A DNA stretch of 64,000 bases from Craspedostauros australis (taxonomy: Eukaryota > Bacillariophyta > Bacillariophyceae > Mastogloiales > Achnanthaceae). Position numbers and translations under genes: made by a program. Shown piece after piece: positions 1-64,000 of the stretch. The stretch is taken from contig JAMXDE010000031.1 of assembly GCA_026770025.1 (NCBI GenBank), positions 248,001-312,000 of the forward strand. The letters run 5' to 3'. The notes beneath the pieces are model-generated. The model saw only the letters and a program-made list of their open reading frames with translations. It had not been told where the DNA came from and ran no database searches. The first letter of the stretch is position 1. Every line of letters begins with the position of its first letter.

Positions 1-14
1 CAACAGTGCTCGAT

Positions 15-662
15 TTACTCGTTATTCTTGTCTGTGGCAAGCTTGATAGCACGGGCGAGCTTGGAGTTCGGTGCCTTGATGACAGTGGCGACCTTGGTTG
101 GGACGGCCTTGACGGCACCGGCGATCTTGGCGTAGAGCTCGTCCTTGGTTGGGAGCTTGCCAATGGCGGTGACGCCCTCCGTATCGTACGCGTTGCCCTC
201 GAGGACACCTCCGCTGATGCTGTGGGTCTCCACCTTTCCGGACTCCTTGAGGAATTCGTTGTAGGTCTTGATGGAAGCGCTGATGTCGTCCTCGATGAAG
301 AACCACATGTTGGCGCCCTTGAGCATGGTGGTGGCTGGCTCGAATTCGGTTCCGTCCAGAGCGCGTCCCATGAGGGTGTTCTTGACGACGGCGATGGTGG
401 TGCCCTCCGGCATGGAGCGGCGAAGGCCCTCGGACTCCGCGACAGTGAGGGATCCGGCCGGGACGGTGAAGATCATCTGCGAAGTGTCCAGGAGTCCCTT
501 GATGCTCTCAACGCGCTCCTTCTTTCCCTCGATCGATGTGGCGTACCCACTGGCGCCTCCGAAGAGGCTGGTTGTGGACTGTCTCGTGTGTGGCTGCTGT
601 GGGGCTGTGAATGCAGTGGTGGCGACGATGCCGAGCGGGATGAGGGACAGTGACTTGACCAT
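15..662 (-). CDS. rplJ: Plastid 50S ribosomal protein L10 (nucleus-encoded precursor)
   Basis: Single-exon gene for a 215-aa precursor of the plastid ribosome stalk-base protein L10, which anchors L7/L12 for elongation-factor binding. Residues 1-17 form a hydrophobic signal peptide ending ATTA before FTAP, an ASAFAP-type site with Phe at +1, as used for import into four-membrane red-derived plastids. A Ser/Thr/Gln-rich transit stretch follows to about residue 40. The L10 fold covers about 45-205: VVKNTLMGRAL is the conserved RNA-binding segment, then LKGANMWFF, then a C-terminal helix rich in Ala and Lys. The start at 662 has a CA-rich leader on its strand. Length fits a bacterial-type L10 plus a bipartite presequence. 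The targeting is inferred from the motif; the family call is firm. Confidence 0.93.
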   Translation of the reverse strand: MVKSLSLIPLGIVATTAFTAPQQPHTRQSTTSLFGGASGYATSIEGKKERVESIKGLLDTSQMIFTVPAGSLTVAESEGLRRSMPEGTTIAVVKNTLMGRALDGTEFEPATTMLKGANMWFFIEDDISASIKTYNEFLKESGKVETHSISGGVLEGNAYDTEGVTAIGKLPTKDELYAKIAGAVKAVPTKVATVIKAPNSKLARAIKLATDKNNE

Positions 663-1642
663 GGTTGCTGCTTTGCGTTTAGTTTAGTTTGGCTTTGCTT
701 TGGTTGCAGATGTTGCAGTGGCGTGATGTGTGTTGCTCGGTTTTGAGAACCTTCGTTGATGGTGATGGCAATGGTGATGATGATGATGATGATGATGATG
801 TTGCTTCCGAAGAGGAGGAACAGCAACAGAGAAGAGCGAGATCGAAACGTCCTCGTCGAGTTGATGGGTCGGCTGCCAAGAGGTGAGTACTTGCACTGGC
901 ACTGTTCTTACTCGTGTTGCTGCGGTTACAAAACAACAGCGTCGATGCTCGACGATTGTTGGCGCCTGATTTTCCGCTTCACATGCTGTTGATGGGTGGC
1001 TGTCTGTCCGGCTGTTGGTGGATGTCACAAAGGCACCACAACAGGTGGTGCACGCAAAGGCGGGGAGGAAAGGAAGAACGGTAATTGCGTCCGCGTCCAC
1101 TCAGCACCGCGTTCATTTGGGAGGCTGTCGCGCGTTGATGGATGACGTACGTCCGTTCTACGGCAACTCAGTACTACTCCACCCAAGCCACACGAACATC
1201 GACGGTTCGTGATTTGGAGTTGTCCATGAGTCATACGATACGGGTGGCGGGCGGACACTATCATGGGATTCGAAAGAACTCATGACTGAATCAAAACGAA
1301 GAATCTACCTCTTTGATAATTTCATATCTGATTGTGCGTGTATCAACGGGCACCAAATATATCTGATTTCGCCACGATTATTTTAAAAGAGCTAATTGCA
1401 CAAAGCGCAAACAACAACACGATCCTGGGGACCGTGGAGTTGCACCCACAAACAACGAGAGGGCGAACGCAAAGCTGCCCACATTGCTTTGCATTGAATG
1501 GGATTGCATCGAATGGGATTGCATCGAATTGGATTGCATTGAGGCGTGCTCCACACAACTTCCCAACTCCCAAGTTCAATCACAACGTTGTGCAATACCT
1601 GGCACAGCAAAACACTCAACATCTGAACATCACATCATCACC
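663..1642. other. Divergent intergenic region
   Basis: Region between the divergent L10 and RBBP5 genes, so it must hold both promoters. It contains a GAT trinucleotide tract at 776-801 and, just before the RBBP5 start, three copies of a CATTGAATGGGATTG-type direct repeat (about 1490-1545). No further gene is visible. Confidence 0.6.
776..801. repeat. (GAT)n microsatellite
   Basis: About 8.5 uninterrupted GAT/ATG units, roughly 115 bp upstream of the plastid L10 start. Simple-sequence tract with no coding role. Confidence 0.9.
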
Positions 1643-4207
1643 ATGAATCTGGAGTTGCTGGATCCGTTCCAGATCAAGATCCCGGATCGCATCGATGCAA
1701 CGTTGCGATTGCCAGATGCCCTGCACTTCCGCAGGCCGGTGCCAAAGAAGCGCCTGAATCAGAGCCAATCCGGGAAGAAGCAGGATGCATCGCATCACAA
1801 CGATGACTGGAAGGCCGCCAACCACCTTGCCTACAACCGCCGCGGGACGTACGTGGCCATCGGTTATGGCAGCGGGACCGTCGCCATCTTCGACACGCTC
1901 AGCAGGACGCTGAGCGCCGTTTACCCAGCTGCTCCCAAGATTGTGGGAAAAGCACCAGCAGGAGCGCCGGCCACACCAGCAACAACAACGAAAGCAGCAA
2001 AAGCAGCAAGCAAGTCGTCTGCTGCGAGTGTTGCCAAATCGAAGTCTGCGTCCGCATCGACATCATCATCTGCTGCCAGCTCAAAGAATGCTATCTCCAA
2101 GAATGCCAACCCCAAAAGTGCGAGTCCAAAGAGTGCTATCTCAAAGAGTGCCATCTCAAAGAGTGCCAACCCCAAAAGTGCGAGTTCAAAGAGTGCCAAC
2201 TCAAAGGGTGCGAGTCCAAAGAGCGTAAGTAAACACAAAATCGGCAGCACAAGCAAGATGGACGTTGATTCCATCAAAAGGGAAAAGTCCGCATCGAAGC
2301 AGCCAGCCAGCGACTTCACTTCCAGCGTCGGCGTCACGTGCGTGTCGTGGTCCAAAAAGTCACGCACGCTGCTCGTCGGTGCGGCCAATGAGACCCTGGT
2401 TCGATTGATCGATACAACGCATCCACTTGGACCCAGGGAATGCAATCACGACGAAGGAGATACGTCAGATGTCTCCAAGAAGAAGGCGAACGGCACCAGC
2501 GCCAGCAGCAATGGCAGCAGCAACAACAACGCATCAATGCCTGGCAAAGATGGGTCTGGAAAATCCACTGTCAAGGGCAGTAATAGCGGTAGCAAGGTAG
2601 ACAACGCGGACAATGACGACGACGAAGATGACACCAAGAGCCAAACGAGCACGGAGCAAACCACCAAAAGTCGATCCAAGAACAAGTACGAATCGTCCTT
2701 CATCGAGCGCTTGGAAAGTGCCGCGTCACATTCATCGTCCGTTTCCGGAAGCCATGTCACCAGCAAGGCTGGCAATCTCCTCAACGTCAAGAACCTCTAC
2801 TTCGAAGGCGACTCGAAGCTCCATTCCGATCTCAACACAACGGCGAACGCCAACTCGGACAGCCAGGGCAGGCACAGCAGACGTCGTCAGCGGCGTCAGT
2901 TCCCGCCCAAGCACCCGCAGCGTGGAATTCACGCTGATGATGCCCACAAGAGGGTCCCCTTCGTGCAATTCCATTTGCCGGCTCCCTTTTCGAGTTCGTT
3001 ACAGGTTCACCCACGCGACGCGTGTGCTGGTATTGCAACATTGACGGACGGATCGTTGGTTGCCTTCTGGGTGCCGCATGAAGCATTTGAACCGATTGCG
3101 GAACCTGCTTCGGTTGCTGCTGCTGCTGCTGCTGCTAGCAAGAAGCTGGAACCAAAAAAGAAGAAGCTCAAGCATGTTGCAGAAGATAAAATGGATGTGG
3201 ACGACAAATCGAAGGACAAGAAGGCTGGAGGGAAAAGTAGTGGTCATGCTGGTGACAAAGGAAAGTCTGCCGCCGCCGAAGCGAGCACCAGCGCCGCTGA
3301 TGCTATCTCTGATCAAAAGGCCAAAAGCAAGATGAAATCAAGACGAGCCGTCAAGCTTGCGGCCATTCACGATGGAAAGAAGAAGTTCATCTCGTGCGCT
3401 GCCTTCGATCCCAGTGGCGAGCGTCTCTACGCCGCCACCAAGGATGGTCACTTGATGGGATTTGAGCTTGGATCGTTGTTCGACAACTTTCAGCGGTCTG
3501 AGGTCAAGGCGGTGCAAACGCTTAAACCAAGTTTCACCATCCCAGTCCCGGGCGGAGCCCAAGTGTGGCATTTGATGGTGAGCAGGAACGGGCAATTCCT
3601 CGCCATGAACAGCGCGGATGCTGCGATCCGTCTCTACTCCACCAAGGCTTGCTGGGAGGTCCCGGAGGAAGTCGAGAAGCCGATGTGGGTGTTTCAGGAC
3701 GTCGTCAACAAAGTCAAATTCGCTTCCTGTGACATCTCCGGCGATGCCGAGTACCTCGTGGCGGGGGCCAACGGTCACAACAACCAGTACGAGCTCTTCA
3801 TTTGGAACATCTCCACCGGCGTCCTCATGGACAAGCTCAAGGGTTCCGGCGTAACATTGTACAGCGTCGCATACCACCCCGCACGCTCCTTCTTCGCCTG
3901 CGCCACCTCCGATGGTCTCATCGATGTTTGGAGCCCGCGCATCAATTGGACGTCCTTCGCGCCGGACTTTCAGGCGCTGCCTGCGAACGTAGAGTACGTG
4001 GAGCAGGAAGACGAATTCGACATTGTCCCCACGAATGGCAGCACCCAGAGCGTCAATGAAAAAGACGAGGAAGATGAAGAGGATATCAACGTGGATGTGG
4101 TCAACATCGAGCCAGTTCCCGCATTCGCGTCAGATTCTGAGAATGAGGAAGATATCTTCTCCTTCCCGGTCAAGGTGATGCGGCATATGGGGTACATGAC
4201 AGGTTGA
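1643..4207 (+). CDS. RBBP5: RBBP5/Swd1-like WD40 subunit of COMPASS H3K4 methyltransferase
   Basis: Encodes 854 aa. The N-terminus MNLELLDPF matches RBBP5 (MNLELLESF), and WTSFAPDFQALPANVEY followed by an acidic stretch with FDI and PVPAFASDSE matches the RBBP5 hinge and C-tail that contact Ash2L and the SET subunit. WD blades are recognisable at about residues 60-85, 225-265, 430-485, 565-600, 630-670, 690-740 and 745-790. Human RBBP5 is 538 aa; the excess lies in three low-complexity insertions, about residues 95-230, 268-430 and 488-568, rich in Ser/Ala/Lys. The first contains nine 15-bp tandem repeats. The start at 1643 is chosen because the protein match begins there and a CA-rich leader precedes it; the open frame runs upstream to 1484. 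The expected role is chromatin H3K4 methylation. Confidence 0.87.
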   Translation: MNLELLDPFQIKIPDRIDATLRLPDALHFRRPVPKKRLNQSQSGKKQDASHHNDDWKAANHLAYNRRGTYVAIGYGSGTVAIFDTLSRTLSAVYPAAPKIVGKAPAGAPATPATTTKAAKAASKSSAASVAKSKSASASTSSSAASSKNAISKNANPKSASPKSAISKSAISKSANPKSASSKSANSKGASPKSVSKHKIGSTSKMDVDSIKREKSASKQPASDFTSSVGVTCVSWSKKSRTLLVGAANETLVRLIDTTHPLGPRECNHDEGDTSDVSKKKANGTSASSNGSSNNNASMPGKDGSGKSTVKGSNSGSKVDNADNDDDEDDTKSQTSTEQTTKSRSKNKYESSFIERLESAASHSSSVSGSHVTSKAGNLLNVKNLYFEGDSKLHSDLNTTANANSDSQGRHSRRRQRRQFPPKHPQRGIHADDAHKRVPFVQFHLPAPFSSSLQVHPRDACAGIATLTDGSLVAFWVPHEAFEPIAEPASVAAAAAAASKKLEPKKKKLKHVAEDKMDVDDKSKDKKAGGKSSGHAGDKGKSAAAEASTSAADAISDQKAKSKMKSRRAVKLAAIHDGKKKFISCAAFDPSGERLYAATKDGHLMGFELGSLFDNFQRSEVKAVQTLKPSFTIPVPGGAQVWHLMVSRNGQFLAMNSADAAIRLYSTKACWEVPEEVEKPMWVFQDVVNKVKFASCDISGDAEYLVAGANGHNNQYELFIWNISTGVLMDKLKGSGVTLYSVAYHPARSFFACATSDGLIDVWSPRINWTSFAPDFQALPANVEYVEQEDEFDIVPTNGSTQSVNEKDEEDEEDINVDVVNIEPVPAFASDSENEEDIFSFPVKVMRHMGYMTG
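2084..2218 (+). repeat. Nine 15-bp tandem repeats coding K(S/N/G)A-x-x pentapeptides
   Basis: Nine imperfect 15-bp units inside the first RBBP5 insertion, each encoding a pentapeptide such as KSAIS, KSANP or KSASP. The array stays in frame because the unit is a multiple of three. It lies in a loop between propeller blades 1 and 2. Confidence 0.88.
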
Positions 4208-5769
4208 GTGTGAGGTCTCATGAAGTGGGATGGGCAAAGTCGATGTGAGACGGAACAGCAGAGGCAGAGGCCAAGGTGGAGGTTGACATGCTCAATTAGA
4301 AGCTGTGCTATGCACCATCGCTCCGCATTCCGTTTTGGGAAGGGTCGAACTGGAGAGAGCATGACATGCACATGCTGCTGCGGAAAGTTTATGAACACTG
4401 GGAACGCGATACGCACTTCGCAACAGCCAGACCTTGTCGTATCGTATGACGAATGGATCATTCTGTGATGTTAAGAGTGATAGAGAGTAGAACGGAGTGA
4501 ATGATTGAAGTCGACGAACGAATGAACGAATCAATGAACTACGCTCTGGGGACAAGGCAGGATGATTCCAGCGTCGCTTCAGGGAAAGCAAGGGACAGGT
4601 GTGCTCAATCAAGAGGATTATGTACCAAGCACTCCGCTGAACAATGAGCAACTCGTTCTCCACCACTCTGCGTGTGTGTTTGTGCGTGATTTGCCACCAC
4701 AGATTTCTGTGCTGTCGTGGGGCGGGGGGGGGGAGTTTGTGAAATAATATATTATCTCTAATTTATACGAAGATTTGCGTGTGACGGACAGACTTGGATG
4801 GACGACATCAACTGCCAAACGTGTATTCCCACGTTTGGTCCTACTCGAGTGTTTGGTGATTGATGTCGACGCAGTCGAATGGTTCGAAGATACCAAACAA
4901 GACCAAACCTCGTTCTCAAGAACGACAGCGAAGACCTTCCGCCACGACCGAGATCACCATTTGCGAAGGCTGTGTCCACGCGGCGTTTGGATGGAATCAC
5001 TCCCAACCACTGCCCTCTGCCACCGAAACCAGAGAGAGCCAAGAACACGCAGACCCATACCACGCTCACACGAGTACGCACCGTCCTATTTCGCACTCAC
5101 AAGGCCTTGCGCACGTTACCACGCTCGTATCAGTACTTGTGGTGATCAGTGGTGCAGTGGATGATCCGGAGAATTCTCCTGTTGTGATCGACTTCTTCGT
5201 CGATCCAATCGCTCGTCCTCTCCCTCCCGTCCAAGCAGTCGTCCCTTGCTCCGGCGCTCCGGCATGTGCTCTCACGATACTCTTGCGCCATGCAAACATG
5301 GTCGCCGCGTGGCTTCCAATCTCTCTTGGATCTGAGAAGTCATGAGAACAGGTTCCACTCGGTTCTACTCTATCACCGTTCCTCTCTTTCATCACGGTTC
5401 GACGACAGTGGCAAATGGTACGACTACTGATACGAGTACGAACTATGATACTCCAGAGGTTGCTTTCGTGGTCGCTCCGTCACACCGATCTTCGCCGACG
5501 CCTGCGACGCTGCTGATTCTGTGCTGACAGTGCTTCGAAGTTGTCCGTCCAACATTCTGTGCTCACAATTTCAAGCTCGAAGCCATCAACAAACCAACAA
5601 CCAAAAGAAACACACAATTCACTCACTACACTCCATCGCAACCTACAATACTACAACAACACACTAGTACTCTCCTCACTAACGCACAAGCTCAGCACCC
5701 CACCATCACCCAAACCAACAGCATTCAACAGCATTCAACAACATTCAACAACATTCAACAGCATTCAAC
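4208..5769. other. Intergenic region
   Basis: 3' region of RBBP5 and promoter of the SDR gene. It shows a run of ten G at 4724-4733, a TACGAGTA site at 5431, and the periodic leader of the next gene at 5721-5769. Overlapping open frames on both strands lack recognisable domains and I reject them as genes. Confidence 0.55.
5721..5769 (+). repeat. Five 10-bp leader repeats, (G/A)CATTCAACA
   Basis: Five perfectly phased decamers abut the SDR start codon, the last one supplying the A of the ATG. The tract has no G or T outside the ATT triplet and single G positions, so it fits the CA-rich leader style of this genome in an extreme form. Confidence 0.85.
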
Positions 5770-6543
5770 ATGACCGTCTCAGCCACCATTGCTTCCACCT
5801 CCGCTCCAGCAACCACCTCTGGTGCCAACGCTTCGGCGGCCATCAGCAGCGTTCTGATGATCGGCGCCACCGGACGAATGGGAGTCCAGCTCATCAACTC
5901 AATGTCCAAGCACGAAGCCACCAACGGTGCCTCCGTCGAGATCTCAGCATTCTGCCGCACCCCAGACAAGCTTGATGCCGACACCAAGGCACGATGCGCA
6001 CATGTCTACAAGGGTGACGCTCGCCGTGCCTCCGACCTCGAGCACGCCATCCGTGATTCCAACGCCGATCTCGTCCTCGTCGCCGTCGGTAACGGTGACG
6101 ACGTCAGCAAGTCCGATATCCGCGAGGCCAACGCCAAAGCGCTCGTGCAGGTCCTCGCCGGCAATCCAGCATTCGAGCACGTCCGCGTCTTCGTGGTCTC
6201 CAGCAACGGCGCGGGACCCACCAAGATCAAGGCAGGCTTCGGCCTCGGTCTGATCCTGCAGTACTACCTGCGTCACGTGATGAAGGATCACACGAATCAG
6301 GAGAACGTTTTCCTGAGCGGCATGAAGAACCGTGTCGGATTTGTGCGTCCCACAGCATTGACCGATGGCAAGCCGACCGGGCACATGAAGACCTTCGGCG
6401 ACAAGGACAAGCCACCGTCCATCCAGACCGACCGCGCCGATTTGGCCGATTGGGTGACCGCCAACGTCGTGTTCGGAGCCGATTCCAACAAGGTGAATCC
6501 CTTTGGTTCTAACGCCTTCAACATCACATGCGTCAAGAAGTGA
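5770..6543 (+). CDS. NAD(P)-binding Rossmann-fold protein, atypical SDR/NmrA-like
   Basis: A 257-aa single-exon protein. After a 25-residue Ser/Thr/Ala-rich lead, VLMIGATGRMG (residues 28-38) carries the GxxGxxG dinucleotide signature on the first beta strand. CRTPDKL follows at the end of strand 2, a position that usually selects NADP(H); VYKGDARRASDL and ADLVLVAVGN fit strands 3-4, and VFVVSSNGAG fits strand 5. No YxxxK catalytic pair is evident, which is common in NmrA-like and other atypical SDRs acting as redox sensors or isomerases. No clear targeting peptide is seen. The substrate is unknown. The start is supported by the adjacent periodic leader. Confidence 0.72.
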   Translation: MTVSATIASTSAPATTSGANASAAISSVLMIGATGRMGVQLINSMSKHEATNGASVEISAFCRTPDKLDADTKARCAHVYKGDARRASDLEHAIRDSNADLVLVAVGNGDDVSKSDIREANAKALVQVLAGNPAFEHVRVFVVSSNGAGPTKIKAGFGLGLILQYYLRHVMKDHTNQENVFLSGMKNRVGFVRPTALTDGKPTGHMKTFGDKDKPPSIQTDRADLADWVTANVVFGADSNKVNPFGSNAFNITCVKK

Positions 6544-7151
6544 GAACGCAAAATGAGACCTTGATTCGTGGTGTGTTCAGTGTGAGAATTCGCCCCAGTT
6601 TGACAGGAAGCAACGTTAGCGGCAACTGCGACGACAGCATGAAACTCACACGAGCCATGTCGGGTAGAGAGGTGGAACCACAGAACAATAGCGAATCGTC
6701 GACTTACAGATCATATACTACGTACGAATACCCTGCGTCGAAGATATCAGTTTGATGGAAACGGCTAGAGTACTCAGTTCCGCACCATACACAGCCCAGA
6801 AGAAAGTAGTCCACTTGTAGCAAGAGCAGTCAGATACATCTACTCGTCGTACCAGTATCACCCGTACGATGGTGATTGCAACAGGTGGAATGCTGCTGCA
6901 CTCTTTCACCGCGTCGCATGCCATTCTCTCTCTCTCTCCTTTGCGGCCTGCGATGGTCTTCACTCCGGAGATTGATTTGTGTGTTGCGCTTGTTGTTGGT
7001 ACTCGCTTGGCTGTGTTTGTTGTGATGTCTGTGACTTCGTTTTGGATCATTATTGCCCATTTTGTGACACCATGCCTTCGCCAGAAATACGTGTACAACT
7101 GCAGTATGTGCAGAGATGCAAGATCATGGATACCCAATCCATTCTTCCCTC
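6544..7151. other. Convergent intergenic region
   Basis: Space between the 3' ends of the SDR gene and the facing membrane-protein gene. It holds a TC-rich run near 6925 and a TACTCGT site near 6842. No gene is visible. Confidence 0.55.
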
Positions 7152-8909
7152 CTACACCCCGATTGCGTACGGCGGGATGCAGTAGTGAAATACGCATCCC
7201 TGTTCACTGTCGGTGCCCTTCGTCTTTTTGGAAAGTTCCGTATCCTCATCCGTCGGCGCTTTCGAAAACAGATTCGCAAAGAACCGACCCCATTTGGACG
7301 ACAGTGATGACGCTTCGGTGGCACTCTCCTCTTGGTCGTCTTGGCTGCTTGCTGCGTTGTCGCTTTTTGCAGTCATTGCGTTCGCGTCCGCGTCTGCATC
7401 TGCTGTGGCTGACATGCCGACGGATGAGGAAAGGTTGTCCCACAATGAAGAAAGCGTCGATGCCGGCGTTACTGTGGTGCCCGCATCAGAATCGGCGCTG
7501 ATACCAATACTGAGATCGTCAGGAATGGCACTGCTGCTGTCGTCAGCAACGGATGCGATTGTCCGGTCGCTTTTTTTTGGCTCCATCTGATTGCTTTTGC
7601 TTGAGTCGGCTTGGAACGGCTGGATCGATTCGCCATTTCTTTCATGAGCAGTGGGACCATCACTTGCAGCAATCGCGGGATCTTCTGTTTTTGATGTGGT
7701 CATCATCGTCGTCGCTGCCGATGCTGCTGCTATCCCTGTGTCTGCAAGGGTGTCAACTTGATTCGGTTCCAGGTACTGCATCGTGTCGAACAGTGGCACT
7801 CCCAAACCCCGCGTTTGCTGTTCCACATAAGCGCTCGGCTTCTCGCAACGATGCGACAAAGGCAGGTAGATGATGCGTATGTAGGCCTCGTAGCCGACGT
7901 CCATGACGTAAAAGAATGCCAAGACGTAGACCAGGAAGAGCTTGAGACGGCGCGTGAATTTGACATCGCGAATGGTCGAGAATTGAAAATCTTCATCCGG
8001 TATGATCATGATGCAACCCAGAAGGACCGCGCCGAGCAGCTTGACGCAGAGCAAGGCGAGGAGATGCAAACGGCCGTGTGGCTTGCGGAATTGGATGGAC
8101 ATGAAGATGACGAAGATGATGACGAGCAGCAGGAGGTTGAGGTAAGGCGATTTGCTTCCTTCTTGCGACAATGTTTTGGCGTGAGTGCCTTTCTGCGCTT
8201 GTTCTTCCACATGCGCTTCTGCTTGCGTCTGTTCCGGGTACCGCAATCGCACCTGAACTTTTGGCAATGATTGGATCTGCGCTTGCGTGATGGCAAGCGA
8301 TCTGGTTGGAGTGATGGGAAATGAACGATCATTAGACTGAATGGTGGCCATCTCGTCATTTTGTTGGGAGTGCTGGTGCTGCTGGTGCTGCTGCTGATGT
8401 AGTTGGATTTGGATGTCGGTAGCGCTGGTATCATCGCCGCAGAGGGCAACGTGGGACAGGTCGGTCCAGTTGGTGCGGTCGTGCCCATCGTGATGGGATT
8501 CTGCGCGAACTTCACCTCGACCCAGCGTCTGCATTCGTGTTGGTGTTTGCATTTGACTTGATGGGGATCCTCCTGCCGCTGAACTGTCATCGCGATTTCT
8601 GGATCTGGTGGGTGTGCCCTGGATGTTCCTACGGGTGTGGTTGTCAGTGTGGCTGCCAGCGTGGCTGCGATCGGGGGTTGCTGGCGTGCTTCTCGTCGTC
8701 CTGGCCCTTGCCTTGGCTGCTGAAACTGGTGAGTACATGTCCGACCGGTCCATCGAATTCGACAATGATTCATTGGCATTCGGCTGTTCCTGTTGATACT
8801 GTTGTTGCTGCTCATTCTTTGGGACGAAGACGTACTCTATCGGAAAGCCTCCTGCGCTGGGCGGATCGAGCATCCTCGACACCCAGTTGCGGGAGCCTGA
8901 CTTCGGCAT
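7152..8909 (-). CDS. Predicted three-pass membrane protein of unknown function
   Basis: A 585-aa protein I do not recognise. Residues 1-255 are low-complexity and polar, with Gln/His runs and Ser/Thr/Arg-rich stretches, probably disordered. Three hydrophobic helices follow close together: LNLLLLVIIFVIFMSI (about 263-278), LLALLCVKLLGAVLLGCIMII (about 290-311) and LFLVYVLAFFYVMDV (about 332-346). An acidic and Ser-rich C-terminal half runs to the end. No signal peptide is seen. The transmembrane block is the only segment likely to be conserved; without homologues no function is proposed. The start is the first ATG in a frame open to the promoter side. Confidence 0.62.
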   Translation of the reverse strand: MPKSGSRNWVSRMLDPPSAGGFPIEYVFVPKNEQQQQYQQEQPNANESLSNSMDRSDMYSPVSAAKARARTTRSTPATPDRSHAGSHTDNHTRRNIQGTPTRSRNRDDSSAAGGSPSSQMQTPTRMQTLGRGEVRAESHHDGHDRTNWTDLSHVALCGDDTSATDIQIQLHQQQHQQHQHSQQNDEMATIQSNDRSFPITPTRSLAITQAQIQSLPKVQVRLRYPEQTQAEAHVEEQAQKGTHAKTLSQEGSKSPYLNLLLLVIIFVIFMSIQFRKPHGRLHLLALLCVKLLGAVLLGCIMIIPDEDFQFSTIRDVKFTRRLKLFLVYVLAFFYVMDVGYEAYIRIIYLPLSHRCEKPSAYVEQQTRGLGVPLFDTMQYLEPNQVDTLADTGIAAASAATTMMTTSKTEDPAIAASDGPTAHERNGESIQPFQADSSKSNQMEPKKSDRTIASVADDSSSAIPDDLSIGISADSDAGTTVTPASTLSSLWDNLSSSVGMSATADADADANAMTAKSDNAASSQDDQEESATEASSLSSKWGRFFANLFSKAPTDEDTELSKKTKGTDSEQGCVFHYCIPPYAIGV

Positions 8910-9850
8910 CTTCGTTTTTCACCCTGATTGCTACTCCTACGAGCTATGAGTACGACCCACTCGGACGAATGCTGCCCTGAGCGTGTTTTCCGCGATGCCT
9001 TGCTTTCAACGTGGCTGCTGTTCGACTTGTAGATCGTAATCGTGTCGGTATCCCCCGAGGTGAAGGAAACCGTGCCCCAGTTCAATTGATGTATGATTGG
9101 TACCAACACTTCGCAGTCCTCTTCTGCACACCCGTGGTTCGTTGTGGTACGAGCTACGAGTATGTGAAACATGAACACGGGAGCATGTGTTGATGGTGGT
9201 GGGAGGTTGGTGGCGATTGTGGAAGATCTCCCACGAGATCGCCTCTTCTCCACATGCCACGTCACGATTTCAAAGTTCTTCGTCTCCCGCCAAAATCGAT
9301 CATATGATCGAAGGAGTCAAGAAACAGCATTCTAACGAGTCAAACGTCACGACAGGAATCTCACGTCCCCGAAACTGCGCAACGGTTGGATTTGCCGCGC
9401 AAAACGGAATCAGCATCGACACCAGCGAACACAACGGTGGGAAAGGCGTCGATGGGAACAGTGCAGGCAGCACGAGTGAAGCATCTGCGGAGTCCTCCAG
9501 GCTCACCTGTGGCATACCCTCATCTTCACACCTCTGTTCGATCATATTCTAGTCGCAACTGTTGCAGCAACCACTTCATGAGAGACGACGAGACTGCAAG
9601 TGATAATCTGGAGAGAGTAAGCTGATTCAAGACCACAGCCCAAAACACACACCACGAGCCTTCAAGCAATAGTACAAGTAGGTTCAGAAGCTCATATACT
9701 CGCGCATACTCGTACCTTCGCAGGAGAGAACAAGAGACAAAGCCAGAAGAGACAGAACGCAATTGAGAATCGCATCATCAAACATCATCAAACAGCACCA
9801 AACAGCATCAAACAACATCAAATCGCAAACAACAGGAATCAACAGGAATC
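8910..9850. other. Divergent intergenic region
   Basis: Promoter space for the membrane-protein gene and the small single-TM gene. It contains TACGAGTA sites at 9155 and (reverse) 9707, a direct TACGAG-C-TACGAG pair near 9147, and a 10-bp periodic leader at 9771-9850. No convincing gene. Confidence 0.55.
9771..9850 (+). repeat. 10-bp periodic CA-rich leader, AACA(G/T)CATCA type
   Basis: Eight consecutive decamers, related to AACAGCATCA and ending in two copies of AACAGGAATC, lie directly before the ATG at 9851. The period matches that in the leader of the SDR gene at 5721. Confidence 0.8.
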
Positions 9851-10162
9851 ATGATCATCGACGCCAAGACCGTGATCATGACGTTGGTCATCGTGGTGGG
9901 AGCCACGCTGTACGGCCTCAAGTTCGTGCGAAAGTTCGCGCTGCAGATTGCGATGGAGAATCACGACGCCATCAAGGCGATGGATCAGGAAGAGGAGACG
10001 CAGAGACTCAAGAAGCAAAAGGCGGCGGACGCGGCAGCCGAGACCGCATTTGCCAAGGTGCAGCCGCTTCTCAACGTGAACGCGGCGCCGAGGTCAGGGA
10101 ATGCGCCGCCAGCAGCAGCGAAGACGGAAGAACAGCCAGCGAATGCCGCCAGCAACGTATGA
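9851..10162 (+). CDS. Small single-pass membrane protein with coiled-coil tail
   Basis: Encodes 103 aa. Residues 7-24 (VIMTLVIVVGATLYGLKF) form one hydrophobic helix, followed at once by RK residues and a charged, probably coiled-coil helix about residues 35-68 rich in Glu, Lys and Ala. The tail is Pro/Ala-rich. Length and layout resemble small organelle inner-membrane subunits, but I recognise no family. The coding call rests on the GC-rich codon use, the lack of stops and the CA-rich periodic leader right before the ATG. The protein should sit with a short N-terminus across one membrane and a soluble helical C-terminus. Confidence 0.6.
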   Translation: MIIDAKTVIMTLVIVVGATLYGLKFVRKFALQIAMENHDAIKAMDQEEETQRLKKQKAADAAAETAFAKVQPLLNVNAAPRSGNAPPAAAKTEEQPANAASNV

Positions 10163-11378
10163 TGGCTGCGCATGCGGTCGTCGTCGTATTGCCTTGCGTT
10201 GTGTGGCATGAGGCTTGGGTGGTGAGTGGGTTATAATTGGGTTGTGATGCAGATGCGACTGCAACCACCATCGCATTTCAATGGGAAAGAAGAGGTGGAA
10301 CAATTGTTGAGGCAACCAACTCTCCTTGCTGAAGGACTCTCATCATCAAGTTTGCACGCACATACCGCTGCTATGGTCCATGGAGCACTCAACAAGGCTT
10401 CATCAGCGTGATGCAACGCAACACAGCACAACACAACACAAAGTGGTGGAGATGAAAAGAAACGAGGTATCCGAGGAAAGAACCAAATGCCCTGCGTTTT
10501 CCAATTGAATTTTCCATTACAAACACAAACGATCGCTGCAACAACCCAACATGCAATCAATCAATGGCAGCAGGAACGAGCGTTGCAACATTGAAGCACG
10601 GTTGGCCGTACTCATGATATAACAATGGAAACCATGGAAATCCATTTGAGTTTTCCTTGTAGCACACGCAACGCTGTCAAGTATTATATGTTCGAAAGCC
10701 CAGAGGAGATTTGTCCTCGTTTACCATCTGACACCCGCACTTACACTTTCACTCGAACGTGAACACAAACACAGGGGCTCCTCTCAATCTGCAAGCAAAT
10801 TGTCCAGTTGTCCTCGCAGTCTTCACAGCAATATTGAAGCATATCCCCGCGGAGCCCCTGTGGCATGGGTGCCTTAGTCTACTCCATACGATGCCTCCTT
10901 TCGCATGCCTCCACCTCCTCCCTTCACACACGCGCCAACGCAGGTGCTGGCTCGTGGTATGGTGCGAGTCACCAACCTATCTCTCTAGATTCGATGAGAA
11001 GTTACCTCCGTGTGGCAGATTCGCGTGCTGATAGGCAGAAAGTCCGAATTCCTGTGCGAACCAAAAGAGGCTTTTTTCTGCAGTCGGTGATGGTGTTTGG
11101 TGTCTGTTCTGTGTTGTTCGTCGCTGTGGCGTTGGCTGCAGTCCGTTCGCAGGCCCACACAGAGCAAGAAACGCCAACCACCACAAGGTGAACAACAACA
11201 TCGCGATCATCAACCACAAACACGAGAACCGCATAGTAGCTTGCAGTCATAATCACGCCAGGGCAGGCATCGTACATGGTCCAGGCCAGCGTCCTGGACA
11301 GCATCAGCATCATCACAACCAACAGAACTGGCATCAAAACCAGGCAAAGAACATCATCAACAGCAACATTAGCACAAG
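10163..11378. other. Intergenic region
   Basis: About 1.2 kb between the small membrane-protein gene and exon 1 of the TPR gene. AT-rich in the middle, with CA-rich stretches towards the TPR start. Open frames on both strands have no domains and I do not call them. Confidence 0.5.
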
Positions 11379-13967
11379 ATGGAGACAGAAGAAGAATACG
11401 GTGTCGTCCGAAAGGAGATTCCCGGTTCCTGGAAGTATGAGGTGGGTTCTGCTCTTCTGTATTGGTGTGCGAAGTCATGCACCACCGTGATGTTACTGAT
11501 AGTGATGGGAAGCGGCCTCATGCTTGGGATTCCCGCGCACTGATGTTCTCAAACACACACAAACACACACACACTCTCTCTTGCTTCCTCAAGCTGCAGA
11601 GAGTGCCAGATATGTACTATTCTATAATAGAATAATAGTATTCTACACAAGACAGAACAAGAGGAGAAAACAGACGAGGATAGAACTCGATGCTTTGGGC
11701 CTCCTTGTCACGTCGGCTTTCGTTTCTTCATCATGCATCATGCATCATGTCAAATACTCACCTTGCTTGTGTTGCCATCCGCTTTCTCGACTCGACTCGA
11801 CGCTGCTTTACGTATGTGATGCGATCACACCATACTAATACTCGTGCAGGGACCGCTTCCAATCAGCAAGGGCGAAGACCCGTTCGCAATGCCACCGCTG
11901 TCAGGAGCCAAGTCCATCGACCTCGGCAGCTACGAACGCCAGCGCAACGTCACCAACCTCGATGACCATCCCGACGGGCGCGCGCACTTCAACGTCGGTC
12001 TGCGATCGATGCTGAGCTACCAGCACGAGATGGCCGCCAAGCATTTCCTGGCCTGCCTCCACTTTTCACCGCACTGCGCCTTAGCGCATGGTTTCATCGC
12101 GCTGTGCCATTCTCCGAACTACAACTTCAAGGGCGAAGCCTACTACGTTTCCACGCATCACCCCGAGGACGTCATGCACCATGATCTGCTGTGCGTCTTT
12201 CCCAGCCAGCAGATCGCCGATCGCCATTCGCAGCTGGCCATTCAGAAGATTGATGAATTGCGTCGTTTGCACAAGTCGGCGTCATCGGGATCATCATCGA
12301 CCTCCGCCAACGGCAAGAGGAATGGGAAGCGAGGGAAGGGTGGTAAGAACAAATCCAAGGGAAAGAACAAGCAGAAGCAGCAGACACAAAATCAGCAACA
12401 GCAGCAGTTAACGGTACAAGGCGAGTCCAAAATGAATGGGGTCGAACATACCAGCACCAATGGAACAGACGCAGCTGCATCCGCAACAACGTCAACAGCA
12501 GCAGCAACAGCGGCGCAGGCAGCACCAATGACGAACGGAACAGCGAACCAACCGGCACGGTCCGCACTCATATCCGACGTCGAAGTTCAATTGCTCACCG
12601 CCATCCGCACCCTCACGTGCAACCCTGGCCTCAACCACGAATTATCTGAGGACATCGTCGGCCGACCCTACGCCGACATGATGAGACGCCTGTACAAGAA
12701 GTACCCGGATGATCCCGAGATCGCCTACTGCTTCGCGGAAGCCCTCATGGTCCTCAACGCATGGCAGCTGTACGAATACCCCACGGGCAAGCCGGTGGGA
12801 CCGGACGTCGAGGAAACGCGACAGGTGCTCATCACGGCTCTGAAGCAGCATCCCACCCATGCCGGTCTGTGCCACATGTACGTCCATCTCTCGGAAATGT
12901 CGGCGAACCCTAGCCAAGCTTTGGAGGCCTGCCTGCCGCTGCGAGATCACTTTCCCGATGCCGGGCACTTGATCCACATGCCAACCCACATCGACGTGCT
13001 GGTCGGTGACTACGAGAATTGCGTGAGGTCCAATTGCAACGCGATCCTGGCTGACGAGCGCATCATGCGGAACAGTCCCGGCACGGCGGGCGGCGAATCG
13101 TTTTACTTCGGATACATCGTGCACGATTACCACATGGTGGTCTACGGTTCCATCCTGGGCGGTTACGAAAGCAAGGGCATGGAGGTGGCGCGGCGGTTGA
13201 ACCAGATGATCAACGAGGAGATGTTCCAGCAGTACCCAGCGCTGACATCGTACCTGGAGGCCTATTCCGCGTTGGAGATACACCTGCTGGTCCGCTTCGG
13301 TCGCTGGGAGGAGCTCATCGCCATGGAACCGCCCAAGAATCAGCGTCTCATGCTGTTCCGCGCCTGCTCATTGCGCTTCGGGCAGTGCCTCGCGCATGCC
13401 AGCATGGGCAACGTGGACGAGGCCAAGCGGTTGCTCAAGCATCTGGACAGCCTGCGGGGGGATCCGGAATCGGAGCACCGCATCTTGCACAACAACACTG
13501 TGGGGAGCCTTTTTGCCGTGGATGCCACCATGGCGCGTGGCGAGATCGCGTATCGGGAAGGCAAGTACGATGAGGCCTTCAAGTGCCTGCGCAAGGCCGT
13601 CCGCATGCAGGATGAGTTGAACTACGATGAGCCGTGGGGGAAGATGCAACCGATTCGGCACGCCTTGGGCGGACTCTTGCTGGAACAGGACCATCTCGAC
13701 GAATCCGAGGCGGTCTTTCGCAAGGATCTTGAGTATCATCCGAAAAATCCATGGGCGATGGCCGGTTTGATCAGCTGCCTGAAACGCAAGTGTGGAAGAA
13801 ACTGTTGCGGTGGTTGTGGCGATAGCAGTAGCAACGGTGGCGAAAGCGATAGCAAGGATATGGAGGCGGAAGTGGTGGAACTGGAGGCGCTGTACAAGGC
13901 TCAGCGTGATTCTGAGTGGGCCGACTATCCTGTCACGGTCGCTTGCGCCTGTTGCGCTCCACGCTGA
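11379..13967 (+). CDS. TPR-repeat protein with conserved His motifs (two exons)
   Basis: Exon 1 is 11379-11441 (21 codons) and exon 2 is 11850-13967; the 408-bp intron has GTGGGT and GCAG ends, joins in phase 0, and carries a TACTAAT branch-point-like site at 11833. The product is 726 aa and mainly helical, with TPR-like pairs at about residues 40-90, 230-330 and 490-620. A Lys/Gln-rich insertion spans about 145-225. HAGLCHMYVHLSE and GHLIHMPTHIDVLVGDY match the signature of a family of bacterial TPR proteins, where these His/Cys residues are strongly conserved and could bind metal. The C-terminus has a Cys-rich CGRNCCGGC patch and ends CACCAPR. Cellular role unknown. Exon 1 was found by phase and continuity (WKYE-GPLPISKGE). 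Confidence 0.8.
11618..11638. other. AT-rich inverted repeat inside TPR intron, shared with 19128-19148
   Basis: TATTCTA-TAA-TAGAATA is a perfect 7-bp inverted repeat. Extended by AATA it reappears with one internal mismatch at 19128-19148. It lies in the TPR-gene intron. Confidence 0.6.
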
Positions 13968-14864
13968 CGGAGGCACGCAAGAAGGTTGCAACCACGGCAG
14001 GACTACGCGCTTCCGTCGTCGTGACACGGCACGCCACCATACTCTGCTCTGCATGAACTGAAACTCTCAACTGGGCAACAATACAAAAATGCAATATTAT
14101 TTACCCACGGATCTGCGCAGGTACTCATACCAGTAGCACTCCTCTGTATTTAGCTGTTCGTACTGTGAGTAGTTGCACTCGTGGAGCAGCCCAGTGAAGA
14201 ATCTCGTGACGGCCAAGCACTTTGATTTGATTCGATTTGGTTTCTGTAATGCCATGCAGTGGCCAGATCCTTGGCGTGCACCACACATGGTGCACTCTCA
14301 TGTTGAGCACCATACCTGTGTGTGGGAGCGTATTCGTGAGGACAAGAGAGCACACTCGTGCTCGAAACAACCATCACGCATGGTCTCTGTCCAGGTTGTT
14401 GCCCTTTTGCGAGATGGCTCACTCTATGTGCGCATTGGTAGTCGTACACATGAAGTGGTATTGCATGATACATGAGACTCCAGCGTATTATATTGTGTAA
14501 TAATGTCAGTATGGTACCAAGGACTGAAACTACAGAGCATCCTCGGGTACCATACTCGTACTAAGAGTGCTGCTCGTACCATGCCTTCATCCCGCATACG
14601 AGCACGCATCATGAAGAGAGCGCTGTGACATCGCGTACGAGCATACTTGTATGCGGAAGGAATAGAGGAGCGCGACTTTGACCTACAAAGTAAGTGAATT
14701 GTTTGTGTATTGGATTAGATTTAATACTAATATATCATGAAGGATAGGGCCATCGATCATGATTCAAAATGTACTGGCGTGATTTCAGTTTCGAGCGTTG
14801 ATCGCCCTCTCTTTTGGGTTGCAACGGGGCCGGCCGTTGGTGGTTGCACCTAGTCTGCTTCAGC
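13968..14864. other. Convergent intergenic region
   Basis: Between the 3' ends of the TPR gene and the autophagy-receptor gene. It contains an 11-bp inverted repeat that can form a hairpin at 14508-14556 and a TACTCGTA site at 14553. No gene is seen. Confidence 0.55.
14508..14556. repeat. Stem-loop: AGTATGGTACC / GGTACCATACT
   Basis: Two perfectly complementary 11-nt arms separated by 27 nt. It sits about 540 bp beyond one 3' end and 310 bp beyond the other in a convergent gap, so it could affect 3'-end formation, but no U-tract follows. Confidence 0.6.
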
Positions 14865-17800
14865 TTAGGGATTGTCGACAAGCCAGGTGGCGACGTCGTT
14901 GAGGTTGGGTCGCTCATCAATGTCGACTCCAATGTTTGCGGCCTGGAAGCGTTCGAGGGCATTGACGGAGGCAACCTCATTCTTGAAGCCCATCTCATCA
15001 AGCTTGCTCAGCTCCGACTGCCATGCGGTGCGCTGGTCCATGGTCACTTTTGAAGTTGTGCAGGAGGCGAAGGAAGACATCTCAGATGGCACCGATGACG
15101 GCATGGAGAACTCGGAGCCATCCTCGTCAGAATCGGCGCTGTCGTCACCCTCGCTTTGGCTGTCTTCGTCGCCCTCGCTTTGGCTGCTCTTGCTGTCTTC
15201 GTCGCCCTCCAGGAATCCGGAGCTCTTCATGTCGCTGTTGAACAGAGCGGATCCCATCATAATGGCTGCGGCTCCCACATCGTTGCGAGCGGCGGCGGAG
15301 GCATCGGCAGCCTCACCGCTACCCCCCACGACGTCAGAGTTACAGTCATTAGTGCTCACGACTTCCCACTCACACCCAACGCTGCCGAACATCTCGGACG
15401 ATCGCACAGTGCTTGTGGCGCCATCCACGATTGTGGCGCCAGTGTACAACGTTGGTTCTTCATCGGAAAGAGCGAGGCTAACGTCATCCGCTTCTGGCTC
15501 AACGTTATCGGCACAGCTTCCCAAGGTATCGCTTAGCATCTCGTTGATGACGGTTGCCACGGTGTCGAAGGTATCCCCCATGGCTTCGGCGAGCTCGCCG
15601 CTGCCAACGGCATCTTCCTTGAATGAGACATTTGCTTCGGAGGAGGAGGAAGCAGGATTGGTAAGTTGATCCGTATTGCTGTCGGTGGTTGCGTCGCTCT
15701 TCTCGATGAATGCGATGCTCGCTGAAGCCGACGAAGCGGTCTCTACGTCTTGTTCATTGGTGGATGGTTCCGGCTCTGGCTCGGCCTGGACTTCTGGGGC
15801 GACCTCGTCTTCCGCAACTTCTCCGTCCACATCCACCTTCGTCTTTTCATCTGCTGCTGATGTGTCGGGTGCTGCGACTTCGGTGGTGCTCGCTTCCGAG
15901 GCGGCGTCATCGACGGTCTCGACAACGACAACGGGAGGTGCGCTGACGGCAGTGGTGGTGTCGACGATGAGCGTCGCAGTTGGTGCGACCTTGGTGACTG
16001 GTGCTGCTGGTGATTCGACAACAATGTCTGGCTCTGGCTCTTGCGCGACCACCTTCTGTGGTTCCATCTCTGGTTCAACAGGAGTCTTTGGAACCTCCGG
16101 TGCCGGCAGCGGTTCCGCAGCTTGCACTTCGTCAGTGCGTGGAGGACTGTACGGGGTGCCTGTCTCGATGTCGGTGGGAACATTGGGGATCTCTGTGCTC
16201 ACGCTCACGCTCGCATTTGTGGGTGCGGCGGTGCTAGCGGTCGTCACAGACGTTGGTGCCGCTGGCTTCTTGACATCTTCCTTTGCCTCTGGGTTGTTGG
16301 GAGCATCTCGGAGGCTTCGACGAATGGCCTCTTCGAGTGCACGGTCATAGTCCGCAGATCCGTTGCTGCGGTGTGCCATTTCATGTGCATTCGCATGCGC
16401 ATTGAAGTGTCCGTAGGGGTGCGAGTGAGCATCCATGTGCGGGGCCATGTGATCCATCATGTGCGCCTGCACAGCAGGGTCAGTTGAATTCCATGGGAAG
16501 TACGGACCCATTTGTGCCCCGTGTGGTGTGGGCAAAATCTGCGTGGGAGTGAAAGGCGGACGGCTCCTGATGTGGAAAGCGCGAGACTCGGCGGGTGCCG
16601 TGGCGCTTCGATGAGCCTCCGTCGTTGGGGCTGGCTTCTTCGTGTGGGCATTAGGAGACGTGGTGGGAGATTTTGCTTGTGTGGCTGGGTTTGCGGCTGA
16701 TGGTGGGGTGTTGTGTCCACGCTTGGTGTTGTCGCTCTTGGGCTTGGCGTTCTTCTTCCTGCCGTCCGATCCCGAACTTGGACGTCGGGCGCGGCTGAGT
16801 CTCTGTTGACGAGCTTCGTGGCGGTTCCACCAGCGCTGCTGGTGCTTGGCATCACGGTCGAGTTCTACAGACGCGAATGTGATTTCGGAGCCGCGGTAGT
16901 TGTTGAAGCACTTCTGGCAAAGATCGTAGTCGTCGACGTTGACGGCATGATAGCGGGGACCCACCACGGGTGTGCACAGGCAGCCGTCGCACGTATGACG
17001 GCCGTGGATGAAGGGGCGGGCCTCCTCCTTCTGCTCCTCTGCCTCCTCTTTCGCCTTGGGCGCTGGCTTTGGTGCGGGCTTTTTGGTTGGCTGCTTCTTC
17101 GTGAGCGGCGCGGACAGAGCATCGACGCTGCTGGTCACGGAACGGGAGACTTGCTTGGCTGTCTTGGCGACATCGTTGGACGCGGCCTTGGCTGTCTTCC
17201 TCACATCTCGGGAGACTCGCTTGGCAGTCATCACAACTTCGTTTGAGGCATCAGTTGCCACCTTGGCAGCACCAGTGGCAGTGGCGGAGGCACTCTTGCG
17301 CACGGCCTTGGCGGTGTTAGTGACATTGTGAGCGACATCCTTCGACGCCGCCTTGGCTGGTTGCGCAAGTCCCTTTTCGAGGTTGATGACGGCGTTTGCC
17401 AGCACGCCGACGAAGGACTCGAGGACGTTTTGGACGTTCTGGTCTGCTCCGCGGGATGCTGCCGTTGCGGTCGCGGTTGCTGCTGCTTGGACTGCAGCCG
17501 CAATGTTGGAGGCAGGCTCATCGGTCTCATCCGGTTTGGTGGGTGCCTGCGCACTGGCGTTCGCGTTGCTGGCAACGACAGGTTCCGCACTTGCTGTTCC
17601 TGTTGTTGCCGTTCCTGCGACAGGCTGGGAGCCTCCTGAGTCCCTAGGTCCTGTGGCTGCGGACGGCGATGACACCTGCGCAATGGTCGATTGAGACAGC
17701 GGCTTGGCGTGGTTGATGTGATTGGGGTTCTTGGGACGCACTTCGCCTGTGATGCGCAGTATGCCCTTGTCAGCGAACTGCTCCACTGCATCGAGGAGCT

Positions 17801-18407
17801 CCTCGTTCGAGGCGATGGTCACATCATCTTGATCGACATCTTTGTACGTCAACATGACATGGTAGTTGCTTGGGCAGGATGCATCTGGAAAGACAAAGGT
17901 CACGGCAAGACCGCAGAGCTCATCGTACGACACATCGCCGTTGCCATCTGCGATGCGAGGAAGCTTCACGCGTCGGATTTGCGGTTTTCCTGTGAAGCGT
18001 TTCAGAGCGTATCATTACAGTTGCGATTGCCATTTGCATTGTCGGTGGTGTGGCAAGCGATCGTAGTGGCGGCGGTGGTGATGGTGAGAAGCCGGTGTGC
18101 GATGCAGCAGGATGGGATACGAGTTAACCAACACACCAGAGCGCTCGGTGCACCCGGCGCAGAAAAACCTCAAACAGGGATGAGACTCAGGATCTCCATG
18201 TTTGCGTACAACGAGTACTGAATTCTACGCGGAGGCTGTTGACACCAGCGCCACGGAACAAATTCGGGACAGATTCTTCAGACGCCATCAGCAACGCGGA
18301 TCGCAACATCAGAGCATCGACAGACAACAGCCTGCGAACTCACCATTCTCGACCTCGATCTTCAGCTTGAGAACGAAGTTGCTGTTTGCCTCGACGAAAC
18401 TCGCCAT
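14865..18407 (-). CDS. p62/NBR1-like selective autophagy receptor (PB1-ZZ-UIM-LIR-UBA)
   Basis: Exon 1 18344-18407, intron 17990-18343 (GTGAGT/CAG, 354 bp), exon 2 14865-17989; 1062 aa. The intron splits the PB1 domain, and splicing restores EVENG-KPQIRRVKLPR. PB1 (about 10-105) has both the basic cluster (KLKIEVENGK, RRVK) and the acidic OPCA motif (DVDQDD), so it could polymerise head to tail. A ZZ zinc finger (CDGC, then CQKC) lies at about 352-385. A UIM (ALEEAIRRSL) is near 570, a LIR-like CEWEVV at 896 and a UBA at about 1013-1062. In known receptors these bind ubiquitinated cargo and Atg8. The four-tryptophan domain of NBR1 is absent. Residues 233-309 carry 11-residue amphipathic repeats not typical of the family. 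The leader upstream of 18407 is strongly CA-rich. Confidence 0.88.
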
Positions 18408-19822
18408 GGTGGATGATGATGGGGACTTTGTTCTGTGCGTTGGTGGTTGAGGAGTTGAGCGAGTTTGGGTGTTGTGTTGTGTTGTGGTGATGGTTGATGT
18501 TCTGGTTGGTGCTGCTGTTCTGTGTGGCCCGAGGAAGCAGATCTCGGATTTGTGTCGCCAGTGTTCTGTTTCTGCAGACCGTTGCGTGTGCCACTGCTGT
18601 GTTTTGCGTTTGTTTGGACGCACACACTCTTTCCTTGTGATTCGCGTTGATTCCTTGTGTTGGTGGCAACAGCAACAGAATTCCGCCCTTCTTGACGTCG
18701 AGGGAAATCTTGGAAAGCGAGGAAATACTACGTGGAGTTGTGTGGTAAAGTGAAATTTTCCAGGCGTGTTTTCTTGGATTTTCTTCATGACCGCCTCGTG
18801 TCGCCTTGCGAATGGCCTCGTGTGTCGTCTGTTGTGCACGGACTTAGTCGTGAGTCGGGTTCGATTTGTTCGGTTTGATCGAAGTTACTCGTGTCGATCT
18901 CGTGGGACTTGGCTCGTCGTGGCGATGGGAGGGCGCGACCATGGCTCGTGTTCTGCGTCAACGGCGTTGCTGGCAGGTTGACGCCCAGAGAAATGCAAGG
19001 AAGCGACCCGAAGGAGCTGGGAAAAGAGGTGTACCGATGCAGTTGTACGATTACGAGCGGAAGCGCATTGCCTAATGATTGAAACTAAAGCTCAACGAAG
19101 CAGTCTGGACTTTAATTGCTCTCGGCATATTCTAGAATAGAATAATACGAGTTACACGCAAACACAACAAACACAACAAACACATGCGCACATGTTTGTC
19201 CAGATTGGTGTCGACAACCACAAGAAAGACCCATTTTCAGATACGGTATCGCGTGTCAAAGCGGAAACTCGAGAAACTGAAGACAGTTGCAGTTGAGCAC
19301 CACCTTAGACTCTTCCAACACTTGGTCATGCGTGGGAGCCACCAGCGTGTGCTCTTTCATCTCCTTGCAGACATCAAATAATACATGCAACAGTTTCCGA
19401 ATGGCCCTCTTTGAATAATGGCGCTCTCGATTATTCGTACGAGTGAAGATTAGACAGACAGAAGCGCGGTGACATGTCCTCCTCTTGCCGCGCAGTCTAC
19501 CCACACCAGTGCAGAAGCTGCATGGCGCCCAGTCACGAATCGTCGATTCTTGGGTACGTCACCAGGAATCAACCGCCAAAAAGATACGCAGAGAGATGAA
19601 GTGACACAGTGGAAGATCGAAGATTCTCATGGCACTGACGCTCTCCACATCAACGGAATCGCCACCGCCCATGATCCTGTCCTCTCCTTTTGTAACGGCC
19701 ACAGTACTTGTCCAAAAGCACGTAGACTTCCAAAGCTCGTCCTCTTCATCCCAGTATCTTACTCATACGTACCCCAACCCAACGACGACCAACAGTAATC
19801 AACTGCAACAGAGAACAATACC
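18408..19822. other. Divergent intergenic region
   Basis: Promoters of the autophagy-receptor gene (left) and the DUF1499 gene (right). The first 100 bp hold the CA-rich leader of the receptor gene on the minus strand. A TATTCTAG-AATAGAATAATA element sits at 19128. The 30 bp before 19823 are CA-rich. No gene is seen. Confidence 0.6.
19128..19148. promoter_or_regulatory. AT-rich element with TTCTAGAA core
   Basis: Matches the element at 11618 at 19 of 21 positions. It contains TTCTAGAATAGAA, which fits the nTTCnnGAAn spacing of heat-shock elements. It lies about 720 bp from the receptor start and about 675 bp from the DUF1499 start. The regulatory role is inference. Confidence 0.35.
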
Positions 19823-20407
19823 ATGCGTATCACTACAGCCATCCTTGCGCTCTGCGTCGCTTGTGCTTCGGCGTACAGCATCAACAACGGCAATGGCGCC
19901 GAAGTGAGCCGTCGCGCCGCCTTCTCCAAGACGGCGGCCGCAGCCTTCGGCGTTGCCTCCATTGCCGCTGCTTCCGCCACACCGGCCAGCGCCCTCGAGG
20001 CATGCCCCGCCAAGTCGCAGAACTGCATCCGCACGCAGTGGGTGCCACCGGCCGGATCCAGCCAGGCCGATGCCACCGCCTCGTTGCGCAAGGCCATCGA
20101 GGCATACCCGCAGGAGGGACAGAACAAGGCCGATCTCGGCGGCTGGACCATCGTGGAGGACAACTTCGCCAACGGCAGCGCCCGCATCGAGTACAAGTCG
20201 GGCATTGGCAACTTCGCCAAGTTCTTCAACGGCGGCAAGCCCTTCATCGATGATCTCAAGCTCGAGATCGCCAGCAGCGGCGTCGTCGAGGTTCGTTCGT
20301 CCTCGCGCATCGGCGAATCCGATCTCGGTGTCAACAAGAAGCGATTGCAGTACCTCATCACCGCGCTCACTGCCGATGGATGGACTTGTCCTGAGCCAAC
20401 GTACTAG
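19823..20407 (+). CDS. Thylakoid-lumen DUF1499-domain protein precursor
   Basis: Encodes 194 aa. The targeting is layered: a signal peptide (residues 1-17) ending ACASA before YSI, an ASAFAP-like site with Tyr at +1; a short transit region; then SRRAAF (30-35) and a hydrophobic Ala-rich helix ending ATPASA, a twin-arginine (Tat) lumen signal with cleavage near residue 57. The mature part (about 58-194) is a DUF1499 domain, with NCIRTQWVPP at its start and VEVRSSSRIGESDLGVN near its end, the latter strongly conserved in plant and cyanobacterial members. Family function is unresolved; lumenal members have been linked to photosynthetic membranes. Single exon, CA-rich leader, start unambiguous. 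Confidence 0.87.
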   Translation: MRITTAILALCVACASAYSINNGNGAEVSRRAAFSKTAAAAFGVASIAAASATPASALEACPAKSQNCIRTQWVPPAGSSQADATASLRKAIEAYPQEGQNKADLGGWTIVEDNFANGSARIEYKSGIGNFAKFFNGGKPFIDDLKLEIASSGVVEVRSSSRIGESDLGVNKKRLQYLITALTADGWTCPEPTY

Positions 20408-21002
20408 AGCAACATTAGTATGTCCGAGCGTTCAGAGAAAGCTGCTAACTTGAACACAGAGGACTGCTCTACCACACAAATATCATAGAATGGAGTAGAG
20501 CAACAGCATTTGCTACCATGCTCTACAACACGATAACCATATTGAGTAGAGGAACAATGTGCTCGTGGAATATACCTATCTATTATATAGTATCTCTCAA
20601 GAGCACTCTTTTGCTCGTCGATGGTGATGTACTCTCTGCTCGAACTCGTACTCGTACTGGTAGGCAGTTCATTCGTTGGATCCAAACTGGAAGTGCTCTC
20701 CAAGATGGGGTTTCGCAATGGCCCTGGAGTCTTGTGCGTTGTCGGCACCAAGTAGCGATATCACAAGGACGATTGCATGTGTGCAGCATAGCGAGTACAA
20801 ATGTAGAAGGAGTATGGTATGGTATGGTATGGTATGGTATGGTATGGTATGGTATGGTATGGTATGGTACGACACATGATCAACGGTCAATGTCACGAGC
20901 TAAGTGCGAGTATGGTACTCTTCTTCTGTGTGATTGTTGATTCAATAGTCCAACGAAATGCCCATCACTGCGATTGGTGTCAACAATGGCAGACGCAGGA
21001 AG
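20408..21002. other. Convergent intergenic region with pentanucleotide repeat
   Basis: Between the 3' ends of the DUF1499 and Popeye-like genes. It carries a GTATG microsatellite at 20812-20868 and a TACTCGTA site at 20649. No gene; reading frames through the microsatellite are artefacts of the repeat. Confidence 0.7.
20812..20868. repeat. (GTATG)n microsatellite, about 11 copies
   Basis: Eleven and a half perfect pentanucleotide copies, ending in a single G-A-to-C variation at GTAC. The length suggests recent slippage and a likely polymorphic marker. Confidence 0.95.
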
Positions 21003-22298
21003 CTAAGCCACCCTGGGCTGTTGTTGCAACTGTTGCTGTTGCTGTTGCTGTTGCTGTTCCGGTTCGAGTCTGAAGCCTCGCTTGTCCTCAGGCAACCCCT
21101 CGACGGAGTGCAATCGCACGGTGAGCCCGTCGCTGCTGCGCCAGTCCGCCAGCCACGACGACCAATTCGGCAACACCTTGCTGCTCCTGCTGATGGTCAT
21201 ATTCACGACCTTGCCGACCAGCGCCGACGTCATGGCACGCGTCAACGCGGCTCGCACATCTGTTGAACTCTCCATAAGGCTCTCCATGTCGCTGTGTGAC
21301 CAGGCCAGCACCTCGCAGTCGGTGTGCGCGCAGATGGTGTAGATGGACTTCGACACCTCCTCACTCTCCTGGCCCTGCTGCTTCGCCCAATAGTAGTCCA
21401 GGAAGGCCATCTCGCCGATCCAGGCCCCGGAGTTGCCACCCTCCCTCGTCTCACCCTTTCGGATGTGATCCGTTGATGCCGCCGTCAGGTGCCGACCCAA
21501 AATGTGCGCGCGTGTGGACCCCTTCACGACCAGGAACAGATTCTCCATGGGCTCGCCTTTGCGGATGAGGAACTGGCCCTGCGGCACCGGAATGCGCTTG
21601 GCGCTCTTCATGATGCGTTCGAATTGCTTTGGCGTGACTCCGTGCAACATGAAATGCTCCACGAAGATATCCTCTTCGTCATCCGACATGGGGACGTGGG
21701 CGTTGCGTTCCTGCAGGATGCCGTAGATCTTGAATGCATTGACTGCGGCGAAGGTCGCCGACCAGATCACAGACGGCCACAGAATCCTCGGCTGCATGGA
21801 GATGTACATGACCGAACCCAAGGATCCCACCATGGAGAACGATCTCAGGTCCAATATATCCGATCGGGTGAACCCCACCAACGTGCAGACGGAGCCAAAA
21901 TTGAGAATGAGCACCGCTGCATTGGCTCTTGCCCAGCCTAGCAACCGACGCGGCAACGTCTTGTGCACCCCGCCGGCCGCCTGCTGAATTTCCTGAGCCA
22001 GCGGTTGGGTTCCGCCGGGCGGCACGAACGGTTTCGGTGCCGCGGTCGGCAACGGCAGCTTGGGCACGTTTGGGAACTTGGGCTGCTTCGGCGGCAGCTT
22101 GATGCGGAAGTAGTTGCCATTGTGGATGCCCGTGAGGAACTGGGGGCTGCTGGCCTTGCGGAAGGCGCCGTTGGGACCTCTCTCGGTACCACCGCGTGCA
22201 CGACGCCCTCGCTTGGGCTTGTCGATCACACGACGCAGCTCCGCATCACCGCGGAATCTGGCCTGGAACAGCTTTCCCAGCACGCTCTTGCCGCTCAT
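21003..22298 (-). CDS. Popeye-like membrane protein with cyclic-nucleotide-binding fold
   Basis: A 431-aa single-exon protein. After a basic, Pro-rich N-terminus (1-125), three closely spaced hydrophobic stretches follow, about 133-150 (AVLILNFGSVCTLVGF), 160-175 and 180-205 (ILWPSVIWSATFAAVNAF), ending YGIL. A cNMP-type beta-barrel then begins near 245: PVPQGQFLIRKGEPMENL is the usual first turn, GSTRAHI the next, and GAWIGEMAFLD stands where CNBDs have the phosphate-binding cassette. The classic Arg-Ala of that cassette is not seen. Three helices followed by one cNMP fold is the layout of animal Popeye proteins (POPDC), which bind cAMP and act in membrane trafficking and pacing. A polyQ tract ends the protein. 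Orthology is tentative. Confidence 0.68.
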   Translation of the reverse strand: MSGKSVLGKLFQARFRGDAELRRVIDKPKRGRRARGGTERGPNGAFRKASSPQFLTGIHNGNYFRIKLPPKQPKFPNVPKLPLPTAAPKPFVPPGGTQPLAQEIQQAAGGVHKTLPRRLLGWARANAAVLILNFGSVCTLVGFTRSDILDLRSFSMVGSLGSVMYISMQPRILWPSVIWSATFAAVNAFKIYGILQERNAHVPMSDDEEDIFVEHFMLHGVTPKQFERIMKSAKRIPVPQGQFLIRKGEPMENLFLVVKGSTRAHILGRHLTAASTDHIRKGETREGGNSGAWIGEMAFLDYYWAKQQGQESEEVSKSIYTICAHTDCEVLAWSHSDMESLMESSTDVRAALTRAMTSALVGKVVNMTISRSSKVLPNWSSWLADWRSSDGLTVRLHSVEGLPEDKRGFRLEPEQQQQQQQQQLQQQPRVA

Positions 22299-22912
22299 CG
22301 GTGTGCGTTGAGGACGAGTATGGTAGCTGTGGTCTTGTCCTCTGAGCCAACGAGGTTGTGCTTATTCGTGCTGATGGTGTTGTGCGGGCTGTTGCTCCTT
22401 CCTATTCGTGCATTGCAAGTGAAACTGAAAGGAGGACGTGAAGGTGGAGATGGTGGGTAGCTTTTGGGTTGTGTTGTTGGCGTCACTGTGAATCGACGTT
22501 TTCGTGTTCGTGACACCAACAAGAACAAACGAACTTGGGAACAATTCGGTTCGTGATTGCTGTCCGAACAACTGCTTCAAACGTGGTGAATCCATGACGT
22601 CACGTGACGAAGACGGAAGAACAGGAACGAAAACAAGCGCCGTCCTCGGACAATCCCATTTTTTGCCGATCACAATCAGGACGTTCACCCATCGCTCTTC
22701 ACATTTTGGGTGGACCATGGCGGAAGTGGAGGAATACGTACGACTAGTCGTACGAGTACGAACTGGGAGCCAAACTCTGATCTACGAGTATTGCAACTGG
22801 TAGCTCGCACGGCGAAAGTATCCTGTAACATGCTGCAGTGTGTGCCCTTGTACGAGTACGGAGATGGCGCAGAGTGCTCCACAAATAATAACATATCTGC
22901 CTCCAGCAACAT
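22299..22912. other. Intergenic region with clustered palindrome and TACGAGTA sites
   Basis: Upstream of the Popeye-like gene and downstream of the ABC1 kinase gene. A CA-rich leader abuts 22298. Further up are an 18-bp palindrome at 22737-22754 and three TACGAGTA sites within 110 bp. Confidence 0.65.
22737..22858. promoter_or_regulatory. 18-bp palindrome plus three TACGAGTA octamers
   Basis: CGTACGACTAGTCGTACG is a perfect palindrome (22737-22754). TACGAGTA follows at 22751, 22783 and 22851. This is the densest cluster of the octamer in the window. It lies about 440-560 bp upstream of the Popeye-like start. A regulatory role is inferred. Confidence 0.45.
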
Positions 22913-25900
22913 TCATTTTTGCATCTCCTTTTGCCTGTCTGCGAATGCCTTTGCCCGTCTCTGATTCTCGATCTTTTTGAAGAATATGGCGTCGCGACGA
23001 TCTTTCCGTCTGTACATGATCGGCATGATCTGCCGTACTTTCTGCATTTGCGTGTTGCATGAGCAGGATGCCGTCATATCAGGTGTGGTAGCATGTGTTG
23101 TTGTGCACGACATTATCGTTTGATGGTTGGAAAAGAACTGTTGTGAGCAATCAATCTCCACGGCAGCACAATACAGTACAGCACAGAATGGAAAAGCGAA
23201 GCTTGGGACATTCAAGGGAGCATGGCCACAGTACTGGTACCAACGGTCTTATTCCAGTCTGCAACCCTGCAACCGCCACATTCGCACGCGTACCTTCAGA
23301 AATCGCGGATCACGTCTGGGAGTCAAGCCATCCTTCTCAAAGCAGATCCTTTGATACGTCCGCAGCAAGGGTTTCGACGCATCCAGCAAATTGTAGCTGG
23401 GGCATAGACTATGTCCCATCGACTCGATGCACAGCACGTTGATGACCAGCGTCGCGTAGTTGGCCTCGATGCGGATATGGTGATCGTTGATTAAACTCAG
23501 AACGCCGCGCAGAACGTTGCCAGCATTCACGTTCGTGCCGTATCCTCTGCATTTCACGGCGAACATGGCCTCCATGCCGTCAATGAATGCCTCGCGCCGC
23601 TTTGGCTCCATGTTTTGGTTGTTGCTGGAGAACTTGAGGGCGAACTCTGCTGCCCGGCGTCCATCGCCTTCGCCCAAGCAGATGATGAGGCCGATGAAGT
23701 TTGCGCTTTCCGCATCCGACAGCTGTGCGACCATGCCGGCGTCGACCAGCGTGATGGCTTGTTGCTTTGACGTTTGCGAGACTGGCCCGAGGTCAAACAT
23801 GATATTGCCTGATGCAACAGAGTTTATCGATTGGTTGGTTGATTCATTGATTCATTCCATGATTGTGTCGGAGCATTGTATGCGTATACGTTTGATGAAA
23901 TGTGGGAGAGAATGTCAGTTACTGACTTGTCACTTGGTTCATGCGTCAGGCATCATGAGGGACAACGCACGTAGACAGCAACCTTCGAGAATTGCAAAGA
24001 CAAAAGCGACGTGACAATCTAGGATGCTTTCCAAACACAAACGAGCAGAGACTCGCAGACGCACACACACACACGCATGACGTACCTGGGTGCAAATCCG
24101 CATGCTGTTGTCGCAACGCAAATAGAGGTGACATGAAGACATGATGTGCAAAAGAAAATGAGGCAGGTTAGTTTGCTTTCCATTGCACGTACGCGGAGAG
24201 CAGTTCATTTCCTCCGAAATCTTTAATCAATCCATCAATCATCTACTCAATCGTTTGCGCAGAATGGTACTCCCGCCAAATGCAACATTCACCGCACTCA
24301 CCATGAGATTATCCACCAGCAGCATCTTCATGTAGACCGCCAAACCGGAGGTGAGGAGGAACTTGGACAATTCGAGGGGCATGAGATCGTAGCCGCGGGT
24401 GTCATCCTCCAACGTTGCTGCTTGCGAATCGAACCTGTCAATGATTTCCGTAATGATACGACCAGGCTCGAACGTCTCGATGATGACGGTGGAACTGGCA
24501 AAGAAGGGCTGCGGAAATCGGACGTGATCCCAGTCTCGGAAGTTGTGATTGAGGACTTCGAGGTGATAGGCCTCGACCTGCAGATGAGCCTGCGCGGCCA
24601 TGGTGTGGCTGAACTGGCTCACCGAGTCCTTGATGTGGAGCCAGCTCAAGGCTGGGATCCAATCGCAGACGTTGGCCAGCATGGTCATGAGACGAAAGTC
24701 CATATCAATGAGCTGCGCCACGCGTGGGTGACGGACCTTGACAGCGACAGTCTCGCCGCTCTTGAGCTGCGCCTTGTGGACCTGGGCGATGCTGCCGGAT
24801 GCCAACGGCTCCTCGCCGAAGGATTCAAATACTTTGAGCAAGCTGCCACGCGGAATGTCCAGGCTGGATTCCACGAGGCTCTGTGTAAAGTCCCAGCTGT
24901 GCTCGGGCGCGGAGCTTTGCAGGTCAGCGAGCTCGTCGCAAAGCTTGAGCGGGAACATGTCGCTGCGCGTGGACGCCCACTGTCCCCATTTGATGAAGGC
25001 GGCACCGCTGGACGCCAACGAGGTCGCCACCCATCGGTACCAAACGTTCTGACGGAATGATTTCGACAGAAATGCAAGCCATGTTGTGGATAGAACCGGC
25101 GCGAAGTGCAGGCCGAGCTTGATGGATCTGTACCCGAGTTGAAACAGCGATGGTTCCCACGCGTCCCATTCCTGCACAGTGCCGTTGTAGTACAAGGTCG
25201 TAGCTGTGCCCGTGCCAGTAGTCACGCGCGAACCGGCATTCGTCTCAGCGCCCGCTACTGCAACTTGCATGTTGCTTGTGGAACCGCCTGTAGTTGCCGG
25301 CATCACCTGTGACGATGACCCAAGGCCGAGATCCATGCGATCCGACAAGAAGGGGTCGCTGCGTCGACTCACTTGCGATAGCGTGGAGGACAGAGAATGG
25401 AACAGCGAGGGCTTTGGCCTGGACGTCGTTTCTGACGTGGATTCCGCGGCTGCTTCCAAGCTTTCATGATCGATCAATGCATCGGCGTAGTCCGCATCCG
25501 TGCCATGAAACGAGAAGATGCTGGCCTCCCCACCCTGCTGCCGAATCCACACACTGAAATCCGACTTGCGCTTGCCCTCCTGCACATATCGCAATCGATC
25601 ATGCAGCTTGCTGGCGACGAACTGTATTCTGAGCGAATCTCCGTCCAGCACATTCGGCAGTTGCAATTGTTCTCCTCCTTGGAGTTGTAACTGCAGGTTT
25701 GGCTGTGGCTGGGACTTCAGTTGCGATGATGATGATGATGATGATGTGGAGGACGATGACGCCGACGGTAGTACTGGAACGACGCTGAGAGGTTTTCCAG
25801 GACCGAGGTTCGACTTTGCGTTCGAACTTGCGTCGACGCACACCAACGATGATAGCGACAACGTCAGCACCATCAACGACACGATCTGTTTCTGTGTCAT
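22913..25900 (-). CDS. ABC1/UbiB-family atypical kinase, ADCK2-like (four exons with a microexon)
   Basis: Exons 24302-25900, 24086-24104, 23294-23808 and 22913-23041; 753 aa. Introns: 24105-24301 (GTGAGT), 23809-24085 (GTACGT), 23042-23293 (GTACGC), all ending AG. IKWGQWASTR is the KxGQ motif, with the ADCK2-specific WASTR; LASGSIAQVH is the Ala-rich loop; VAVKV holds the ATP lysine; IIETFEPG precedes the catalytic HADLHPGN, and FDLG stands for DFG. The microexon encodes HADLHP plus the first base of the next Gly. A signal-peptide-like N-terminus (residues 1-20) is followed by a long Ser/Gln-rich stretch, so the organelle is uncertain. ABC1 kinases support ubiquinone or plastoquinone pathways. 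The last exon adds a basic helix; without it the frame would end VRMWRLQGCRLE at 23249. Confidence 0.85.
24086..24104 (-). other. 19-nt microexon of the ABC1 kinase gene
   Basis: CATGCGGATTTGCACCCAG, flanked by AACAG before and GTACGT after. It supplies HADLHP and the first base of Gly in HADLHPGN, the invariant catalytic-loop motif of the family. Both junction phases fit (exon 1 phase 0, exon 3 begins GC-AAT-ATC). Confidence 0.9.
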
Positions 25901-26807
25901 CGTGAACGATGCTGTGGCTGCGTATGCTTGAGAACATCGGCTCGGTTTGGTGTCGCTCAGAATCGTGCCAGTAGCACTGTGGCTGCTGCTGTCACGCTTC
26001 CGATGGTTCATGGTGGTACGAGCAGCGCGAGAAGATTCGTCCTTTGGTCGGCACGCTGATCTCATGTTGGCGGCTTCTTGGTGCTGCCGATCCCGATGTT
26101 GTTCGAGTCCTCTTCTCTGAGATACCCGAGGTGTTGGTTGTATTCGTGTGTGAATACGACGTGAGCCTTGGGTTGCCTCTCTTTGTGGACAAGTGCTGAC
26201 TTGTTGACATGCGCTGCGAGTCGATGGCATCCGATGGACACCGGTGAGTGTGCAGATCGTACTACTAGTCGTATTGGTGTCGATGCCAACACAAGAGCAC
26301 GGTGGGCGTGTCGATGCCGAAGAAGAAGTCGGAGCGGCCACGATGGTGATGTTCGTGGAAGAGCCATTCCACATCACCAAAATCAGAACCCAAAAGAGGT
26401 CATCGTGCCACCCACGAAAAACACATCAACACACGAAAGGCATCAGCGTTCATGCGTCACATTTTGCACGAACCAACAAAACCAGCAGACACTTGACATG
26501 GTAGCACAATCGCCTTTTCATGATAGAAATCGAGCGACGCACGCAGCTTCTGTGATCAATGAAAGCACAGGCGCCAAAATATGCAAATAATATCTGTGTT
26601 TTGGTTTGGAATCGGATGACGTCTCATCACCTTCGTCAATCGTCTCCACCAACCTCGAACACATCATTCACACCGTGGTGGACGTCGCGGACATCAAATG
26701 AAGAGGGAGGCGAGGATGCCGAAGAGGATGCCAAGGAGATCGGCATCTGCTCGTACATACAACTACATAACCATACTTGCGCATCGTCGCAAAGGCAGAA
26801 AGCACCC
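25901..26807. other. Divergent intergenic region
   Basis: Promoters of the ABC1 kinase and the methyltransferase-like gene. Both open frames extend into it from each side, but the extensions (to 26380 and from 26559) lack protein-like composition. A direct ACTACTAGTCGTA sequence is near 26260. Confidence 0.5.
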
Positions 26808-28088
26808 ATGATCAGAGCAACGGCGACGCACTCGCAACGGACGGTTAGCCTTGTCGCCGCGGCTGCTGCGGCAGCTCTTGTTTCTGCACAGCCGCTGCAG
26901 CCTCATCATGCCTCCACGCACGATGCGAAAGATGGGACCATCAGCAGGGACATGCATCTGTCCATGCTGATTGAGAACGTTGGCTCCAAGGGATTGTTCA
27001 CATACAATCGGGTCGCATTGTGTGATGCCAGCAATCACACTTCCAGTCAGAGACGAAATGGTGCATTCCAGCAGCTACAACAGGCGCAGCTAGGTCAACC
27101 GCAGAATGGGCGGACAGGTCCATTGGCAGCGTCTCCCAACGTTGCCAACACAAGTGACGGCATCAACGACGGCGTACGTCCACCATCCTGGTTCCGCCGC
27201 GCGGTCCTGGGTTCCATCGGCGTGCCTTTACCAACTCCGCGCCTGTTGACGCCGAACGACACCACCTTCCGACTCTCCAAGAGACGCATCCAACGACGCG
27301 CCAGAGATGAGCAGCTCGTGATGCAAGTCGCGCAGGAAGCTGCTGCCACAGATATGCGCGGCGATGCGAAGAAAATGCGCGCGTTGCAGGATCGCATTTG
27401 CGAGATCATGTTCGGCAAAGGCGTCACACCGCAGGCACGTCAAGACTTTCTGGCGCAGTACGGATGCACCGGATGGACGCAAGAAGTTCTGGACATCATC
27501 TTGGATCATTGTGAAACGCGCGGTATCGTGGAGATTGGCGCTGGTCATGGACAGTGGGCCCGGGCTTTGGCGGAAGCCTACGAAAATCGTCAGGCCAAAC
27601 TCGAAGGCAGTGACAGTGTCAACGACAGCGGCACTCAACGCAACAGCAGAAAGAAGAACAAGAAGTTCGACTTTTGCATGGCGTACGATGATATGTCCAA
27701 CCTCCCTCTCAACACGCACGTCTTCAACCCCTACACCCAACCGCATCATGACTACTTCGGCAAGGTCCAGAAGTTGGAATCGCCCAACGCCCTTCCCAAT
27801 CTCTTCCGTTCCTGGGCGTGCCGCGGCCGCGTCCTGCTGCTCGTGTATCCGTCGCCTGGAAGCATGGCCGTCGACACGGTGCGCAAATATCTGGATGGAG
27901 CCGCCGAGAACGACACAGTCATCTTCGTGGGAGAAGGTCGCGGCGGTGCCAACGGCGATGATGCATTCTTCGACATGCTGGAGAATGAGAATTGGGTGCT
28001 GCTCAAGGCGACAGATGTCAAGGCGTCGCCGGGAGACAAAGGTTACGAGCGTTTGTACATCTTGCAAAAGGTCAAGCAACAGCGGTGA
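26808..28088 (+). CDS. Secreted or organellar methyltransferase-fold protein, unknown substrate
   Basis: A 426-aa protein from the ATG at 26808; an in-frame ATG at 26559 would give 509 aa, but the shorter start opens a good targeting peptide (Arg/Thr/Ser then a run of eleven Ala/Val residues ending ALVSAQP). ILDHCETRGIVEIGAGHGQW (about 230-250) includes motif I of class I SAM-dependent methyltransferases (E-x-G-x-G-x-G). FCMAYDDM may be the acidic loop and GRVLLLVYPSPG strand 4/5. NNPY-like catalytic residues are not seen. A variable, Asn/Arg-rich insertion follows motif I. I recall similar uncharacterised proteins in protists, but no substrate is known. Single exon in the conserved part. Confidence 0.68.
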   Translation: MIRATATHSQRTVSLVAAAAAAALVSAQPLQPHHASTHDAKDGTISRDMHLSMLIENVGSKGLFTYNRVALCDASNHTSSQRRNGAFQQLQQAQLGQPQNGRTGPLAASPNVANTSDGINDGVRPPSWFRRAVLGSIGVPLPTPRLLTPNDTTFRLSKRRIQRRARDEQLVMQVAQEAAATDMRGDAKKMRALQDRICEIMFGKGVTPQARQDFLAQYGCTGWTQEVLDIILDHCETRGIVEIGAGHGQWARALAEAYENRQAKLEGSDSVNDSGTQRNSRKKNKKFDFCMAYDDMSNLPLNTHVFNPYTQPHHDYFGKVQKLESPNALPNLFRSWACRGRVLLLVYPSPGSMAVDTVRKYLDGAAENDTVIFVGEGRGGANGDDAFFDMLENENWVLLKATDVKASPGDKGYERLYILQKVKQQR

Positions 28089-28296
28089 ACAGGCAAGACG
28101 TTGATGCTGGTCTCGGTGGTGGTGGATCGCAAGGCAAACTTATAGTTACTTCCGTAATATACATAGAAGAGGGAGAGCCATTGTATCCGTGGTGTGCGCG
28201 CGCTAAGTACGGTATGCTCAAGGCAGCATTTTACCCAACCAACTCTTTCACAGCGTCAGCAGACGTTAATAATCTGCGATCCGGTCGCTGCATTCA

Positions 28297-29544
28297 TCAT
28301 GAAGTTTCGGACAGATCCAACCGCTGCTTGCAAATGGGACATTCCGCAACCTGCGTGCACCACCGATCGATGCAGGCCGCATGAAAGGCATGATTGCACG
28401 GCAGCGTGCGCACAGTGCTGTTCACTTCGTATTCATCCAAACAGATGGAACAGTGCCGCGATTCCAGATTGGACACATCGTGCGACGTCAATCGCCGCTG
28501 CGGATACGTCTCCATCTCGGCCTGCGTCGCGCCGCGGTATCGTTGCGTGACCTGACCAGGACGGCCCTCCTGTTGGAATGCCAGCAAGCGGTCGTAATCG
28601 TTCGCCGTGAAGTCTTGATCACCCAAGATGAGCCGCAGGCTTTCCATCGACAGCGGTCCTTCCCCGTTGATGCTGCGCTGCTGGTTGATGCGTTGCAACA
28701 CGGCGGTGGCATTGCGGTTTCCGCGGGCACCGAGCAATGCTCTGCGACGACGCATGTAGTTGAAGAAGAACATGATGTATATGTACCACAGCAGATCGGA
28801 GACGCCGTCGTCGCGTGCGTGGCGTTGTCGTGATTCTTCATGCTCTTGTTTCTTCCCGTCTCCGACTTGCGTGGCTGCTTCCGCGTCGCCATCGACCGTT
28901 ATGCTCATTTGCGTCGTATCCGCAGCATCCTTCGGTGCATTCTCATTCGTGGTGCCCTTTCCTGCTTCGATCTGTTGTGATGCTCCTCTGAGATTGGAAT
29001 GTTGGCTCACATCCGCATTCTCGATTGCATTTGACACCGTGTCCTGGTTTGCACGCCGCCTTTGCATCACCATCTGCTGCTGTTGCAGATTGTACGAATG
29101 CACCTGCTCAAAGGAGCGATGAGAAGATTGCGGTCCACCAAATAACATGAAGAGGTAGATGCAGCTGCCCATCACCATCCAGAGCAGATTCGATACAACC
29201 TTGCGACGATGTTGCCGACGGGTCCTTTGGCATCTTGTCGTTGGCCAATGCGACTGTTGCTGCTGCTGCTGCTGTTGCTGTTGACGTTGGTGTGATCGAC
29301 TGATCTGGCCAGAGGATGGAGAGGCCAACAGAGACGCGTACTCATGGTCATCGCCAGATCCTGATGTTGACATTGATGCTGATAATGGAGGTTGTGGGAT
29401 TGGTGATCGGGATCCATGAGTTTGTCGTGACGAACGGAGATGACCTCCCGTCCCTGCATTGGACTGGCTGTACGGATCATGCTGGCTGTGATTGTTGGAC
29501 GCATTCTGATTCGTGCGCCGTTGGTGGACGTGACTTGAGCTCAT
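28297..29544 (-). CDS. Membrane-anchored RING-H2 E3 ubiquitin ligase
   Basis: Encodes 415 aa. A polar, His/Ser/Gln-rich N-terminus (with a Q run near residue 88) leads to two hydrophobic helices, [18 protein letters not shown] (about 115-133) and [16 protein letters not shown] (about 248-263), separated by a soluble loop of about 110 residues rich in Gln, Asn and acidic residues. The C-terminal RING-H2 (about 365-408) reads [24 protein letters not shown] and CPICKQRL, with all eight ligands and the Trp used for E2 contact. Both helices before the RING put it on the cytosolic side, as in ER or endosomal quality-control ligases. The substrate is unknown. A CA-rich leader precedes the ATG at 29544. 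Confidence 0.85.
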
Positions 29545-29811
29545 GATGTCTCTCTGTTGCGTTGTGATGTTGCTTTCTTATTTTGTCTGGTGAGTGCCTC
29601 AGCCTCTATCCCACAGTCGCTCTCCAAAGTGTTATCGTGGAACCATTTCTAGGACAGCTCCCCAGTTCTATTCTCTCATGCAATAGCTCGTATCGGGGCT
29701 TGAAGTAGTTCGGACAGATCTGCCAATTCCAACAGCTTGTCCAGTGAAGTATAGTAGATATCTCGTGAGGCAATTACCTGTGCGACCCATGAACGGCAGC
29801 TCGCATCAACA
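29545..29811. other. Spacer upstream of the RING-H2 gene
   Basis: Promoter side of the RING-H2 gene, up to the left inverted repeat of the adjacent element. No other feature is visible. Confidence 0.5.
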
Positions 29812-29829
29812 GGGACACCCGGCAAAAAG
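29812..29829 (+). repeat. Left 18-bp terminal inverted repeat
   Basis: GGGACACCCGGCAAAAAG, fully complementary to 31177-31194. Confidence 0.85.
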
Positions 29830-30069
29830 CAACGGAAACGAAAATCGACTAGTACGACTAATTCGACACCCAAGAACGATTTTGTCACCCAGACACGAGA
29901 AAGCCAAATGCGACGTTTTGACATCGATGAAGAACAAGTCTTCCTTCGAAGAACTTATGGAGGCATCCTGTTGGTCCTACTTCGGATAAACACAGCGAGG
30001 CAACGATGCAGCTCGCCGGCTTGATCGAGTCCCGTCAGTTAAGAAACCATACAGTTCGACATTCTAAAT

Positions 30070-30269
30070 AATTCGAATGACGGCTATTTAAATCTAATAA
30101 CGGCTATTTGAATCGAGTGAGGGCTATTTAAATCTAATGACGGCTATTTAAGTCGAGTCGCGGCTATTTGAATCGAATGACGGCTATTTAAATCAAATGA
30201 CGGCTATTTAAGTCGAGTCGCGGCTATTTGAATCGAGTGACGGCTATTTGAGTCGAACGACGGCTATTT
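30070..30269 (+). repeat. Array 1: ten 20-bp repeats
   Basis: Ten units with no length change, consensus RAATCGAATGACGGCTATTT. CGGCTATTT is nearly invariant; the first half varies between an A-type (AAATCTAATGA or AAATCAAATGA) and a B-type (GAATCGAGTGA, AAGTCGAGTCG). Confidence 0.95.
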
Positions 30270-30733
30270 AATTCGCAGTGCTTTCTACTCGTGATCCAAG
30301 TTGACAAGTTTGGAAATTGATCAAACCAGGTAAATGCGCCTGGTCTCCCAACGAACCCACAAATTGATGGCTCTTCGCTGCTCTGTTCTGCTCTCAAAGA
30401 ATCACAACAGAGACGGGTGTGCGTTTGGAGTGTTGTCGTCACCGTTCAAATTTCATTGCTATCTTATAAATGTGAAGCCTTGCCAAGTCGAAAAATTGAC
30501 TGTTAGGGAAGCCAATGCAAGATGGACTAGACACCTTCATCGCAGCGTTGAACTTCGCATGAGTGTTGATCAGCGTTGACCGATTGCCAAGGTTGAGCTT
30601 CCTGTGTTGCTTGGTGTGGGTGAGCGGTGGTTGATGGCCGGCTGTTGCGTTTTGTGGGGTGTGAGGGAGTGATCTAATTACTAAAATAGTGGTGGAGACG
30701 TATCCCGTGAAGACAACAGATGACTAACTAAAT

Positions 30734-30933
30734 AAGTCGAATGACGGCTATTAAAATCTAATGACGGCTATTTGAGTCGAGTGACGGCTATTTAAATCAA
30801 ATGACGGCTATTTGAGTCGAATGACGGCTATTTAAATCAAATGACGGCTATTTGAGTCGAATGACGGCTATTTAAATCTAATGACGGCTATTTGAGTCGA
30901 GTGACGGCTATTTGAGTCGAACGACGGCTATTA
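30734..30933 (+). repeat. Array 2: ten 20-bp repeats
   Basis: Ten units of the same family, here alternating almost strictly between AAATC(T/A)AATGACGGCTATTT and GAGTCGA(A/G)TGACGGCTATTT. The final unit (GAGTCGAACGACGGCTATT) is the same as the final unit of array 1, and both arrays are preceded by CTAAAT, so one is a copy of the other. Confidence 0.95.
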
Positions 30934-31176
30934 AAATCATGGGTTTGGTTGTTGCACGACTTCTCGGGATTAAATCACGAGGCTGTGCTTCAGGGTCATT
31001 TTCGGAGTTTCTCCATGATTCTCCCAACAGTGAAACTCGAAGCTATGACCCACGAAGAGTTCCTGAGAACGAAAACATGAGTCGAGAGCATTCTTTTCGC
31101 GGGAATATTTGTCATCGCCATTACAACAAGTTTTAATTGGCTGGGCCAGTCATCTCCAATATCGACTAATTCGACC

Positions 31177-31194
31177 CTTTTTGCCGGGTGTCCC
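31177..31194 (-). repeat. Right 18-bp terminal inverted repeat
   Basis: CTTTTTGCCGGGTGTCCC on the plus strand, the exact complement of 29812-29829. It ends 289 bp before the next start codon at 31484. Confidence 0.85.
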
Positions 31195-31483
31195 AGCGTC
31201 ATGGTCAATCTCTCTCCCTCCATTTCCGTGTTGGTCGTGAGTTGAAACACGTTCACGAATCGCCGTTAATAACCGTTATTCAACCCATTCCAACGCGCGC
31301 GGCTCCTCGCCGATCCACAGTTTCACATTTTGGTGAGTTGTTGTTTGTGCGACTCACTCCGCATCGGCATCGGCATCATCATCAACATAATCCAAAACGA
31401 CGAACAGATTCAGACCACCACGATCATCTGAAACTTGAACACGGAGCAATCGGCAACAAAGCATCGAAGGCGGCCAAAGTGTC

Positions 31484-33025
31484 ATGAGCAACGCACGAAC
31501 AGTTGCTCCAACACAAATGAGTGCAACCGCACTCAAGCGCAAACGCATGCGCGTTGCCATCTCGCCAAACGCCAAGTACGCCAAACAAACGGTGTCAATA
31601 CAGATCGATCTAATTCGGAACGACAACGAACCAATCACATTGACGATTCGGTCATCTTCCTGCGCACGACCATACTACGTTGTGCGTCTCACGGGGCCCG
31701 CGGTGGTGGCGGCCCGACAGCAGCATCACTATGATTTCAACGGTGACCCATTTCCACCGTCCATCATCAAATACCGACACGATGTTGGGCAACTGCAGTA
31801 TTTGTACAATCGACCAAATGCCGCATCGTCATCCACGTCGCAACGACGTTCCAATTCATCACGGACGCCAAGCCATGATGCGACCACAACAAAGATTGAG
31901 ATGTACCCGATCCCTGTGGCAGGCAACTACTCATTGGAGATCTTGCATCTGACCTGCAATTCATCATATGCAACCGCCAAGACGGATTGTTTGCCTCGCA
32001 CTCATAAAGACATTACATTAAACAAATATCCAATTCATTTGCAGTTACCACAGCAGCAGCAACGACAAGACAATGACTTTGGATATTGGGCATCGAATCA
32101 TCAACCCTCATCACCGCCGCCGCCAATAGTTCAGACTCGCATGCAAGTTGAAAAGACGTGCGACGATGAGCCATGTTCGCACAATTGGTTTACGCAGCAT
32201 TACGACAGCTACAAGAACGAGCCCCCATACGATTATCCGAAAACCCATGCAGACGTCTGCCGAACCATCTGCTTTCTGGGTGCCAGCCATTCGCGTTGGC
32301 TGCTGCGGTCCTTTCGTGAAATTCTTGCGCCGATGCAAGACACGCACCGCGCCAAGCACGTCCTCCTAAAATACCCCACCGACTACAACGGCACCCACAC
32401 GCACACCATCACGAAGCACGCGTGCACCGACGTGGTGGTTGGCGTGGCGCAATGGACGTTGTCGCAGATGAAAGACCGGCTGGATTCTCCTGACGCATTC
32501 GCCGCGCAATTGGGCAGCATCGCCGATGATATTCACGAGATCGATCCCAGCATTCGCATGTACTTTCGCAGCGTACATCACAACACCTTGAAGCGCAATG
32601 CGTTGAAATGCAAGCCGGCAGATTCGCGCGTGCCGCATTTCAGCGAAGGATATACGGAGGCGATGCGTGGTTTGATGGAGACGCACCCGATCTTGTCCAA
32701 CCAGACCTTGGGACATGCGTTCTTGTACACGAACCCGATCGTGTTGCCGATCTGGGATACGTGGGAGGATTTCAGCCATGTGAAGGGCCTCCCCGCCCTC
32801 GTGGAAGCGAGGTACATGCTGCAGCATATGAAAGTGAACACGACGGATCAACCGAAGGCGCCATGTCCGTTCCATGTTCGGGAGTTGCGCCGCAGCGACT
32901 TCGTCGCACGCGTGAGCATGTCGCAGACGATCATCACGGGTCTCGGATGTTGTTTCGTGGCCATCGTTTGGAGACACAAGAAGCAACGGGAGAAGAGTGC
33001 GGTGCTGCCGAAACGTTACGCATAA
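31484..33025 (+). CDS. SGNH/PC-esterase-like protein with N-terminal beta domain (NXPE-like layout)
   Basis: A 513-aa protein. Residues about 30-190 look like an immunoglobulin/filamin-type beta domain (YYVVRLTGPAVVAAR, then IPVAGNYSLEILHLTC). The C-terminal half begins CRTICFLGASHSRWLL (about 260-275), which fits SGNH block I with Ser as nucleophile, although the usual Asp of GDS is Ala. DVVVGVAQWTLSQ may be block III, and DTWEDFSHV near residue 428 could supply the Asp/His pair. Such a beta domain followed by an esterase is the layout of NXPE/PC-esterase proteins that acetylate or deacetylate surface glycans. A hydrophobic segment near the C-terminus (TIITGLGCCFVAIVW) is followed by Lys/Arg. 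No N-terminal signal peptide is seen; an upstream exon is possible. CA-rich leader. Confidence 0.66.
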   Translation: MSNARTVAPTQMSATALKRKRMRVAISPNAKYAKQTVSIQIDLIRNDNEPITLTIRSSSCARPYYVVRLTGPAVVAARQQHHYDFNGDPFPPSIIKYRHDVGQLQYLYNRPNAASSSTSQRRSNSSRTPSHDATTTKIEMYPIPVAGNYSLEILHLTCNSSYATAKTDCLPRTHKDITLNKYPIHLQLPQQQQRQDNDFGYWASNHQPSSPPPPIVQTRMQVEKTCDDEPCSHNWFTQHYDSYKNEPPYDYPKTHADVCRTICFLGASHSRWLLRSFREILAPMQDTHRAKHVLLKYPTDYNGTHTHTITKHACTDVVVGVAQWTLSQMKDRLDSPDAFAAQLGSIADDIHEIDPSIRMYFRSVHHNTLKRNALKCKPADSRVPHFSEGYTEAMRGLMETHPILSNQTLGHAFLYTNPIVLPIWDTWEDFSHVKGLPALVEARYMLQHMKVNTTDQPKAPCPFHVRELRRSDFVARVSMSQTIITGLGCCFVAIVWRHKKQREKSAVLPKRYA

Positions 33026-33153
33026 GCTACCGTACACCCTTAAACATACGAATACGAGTATGGTGGTGGAGTAGAATTGAGACTGCGCGCAAGTAGTGTA
33101 CCGACAAAGTGAACATCGATGGGTGCGGATTTCACACAAGCGTACTCCTCCAT

Positions 33154-34379
33154 CTATTTGGTCGGCCGGTCCCAACTGGTCTTGCCGCTTGCATGATAGT
33201 AGTACGTCTTGTTGGTGTTCGGATCCTTGCTTTCGCTCCATCCTTCCGGCAGAGCGGCCATTTCTGGCTTTTCCCATGCCCGCTCCCCGGTCTCGCGGTT
33301 GTAGTAATACGTCTTGCGTGTGGTGGGATCGCTGGCAGCCTCCCATCCCGCTGGCAATGTGGGATCGTGCTGTGGTCCACCCAACGCCTGATTCCTGCGT
33401 TCGTACGCGGCCGCGATCTGGGCGCGTGGATTCTTGGGATCCTCCACAATGACAGGTCCTGCGCGTTTGCGTTTCTTCTTTTTCTTCGATTTGCCTGCGC
33501 TTTTGCTGGCGATAGCATCGTCCGTGGTAGTTGCGCTTTGTTTTGGCGCTTGCGGCAACGCGATGCCGTGCAACTTCTTGACACTATCCGTGCCATCCCA
33601 AAAGTAGCCTGTGCCCCAGTTCTTGCGAGTCGTGAAGACGTAATCAAACTTCCATCCCTCGAACGTGGAGGCCTCAATGAAATATTCTTTGTCCTCCGGT
33701 CTTTCACGAGCTTCGACGAGTTTGGCCTTCTTGCGTTGCGCCGCATTTTGTCTCTCATCATCACCGTCCTTCTTGAAGTTGGTGTAGCCAGAATGCAAGG
33801 AGGTATGGCCCGACTGTTGACGCACCTTGGCCTCGTGGGCTTGCTCATCCTTCCAGCTGGAGAAACCGGTGCCCAACCGATCGGACTTCTTGAGCGGTGC
33901 GCGCGGTGCGGCCGGTCCCTTCTTGCTCAACGACGACGTCTTGTAGTTCTTGTCATTTCGGAAGTTCTGCCATCTGCAGGGTCGAGAATGAGTGAGATGG
34001 GGGCGTCGAGGAGGACGTAGCAGAGTGCAGCCATGGAGCGGGAGAAGTTGAAGTTGATTGGGATGAATGAGGGACGTGAATGTGTGGATGGTCGCAGAGT
34101 GGTGCTACGAGTAGTAGAACATGGCCAACTGGACTTGGCAAGCACAACAACACTTGGTTGGCAACGCCATCCAACGAAAAATGCACACACCGCAACCATG
34201 AGTACGCCCATCCACCACTTTCGCCACTTTCACGTGCAACAGCAATAACAGCAGTCTGGAGTGCCAACTTACGAAGCCGCTCCGTCCGACCCCACAATGG
34301 GCTTCGAGACGAGGTCATCTACCGCCGAGAACGCCGAATGTGACGAAGCCGAGCGTGATGGTCCTTTTGAGGATGACAT
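33154..34379 (-). CDS. Double WW-domain protein, possibly RNA-processing (two exons)
   Basis: Exon 1 34273-34379, intron 33974-34272 (GTAAGT/CAG, 299 bp), exon 2 33154-33973; 308 aa. The junction is phase 2 and gives DGAAS-WQNFRNDK. The body has a conserved-looking stretch, FEGWKFDYVFTTRKNW and GTGYFWDG (about 145-175), then a Lys-rich nuclear localisation-like run (KKKKKRKR). Two WW domains close the protein: LPAGWEAASD with YYYNRETGERAWEKP (about 242-272) and LPEGWSESKD with YYYHASGKTSWDRP (about 276-306). Both keep the two signature Trp residues and the aromatic patch for proline ligands. Tandem WW domains with a basic linker are common in spliceosomal and transcription-coupled proteins; the specific family is not recognised. 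It shares a promoter region with the SKP1-like gene. Confidence 0.8.
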
Positions 34380-34905
34380 CTTTCCTGTTTTGGTGGTTGC
34401 AGGAGTATGGCACACCTGTTGAGGATAATCGGTGATTCGCAATCCAACGTCGAAGGGCTGATACTTGAACGATCAAGGTACTTATGTTCTATGAGCGCAA
34501 GAGTGGGAGAACGCGAGGTATTGCTTCCTCTCTTGTGGGAAACCGATCAATGCAACGGTCCTCTCTTCGCCTCTTCGGGTGGTGTGATGGTTGGTCGTGG
34601 ATGGAGGACACATTGTAAATACCATTGTAATAGTACTTGAGGTACCATGTGATGACAATTTTTGAGAACACGATCAGAAACACGCTGCGTGGATTTTGCG
34701 TGCCAACAAACGCGATTCCGCCCAACACACGAGACTGCCAACGATGACAGGTGAGATTGGAAGGAGTCTCAAGGGAGGTGTGGTGTGAGAGGTGACGCAA
34801 AAGACAGAAGAGATCCGGGCTGCGAGGACAACAGCTCGTACGACTACGAGTGCCAGTAACGACGACAACAGACAGCACCAGAAGAGAAAGGAGAAAGATC
34901 CCATC
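34380..34905. other. Bidirectional promoter region
   Basis: Separates the divergent WW and SKP1-like starts by 526 bp. It has CA-rich leaders on both sides and the inverted pair CTCGTA-CGAC-TACGAG at 34836-34851, close to the SKP1-like start. Confidence 0.6.
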
Positions 34906-36700
34906 ATGTTTCCCACCGTCTCATCAGCATCACCATCATCAGAGGGATCCGCCCTCCACGTCACGGACGTGATCGCTGCATCCCAAGCCATGATCGTCTT
35001 GAAGAGCAACGACGGCGATGTCTTCTCCATCAGCCTCAATGCCATCGAGTCTTCGGAGATGCTCAAGCAGGAGCAGGCAGCGCATCCAGAGGAAGATGTC
35101 ACGGAGATCCCTTCCGCATCATCGGCATGCCTCATCAAGGTCATCGAGTTCCTGGAACGGTACAGTCAGGATCGATTGACGCATCCTCATCCGGAACGGC
35201 AGGTGAGTTCATCATTTCATTCTCGGAAGCTCTCGTGAGATTCTCTGGCACTCTACTGCATTATGCCTCCTCTCCGACAACGGATATGCTGGACAAGGAC
35301 TCACCTCATGCTTTGCTCATCATCATGCTCATCATCTCTCCAACTTAATTTGCACTGCTCCATCAACTCTTCAAACACCAATGCCTGACTCGCAACAGCT
35401 ACCATGGTACGATGACTTCGTCAACGTCGATGAAATCGGATGCGACGGACTCCTGCAAATGATTCTGGTTGCCAACGAAATGAAGATTGAACCTTTGCTT
35501 GGGTTGGCAAGCCGGAAGGTCGCATCCAGCCTGAAGGGCAAGTCACCCACCGAGATCCTCCGCTTGCTCGATGTCCTGCAGCCCAATCCATCCATGATGA
35601 TGAAAGGAGCGGCATCGCGTACCGTCATCACCCCGGCCCCGACCCGTGTCTTTGCGGCGCCAGGAACTCCAATGTTCAGTGCTGACACACCTGCAATGGG
35701 TACTGCGACTCCTGGTACTCCATTGACATCCAACGTACCACCACCCACTATGGATGCTCATGGCCTCTTCAACGCGGGCGCAGACACTTCCATAGATGCG
35801 TCAGCAACTGCACAGGCAAGTCCCGCAGTAATGGAGGATGCAAATGCCAACGTCAACACAAGCTTTGCGCCACCCACAAAAGAACCAGACGCGGTCACTT
35901 CGGAAACTCCACCAACGGTCAATGTCATAACAACCATCTCCCAGAATGTGAGCAGTGAAATGACAACGAAACCACAACCGCCGCCGCCACCACCCACACC
36001 ACAAGCACCACCACCAAAGCATGCACCAACGCCACCGCAAGCTCCGCCATTACAATTCGTCCAGGCAACGCCCAACGCAGCAGAGCAGGTCTTTGAAGAG
36101 CAGAAGAATGAAGTTGTTGCACCACCAGTCCCAGAGCATCCGCCGATACAGGAGCAGGCGTCGGAGGAACACAGCAACGCATTCGATGAGAATACAGATG
36201 AAATGCAAACAGTCGACCTTCACACAACGGTGCCCGATGAATCTCAATCCTACCTCTTCAAGAACACGGAAGATGATGATCCCACCAGTATTCAATCCGA
36301 TTATGCCGAAGACCACACAGAGACCCTGGTGTATGACATTCCACTCGACACTGACCAACCCGCGCCGCCACCTCCGCCCATGTTCATGCCTACAGCAGCA
36401 GCAGCAACAGCACTACCAGCATCATCGTCGAGCCCACCAACAACGGCAGCGGTGCCCCCGCCAATGTTCCAAATGGGCTTCCAGCCACCACCTGCATCAC
36501 CCGCACCACCGCCACCGCCCGTTATCTCGCAGCCCACACCGCCGCCGCCACCACCACCACCCGTTGGCAATCAACCCGCCTCCTTCTTTGCGCAGCCGCA
36601 AGCACCGCCACCACAGCCGGCTGCCGCATCCATGTTCAACCCGACTGCATTCTTTTCGAAGCCCAATTCTACCGATGAGGCCGCGTCATTCTTTGGATAG
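34906..36700 (+). CDS. SKP1-like protein with long proline-rich C-terminal extension (two exons)
   Basis: Exon 1 34906-35202, intron 35203-35398 (GTGAGT/CAG, 196 bp), exon 2 35399-36700; 532 aa. Residues 15-99 are the POZ-like half of Skp1 (IVLKSNDGDVFSISLNA, then a helix ending VIEFLERYSQD). Residues 100-160 match the rest (LPWYDDFVNVDE aligns with IPVWDQEFLKVD; LLQMILVANEMKIEPLLGLA with ELILAANYLDIKGLLDVT; LKGKSPTEILRLL with IKGKTPEEIRKTF). Canonical Skp1 ends about here with an F-box-binding helix; this protein instead continues for about 370 residues of Ala/Thr/Pro-rich sequence with polyproline runs of five to seven, ending in repeated FF motifs (PTAFFSKP, AASFFG). An SCF role is doubtful without the last helix; the tail could bind SH3, WW or profilin-type partners. 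Confidence 0.82.
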
Positions 36701-37569
36701 CGCGTTGCAGGAATGGTGTCGCTTGGATGCCATGGTATCAAGCTTCAATAGCATGGACGGTTATGACAAGGCGCGGCGTCCGTAATGGATAGGGCCTGTG
36801 TGAAAGCAGCCGCAAGCAAAGCAAAGAGCAAGTCCAGTATCCAAACTCGCGTCTTATTGCTCCTACTAGAGAGAGAGAGAGTGAGAAGTGAATGTAGATA
36901 CGAAGTAATAAACATGAAACTGTGTTGCCTTACTTGTTCGCTTTCTCTCTGTAGCTCTCAGCGTTATGCATCTGTATGGTGTGGGCTGCTTGCAATGATC
37001 GATCTGATGTTCATGCCATGGCCAGTTTGGCCCAACTTCGGTCCTCGTATTGCACGACGACATCTGGATGTCGGATCAGTTTTCATCACGAAACTGCAGC
37101 TCGTCTGCATGTCCATCATGGATGGTACCATGTGAGAAATCGATTGGTGTTACGGTATCTCGTGTCCATTGTACAAGAGTACGGAGCACCATGCAAAGCA
37201 GGTTGATGACATCTCCAGGATATCTTGATGGCGACGCATGAAGTCCGCCTTGATTCATGCCTGCGGAAGCGTTCCTGCCTCTCAGCTTGTCGCACACAGT
37301 GTGTGACAATGCCATACTCAGTTGAAGCAACCCAACCTTCGCAGTGATCGCGTCCTCATATGTACCATTGTAATGTGGAGCTTTTGTTGCATCGTTGAGG
37401 ACGTCCATCATCCCATACGTCCCGTATACGTCATTCCAACGTCCAATTACTTGGATGGAGAGCGTCGTTGGAATCGATGAAAGGCAACAAATGATGGATT
37501 GCACTTCCATCCATCACTCTTGGCCTGCACACCGTTCCGTTCTGTTCCACTCCAGAAAGCTCCATTTGC
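36701..37569. other. Convergent intergenic region, possible exon on the minus strand
   Basis: 3' side of the SKP1-like gene (AATAAA at 36907) and of the facing membrane-protein gene. A minus-strand open frame of 144 codons at 37076-37510 reads in part RWNDVYGTYGMMDVLNDATK and could be a further exon of the gene starting at 38316, but I find no junction that joins them convincingly. Confidence 0.4.
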
Positions 37570-38316
37570 TCACGCGCCATCATTGTAGACTTCATGGATG
37601 ATCTTGGGCGAATCCTGCCGTTGATGATTGGACTTGGCTCGCACCATCTCCAAATCAACATCTTGCAAATCCTTGGAAGCCGACGACACCTTGCGCACGC
37701 GTTCGACGTGTCCGTGTTCCAGCTTGTTCTCCAGCAAGGCATTGCTAGGATGGTTGCCTCCCGTACGTCGTCGTCGTCGTCGTTGTTGCTGCTGCTGTTG
37801 TTCTCGAGGATGCGAGACTTCGACTGACGCCGAGCTATCATGATAACTCCCGAACTCCATATGATCCCGAAGATGCGTCGCCAAATCCGTCTGATGCTGC
37901 AATATCATGGTGGCCGGCTCCAGATGCAGCCTCTGCTGGCGCTTCTTCCACATCTCCGCCTGCTCTCGTTTCTGCGACTGCCTCAGGGCCACGAACCCCG
38001 TGACCATGCCGTACAACACAAAGACCGCGATGAGCATGAGCAGCAGCATCCTTCGCATCGTCGACCGTGTTATCTTGGGTTTGCGCGGCAGCGGTATCGT
38101 GGTCGTGGAGAGGATGGGGACGCTGGATGATGACGCCGCGGAAGACATCGACGCGGACAGCATGGGTGCCAGGGACGAAGGTCCGCCGCTGTACGTGCGG
38201 CTGCGCATGAGCTTCGCCAACCGGGGTGGCATCCGTCGGACCTGCGGCTGTTCCGATTGCTGCCGTGTTGGTTGGCCATTCTGTTTCGACAGTTCCTGTG
38301 GTTTTCGGATGCCCAT
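37570..38316 (-). CDS. Type II membrane protein, possibly only the first exon of a longer gene
   Basis: A 248-aa open frame from the ATG at 38316. A basic, Ser-rich cytosolic N-terminus (1-85) precedes one hydrophobic helix, MLLLMLIAVFVLYGMVTGFVAL (about 90-111), then a charged stalk with a Gln run and an Arg run. The end reads SPKIIHEVYNDGA. PKIIH is reminiscent of the start of Golgi glycosyltransferases of the OCH1/GT32 kind, which have this N-in layout and would continue for 250 or more residues. The frame ends where a GC-GTGAGC donor could lie, so the gene may continue in exons below 37570. Taken literally, it is a membrane-anchored stalk without a catalytic domain. A CT-rich tract lies about 90 bp upstream. 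Confidence 0.5.
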   Translation of the reverse strand: MGIRKPQELSKQNGQPTRQQSEQPQVRRMPPRLAKLMRSRTYSGGPSSLAPMLSASMSSAASSSSVPILSTTTIPLPRKPKITRSTMRRMLLLMLIAVFVLYGMVTGFVALRQSQKREQAEMWKKRQQRLHLEPATMILQHQTDLATHLRDHMEFGSYHDSSASVEVSHPREQQQQQQRRRRRRTGGNHPSNALLENKLEHGHVERVRKVSSASKDLQDVDLEMVRAKSNHQRQDSPKIIHEVYNDGA

Positions 38317-39142
38317 GGTTGCTGCCCGTTGATGCCTATTGGTGTCTCTTTGTTGTCTTTCGCTGGTTGTGGTTGCTTGTGTGGTTGCTTCCGTGGCCGT
38401 CGTTCTATCTCTCTCTCTCTCGTTTGAGATGCTGTTCTACTGTCTGCAATGCTCCACAGTGCGACGGTACAATAGACCACTTTAATTGGCTCTGTGTCTC
38501 TCTGCGTTTCGGCTGTGAATGCGACAGCTCCCAGTTCTCTCAACAGCTCTCCTTCTCTTGAATTGGACTGGATTGGAGTGACAACGACAGCGCATTCGCG
38601 GGCGAAGAAACAGGAACGACGCTTCTCGGAGGCGCAACGACAATGACGGGCGTGGTCTTCGTCATGGTCGTCTTCTCTCCCGCGCTTGCCCCTTGTTCGT
38701 TGTTCTTGCGATCGTGGTGGTGACTGTGGTTGCTCGTTTTTTGGGAGAAATGCGGGAAAAGACTGTATCGATCGACTCGTTCGATCAATACAACATCATT
38801 CTCGATTTGTGAGTCGATGTGGTCAAATCGATGAAATTGATCACGATGAGTTGGCAAACACGAAAAGACAAAACTTTGATGATGGAACCCGATGGAAGAC
38901 AACACGACCATGGCGACGGCTCATTGTGGCCGCAAACCGAACCGCCAGGATCCACATCACCACGCTCGCCACAGTCATCACAGAGCCATCACACCCTTTC
39001 ACACTCTTCCATGCGCTGCGCTAACTAGATCGAACAACGAGAAGAGGTTGTGATCTGTACGAGCTGCTTGGCCACATTGAGAAATTCATCCTCTCCCATC
39101 ATTGTGGACTCGAACATTCACGCAGTATCGCACAAAAGGAAG
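38317..39142. other. Divergent intergenic region
   Basis: Promoters of the type II membrane-protein gene and SCO1. It has a CT dinucleotide tract at about 38408-38421. No gene visible. Confidence 0.5.
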
Positions 39143-40385
39143 ATGATACGATCACAGAACCTGACGGGCATCGCCCGACGTACGCTGAATCGACACAGCC
39201 TCCAGAGCAGCCGCACGCAGACTGCTCCATGGCTCAGAAGCAGCTACTCGTCATCATCCACGGTCTCCGCCGGCCGAAGGCAGCTGCCGCCGGCACCGCG
39301 CGTGTTCCCGAAGCAACCCATCAAGCTGACGGGTGCCGCGGCAGCCCAAACGGACGGCATCGGAACGGGCAAGGCGCGCGGCGGATCGTACATCAAGGAT
39401 CGCGGTCCGGTCTCGTGGCCGTCGCTGCTCATGGTGGGCATCGCCGCAGCGTCCATCGTGGGATACTACAACATCGAACGTGAACGACGGCTGGAATCTG
39501 CCATGGGACGGGTCGTATCAAGTGAGTCGGACGGATGGACGCCCAATGCCGACACCATGGCCAAGCGCAAATTCAAGCTCACGCCGTGGGGTTGGTTTCC
39601 GGAGGACGATGGCTTTGGTCCAGGCAAGTTTGGGGAGAGCATATCAATACAATGGCATGGCATGGCATGGGGTGGAGGCTCATCAGAAAGCAGGAGGCAA
39701 TGCCCGTCCTGATTGTGTCGTATTGTACTGTTTCAGTGATTCCTGGACCAAGTACGACATCGAGAATTGACCGAACTCACAAATCATGTCTTCCCTTTGC
39801 CAACTCCATCCATTCCCACACTAACTCACTCACTCGTTCACCCACAACCATGCATTTATGACAGCCGGAAAGCCAGCGATCGGCGGACCATGGTCGTTGG
39901 TGGACCTCGATGGCAACCTCGTGACGAACCGCTCCTTCGAAGGCAAGTGGTTGCTCCTCTACTTCGGATTTGCACGATGCCCCGATATCTGCCCCTCCGA
40001 AATGCTCAAGGTGGCGCGCGTCATCGATCAGCTCAAGGAGAGCCATCCCAAGCTCGCCCAGAACCTCGTCCCGCTCTTCGTCTCCGTCGATCCTGCCCGC
40101 GATTCCTTGTCGGCCCTCAGGGAGTACGCCAAGGACTTTCATCCCGATTACATCTTCCTGACAGGCTCGCCAGTGCAGGTCCAGGAGATGGCCAAGAAGT
40201 ACCGTGTCTATGTCAGCAAGGCGGAAGAGACGGAGGATGGAGATTACCTCGTCGATCACTCGATCGTGGTGTACTTTCATGATGCTGAGGGAGAACTGTC
40301 GGATTGCTTCACACAGTCCATGCGTCCCAATGATATTGCGGAGAAGATTATCGAGCGCATGTCAGCGGCAGTGCCAGCCACGTAG
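39143..40385 (+). CDS. SCO1: SCO1/SenC mitochondrial copper chaperone for cytochrome c oxidase (two exons)
   Basis: Exon 1 39143-39623 and exon 2 39865-40385, with a 241-bp intron of GC-AG type (AG-GCAAGT donor); 333 aa. The N-terminus is rich in Arg, Ser and Gln without acidic residues, a mitochondrial presequence. One membrane helix (SLLMVGIAAASIVGYYNI) precedes the thioredoxin-fold domain: GKPAIGGPWSLVDLDG, YFGFARCPDICP with the copper CxxxC, VSVDPARDS, YRVY, and YLVDHSIVVYF with the metal His. SCO1 delivers copper to the CuA site of COX2 in the intermembrane space. A strong GTGAGT at 39522 is an alternative in-phase donor that would remove 34 residues before GKPAIGG and give the usual linker length. 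The included stretch has coding-like codons, so I keep the longer form. Confidence 0.88.
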
Positions 40386-40713
40386 AAGGATGCTGCCAGC
40401 ATGTCAACGGCATGATAATCACAGAGCAGAGCATTCTACCATCCTTTACTTTGGAATATTAGGATTTGCACTTGGGATTCATTCCATTGTCAGCATTTTT
40501 GTCGCATTCTGAGCATGATCGACTATATCTGCGTGCACTGATGCTCTGATCTCCAACAGTCGAGTGTCAAGGCAATCCTCAAGAGGCTACTTTGGCAACT
40601 CAATCAATGACTGTATCCGTCGCGTGCCAAGCTGATTGTGCGTCTCTCTCTATTGTCATTAAAATCTGCATGGTACCACCATGCACACCCCCACGCGGTC
40701 TCATGACTCTTGG
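40386..40713. other. Convergent intergenic region
   Basis: 328 bp between the SCO1 and transporter 3' ends. AT-rich; nothing else seen. Confidence 0.6.
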
Positions 40714-42144
40714 TCAAATATCCACAGACCTCGTTTGATTGCGACGACTATCAGGCCGATGACGCCCATTGCCATTCTCTTCGCCTTCTTCCATGGACGA
40801 TGACGGCGCAAGCAATCCATGCATATCCTCCTTGCGCACGACCACGGCTGCATCGCGCCGCAGCTTGGCCTCCTCCTGTTTCTGCAAATGAAACGTGATC
40901 TTGTACAACACGACGCCCGAAAAGACGACGCCGCATCCCAGAAGGTTCGTGGCGTTGAGATGATCGTGGAAGAAGTTGACTCCGATAAAGATGGTGATGA
41001 TCTCCTTGATGACGCCGCCGATCATGAGGATGATGGCGGACGCCTTGAGGATGAGGTAGAATTCGCACAGGATCATGCAGATGGCGATGACGCCACCGAC
41101 GACGCCGAGGGCGACGAGCTCGGCCAGTTCCGATTGGATCTTTTCGTCCTGATGCAGTGTTGCGATGGGATTCTCGACGAGCAAGGAGATGGCGATCATG
41201 GAGAGGAACATGCTGGGTGCCAGCAACCTCATCGTGACGATGGTCGTCTTGAGCGGCGGTTCCATGGTCTGGAGCTTGAGCTGGACCAAGGTCCAACGCG
41301 CACCGGAGAGCATGGAGGCCGTGAGACACAGCAGGAAACCCATGAGATCGAACTTCACTTCGCCCGCGACTGTGAGCAATTCTCCGATCGCGATGACGAG
41401 GATGACCCCCAGCAAACTCCACGTGATCTTTTCGATTCCAAACAGGTAGGCCCATACGAGAACGAAGATGGGCGTCGACGCCTTGATCATGGTGTAGAAT
41501 GTGATGGAGATGGTGACGAGGGAGACGTTGGACAGGCCGATGTCTCCCGATGTGACCCAACCGCAAGGCAGCGAGATGGCCATCCATTCCGTCCACGACA
41601 TGTTGCGAAGCCGATCCGTGCCAAGGTATTCCGGGAAGATCTCTGATGCCGTCCAGCTGAAGACCCATTGGATGAGGAAGTGTATGCTCGTGAGAAGGAG
41701 GGGGCACGGGAAGTGCATATGGTCCTCACCGAAGACGTACTTGTTGTAGCTGCTGAGGATGGCGCTGAAGATGAACCACCCGGCCATCGCTGGGAGGTAG
41801 GTGCAATGCTCATCATAGAAGCGTTCAAGGGCATGGTACGTCGTATGATTGTCATCCGACTCGTCTTCCGAGCCATCGTGCGAGTAGTCGTGACTGTTGC
41901 TGCGACGGCCACCACCGCCATTGTTCAGGTACATGGGTTGTATGTTGTTGCGCTTTGGCGTTGGCGTTTGTGCCTGCTTCTGCGTCTGCTGCTGTGACGA
42001 TAAGGGCGATGACCGCGACGAGGATAATCTTGGCGGCGTGCGTGCATGTCCATTTGAAAAGCCATTCCCCGTTGACGATGCGCTTGTCGCCGGTGATGGT
42101 GGTATTGATGACCTGGGCGGCCTCGGAGGTGTGTTCGTCGTCAT
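40714..42144 (-). CDS. Triose-phosphate/nucleotide-sugar transporter family protein (SLC35C2-like)
   Basis: A 476-aa single-exon protein starting at 42144 after a CA-rich leader. A Ser/Pro/Gln-rich cytosolic N-terminus (1-125) leads to about ten membrane helices. WFIFSAILSSYNKYVFGE is helix 1 with the K-Y pair common in this family; FPCPLLLTSIHFLIQW is helix 2. SLPCGWVTSGDIGLSNVSL and ITFYTMIKASTPIFVLVWA are the most conserved stretches, the latter carrying the Lys of helix 5 typical of TPT proteins. Later helices include LLTVAGEVKFDLMGF, ARWTLVQLKLQ (with the conserved RW) and IGGVIKEIITIFIGV near the end. The tail has no ER-retrieval KKxx. Location is likely Golgi or ER; an SLC35C2-like role in fucose handling is possible, but the substrate is not predictable. 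Confidence 0.87.
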   Translation of the reverse strand: MTTNTPPRPPRSSIPPSPATSASSTGNGFSNGHARTPPRLSSSRSSPLSSQQQTQKQAQTPTPKRNNIQPMYLNNGGGGRRSNSHDYSHDGSEDESDDNHTTYHALERFYDEHCTYLPAMAGWFIFSAILSSYNKYVFGEDHMHFPCPLLLTSIHFLIQWVFSWTASEIFPEYLGTDRLRNMSWTEWMAISLPCGWVTSGDIGLSNVSLVTISITFYTMIKASTPIFVLVWAYLFGIEKITWSLLGVILVIAIGELLTVAGEVKFDLMGFLLCLTASMLSGARWTLVQLKLQTMEPPLKTTIVTMRLLAPSMFLSMIAISLLVENPIATLHQDEKIQSELAELVALGVVGGVIAICMILCEFYLILKASAIILMIGGVIKEIITIFIGVNFFHDHLNATNLLGCGVVFSGVVLYKITFHLQKQEEAKLRRDAAVVVRKEDMHGLLAPSSSMEEGEENGNGRHRPDSRRNQTRSVDI

Positions 42145-43287
42145 CTCGCAGATGTCTGTGTTGTGTTTCGGTCTATGCTGTGCTCTCGGCGTTCGTTCGC
42201 ACGATGGGTACTGTCCAACAAAGCAAGGCAAAGCAATGGAATAGCAAAGGCAATGAAGCTTCGCCTCTCTGTGGATGCTTCGAAGGTGCTTGCTGCGCGA
42301 GAGTACGACTACCACTATTGAATGCAGTTGCTGCTGATCACCTTGGTGTGGATGCACCCGACGTCGCTTCACACTGCAAGTGTAGTCAACCTGATACTCT
42401 CTCCAGTATGTTGTTCTTGAATTGTGGATGAGATGAGAGATAACTTGACCAAGTGCTCCAGAGTGATGCCTCCTCTCTCTCTCTTTGTGAGTCTGTGGTG
42501 GTATCAACAGCGTGGTTGGAGTCGAGGGCGAAATGTTGTGGTGGTCGGCGTGGGCGTTTTCGCTTTTGGTCATTTCGACATTTTCCGCGACCACACGCGA
42601 CACCACAACCCGTGTTGTGGAAAGAAAACCCATTCCCGAGTTTTCAGTTGAATCACGAACATTCGAGCCTCGACTAAAATGACTCTTATTTTGTGATCGA
42701 AATGAAAAACTGAGGCGATGGCTTTGGTGATGCCCGCGTTGAATCAGGGAACAGTTGATCCATGTCACTGTATTTCCGCGTGGATGAACACAAAGCAGTT
42801 GTCGAAGGGTCGGGTGCAACCAGAGAGATCACGACTATAAAGTCCTGATACTTGTGATCATCCCTCTCTGCCTCTCTCTCTCTCTCTCTCTCTCGTGGGT
42901 GAAGAGTGGTGCCTGTCTGCACCGCAGCTCGTACTCTCTTCAATGTTGATGTGTGGAATGGCAGCAATTGTAAAAACGCAGAGACAAACAAGACGATACA
43001 CGACAACCTATTCTATTATATTATACAAGTGTGGCAGGATACGAACAGCGCTGGAGCGCCGACACGCCTTCGCCACACCAACTCTCATGCCATCGCCTCT
43101 GCCTGGCATCGTGTCTCTGTTCGCTCATCAGTCTCCATTGAGCAAGTTCATGTGAGGATACTGGTGCATCTATTCATCCTCCCACTTTCAATTCACAGTA
43201 GCATCCGTACACGTACGCGTGCATCATCGATTCCCTTGGGCTTGAACGACGAGACGAAGCAAACGGGACGCTCTCGCGGGGTCGGAG
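42145..43287. other. Divergent intergenic region
   Basis: Promoters of the transporter and the alpha/beta hydrolase gene. The first 100 bp are the CA-rich leader on the minus strand. A CT dinucleotide tract lies at about 42870-42894. No gene is seen. Confidence 0.55.
42870..42894. repeat. (CT)n microsatellite
   Basis: About twelve CT units about 400 bp upstream of the hydrolase start. Similar tracts occur near 6925, 38410 and 50435. Confidence 0.85.
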
Positions 43288-45432
43288 ATGTTCACCACTG
43301 GCGGCTTGTCGTTCCTGTCCTTCGGTGATTCCTCCACATCTGAGGCCAAGTCAAGCACCACCAAACAGAAAGCATCGACATCAGCATCGCTCACACCAAG
43401 GAAAGCAAAGTCAAAGTCAAAGGTCAAGGCCAAGCAACCAACTGTGGCAGCCATACCCATCATCGGGGGAGTCTTCCATGACGATGCCAATCACAGCGAC
43501 AAGGACAGCGACGGCGATTATGATAATGACAATGACGATCGCAGGCCATTGCTCTTCAACCATGCCCAGAGCCACAACCAAAGCCAGACCAGGGATATCG
43601 AGAGCAATGATGCATCCGTATCGAATATGATCAACGACAACAGCACCCACAGCATCGACATCCTCAAAAGCATGAGCAACAGCAAGATCAGCAATAAGAA
43701 CAACAGCAGCAGCAGCACGAGCAACATCAACAGCAGCACCGGCACCAGCATCAACACCAGCAACAGGAACAACAGCAGCTCCAGCAAAATCGCTTCGGCA
43801 CATTCATCACGGGGCCTCTCAAGACGGTCCACCACCCCGCCACCTCCAAATTCACCCGACCCCTACTCCAGAGCACGATTGCCAGCCGATTTCGTCAAGA
43901 TCAGCACGCACAGTGACAGCAAAAACAAGGAGAAGAAAAAAAGTAGCAGTAGTGGCACCAACACCAGACCCGCACCCGGCAGATTGGACATCAGCCCGAC
44001 GAGATCCCAAACGAGATCGCTCATGCGCAAGAGCAGCACCAACAAGGACAAGCCCAACCAAGCCAAGAGGCCGCGCAGTCAACGCATGCTCTGCGTCACG
44101 TTCCTGCTCTTCTTTGTTTCGCTCTGCATGCTCTTGCGCTACTCGTCCACCGTCACGAAGTACACGAGGATGAATGGCGTGATGGAAACCAAGCTCGAGC
44201 AGATATTCACGATGCCCCTTGAGCCGCAGGAGGTGAGGGTGAGGGGGATCAAGCATTACTTCCTCCTGCCCAAATCCAACATGTTCCGAGAGCAAGGGCC
44301 GCGAGCCATTCTCGTTGTCTTGCATCAGTGCAAGCAAACTGGCCTCGACTTCTTCCAGCGGCCGGAGGAACGCATCATTGCGTACGCCGCGTTGTCCAGA
44401 AATCTTGCCATCATTGCGCCGACGAGCCAGAACCGGGAAAATGGTTGTTGGACGCAACGTGATGAAAAGCAGATTGTCGAAAACGTCAACTATTGGGCAA
44501 GGTCGCATGAATTGGACACGCTGGCGAAAGTGGGATTGGCGTCGTCGTCGGCGTCCTCCTTTGCCATTCGCGTTCAACGGGAGCTGGGGATCTCCGCGAT
44601 CGCCATGTACAATTCCATATCGCCGTATCCGCGGTCGTATCTGTACAATCAACCCATCAAGGCGATACCGACAGTCTACGTCAACATGGGCAAGGACAAG
44701 GTCATCTTTTCCATGGCGAAGCAGCATTCGAAGGACCTGCGCGCTGCCGGCATCGACACCAAACTCTTCAAGGTCATGCCGCGACCATTCACGCAGAGCA
44801 GCTGCAGATCCAGAATACCGGAATACGCGGAGTCTTGCGACGCGGTGATAGCGGGCTTGCAACCGTGGCTCAATGCGGATGGATATATCAAGAAACATGC
44901 GGAGCGGTTGCAATGGCAGCAGGCATTGACCAAGCTCGGTTTGGATGAAATGGACGACCTTGAAATACCGACCGCTATCCAAGCACGCATGGATGATGAT
45001 ATTGATCAGATGGCAACGACGACAGCGACTACCAAAACGACCAAGAAAAAGACACCCAAAACAAAGAAGAAGAAAACGAAAGCGTCGAAAGAGAAGACAG
45101 GCGCAAAGGACAAACAGAATCAACAGGATGGGTCGCGATGGTATCAATTTTGGAAGCACCCAACCAATGAAGGAGATGGTGGAACGACGATGATGGAATC
45201 ACAAAACTCTCTCATGGATGACGTGGGCATTGAGTTTTCGGACCCGGATCGGGTCTACCACGCTGGCACGCATGCCTACAGCGGTCACGCATGGTTGTGG
45301 GAGACCGTCAACCAGGAGATGGCCGTCTGCCAAGGCGTCCACGCCATGACGTCGGAGCATCACATTGAGGTTTTGGATTTCTTGATGGATCATATCGCGT
45401 TGTCGCACGTTGAGCAGGATCAGCCGACATGA
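43288..45432 (+). CDS. Membrane-anchored alpha/beta-hydrolase (PHB-depolymerase/feruloyl-esterase-like)
   Basis: A 714-aa protein. A disordered N-terminus (1-265), full of Ser/Asn/Asp repeats and Lys, leads to one helix, MLCVTFLLFFVSLCMLL (about 268-285), so the catalytic part is probably lumenal or outside. The core begins near 310: IKHYFLLP, ILVVLHQCKQTGLDF (HGxxQ-like strand 3 and oxyanion region), LAIIAPTSQ, and VGLASSSASSFAIRV, whose Ser-x-Ser-Ala-Ser replaces the usual GxSxG elbow. IPTVYVNMGKDKVI is the likely strand before the acid residue. HAGTHAYSGHAWLWETVNQEM near 660 may hold the catalytic His. Between about 575 and 630 is a Thr/Lys-rich insertion. The general fold is clear; activity and substrate are unknown, and the nonstandard elbow leaves activity open. 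Confidence 0.7.
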   Translation: MFTTGGLSFLSFGDSSTSEAKSSTTKQKASTSASLTPRKAKSKSKVKAKQPTVAAIPIIGGVFHDDANHSDKDSDGDYDNDNDDRRPLLFNHAQSHNQSQTRDIESNDASVSNMINDNSTHSIDILKSMSNSKISNKNNSSSSTSNINSSTGTSINTSNRNNSSSSKIASAHSSRGLSRRSTTPPPPNSPDPYSRARLPADFVKISTHSDSKNKEKKKSSSSGTNTRPAPGRLDISPTRSQTRSLMRKSSTNKDKPNQAKRPRSQRMLCVTFLLFFVSLCMLLRYSSTVTKYTRMNGVMETKLEQIFTMPLEPQEVRVRGIKHYFLLPKSNMFREQGPRAILVVLHQCKQTGLDFFQRPEERIIAYAALSRNLAIIAPTSQNRENGCWTQRDEKQIVENVNYWARSHELDTLAKVGLASSSASSFAIRVQRELGISAIAMYNSISPYPRSYLYNQPIKAIPTVYVNMGKDKVIFSMAKQHSKDLRAAGIDTKLFKVMPRPFTQSSCRSRIPEYAESCDAVIAGLQPWLNADGYIKKHAERLQWQQALTKLGLDEMDDLEIPTAIQARMDDDIDQMATTTATTKTTKKKTPKTKKKKTKASKEKTGAKDKQNQQDGSRWYQFWKHPTNEGDGGTTMMESQNSLMDDVGIEFSDPDRVYHAGTHAYSGHAWLWETVNQEMAVCQGVHAMTSEHHIEVLDFLMDHIALSHVEQDQPT

Positions 45433-46140
45433 CAAGTGCAATCTTCACTCATGACGTCATGAGCGTATGGCCACTCGACGGACGGAATCGAAGTCGTGCT
45501 TTGCACTCCTCTGTGCTTCGGTTGATTGAGGCTCGGTTGCAGCGACTGGTTTCAATGCTATCAACACAGATATGCTCAGCAATACGGTGCTACTTGAGCA
45601 TCCGATGCAATGCGATTGTGGGCCTATCTTTGTTATTGGGTTCCATTTGTTTCAACAACAACAGAGCAAAGCAGAGCGGAGCACCTGACCGGTTCCGATA
45701 CAAGTACGGCGAGTGTCGAACCTGCTTTTGAGTAAAATACTCTGCTCCATGACCCCACAACAAAAACCGATCACACCATTGCGTACTGAAACGAATCGAG
45801 AATTCAGTTTCTCGTACATGATTGCGCGCTACGAAGGGACACACACGCCGCGTGGTCGCATTCAAGGTGGAAGAATTCTGTCGCATCGGCTACTTCAAGG
45901 GTACTAGTAGGGTAGTAGAGTACAGATTCAAAGTTGCTAGAGAACTGCTCACTGGTTGGGCAAGGCAGCCTGGGGAGATACGCGAGACTGCGACATCACC
46001 CCAGGAAGATCTTCACCCAAAACGGAATGCTTGACCAACACACCATCCAATCATCATTGATACTCGTCGAGTCGGCAAAGACAAGTCTACTCGTTGAGTA
46101 GATCAGAATATCTTCTTTTGGTTTGCCGACTGTCCTGGCT
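45433..46140. other. Convergent intergenic region
   Basis: Between the 3' ends of the hydrolase gene and the polyQ gene. Two TACTCGT sites lie near 46060 and 46090. No gene is visible. Confidence 0.5.
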
Positions 46141-48602
46141 TCACATGTCGTTGCTGCCGTTGGTGCGATTGCCGCCATTGCTCTTCGAATACTTGTTCTT
46201 TCGCATGCGAAGTCCCTTGCCTTCCACTTCGTAGACTCCCAGCACTTCTGCACTGTCACTCCAATAGCCGGGCCCGCCGCCCGATGCGGACTTTTGCTGC
46301 GCGAGCATCTTGAGTTCGTGCCATATTTGTGGAGGGATTTGTTCGCATCGATTCAGTAGATGGACGGACGCCATGTTCTGAGCCGTTTGGTAAATCCCCG
46401 ATAGCTGTGCACGGCAGGAACAGTAGGGATGGATTGCGTTATTGACGACGAGAACAGCAAGAAACGTGAGGAGTTTGCAAAGAGCTGGAATCGAGTAGTG
46501 TGATGCTTGCAGGTTTCACAAGATGACAAATGCAAATTACTGCAACTCCGAATGTCCAATGCGACGTTTCCTTGAATCTGAATTGCGAATGACAGCAAAG
46601 TACCAGCTCTGGTTCCGCTCGCACGCTTTGTCACATACGAGTACACCAACATCATGATGCGTCAAGATGATCATTCCAATGTCGTCACGACCGCACGTGC
46701 GAATGCCATACGGACCTTGCTGGGAAAGTACACGGAGCCCGCCTTGCGATCTTTTGGATGCAGATGAGAACAATGCCGACACCGTATCCCCACCTGCCCC
46801 AGAATGATGGCACGATTTCTGCCTTGCCGGCTGACTTCGACATCCTTTTCCGTCGCCGTGAACAATTCGACCTGACGGCGCACCATGCATTGGTAGTTGG
46901 ACAGGCTGTCGGTATCGCAAGACAAGAAGAGAGGCACGGCAGGACTGCTGGATTGGGGTTGCGGTGCCGCGGGTGGTTTGGCTGCGACGTCCAGTGCTGT
47001 ACTTGGAGCGTTTCCGTTGCCGTTAGCTTGTTGCGCGGCCACCATGTTGCCCGTCTGATGCTGCTGTTGTTGTTGCTGTGTTGGAAGGTTCATGAACATG
47101 GGCGATGTCATGTTGGCGTGCGTCGCCGAAGCAGCCTTGGCGACGCCTACCGTGTTGGTCATGTCGATGACAGAAGGCGAAGGCGTGGCGTAGTTACCTG
47201 CTTGCTGGAAGGCAGGTGCTTGCGAATTGGTCATGTTCGGTACTTGCAGATTGGGCACGCCTCCATTTCCCATCTTGGCGCCGGTGATGAAGGTCGCGTG
47301 ATCCATCTTGGTGGGGTCGAAATTGGGCTGGTTGTTGTTGTTGTTGAGTTGCCCCATGTTGTGCGGAAGGAACGCTGACGGGGCTGTCGTGTTGGCAGGT
47401 GCGTTCGCAGCCAGAGCGGAGAGTTGCGATTGCTGCAGCTGCGGATGCAAAATGGTCGCAGCCGATGCCAAGACATCGGGAGACACAACGAGGCCTGGCG
47501 AATTGGCAATGAAACCGGCGAGGAAGGGGACGAGGAGTTCCATGGCCAGATCATTTTGAATGGGAGGCATGCCTGGCTGCGACGTTGGCGAAGAGCCCGG
47601 TGCGGAGTTGAAAGCTGGTGCTTGTTGTGGCGGTTGGCCCGTGGTTGGCGCAGCTGCCGTTGTCATCATGTCGGTTTGATTTGGAGGCGTGGCTTGATCG
47701 TTCACGCCGGACATGGCTGCTATCGTCGCCGTGTCCTCCGCACTCATGGTTTGCACGGATGTGTTGAACGGCGACTGTTGGTTATCTTGTTGTTGTTGCT
47801 GCTGCTGCTGTTGTTGCTGCTGTTGCGGCTGCGGTTGTTGTTGTAGCTGTTGGTTGATCGCGGGTTGAATCTGAGCCTGAACCTGTTGTTGCTGTTGCAG
47901 TTGCAGCTGTTGATGCTGCATTTGCTGTTGCTGCGCTTGGGACTGTTGCCCTTCCGCTTGGTTGTTTGGTTGTTCGTTGGACTGCATATTGACGGAAGGG
48001 ACGGTGGGATGCCCTGGCGCTGCTGCGACTCCTGGTGCCGCTGTCAACAATGCGCCCTGCCGTTCGTCCGCAGGCCGAGTCACCGGCGAGTCGAGCTTCT
48101 GCACATCCATCATTGGGACAGCCTCGCCCTGTTGTTGCGCTGGTGAGTTTGCCGCGCTATATGCCATGTTCGTTGGTGTCTGCGGTTCCGCGACAGCCGA
48201 CTGCTGGTGGCCCAGTTGTTGCAGTTGCAGTTGCAGCTCCTGCTGATGTTGCATCCACGGTTGGGGTGTTTGCGTGCCATCATTCTGCGTCTGATGTTGT
48301 TGCTGTGCCAGAGTGGGTTGAATCTGTCCCTGAAGTTGGCCTCCTTGAGTCTGCTGTTGAGTCTGTTGTTGAGTCTGCTGCTGGGTCTGCTGTTGAGTCT
48401 GGTGCGGCTGCAGAGTTGGCGGAGGAAGGAATCCAGGTTGGTCCGGAGATGTGGGCACAGGCGTGAGCGGCGTGACGGTGGGAACAGGTCTGCCAGAGGG
48501 GTTGAGATGGGTTGGCACAGGCGTTGCGCCTTCAGGTGGGTAGATGAGGATGTAGACCCGGCCATCCGTTCCCAGGACGAGCTGCTGCGACTGAGGGTCC
48601 AT
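46141..48602 (-). CDS. PolyQ protein with C-terminal Cys/His domain expanded in diatoms (two exons)
   Basis: Exon 1 46716-48602, intron 46405-46715 (GTCCGT/CACAG, 311 bp), exon 2 46141-46404; 716 aa. The phase-0 junction gives YFPSK-LSGIYQTAQNM, restoring one domain: IRCRHCSHLHPKDRKAGSVY before it and ASVHLLNRCEQIP after it. As I recall, this C-x2-C-H module ending in a helix and a second Cys is found in many diatom and other stramenopile proteins of unknown function; it probably binds zinc. The 530 residues before it are low-complexity, with Gln-Thr repeats, long Gln runs and Pro/Asn-rich parts, like transcription coactivators. The ATG at 48602 (MDPQSQQLVLGTDGRVY) is the first good start; the frame is open upstream without a CA-rich leader, so an earlier exon may exist. 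Confidence 0.75.
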
Positions 48603-49778
48603 CTCCAATCCTGGCACCTTCTTGCGTCGCTTGGCTCCGATCGTGGGACTGCCAGCGATGGTTATGTTTGCCTTGTGCTTGTTATAGCGGTGAGGAGGTT
48701 CGGATGGCGATGAAGGTGGCGATGACCACGATGGCCACGGTGACAACAATGACAACAATGAACCAGGAGAGAGCAACACAGAGAGATAAACAGATACAGA
48801 GAGATGGTGATGGTGTCGAGTTGGGATGGAACCTGCTGCCGTGTGATCGATCTGTGCGCAGATCTTTTCGGAGGAAAGGCAAGGAAGAGTCGTGCTCTCT
48901 GGGGTGATCTTGATGCTCTGGTGTCTCTGTTGATGTGGATCCTTTGGTGGCTGTCGGTTGCCAACTTCACTCGCTCTCTCCTTCTTTGAGGCCCTCTTTG
49001 TCGACTCCCTTGCGTGATCCGCAGCAACACACAAGACCTCTTGCCTTGTCTCCACCCTGTCTCTGGCAACACCTCTCTCTCTCTTGGTCTCTGGAGCAGA
49101 AGTGGCAGAGATGAGAAACAGCAGGCGTCTTCGCACTCTCGAAGCAGGAGTTCGCAAAAAGAGGGTAACAGAATGGAATTATGGTTGGGGATCCCACCGA
49201 TCAGAGAACAGATGCTTGGCCGATCTGTTGGGTGGGGAGTACCGGACTGCGAAAATCTTGGTGGACTGGGTGATTCTTGGTGCTCTCCTCCGTGCGCACT
49301 CCGCTCTGTGCGGCTTTTTGTGGTGCATTTCACCGGTGTGCGGAAGGACTGACTGACCGACCTGTTGTCTGTCTCGTCAGAACGGCAGCATGCATGTGGC
49401 AACACCCAACACTCCGAAATGAACTAAAACAATCTATAAAATCACTTTGGAAATAGAGTGATGAGTATAACGATAGAGTAGAGCAAAGTAAATGAAAATG
49501 GAGCATGATGTGGAGGACTGGAATCGAATCTTCAGCAAAGGTACGCATGCAGAATGCAGGCACAAATGTGTATTATAGTTCGACCAAAACATGGGACGAA
49601 TTGATGTGCCATGTGCAATAATACACAATGGTACTCCATAAAGTCCATAAAGCTTCACAGCATCGTGTCCGCATGATCCAATCATCCAGTTAGCACCAGG
49701 CTATCTATCTTGTCCATCTTCCAAACTCCCAACAGTCGTCCGGCGACAACCACAATGGCCCGCGTTTGAGCTTCCCTC
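48603..49778. other. Intergenic region
   Basis: Upstream of the polyQ gene and downstream of the BAG gene. The minus-strand frame of the polyQ gene stays open to 49157, but the part above 48700 is compositionally unlike a protein (runs of RQRQ and SLSL). It may hold an unrecognised first exon. Confidence 0.45.
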
Positions 49779-50354
49779 TCACTTCGCATTCTCGGTTTCT
49801 TGCTCGCCCCCTTGCTCCATCTTTTCGATTGCTTCCGCACCGCGCAACAGCTTCTTGCGAAACGATCGCAGCGTCTCAGATCCATGCACATCGACATCGT
49901 CAAGCTTGCAGCATAGCTGAGTGACGAGCTCGTGCAGCACGTTCGCGGGCATCGCGTTCGGACCATCGGTTGCCTTGGACTCCAAATCCGCAATCTCCTT
50001 CGCAATGACGCCCAACTTCTCGAATGATACACGATCTTGCGCGTACTCGGCACTGTGCAGCAGCATCACGCGCGTGCGATCTCGAATGCCGTACTCGTGC
50101 AGCGCGGCATCGTCGTCCTTCAGCGGTTTGCCGCGTGCCAACAATCGCTGGTATCGTGCCGGCAGCGCGATCTCATTCTCGATGATGGCCTTCAGGTCAC
50201 CGACCGTCGTGGGGGAGTCCGCGCAGCTCGCTGGGATGTGCAGGATGACGCTGTATCCGACGCCGGCGACGCGCAGTTTCCATGTATTCTGTTGCGGTTT
50301 TGTCTCATTGTCGTCAACATGTTGCTGCTGCTGCTGTTGTTGCTGCGTTGCCAT
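49779..50354 (-). CDS. BAG-family Hsp70 cochaperone with ubiquitin-like domain
   Basis: A 191-aa single-exon protein. After a Gln run (residues 4-11), a ubiquitin-like domain spans about 25-105 (WKLRVAGVGYSVILHI, VGDLKAIIENEIALPARYQR, LLARGKPLKDDDAALHEYGI). A BAG domain covers about 110-180: SFEKLGVIAKEIADLESK, then VLHELVTQLCCKLDDVDV and SFRKKLLRGAEAIEKME, three helices with the Asp/Arg surface that binds the Hsp70 nucleotide-binding domain. This is the BAG1-type layout. BAG proteins speed ADP release from Hsp70, and the ubiquitin-like part can tie the chaperone to the proteasome. Expected in the cytosol. A GA tract sits about 80 bp upstream of the start. Confidence 0.88.
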   Translation of the reverse strand: MATQQQQQQQQHVDDNETKPQQNTWKLRVAGVGYSVILHIPASCADSPTTVGDLKAIIENEIALPARYQRLLARGKPLKDDDAALHEYGIRDRTRVMLLHSAEYAQDRVSFEKLGVIAKEIADLESKATDGPNAMPANVLHELVTQLCCKLDDVDVHGSETLRSFRKKLLRGAEAIEKMEQGGEQETENAK

Positions 50355-51077
50355 CGTTTCCTTCTGACTTCTATCACGCTCGGCGTTTGGTCTGTTCCTT
50401 GCTGTCTTCGTTCCTCCTTTGCTCCACTCTGTCGAGAGAGAGAGAGAGAGAGAGCATGAGTAGTCCACGAGCACAAGCCATGAATGATTGTTTGCCCATC
50501 ATGAATCCATCCACGATCATTGATCATGTTGGCCTTCACGCAGAACGAATCTCTCCTCTTGCTTTGCTGTTCGCCAGCGTGTTCGATGAGAAGCAAGACG
50601 AAACGTGGTTCGTTGCGGATTCCAGTTGGTCGACTGTCCCAAACATGCACGTACGTTGACTGCCGACTTGTTGGAATACGATGCGAGCTCGTTCGAAGTT
50701 TGGCGATAGACCTCGCGGGTTTCGTCTGTTCGCGCCATTTTCAGTTGGATGATGTTGTTGTCTGCACAACACGCAACAGTCATCGCGGCGTTTTGCGTGG
50801 TGCAACATTTCGGCTGTCGTTGTGCGCAGAACTCACAATCGCCATCTTGGTGAGAGTGGGTTACAACCAAACACACGAGTTGTTGTTTTTGACAGAGGTA
50901 CCCTCTATCGTTCATCAAAGGAGAGAGAAACGGATTGCATCGTTGTTCTCACCGCCGCCCCATCGGTACCCTTGCTTCTTCATCGACGACCGCAAACGCA
51001 GCGATCCAGGGCAGAGACAGCAACACAAGCTTAACACAAACGCACCGCGAGTACTAGTGCAACACAGACACTTCATC
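50355..51077. other. Divergent promoter region
   Basis: Promoters of the BAG and CAF-1 genes. It contains a (GA)n tract at about 50433-50454 and a CA-rich leader before 51078. The CAF-1 frame is open upstream to 50520, but that part is not protein-like. Confidence 0.6.
50433..50454. repeat. (GA)n microsatellite
   Basis: About eleven GA units, 80 bp upstream of the BAG start on the CT-reading strand. Confidence 0.9.
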
Positions 51078-54000
51078 ATGCCCACCCCAATGATGGTGAC
51101 GATACGGGAGGATCTGGTGGAGGTTTTGTTGCCAGTGACCAAGCCGTCGAAGGCAGCTTCGCCCACACGCCTTCAAGGCGACGAGGATGAGGCCGCTACT
51201 GGCGATAAACACAACGGCAACAACAAGCACAGCGTCACAACATCAGCCTCACTGGCAGGCAGGTCCATTTTCATGGACGTTGACGATGCTCTTGGCGATG
51301 CTGTTGTCGATACGATTGCGACGAATGAAACAGCAGAGAAGGCCTCCAAAGAAACTGTGGTTGTGGAGTCTGATGATTCCTGTGGCAAACAAGCAAAACA
51401 TCAATCGGGCTCGAAGAGAGTTCGTGAGGCTTCGCACACAAAGACCAGCCTCCTGCAGACCCACGACAGCACAAAACTTGCATCCAAACCACGAGCAAAA
51501 ACAGCACTCTTCGTACGGAAAAATGCGAAAATGGCACCACCAGATGTCACAAATCAACCAACAATTGAACTGAAAGAGGAATCCTCCATGACCTCACCAC
51601 CCAGAAGACCTCATCTGAGCCCATCGAAGGTCACGCCTCCAAGCAGCAAGAGGGCCATGTCATTTTCCAAGTCAGCGCAGAAGAAGAGGAGCCCAATCAA
51701 GCCTGTGGCACAAACCAAGCTTGGCAACTTCTTCAAGGTCCTATCTCCACAATCCTCAACTCCATCAGCCGCGTCAGCTGTATCAGCAAAAAACACAACC
51801 ACAACGACAAAGGCAAAGGCATCGCCCAAGCAGAATCATAAACAGGAGAAGCAGAAGCAGAATGAGCCAACTGCGAAGCCAGCACAGAACGAACAGGCCT
51901 CGTTCGATTCGGACCCTTTGAAAGCCGCGATGCTTGTGTTCGATGTGGAGATGGTGGCACCAAATGGATCTTTGCAAAAGATGGACACAACGGATTCGAG
52001 TGCTTCGGTTTCAATGCGTCGCACACAGACAAATCAACGAACTGCCACAACAGCACAGCCATCATCATCTGGTGATTCGAAGAACAATTCTCTTGTTGAT
52101 GAAGTGGAGGAGCCGCCAGCAGCAGATTCAGAGGCTGCTCCTGCCGATGTCAAAATGGAGGAAAGCGTTGCAATTTCCACCGACAATCAGGGCGATGGAG
52201 CAGAACGTGCGCCCTCTGCAACGAAACGCAAAGTGGACGAAGTGTCGCAAGAGGGATTCCCTGCAATGGCGACACCAAGTGTTGCGAAGGAACCACCAGT
52301 AGCATCTTCACCAACCACAACCGCAGCAACATCTTCAGTAGCAGCTTCGGAGACGACCGAAGATATGAATACCGAAAAGGGCACAGCCAAGCCGACATCA
52401 CACGACCCGACGCAGACACGCACACTGTGCCCCAGACGGAAACGACGCACGACGGTGGATAAGCTGGATGCCCTTCATGAGGTTGCCGCCAAAGTCGCCA
52501 TGGCCAACAAGAAACCAGCATCGGAGAACAAGAAGAAGAAGACCGAGAATCCAAAGAAGGCTGCCACGCAGTCGGCCGACTCATCCAAGTCCAAAGCCGC
52601 AACTTCATCTGCCTCTGATGCAACCACTTCGAAGAAGACGAGACCTGCAAAATCGCCAGCTGCGAAAGAACCCAAGTCGCCGGTGAAGTCTGCAGCCAAA
52701 TCGAAGAAGAGTGCAGCCGATACGTCCAAAAGCATTGTTCTGTCCAAGGAGTGTCGATCACGCCTCGAGGACTATCAAAGCATGATACAGAAGCACACAG
52801 CGGATGCGAATGCATTGATCGATCTCACTTGCGACAGGGGATTTGATGGAGAGGGATACGATGTGATGGATTCGGTGACTGCTGTCGATATCGATATTGA
52901 CGGCGCTTCTGCGGGAGATGATGACCGATTCCCGTTGGAAGTCATTCCGAACATGCTGGTCTTGATTGAAGGAAGGTGAGTACGACGAATATGAATGGAG
53001 CAAACTCCTATACCCATATCCAATGTGCATCCTGCGATGCGCACATGTATCCCGTGTGCAACATCGTGCCCGCCTTGGCAACGTTTGCCACACAACAAAG
53101 ACGTGCCACATCTGCCAACCCACGCTCACACATCTCAACTCCCTTCCATCGCATCTACTCAATTCCACCCCACTCTTCCAACACATACACATTTCACCTC
53201 ATTGATCTTGGTGTGCACACAGCTCTGATCCGCTTTCCGTGTTGTCACAGTCCCTCAAGCAGAACCTCGAGAAGGCTCATTCTTGCACATGGACACTCAA
53301 CGAGATATCCAAGCAGATCGAATCGAACGCTGAGCGCAAGTCCTTCGCTGCCGGATGGGATCCGCCCAGCACCACCGCAACTGCCGCAGCTGCCACAGCA
53401 ACGGCCGAATCGACAGTTTCCAACACGACATCATCCGCAGCTACCAATTCGCTTGGCGACAACGTAGCAAGCAGACTGTGGAGATGGGAGGTGACGACCT
53501 CGACCCTGCTGCCAAAGAACGTGCGATCCAACGCATTCAACGCACGCATGTCGCGCAAGAAGGTGCACGGATTCCTCACGGCACTGAGACGCGCCGTCAC
53601 TGCTTTGGACACCATGATTAAGAAGATTCAGGACACGAACACAACGCCACCATTCTTCGTCGAACGGATCAACCAGGCCGAGAAGAAGGTGGCCGACGCG
53701 CGAAGGGAGCTGGAGAAGCAGCGGAAGGAGAGCAAGATGAAGCTGATAAAGTGGAAGATGGATGAGGAGAAGAAACAGCAAAGGGCGTTGGCCATTGCTG
53801 AGAAGAAGAAGGAGAAGGACCGCAAGAAGGCCGAGGCCGATCGCAAGAAGCAGGCTGCCGCTCAGGAGCGTGAGGAAATGAAGAAGCGCGAGGAGACTGA
53901 ACGCGAAGAGAAGCAGCAGAAGGCCAAGTCCTTGCTCAGCAAGCAAAAGGCAACCTTCATGTCCTTCTTTGGAGGCAGCAGCACACCACAGAAGCAAACT

Positions 54001-56199
54001 GCCGAAGCAACGTCCTCATCGTCCACCAGCACCACACGGGCAGTACTTGCGCAATCAACCAGCAAGAAAGGAGGGTCACAACCATCATCCCAACCTTCGT
54101 CATCGTCGTTGGTGTCACCGTCCTCCTCGTCGCGCATCGCAACCAAGCAAGCAGCAACAGAAGCAAACGCCAACACGTTTGATGTGGACGCCTTCCGTGC
54201 ACAGATCCAATCCCAAGATGAACCGCCGGACATCTCAAACGAATTCCACAAGACCAAGCTCTCCAAAGCCGCCAAACGAAGCCGTCGTAGACGCACGCGC
54301 CGCATCAAGATACATGCGTACGTCACGAACTTTCCTGACGCAGAGCATGGAGGCGCCGCAGCATCGGTGAATCCATTCGATACGAGCCAGCAGCCATTCG
54401 CAGAATTGACGGAGGTGGAGGTGCACAATCGGTATCGGTTCCTTCGATTCCATCTTGACTACCGGCCACCGTACTTTGGTACGTGGAGCAAACCGAGCAA
54501 GGTCATCAACGGACGCAACCCATTCGGCAAGGATTCTTCCTTGTTCAACTACGATTACGACAGCGAGGCGGAATGGGTCGCCGGTGACAACGAGATCGGT
54601 GAGGATGTGCAAGATGACAGCAAGAACGTGGAAGAAGAAGAGGTGGAAGACGAGAAGCAGAGCAACTACATCTACGACGATGGCTTCTGCGTGGCGGACG
54701 AGGAGTACGTCGCCGCCAACGAGAGCTTCGATGAGGAGACGAGGATGCTGTACGAGCAGAAGGTACAGAGCAGCCAGAACACTCAGAACGATGGCAGACT
54801 TCGTTTGCAGACAGTGAGTGTTATAGCGCCGCTCGCCGGTGGAATACCATTCAACACCGCGGCAGCAGCTGCAGTCCCATCGGAGGCATCGCGGGATGAT
54901 GGAAATTTGACATGGATTGAAGGCATGCAAGCCAGCCATGCTAACGATCTGATCATGCAGCACGAGTGCGACTGCAAAAGCGATGCCCAGCTGTGCCTCG
55001 ATGCGTACCCGCCGGCATTGCTCCCGGAGCCTGACGATGAAGACGAGACTGCTGCAGGTGCCGACGGTGGCACAACGAACGGCGGGACAGGGTCGGCGAG
55101 CACCAAGAACGTTGATGAATACACGCTGGAGGATTTGAAGACGATGGCACGGCTCTTCCATCACAGCACCGCTCTGTCCAAGGAAAAGCTGATCGAAGAG
55201 CTCCGGAATCTGGACCCGATCACGTTTCTGATCAAGGCCAAGGCAGCTCGAAAGCTGGACAGCATCGCAGAGAAACATCGCAGGGTGGGAGGCGTGTTCT
55301 GGGTTGTGAAGAATGACGTGCTGAAGGAACTTGGGCTGGAAGACTTGCTGGTAAGTGATGTGGTTGGACAGGACTGACTTGCATTGAATTGGGATTGATT
55401 TTGGGCTGGCTTGCATTTCCTTGGACCGCCTCGGATTGAATTGGATTGTTCCGCCTTCATCATCAACAGCATTCTCATCTCGAATTGCACCATTTCATCT
55501 TCCCTACGCTGCTTCCATCCACTCTACGCTACTCCACGGTGCGATGCGGTCACCGTCGTCACTATTTCCATCGCTTGATGTACTCACCATCATTCGCAGA
55601 CAAAGGAGCATGGATTCCAGCTTCCATCGAAGAAGACTCCAGGAAGTGCGAAGAAGAACCCATCTTCGACAACACCGAAGGCTGCCAGTTCTTCCTCGTC
55701 TGCTGCTGCTCCAGGGGAGACGGATGTCAGCAACCGCAATTCGAAGATCAAGCCCTCCACCCCCAACACATGGAAGCCAAGTGCCAAAGCAACAACTAAG
55801 GCATCGACACCTACGAACAACGTCCAAATGAAGGTGCAAAAGAAAAAGAAGCGCCGCGTTGAGCTCCAGAGCACCATCGCCGTTCTGCTGCCATGTGCAA
55901 AGAAAGCGAAGAAGGCCGTGAGCAACGGCGCAGAGAGTGCGAAGCTTGCCAACGCCATCACTATCAACGCCAACCCCAAGACACCAGCTCAGTCCAAGGC
56001 AAACGACGATGATCTCAGCAAGCATGATATCGGCAACGCAAGTAACGATTCCAGCGTCTCCATGGATGTCGAAACATCTTCTCCACAATCACCGGGTGAT
56101 GCGAGTGACGAAGTTACCGAGAGTGGGATGGCAACAGCCAAATCTCAAAAGAAAAGAGCGACAACAACGTTGATCTCGCAGTTCTTAATCAAGAAGTAG
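51078..56199 (+). CDS. CHAF1A: Chromatin assembly factor 1 large subunit (CAF-1 p150/Cac1-like, three exons)
   Basis: Exons 51078-52975, 53223-55350 and 55600-56199; introns 247 and 249 bp (GTGAGT and GTAAGT, ending AG); phases 2 and 0 fit; 1541 aa. CAF-1 deposits H3-H4 behind the replication fork. An N-terminal PIP box, QTKLGNFF, is at 212-219 for PCNA. The Lys/Glu/Arg-rich KER helix (about 785-873) is followed by a second PIP-like QKATFMSFF (874-882). The acidic histone-binding core includes FHLDYRPPYFGTWSKPS and NYDYDSEAEWVAGDNE, close to animal and plant p150. YTLEDLKTMARLFHH to VVKNDVLKELGLEDLL (about 1265-1342) fits the winged-helix DNA-binding domain. The tail is Lys-rich and ends LISQFLIKK. 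Exon 3 would be missed by ORF calling because its join sits ahead of the first Met. Confidence 0.9.
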
Positions 56200-56655
56200 G
56201 AGGGATGGAGATATGATATAGCACCAGTCACGACCAACATTATGCGATAGAGAACGAATACACTATATTGGTCAGCGCTATCTGGTGCACGCGCGTATCA
56301 TACGAAGTTTAGATTGGTTCCGATTCGAGAGCTATGCTCGGCCAGCTCAATCGCCGAAATCATTGCAGAGTTGATCTGATCCAAGTGAATGCTATTGTAC
56401 TATACATCTTACGACCTATTGTATTTTACAGCAACAATTTCTTCCGCTGTTGCTTGTTTGCGTGCGGGTCTCCTGTTTGTGGTTACTCTAACTATTATTC
56501 CTATTCCTATTCATCCACTTTCATTCCTACGTACCTATTCATACATCGTCATGCATCGATTTAACTGTCGTTCAGCGTTTCAGTCCTTCCTCTCCCCAGC
56601 TTCTCAGCCCTGCATTCATTGGTCAGCCCATTTGCATCTCCACGGTCCTTCGCAT
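56200..56655. other. Convergent intergenic region
   Basis: Between the 3' ends of the CAF-1 and Myb genes. AT-rich with a run of TATTCC repeats near 56500. No gene is visible. Confidence 0.6.
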
Positions 56656-58280
56656 TCAAACTGACGGATTGTGCAGCGTCTCTGGATTGGGCAGGTTGAC
56701 AGCCTCGACGGTCTTTGCCGCGCGTTCGACCATCTGCTTGTGGTCCAGAATGTCCCTCGCCATGACCGGCAGCTTCTTGTTCCACAGGACCTGATTGCCT
56801 GGATTCTGCGCCTTCCATTCCTCCACCAGCAGGGTCCACCGATCCTTGGCATCGGGGAGATCTACCATGTCCCAATCGACGGCATTGAGATCGTCGATGC
56901 CAAGATTGATGATCTCGCCCAGAAGGTAGATATCGTTGGTGGCACTCTCATCGCTCTCAGCCTGCGTCGGCAGGTCCTGCGACGGTGTGTTGGCGGCGGC
57001 CGTGACGACCGTTCCCGAGAAGGCTGGATTCGCCGTGATATCTCTGCTGGCCCCAGACGAGAAGACGTTGCGGAAGTGAATGACGGTGCCAACGTTCTGC
57101 GCGCTGCCTGTGGACTTGCGCTGGATGTTGGTGAAGGCCGTTTGCACGTCGGCCTCGAGCATTGCCGCGCTTGCTGCCCCGGCTGTGGGTGCCCGACGTG
57201 CCTCGGGTGGGACGTGGATCCTCGGTGCATCAGCGGACGAGGCCACCTGCGATGTGCGGACGCGCGAAGTCGACCGCGAACGTCCGGTTTTCGCGCTTCT
57301 GGTCTGAGTGTCGTTGTGCGATGCGGCATTGCTGCCACTGTTGGGCGCAATCCTGGACTTCTCCCGTGACAGGTAGGGATTGGCGACCTGCTCGATCTTC
57401 TTGCCCTTCAGGGCCGCATGCACGATCTTCTCCCATCTCTTGAGACAGGAGAGGCGAGACTTTTTCTGCATTCGATTGCTGAATGCAGTCCAGGGAAGCT
57501 GTCGTCGTGCGGGGGGCGATTGGGTCGTCAGGCATTGATGGGATGAAGGAGGGTGAGATGTGATGTGACGAGGTGGATGGTGTCACGAGTGAAGAGACGG
57601 TGTGTGGTGAGAAGAGAGGAAAGAAGTTTAATGGTGACTGACTGACTGACATGTGCCAAGCACAGTTGCAGGACCCAACTAGAAACCGACACAACGCAAC
57701 CTGCTGCAATACAGTGCCGCGCGAACAAGTAGGAAGCACGTACGCTGATGCCCTTGGACTCAATTACGGACACTATCTCGAGCACGCTGGTGGTTGGGTC
57801 GAGTTTGAGATACTGGCGGACCATGCGCTTGAGCTGCTCCGTCTCGTTGTCCTTCCAGCGCCCCTTCGTGTACTCCCCGCAATCCTCGCGGAACTTGTCA
57901 CGGCAGGCATCCGCCGAGCGATTCAGCTTGGTCTGAATCATGGCCCATTGCTTGCCCAGCCTCGCCACGAGGCCGACGAGCGTCTGTAGCTCTTCGGTCG
58001 ACCAGGGACCCCGCTTGAAGGGGTGCAGCTGGCGTATGCCGTGGCGGTAGATGCTCTGGACGCGACGGTTGGGCAGGCACTTGCCGATCTCCATCCACGC
58101 TCCCTTGAGCTCGGCCTTGTGATCGCATTCGCTGCAGAGGCGGGACACTTCGATCCTTCGCTCCGCACAGTAGTCCTCAATGGCTTTGCGCACCACGGCA
58201 GATTCCTCCGCCGAGAACTTGCCCTTCTTCTGTGGGTGATGCTCTGCATTGCCCTCCTGGCCGTTGGCGTTGACGTCCAT
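56656..58280 (-). CDS. Myb-like DNA-binding protein, Reb1/TTF1 type (two exons, 5' end uncertain)
   Basis: Exon 1 57744-58280, intron 57499-57743 (GTACGT/CAG, 245 bp), exon 2 56656-57498; 459 aa from the ATG at 58280. The join is phase 0 and gives ESKGIS-LPWTAFSNRM. Repeats: KKGKFSAEESAVVRKAI to IYRHGI (about 20-85); KRGPWSTEELQTLVGLV with KQWAMIQTKLNRSADACRDKF; and KGRWKDNETEQLKRMVRQYL to LPWTAFSNRM and SCLKRW, which the intron splits. The KGxWS starts and order resemble Reb1/TTF1 proteins that stop RNA polymerase I at rDNA ends. The rest is Thr/Ser/Arg-rich with a helical tail. The frame is open to a CAG acceptor at 58364; a short first exon starting MKSPKRQLRKGPE at 58811 is possible but unproven. 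Confidence 0.75.
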
Positions 58281-59317
58281 GTTTGTATCGTCGTTGGCGT
58301 CTAGATCTACGGCCCTGTTCTGTCTTGTGCTTGCGTTGGTTGCTTCCTTCCGGAGTTCCTGCACGCTGTGACTCCACTATTGATCCTTTGATGTGAGGAT
58401 CTGCAGTGTGGAGGGATATCTCGATGGCCCTGCAAGAGTTCTGTGGTGCAGGAACTTGTGTTTGGTGGCTTGACGCAGCAGCACTGTGGGCACTGCCTGG
58501 GTTCTCGCAGGCACCAATAGTTCGTCTAACGCGCACTTGTCTGAGCGCGTGATGTGTTGTACGTGTGTGGGTGGGATGTATGCACGTACGATGACGACGT
58601 TGATCCAGTTGCGTTCATCCGACTGCGTCGCCTGCAAGTGGCGACTGTCTCTCTCGAACGAAGGCAGCTCGGATGGAAGGCAATGGTGGAACAATTGAGG
58701 TCGAAAGCAAAATGTGAGACGAATTGCTGTGTTTGTGAAGTTTACGGTTGGTTGTGGAAATGTGATCTACCTTCGGGTCCTTTTCTCAGCTGCCGTTTGG
58801 GCGACTTCATCGCGTGAAATTGCCGTGTTCACAAACACGCCAGCAACACGACGTCTTGGGCCACCCGGATGAAGCAAAATCCAACTCGTTGTTTTCGTGT
58901 TGTTGTTGTTGTTGTCAATACTACAACGAGAACGTGGTACTGTGTCGATGTATGTAGAGTTTGACGTAACGCAAGTACCAGAAAAGACATGTGCGACCGT
59001 TTGAATCCGCTGAATCGAAATCAACTGCAACATCCGATTATCGACCCCTTCGATCTCTTTTGGTTGTCGGGACAGAGTTTTGGTCCAGGGCTCATGACCC
59101 AACATAGTTTTTTGAGGAAGGAGGAAGAACACGCAGGGGCGAAGAAAACCGATGAATGACCATGATTTTCTTTTGGTGGTCGGCAGTGGTGGAGGGAGAA
59201 CGGTAGTTGAATCTGCTCTGTTCCACTCAGCTCAGCCCAGCTCAGCCCAGCTCAGCCCAGCTCAGCCCAGCTCTGCCCAGCTCTGCCCTGCACATCACAA
59301 TCTCATTCTCACACGCA
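58281..59317. other. Divergent intergenic region
   Basis: Promoters of the Myb and signal-peptide-peptidase genes. It may contain the first exon of the Myb gene (minus strand, ATG near 58811). A decamer array before the peptidase start lies at 59226-59290. Confidence 0.5.
59226..59290 (+). repeat. 10-bp tandem repeat (CAGCTCAGCC)n in the peptidase leader
   Basis: About six and a half copies, the later ones with CTCTGCC. It ends 27 bp before the start codon at 59318. Confidence 0.85.
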
Positions 59318-60622
59318 ATGTCCTCATACTCTGATTCAATCAACATGGCGGATAGCAGCGCAACCAAAGCATCTTCCATTGCCGCCACAAATGCCAGCAG
59401 CCAAGGCAACGGCAAGATGAACATGATGATCGTGGGATCGTACGCCCTGATCGTCATCTTGTGGGGTGCATGCCAAGTCATCCTCATCCCGTACGTCGTC
59501 AACCTCCTGCTTCTGGTCACGGCCATCCTCTACGCCGCCTGCCACGCATCGTTGGAGCTGCGAGAGGAAGCGCCGCAGCAGGGCGATGATGGGTACGATC
59601 CCAACGCCGCAGCAGCAGCACCCAAGGAGACGCTCAGGACGGAGGATGCCTACCAATTCCCGCTGGTGGGAAGCATGTCCCTCGTCTCGCTCTACCTCGC
59701 CGTCAAGTACCTGGGACCGGAGCTCGTTAACATGCTCATCGGCGGCTACTTCGGTTTGGTCGGTGTGGGGGCCCTCACCATGTGCTTCGCGCCGATGTTT
59801 GCCCTCGTGATGCCCAAGAGTGTCAACGAGAAGAAGCTGGGCTGGAAATTCGAGATTGCCACCCATCCCTTCCCGGATTGGCTGATCCCGCAGCCGCTGG
59901 ACCTGGGGATGGAGTTCACCGCCACGGATCTGGTGGGATTCGCCGCCGCCGCCGTCGTCATCGCGTACTACTTCCAGGAACGCCACTGGACGCTGAACAA
60001 CGTCATCGGCATCTGCTTCTGTTTGCAGGGCATCGAGCGCTTTTCGCTGGGAACCTACAAGATCGGGGCCATCCTCCTCGTGGGTCTCTTCTTTTACGAC
60101 ATCTTCTGGGTCTTCGGCACCGACGTCATGGTCACCGTGGCCAAGAACCTCGACGGACCCATCAAAATCCTCTTCCCACGATCGTTGGAACCCAACGACG
60201 ACGGCAAGCTCGATCTTTCCTTGCTGGGATTGGGTGACATCGTCATCCCGGGATTCTTCCTGTCCCTGCTGCTGCGATTCGACGCCCACATGGCCAAGAT
60301 GCCCACGCAAAATGTCGACATCCACGCCCCCTTCCCCAAACCGTACTTCCACTCGGCTCTCGCCGCCTACGTTCTGGGTATGTGCACGACGCTCTTCGTC
60401 ATGATCCAATTCAACGCGGCGCAACCGGCATTGCTGTACCTCGTGCCGGCGTGCTTGGGATCGTCCTTCCTGTGTGCCACGATGCGTGGAGAAATCGCGG
60501 ATCTGTTCGCTTATTCGGAAGAGGAAGATGAAGAGGAGGAAGTCGCGGACGCAGATGCCACGGGGAAGGATGGTGCGCCGATACAAACGGACGCAAAGGA
60601 AGGATCTAAGAAGGATAACTAA
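59318..60622 (+). CDS. Signal peptide peptidase (intramembrane GxGD aspartyl protease)
   Basis: A 434-aa single-exon protein; a second Met (residue 10) is an alternative start. About nine membrane helices. FYDIFWVFG holds the first catalytic Asp in YD, LLGLGDIVIPG holds the second in GxGD, and QPALLYLVPACLG is the PAL motif of the active site. ATHPFPDWLIPQPLDL precedes the catalytic part in ER signal peptide peptidases. Family members cut signal peptides and tail-anchored membrane proteins within the ER bilayer and feed ER-associated degradation. The tail is acidic with many Glu and ends KEGSKKDN, without a clear KKxx signal. A long N-terminus before helix 1 lacks a cleavable signal. The 10-bp leader array ends shortly before the ATG. 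Confidence 0.93.
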   Translation: MSSYSDSINMADSSATKASSIAATNASSQGNGKMNMMIVGSYALIVILWGACQVILIPYVVNLLLLVTAILYAACHASLELREEAPQQGDDGYDPNAAAAAPKETLRTEDAYQFPLVGSMSLVSLYLAVKYLGPELVNMLIGGYFGLVGVGALTMCFAPMFALVMPKSVNEKKLGWKFEIATHPFPDWLIPQPLDLGMEFTATDLVGFAAAAVVIAYYFQERHWTLNNVIGICFCLQGIERFSLGTYKIGAILLVGLFFYDIFWVFGTDVMVTVAKNLDGPIKILFPRSLEPNDDGKLDLSLLGLGDIVIPGFFLSLLLRFDAHMAKMPTQNVDIHAPFPKPYFHSALAAYVLGMCTTLFVMIQFNAAQPALLYLVPACLGSSFLCATMRGEIADLFAYSEEEDEEEEVADADATGKDGAPIQTDAKEGSKKDN

Positions 60623-61000
60623 ATTAAAGTATGCGCAGTATGCTGCTATACGCATACACAAACAATGGTGGAATAATGGTTGACAGAGAATGTCTGCTCA
60701 CAAGTCGCTGCTATTGCTGTCGATGATATCGATCATACCATACGACGGCAGTGCGCAGGCGTTGGTGCGTTCGTCACGACGTGGACGACCTGGCGACAGC
60801 ATCTTGGAACAACGAACAATGGAGCATCCCAGATCGCATTCGAACTCATGGGTTACACTCTGTACTTCAGCGACTCTTGCGCGTAAATTGGTCCAAACCA
60901 CCTCTCAACTCGTACGACTACCAATGTCTTGTTGCATATCGTCTGCAATCAAACACATACCCCAATGCCGTTAAGAGAGTACACTTCAGCTACCATCACA
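60623..61000. other. Convergent intergenic region
   Basis: 378 bp between the peptidase gene and the lipid-transfer gene. No feature beyond a CTCGTACGAC sequence near 60909. Confidence 0.55.
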
Positions 61001-64000
61001 TTACGGATACTCGTCTGCGTACTTGGTAATCGTCTCTCCCGTCAGCACGAACACCTCACCCACTCCGGTGCGCATGCCACTCTTGATCTGCCGAGCGATC
61101 ATGGGGGGTCCGTTGGGGAATTCCGCTTCGACGGAGCAGATCATCTTGCAGGTGTCGTTGCCCGTGTTAATGACGATGTACTTGGTCCACGCCACGAAGG
61201 TGGAACCGTATGGCACGTCGGGCGTCAGCGCCTTCTTCTTCAGCACGAAGCAATGGTCGTTGTAGCTTTCGATGTACTGCACCTCGCTGCACATGTTGGC
61301 CTTCACGAACACGGACTTTGGCATGAGGTACGATGCGTTCCTCTCCGCACCGATGAAGTCAGCCTCGTCCACGCCTTCCACCGGCGTTGTGGAACCGATG
61401 TGTTCATCATGCTTCGACCAAGGCTCGACTGTGATGTTCTCGTACTTGGCTTCAGCGTTCCAGACGGCGTCAGTCGTGAAGGAGCACGATGTGTTCAGCA
61501 ACGCCCAGCGCAGTCGCTTAAAACCAACAGGCAAGTCTAGTTCGAGACCAACAAATTCCAAGCTTTCGGGCACAACGAAACCGTCGGGCGGGGGTGGAGC
61601 TGGACCCTTGTCTTCCTTGACTGCTGGACCCAGCAACGGTCCCAAAAGGCTGGCCTTGTCGACAGACTCCGACTCCTTCTGCTTCTGTTTGAGCTGTCTT
61701 CCGTCGTCCCTGATTTCTCGCAACGCTGACAGCATGAACCCTGCTTGCTGCGGCGCCTCCTTGATCCCGACGCGCATTTCCATTCCCTTCTCTTCGACGA
61801 GCACGAATGTTTCGTCCGCGACGTGCTGCAGGATGAACGTGCGATACAGGTTGCCCATGAGGACGTGGTAGGTGACCCAGCATACGGGCAGGTAGATCGT
61901 CCAGTGGAAGTGATACAGAAAGGCGATGAAGTAGGACAGCCATTCGTACTTGGACATGTGACGTAACCTCGCAATGGTCGATGACCAACACTGCAGCATG
62001 CCCACCTGCTCCTTCCCACCCAGTTCATCTTGCTCCTGCTTCCTCTGCCACTTGTTTCGACGCTCCACCACATCGCGGTGCGTACTTTTAATGAATCGCC
62101 TCCAGTCAATCCTCTTGATGTTGACAGCCAGCACGAAGAATGGACCGACACGGTACTCGATTTCGCTCTCGATGGTGATTCCATGGCGCTTCAGCCGTGG
62201 TGGGAAGTGGCTGGGTTGTTGTTGTTGTTGTGAGAGTAGTAGCATTATGGAGAAAGTCAATCAATTGATGGACAAAATTGATGTGTTCATGGGGTGGAAT
62301 ATTGACATGAAGTGTGGAGTGGCAACAGTGTGGAAGGAGTGTCAGCTGATTGCAAAGACAGCCAAATAAAGGCAAGGAGTGGAACATTATCTTCGAGCAT
62401 TGCACTTGCTGCATCCTTTCTCTTGAATGCTGTTGTTGCTGCTGCTGATGCCCATGGAAGTATGGATGGATGGATGAATCCGCACGTTACCACCACATAC
62501 CCGCACTTTAGTCACACTTTAGTCACCACCAAACCCAATCGTCAACATATGAACGCTGAACTTACCGGTACACATCATTGGACAGCTGCACGGCGATACG
62601 CCTCGGCGTGAAATCGCTGGCCAACGCCAAACCCGCCAGCTTGACAAGATTGCCTTGTGCCGCTGCGCGGAATCGCTGAAACCGTTCTGCCTGCGCCGCC
62701 GTACCCATGCCCATCTTCTTCTTCGTCAAGGCATTGCCAGAGGCGGCCGATTTGTTGTTCTCGGCCTCCCACCGTCGTTTGGCGAGGCGTTCCAGCTCGT
62801 GGCTCACGACGCGCACGGAGTTCTTGACGACGACGTTGACGTACATCGTCTTGTCGTTGTGCTCCATCTTCGCCTCCTGCTCTTCGTCGCCCTTCGGCTT
62901 GCGGTTGTAGTGATCTACGAGGACGTCCCTGTTCTTGGCCTTGCCCTCCTTCATGAGCTGGTAGGCGTCCACGAACTTGTTCTGGATCCTCTCGCGCACG
63001 GTCTTACCCTCCGTTCGCAGCTTGTGGTACTTGTCGCGTCGTTCGCGATTCATCTGACGCTCGGCGAGCATGTCGTAGTGCTTCTTGTCAGTCGACAGCA
63101 GACTAAGCGTGAGCTCCGCGTCCTTCTCCTCCTTGGACAGGATCATGGCTTCCGCACGATTGCAGCAATCCGCCAGGCCTTCATCGGCCAGGACGACGTA
63201 ATCCTTCATACCCAGCGGGACGAGGAGACGCTCGGTCTCCTCAAAGCGATCCTCCATGTCGGGCGTTCGGATGCATGATTTTTGCGGATGCACCTTGGCG
63301 TCGAATGACTTTTGCAGTCCGTCCGGGGGTTGTTTGAGGTGGAATGGTCGCGAGGATGGTATGTGATCCATCTCCGTCTCCAAGAAGCTGACCTTGGTGT
63401 GATTTCCGAGCTTCCTGACTTCCTTGGTGTCGATGTTGGACTGTTCCAAGGACGACCTCTTCGGTGACGGTACTGCCCGCTTCGCATCCATCGGCGACGC
63501 ACGGAACGCAGTACCCGCAGCGCAAGAAGACGGACCCATGTCGATGAGGATGCTGTCGCTGTTGTTCTTCTGCTCTTCTTCCTCAAGCTCCTCCTGCGTC
63601 TTCCAACCCAGATCGTAAATGACTTCCCGGATGTGGTACTCCTCATGCCGTTCGGCGGCCTCCATGGTGGCGAACGTCTTGGCGCAGACACCGCACATCC
63701 ACGCCTCCGGCGAATGGATCTCGGATGTGAGCTTGATGCGGCTCGTGGACTTCCACAAGGATTTTCCCTTGCCCTTGCCCTTGCCTTTGGCGCTGCCGCT
63801 GCTAACACTGCCGTTCCTCGACTTGTCCTTCCTCTTGTTGGTGCTGCCGCCGGCCTTGGACGACTTGGCGCTGCCGTTGCTGTTGGCCGCCCTCGATTTG
63901 GAGCCGAACCTGAACCGCTTCTTGGAACTGCCATCGGCGCTCGTGGTGGTGCCGCCCGCGTGCGTGGAGGGGAGCGTGGTCTGAGCCGTCTGCCCCGTCT
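61001..64000 (-). CDS. C2H2 zinc finger - TM - VASt lipid-transfer protein (partial, two exons seen)
   Basis: Exon 62566 to beyond 64000, intron 62211-62565 (GTAAGT/CCAG, 355 bp), exon 61001-62210. The 5' end is outside the window. The phase-2 junction gives SNDVYR-HFPPRLKRHG, joining what would otherwise look like two genes. From the N-terminal side: a Gly/Ser/Lys-rich disordered part; MCGVCAKTFATMEAAERHEEYH, a single C2H2 finger; a long charged helical region with DHYNRKPKGDEEQEAK; EIEYRVGPFFVLAVNIKRIDW; a membrane helix WLSYFIAFLYHFHWTIYLPVCW; and a C-terminal VASt domain (YLMPKSVFVKANMCSEVQY, LTPDVPYGSTFVAW, YIVINTGNDTCKMI). VASt domains carry sterols between membranes in GRAMD/Lam proteins, where a GRAM domain precedes; none is seen here. 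The finger fused to VASt is unusual. Confidence 0.74.

Follow-up and report, generated by a model that had tools for sequence, protein, structure and literature searches.

A probable non-autonomous PIF/Harbinger-like DNA transposon with two ten-unit tandem arrays between short inverted ends

Introduction

Why should two tandem arrays of equal copy number lie together inside one perfect pair of inverted repeats, in the gap between two divergent open reading frames (ORFs)? The question is raised by positions 29812-31194 of the DNA analyzed here, a stretch of 64,000 nucleotides that we refer to as the window. An initial annotation of this locus described perfect 18-bp inverted repeats around two arrays of exactly ten 20-bp units, and put forward a MITE-like element that would depend on a transposase acting in trans or, alternatively, a locus whose arrays bind a host protein. 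A cut-and-paste insertion is recognized by inverted ends together with a target-site duplication. Based on the analysis below, the interval 29813-31193 is very probably a transposon; the features of the locus and its neighbors are listed in Table 1.

Table 1. Positions of the element, its internal features and the adjacent ORFs in the window
Feature	Position	Strand	Remark
Left neighbor, RING-finger protein ORF, 415 aa	28297..29544	-	
Left target-site duplication, CAG	29810..29812	+	Direct reading
Left terminal inverted repeat, 17 bp, GGACACCCGGCAAAAAG	29813..29829	+	Sequence comparison
Subterminal 13-bp motif CGACTAATTCGAC	29855..29867	+	Direct repeat of right-end copy
Array A, ten 20-bp units	30076..30275	+	60-bp higher-order period
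Unique central spacer	30276..30739	.	Similarity test on 30277-30720
Array B, ten 20-bp units	30740..30939	+	40-bp higher-order period
Second copy of CGACTAATTCGAC	31163..31175	+	Sequence comparison
Right terminal inverted repeat, 17 bp	31177..31193	-	Sequence comparison
Right target-site duplication, CAG	31194..31196	+	Direct reading
Right neighbor, ORF of 513 aa	31484..33025	+	No Pfam match

Results

The inverted repeat is exact over 18 bp, as the initial annotation had stated, with its two arms at 29812-29829 and 31177-31194 surrounding both arrays. Allowing up to 3 mismatches, the 18-bp pattern occurs in the 64 kb at just these two end sites, and every other perfect inverted repeat in the window with its arms within 3 kb is shorter. 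Among 100 first-order Markov sequences as long as the window, the longest such repeat per sequence measured 12-16 bp and never reached 18 bp; the inverted repeat therefore exceeds chance. Another perfect inverted repeat, the 15-bp CAGAATGATGGCACG at 46800-46814 and 48273-48287, lies within the simulated range, with 15 of the 100 Markov windows reaching 15 or 16 bp. Imperfect inverted repeats extend to 78 nt at 71% identity among the 25 of 280 pairs listed, the longest of these 25 being located in CAG/CTG-rich sequence.

On comparing the flanks with target-site rules from the literature, we found CAG on either side of the element (CAG-GGACACCCGGCAAAAAG ... CTTTTTGCCGGGTGTCC-CAG), with outer flanks of GCATCAA-CAG and CAG-CGTCATG. 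The initial annotation had advised looking for a target-site duplication and reported none; the two copies of CAG in Table 1 are probably such a pair. The outermost G/C pair of the 18-bp inverted repeat is part of the flanking CAG. The outer bases of CWG are complementary, so that this G and C add 1 bp to the match, which is why the ends appear to be 18 bp and not 17 bp long. Once that base pair is assigned to the duplication, the element proper spans 29813-31193, a length of 1381 bp, with ends of 17 bp.

It is important to point out that the CAG was noticed post hoc, upon meeting the CWG rule of PMC4482050. Of 28905 pairs of G..C positions drawn at random from the window, 266 (0.9%) had a matching CWG at the same offset. 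In addition, a scan for perfect inverted ends of 12 bp that start with GG and are bordered by a matching trinucleotide returned one case in the window, 29813-31193, and was positive in none of 200 Markov sequences, with the scan accepting CNG or TNA with any middle base and so being looser than CWG/TWA. Both the frequency test and the scan were framed with the CAG already known, and we regard them as supportive, short of independent proof. A duplication of 3 bp is short, and by our own estimate some trinucleotide would match by chance, either right at the boundary or shifted 1 bp inward, with a likelihood of a few per cent. Exact direct repeats of 4-8 bp are lacking at corresponding positions of the two boundaries, and the only 4-base words common to both (CATG, CAGC and TCAA) occur at unequal offsets. 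A direct repeat CCAAAGTGT(T/C)AT, at 29624 and 31474, does not coincide with the boundaries and was put down to chance, and the score of flank against flank is ordinary (reached by 51% of shuffles).

Inside the ends, the motif CGACTAATTCGAC is present as one copy per end, both in the orientation of the arrays, and the score of the left against the right segment was reached by 2 of 300 shuffles. When the left segment was compared with the reverse complement of the right, no inverted similarity was detected inside the ends (94% of shuffles were as good), nor was a stable single-strand fold detected for the right segment (z -0.79).

Tandem Repeats Finder detected both 20-bp arrays, with 10.4 and 10.3 copies, and counting in register gives ten units in each, in agreement with the number first annotated. 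All 20 units contain a core of GGCTATT on the plus strand, and this core is absent from the minus strand of the element, which confirms the single orientation reported for the two arrays. Unit positions 1, 7-13, 16, 18 and 19 are invariant throughout the 20 units. The distances from the arrays to the outer ends vary with the phase in which the units are read, and are 263 and 254 bp in the phase used here; consequently, the flanks first given as 258 and 261 bp are indeed near-equal, but their closeness to within 3 bp does not hold.

A gap-free alignment of the two arrays spans 211 bp, with 89% identity. Unit 9 is identical between them (20/20), and in each array unit 10, alone of the ten, has a C at position 3. 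Against this, units A10 and B10 agree at only 17 of 20 positions, several other B units match A10 equally well, and A1 is closer to B7 (20/20) than to B1 (19/20). Pairing each unit of array A with the unit of the same number in array B gives a mean identity of 0.885, a value attained by random pairings in 1.9% of 100000 trials. However, comparable identities, based on fewer units, are seen at offsets of +4 units (0.908 over 6 pairs) and -5 units (0.890 over 5), and register alone is therefore weak evidence. The variants shared at units 9 and 10 are better evidence, though few, and suggest that the arrays likely descend from one array. Self-identity is best at a lag of three units in array A (0.90) and of two units in array B (0.91).

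The central spacer shows no significant similarity to the outer segments, and we found no trace of the spacer having been duplicated along with an array. Given this dissimilarity, the most economical account is that one array was copied whole from the other without neighboring sequence, and that the interiors of the arrays were then reshaped separately by unequal exchange or slippage. Slippage alone had been considered hardly sufficient to explain the symmetry of the locus, a view that is only partly borne out; the shared variants of units 9 and 10 suggest descent from one array, whereas the different periods of the two interiors fit later slippage or unequal exchange. The match of ten copies with ten could be a product of selection or of chance. 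The Myb-type motif AACGG occurs twice on the plus strand of the element and once on the minus strand, and not once per unit, and so we draw no link between the units and known Myb sites.

Other tandem repeats are found elsewhere in the window. A GTATG pentamer repeat at 20812-20869 (11.6 copies, 100% matches) lies outside the ORFs given to Pfam, and 6.1 copies of CAGCTCAGCC at 98% occupy 59228-59288, at the start of a mechanical ORF with a signal-peptide-peptidase domain. An array of 15-bp units with 45- and 60-bp higher-order periods is located inside a WD40 ORF at 2074-2223, and is probably an in-frame five-residue repeat.

The element is without recognizable coding content. None of its stop-to-stop frames exceeds 94 aa, the length of the longest, and when the 18 of at least 40 aa were examined with Pfam at E 0.1, no transposase, DDE transposase domain or Myb/SANT domain was detected, consistent with the original statement that no protein is encoded. 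One frame gave a line for BTB_KLHL33 (E 0.074), which is far short of the cut-off and was treated as noise; the remaining 17 of the 18 gave no Pfam line at E 0.1. The GC content of the element is 0.447, compared to a mean of 0.541 (sd 0.023, minimum 0.488) for 1383-bp tiles taken every 50 bp outside it, making the element more AT-rich than every window tile tested. The immediate flanks are also AT-rich for the window, with GC of 0.48 and 0.50, and therefore part of this difference may be intergenic.

Divergent ORFs flank the element, and their first ATGs, which are mechanical start codons, are 268 bp away on one side and 290 bp on the other. Among the 20 window ORFs given to Pfam there was no transposase and no DDE or Myb/SANT domain; domains detected include CAF1A, RING, WW, VASt and signal peptide peptidase. 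The gene content indicates a eukaryotic host. A DUF1499 protein of the window has, by its look, a plastid-type leader, and on this basis the host is probably a stramenopile alga such as a diatom. No RNA family match at the gathering score and no tRNA were detected in the window.

Searches for relatives included the window itself and two external collections. When the element was aligned by BLAST with the remainder of the window, 2 matches were returned, both weak (E 0.26 and 3.1). In IMG/VR, the 18-mer, a strict two-unit pattern and a loose two-unit pattern each returned 0 matches. A query of CWG joined to bases 1-16 of the inverted end returned 1 match (L008), a chance match within a 335-aa ORF; in the 9435 bp examined, L008 has neither a unit core nor, at up to 3 mismatches, a second copy. 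In GTDB contigs, the loose unit pattern returned 0 matches and the 18-mer 7, against approximately 7.5 expected by chance in 257 Gb by our own estimate. None of these 7, examined over 8 kb each, has an array or, at up to 4 mismatches, an opposite-strand partner; one of them (L001) shows a further near-match on the same strand with 4 mismatches, and another (L003) a single unit core. The absence of a second copy from the sequences searched is a point against a transposon, but IMG/VR and GTDB cover viruses and prokaryotes, and negative results there say little about a eukaryotic host.

Discussion

The inverted ends and the CAG duplication support a non-coding mobile element that is moved in trans, the mode of transposition that had been proposed from the start. 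We conclude that 29813-31193 is probably a non-autonomous cut-and-paste DNA transposon of PIF/Harbinger-like character, inserted at CAG between divergent ORFs. The NuwaI elements of the PIF/Harbinger-ISL2EU-Spy (PHIS) superfamily are described as having CWG duplications and inverted ends that are 12-61 bp long and in most cases begin with GGG, and most of the autonomous candidates carry genes for a Myb/SANT protein and a DDE transposase (PMC4482050). The one copy examined here is similar to NuwaI in its CWG (CAG) duplication and in its perfect ends, the 17 bp of which fit that range. Unlike autonomous NuwaI, it has no transposase or Myb/SANT gene, and its start of GGA agrees with NuwaI in the GG and differs in the third base, which counts against such an affiliation. 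The NuwaI elements in that account came from 16 animal genomes only (PMC4482050), whereas the host here is probably an alga, and this too counts against it. Provided that the locus is a transposon, the balance tips slightly toward a PHIS/NuwaI-like identity, a superfamily call based on three duplicated bases and the GG ends of one copy. PIF/Harbinger elements in the strict sense are reported to make TWA duplications (PMC4482050), a rule from which the CAG departs, and the flanks show neither the AAATTT insertion nor the lack of duplication that characterize Spy. In the diatom Cyclotella cryptica, 12 DNA-transposon superfamilies have been listed, PIF-Harbinger among them (PMC7466962).

Similar to Tourist-like MITEs such as mPing, which are moved by PIF/Harbinger, the element is non-coding, has short inverted ends and a 3-bp duplication, and is proposed to be mobilized in trans. 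In length it fits a strict definition of MITE less well, as MITEs are given as 100-500 bp and mPing as 431 bp (PMC2836001), compared to 1381 bp here. Tandem repeats within transposons have been described in several settings. Arrays inside inverted-end elements are a feature that the locus shares with the BrickBuilt MITE, which contains one tandem repeat with a leader and tail (PMC4596501), and with Xenopus MITEs that contain satellite monomers (PMC9659126); unlike BrickBuilt, the element has two matched arrays flanking a spacer. The Tetris foldback element, with repeats of about 220 bp inside inverted terminal repeats (PMC4079207), is likewise non-autonomous with internal tandem repeats. However, foldback elements have long inverted ends made of tandem repeats, whereas the arrays here are direct and the left and right interiors are not inverted copies.

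Subterminal tandem arrays also speak for assigning the element to another superfamily such as hAT or MULE, in which case a longer duplication would have been lost by mutation or inter-copy recombination and the CAG would be chance. The mosquito MULE Muta1 is reported to have nine 12-bp copies inside 145-bp inverted terminal repeats with 8-9 bp duplications, 10 of 12 mosquito MULE families with long terminal inverted repeats have repeats of 9-15 bp (PMC5225508), and the hAT element Herves has three 100-bp repeats at one end (PMC3143072). Unlike Muta1, where the repeats lie within long inverted terminal repeats, the element has ends of 17 bp, a duplication of 3 bp and direct arrays. The duplications of 5-8 bp given for hAT (PMC4482050) and of 8-9 bp for the mosquito MULEs have no counterpart at the boundaries, where exact repeats of 4-8 bp were sought; furthermore, ends that are still perfect over 17 bp point to a young insertion, where a duplication of 8-9 bp should remain visible. 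We consider this origin unlikely.

A different possibility is that the locus never moved: it would belong to a bidirectional promoter as a regulatory or protein-binding region, and its duplicated binding-site arrays would be accompanied by an inverted repeat that is either fortuitous or functional. The position between divergent ORFs, close to both first ATGs, and the invariance of GGCTATT speak for such a promoter. Against this are the coincidence of the inverted ends with CAG on both sides and a composition unlike the remainder of the window, and together these make a promoter origin improbable. More improbable still is an ordinary minisatellite that was duplicated and is surrounded by a chance inverted repeat. 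Higher-order periods are typical of unequal exchange and would be consistent with a minisatellite, but the inverted repeat is longer than the 16-bp maximum of the simulated windows, encloses both arrays and has CAG at each boundary.

Returning to the PIF/Harbinger-like transposon, the element is of a known kind, and its same-orientation twin arrays are its sole odd feature; the passages of PMC4482050 consulted do not mention internal twin arrays for NuwaI. The transposase acting in trans would most likely be PIF/Harbinger-like and accompanied by a Myb-like partner. PIF/Harbinger elements are reported to need both proteins, and in zebrafish Harbinger3 the Myb-like partner binds the transposon ends and is needed for nuclear localization of the transposase (PMC2836001); for Harbinger3_DR, the Myb-like protein recognizes a 9-bp subterminal motif (PMC9710019). 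The 20-bp units, through the core GGCTATT, might dock such a partner and thereby concentrate transposase near the ends, and many short sites a few hundred bp inside short ends would be a strong recruiter of the partner. We put docking forward tentatively, as a possible role of the arrays that falls short of being the expected one. Counting against docking, the arrays are parallel in the window and are thus opposite relative to the two ends, unlike symmetric end-binding sites.

More speculatively, the element could represent a CWG-duplicating, NuwaI-type PIF/Harbinger lineage in an alga, in a non-autonomous form with two docking arrays of ten units in the same orientation, whose copy number and spacing are held equal by selection while the interiors turn over independently; we think it unlikely that all of this holds. 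Should the host have no other copy, the element would be an ordinary fossil, if one with a pretty interior. If a family exists in the host, its CWG duplication would widen a group described from animals only in PMC4482050, and the arrays would offer a natural test of subterminal-site recruitment by the two-protein PIF/Harbinger machinery.
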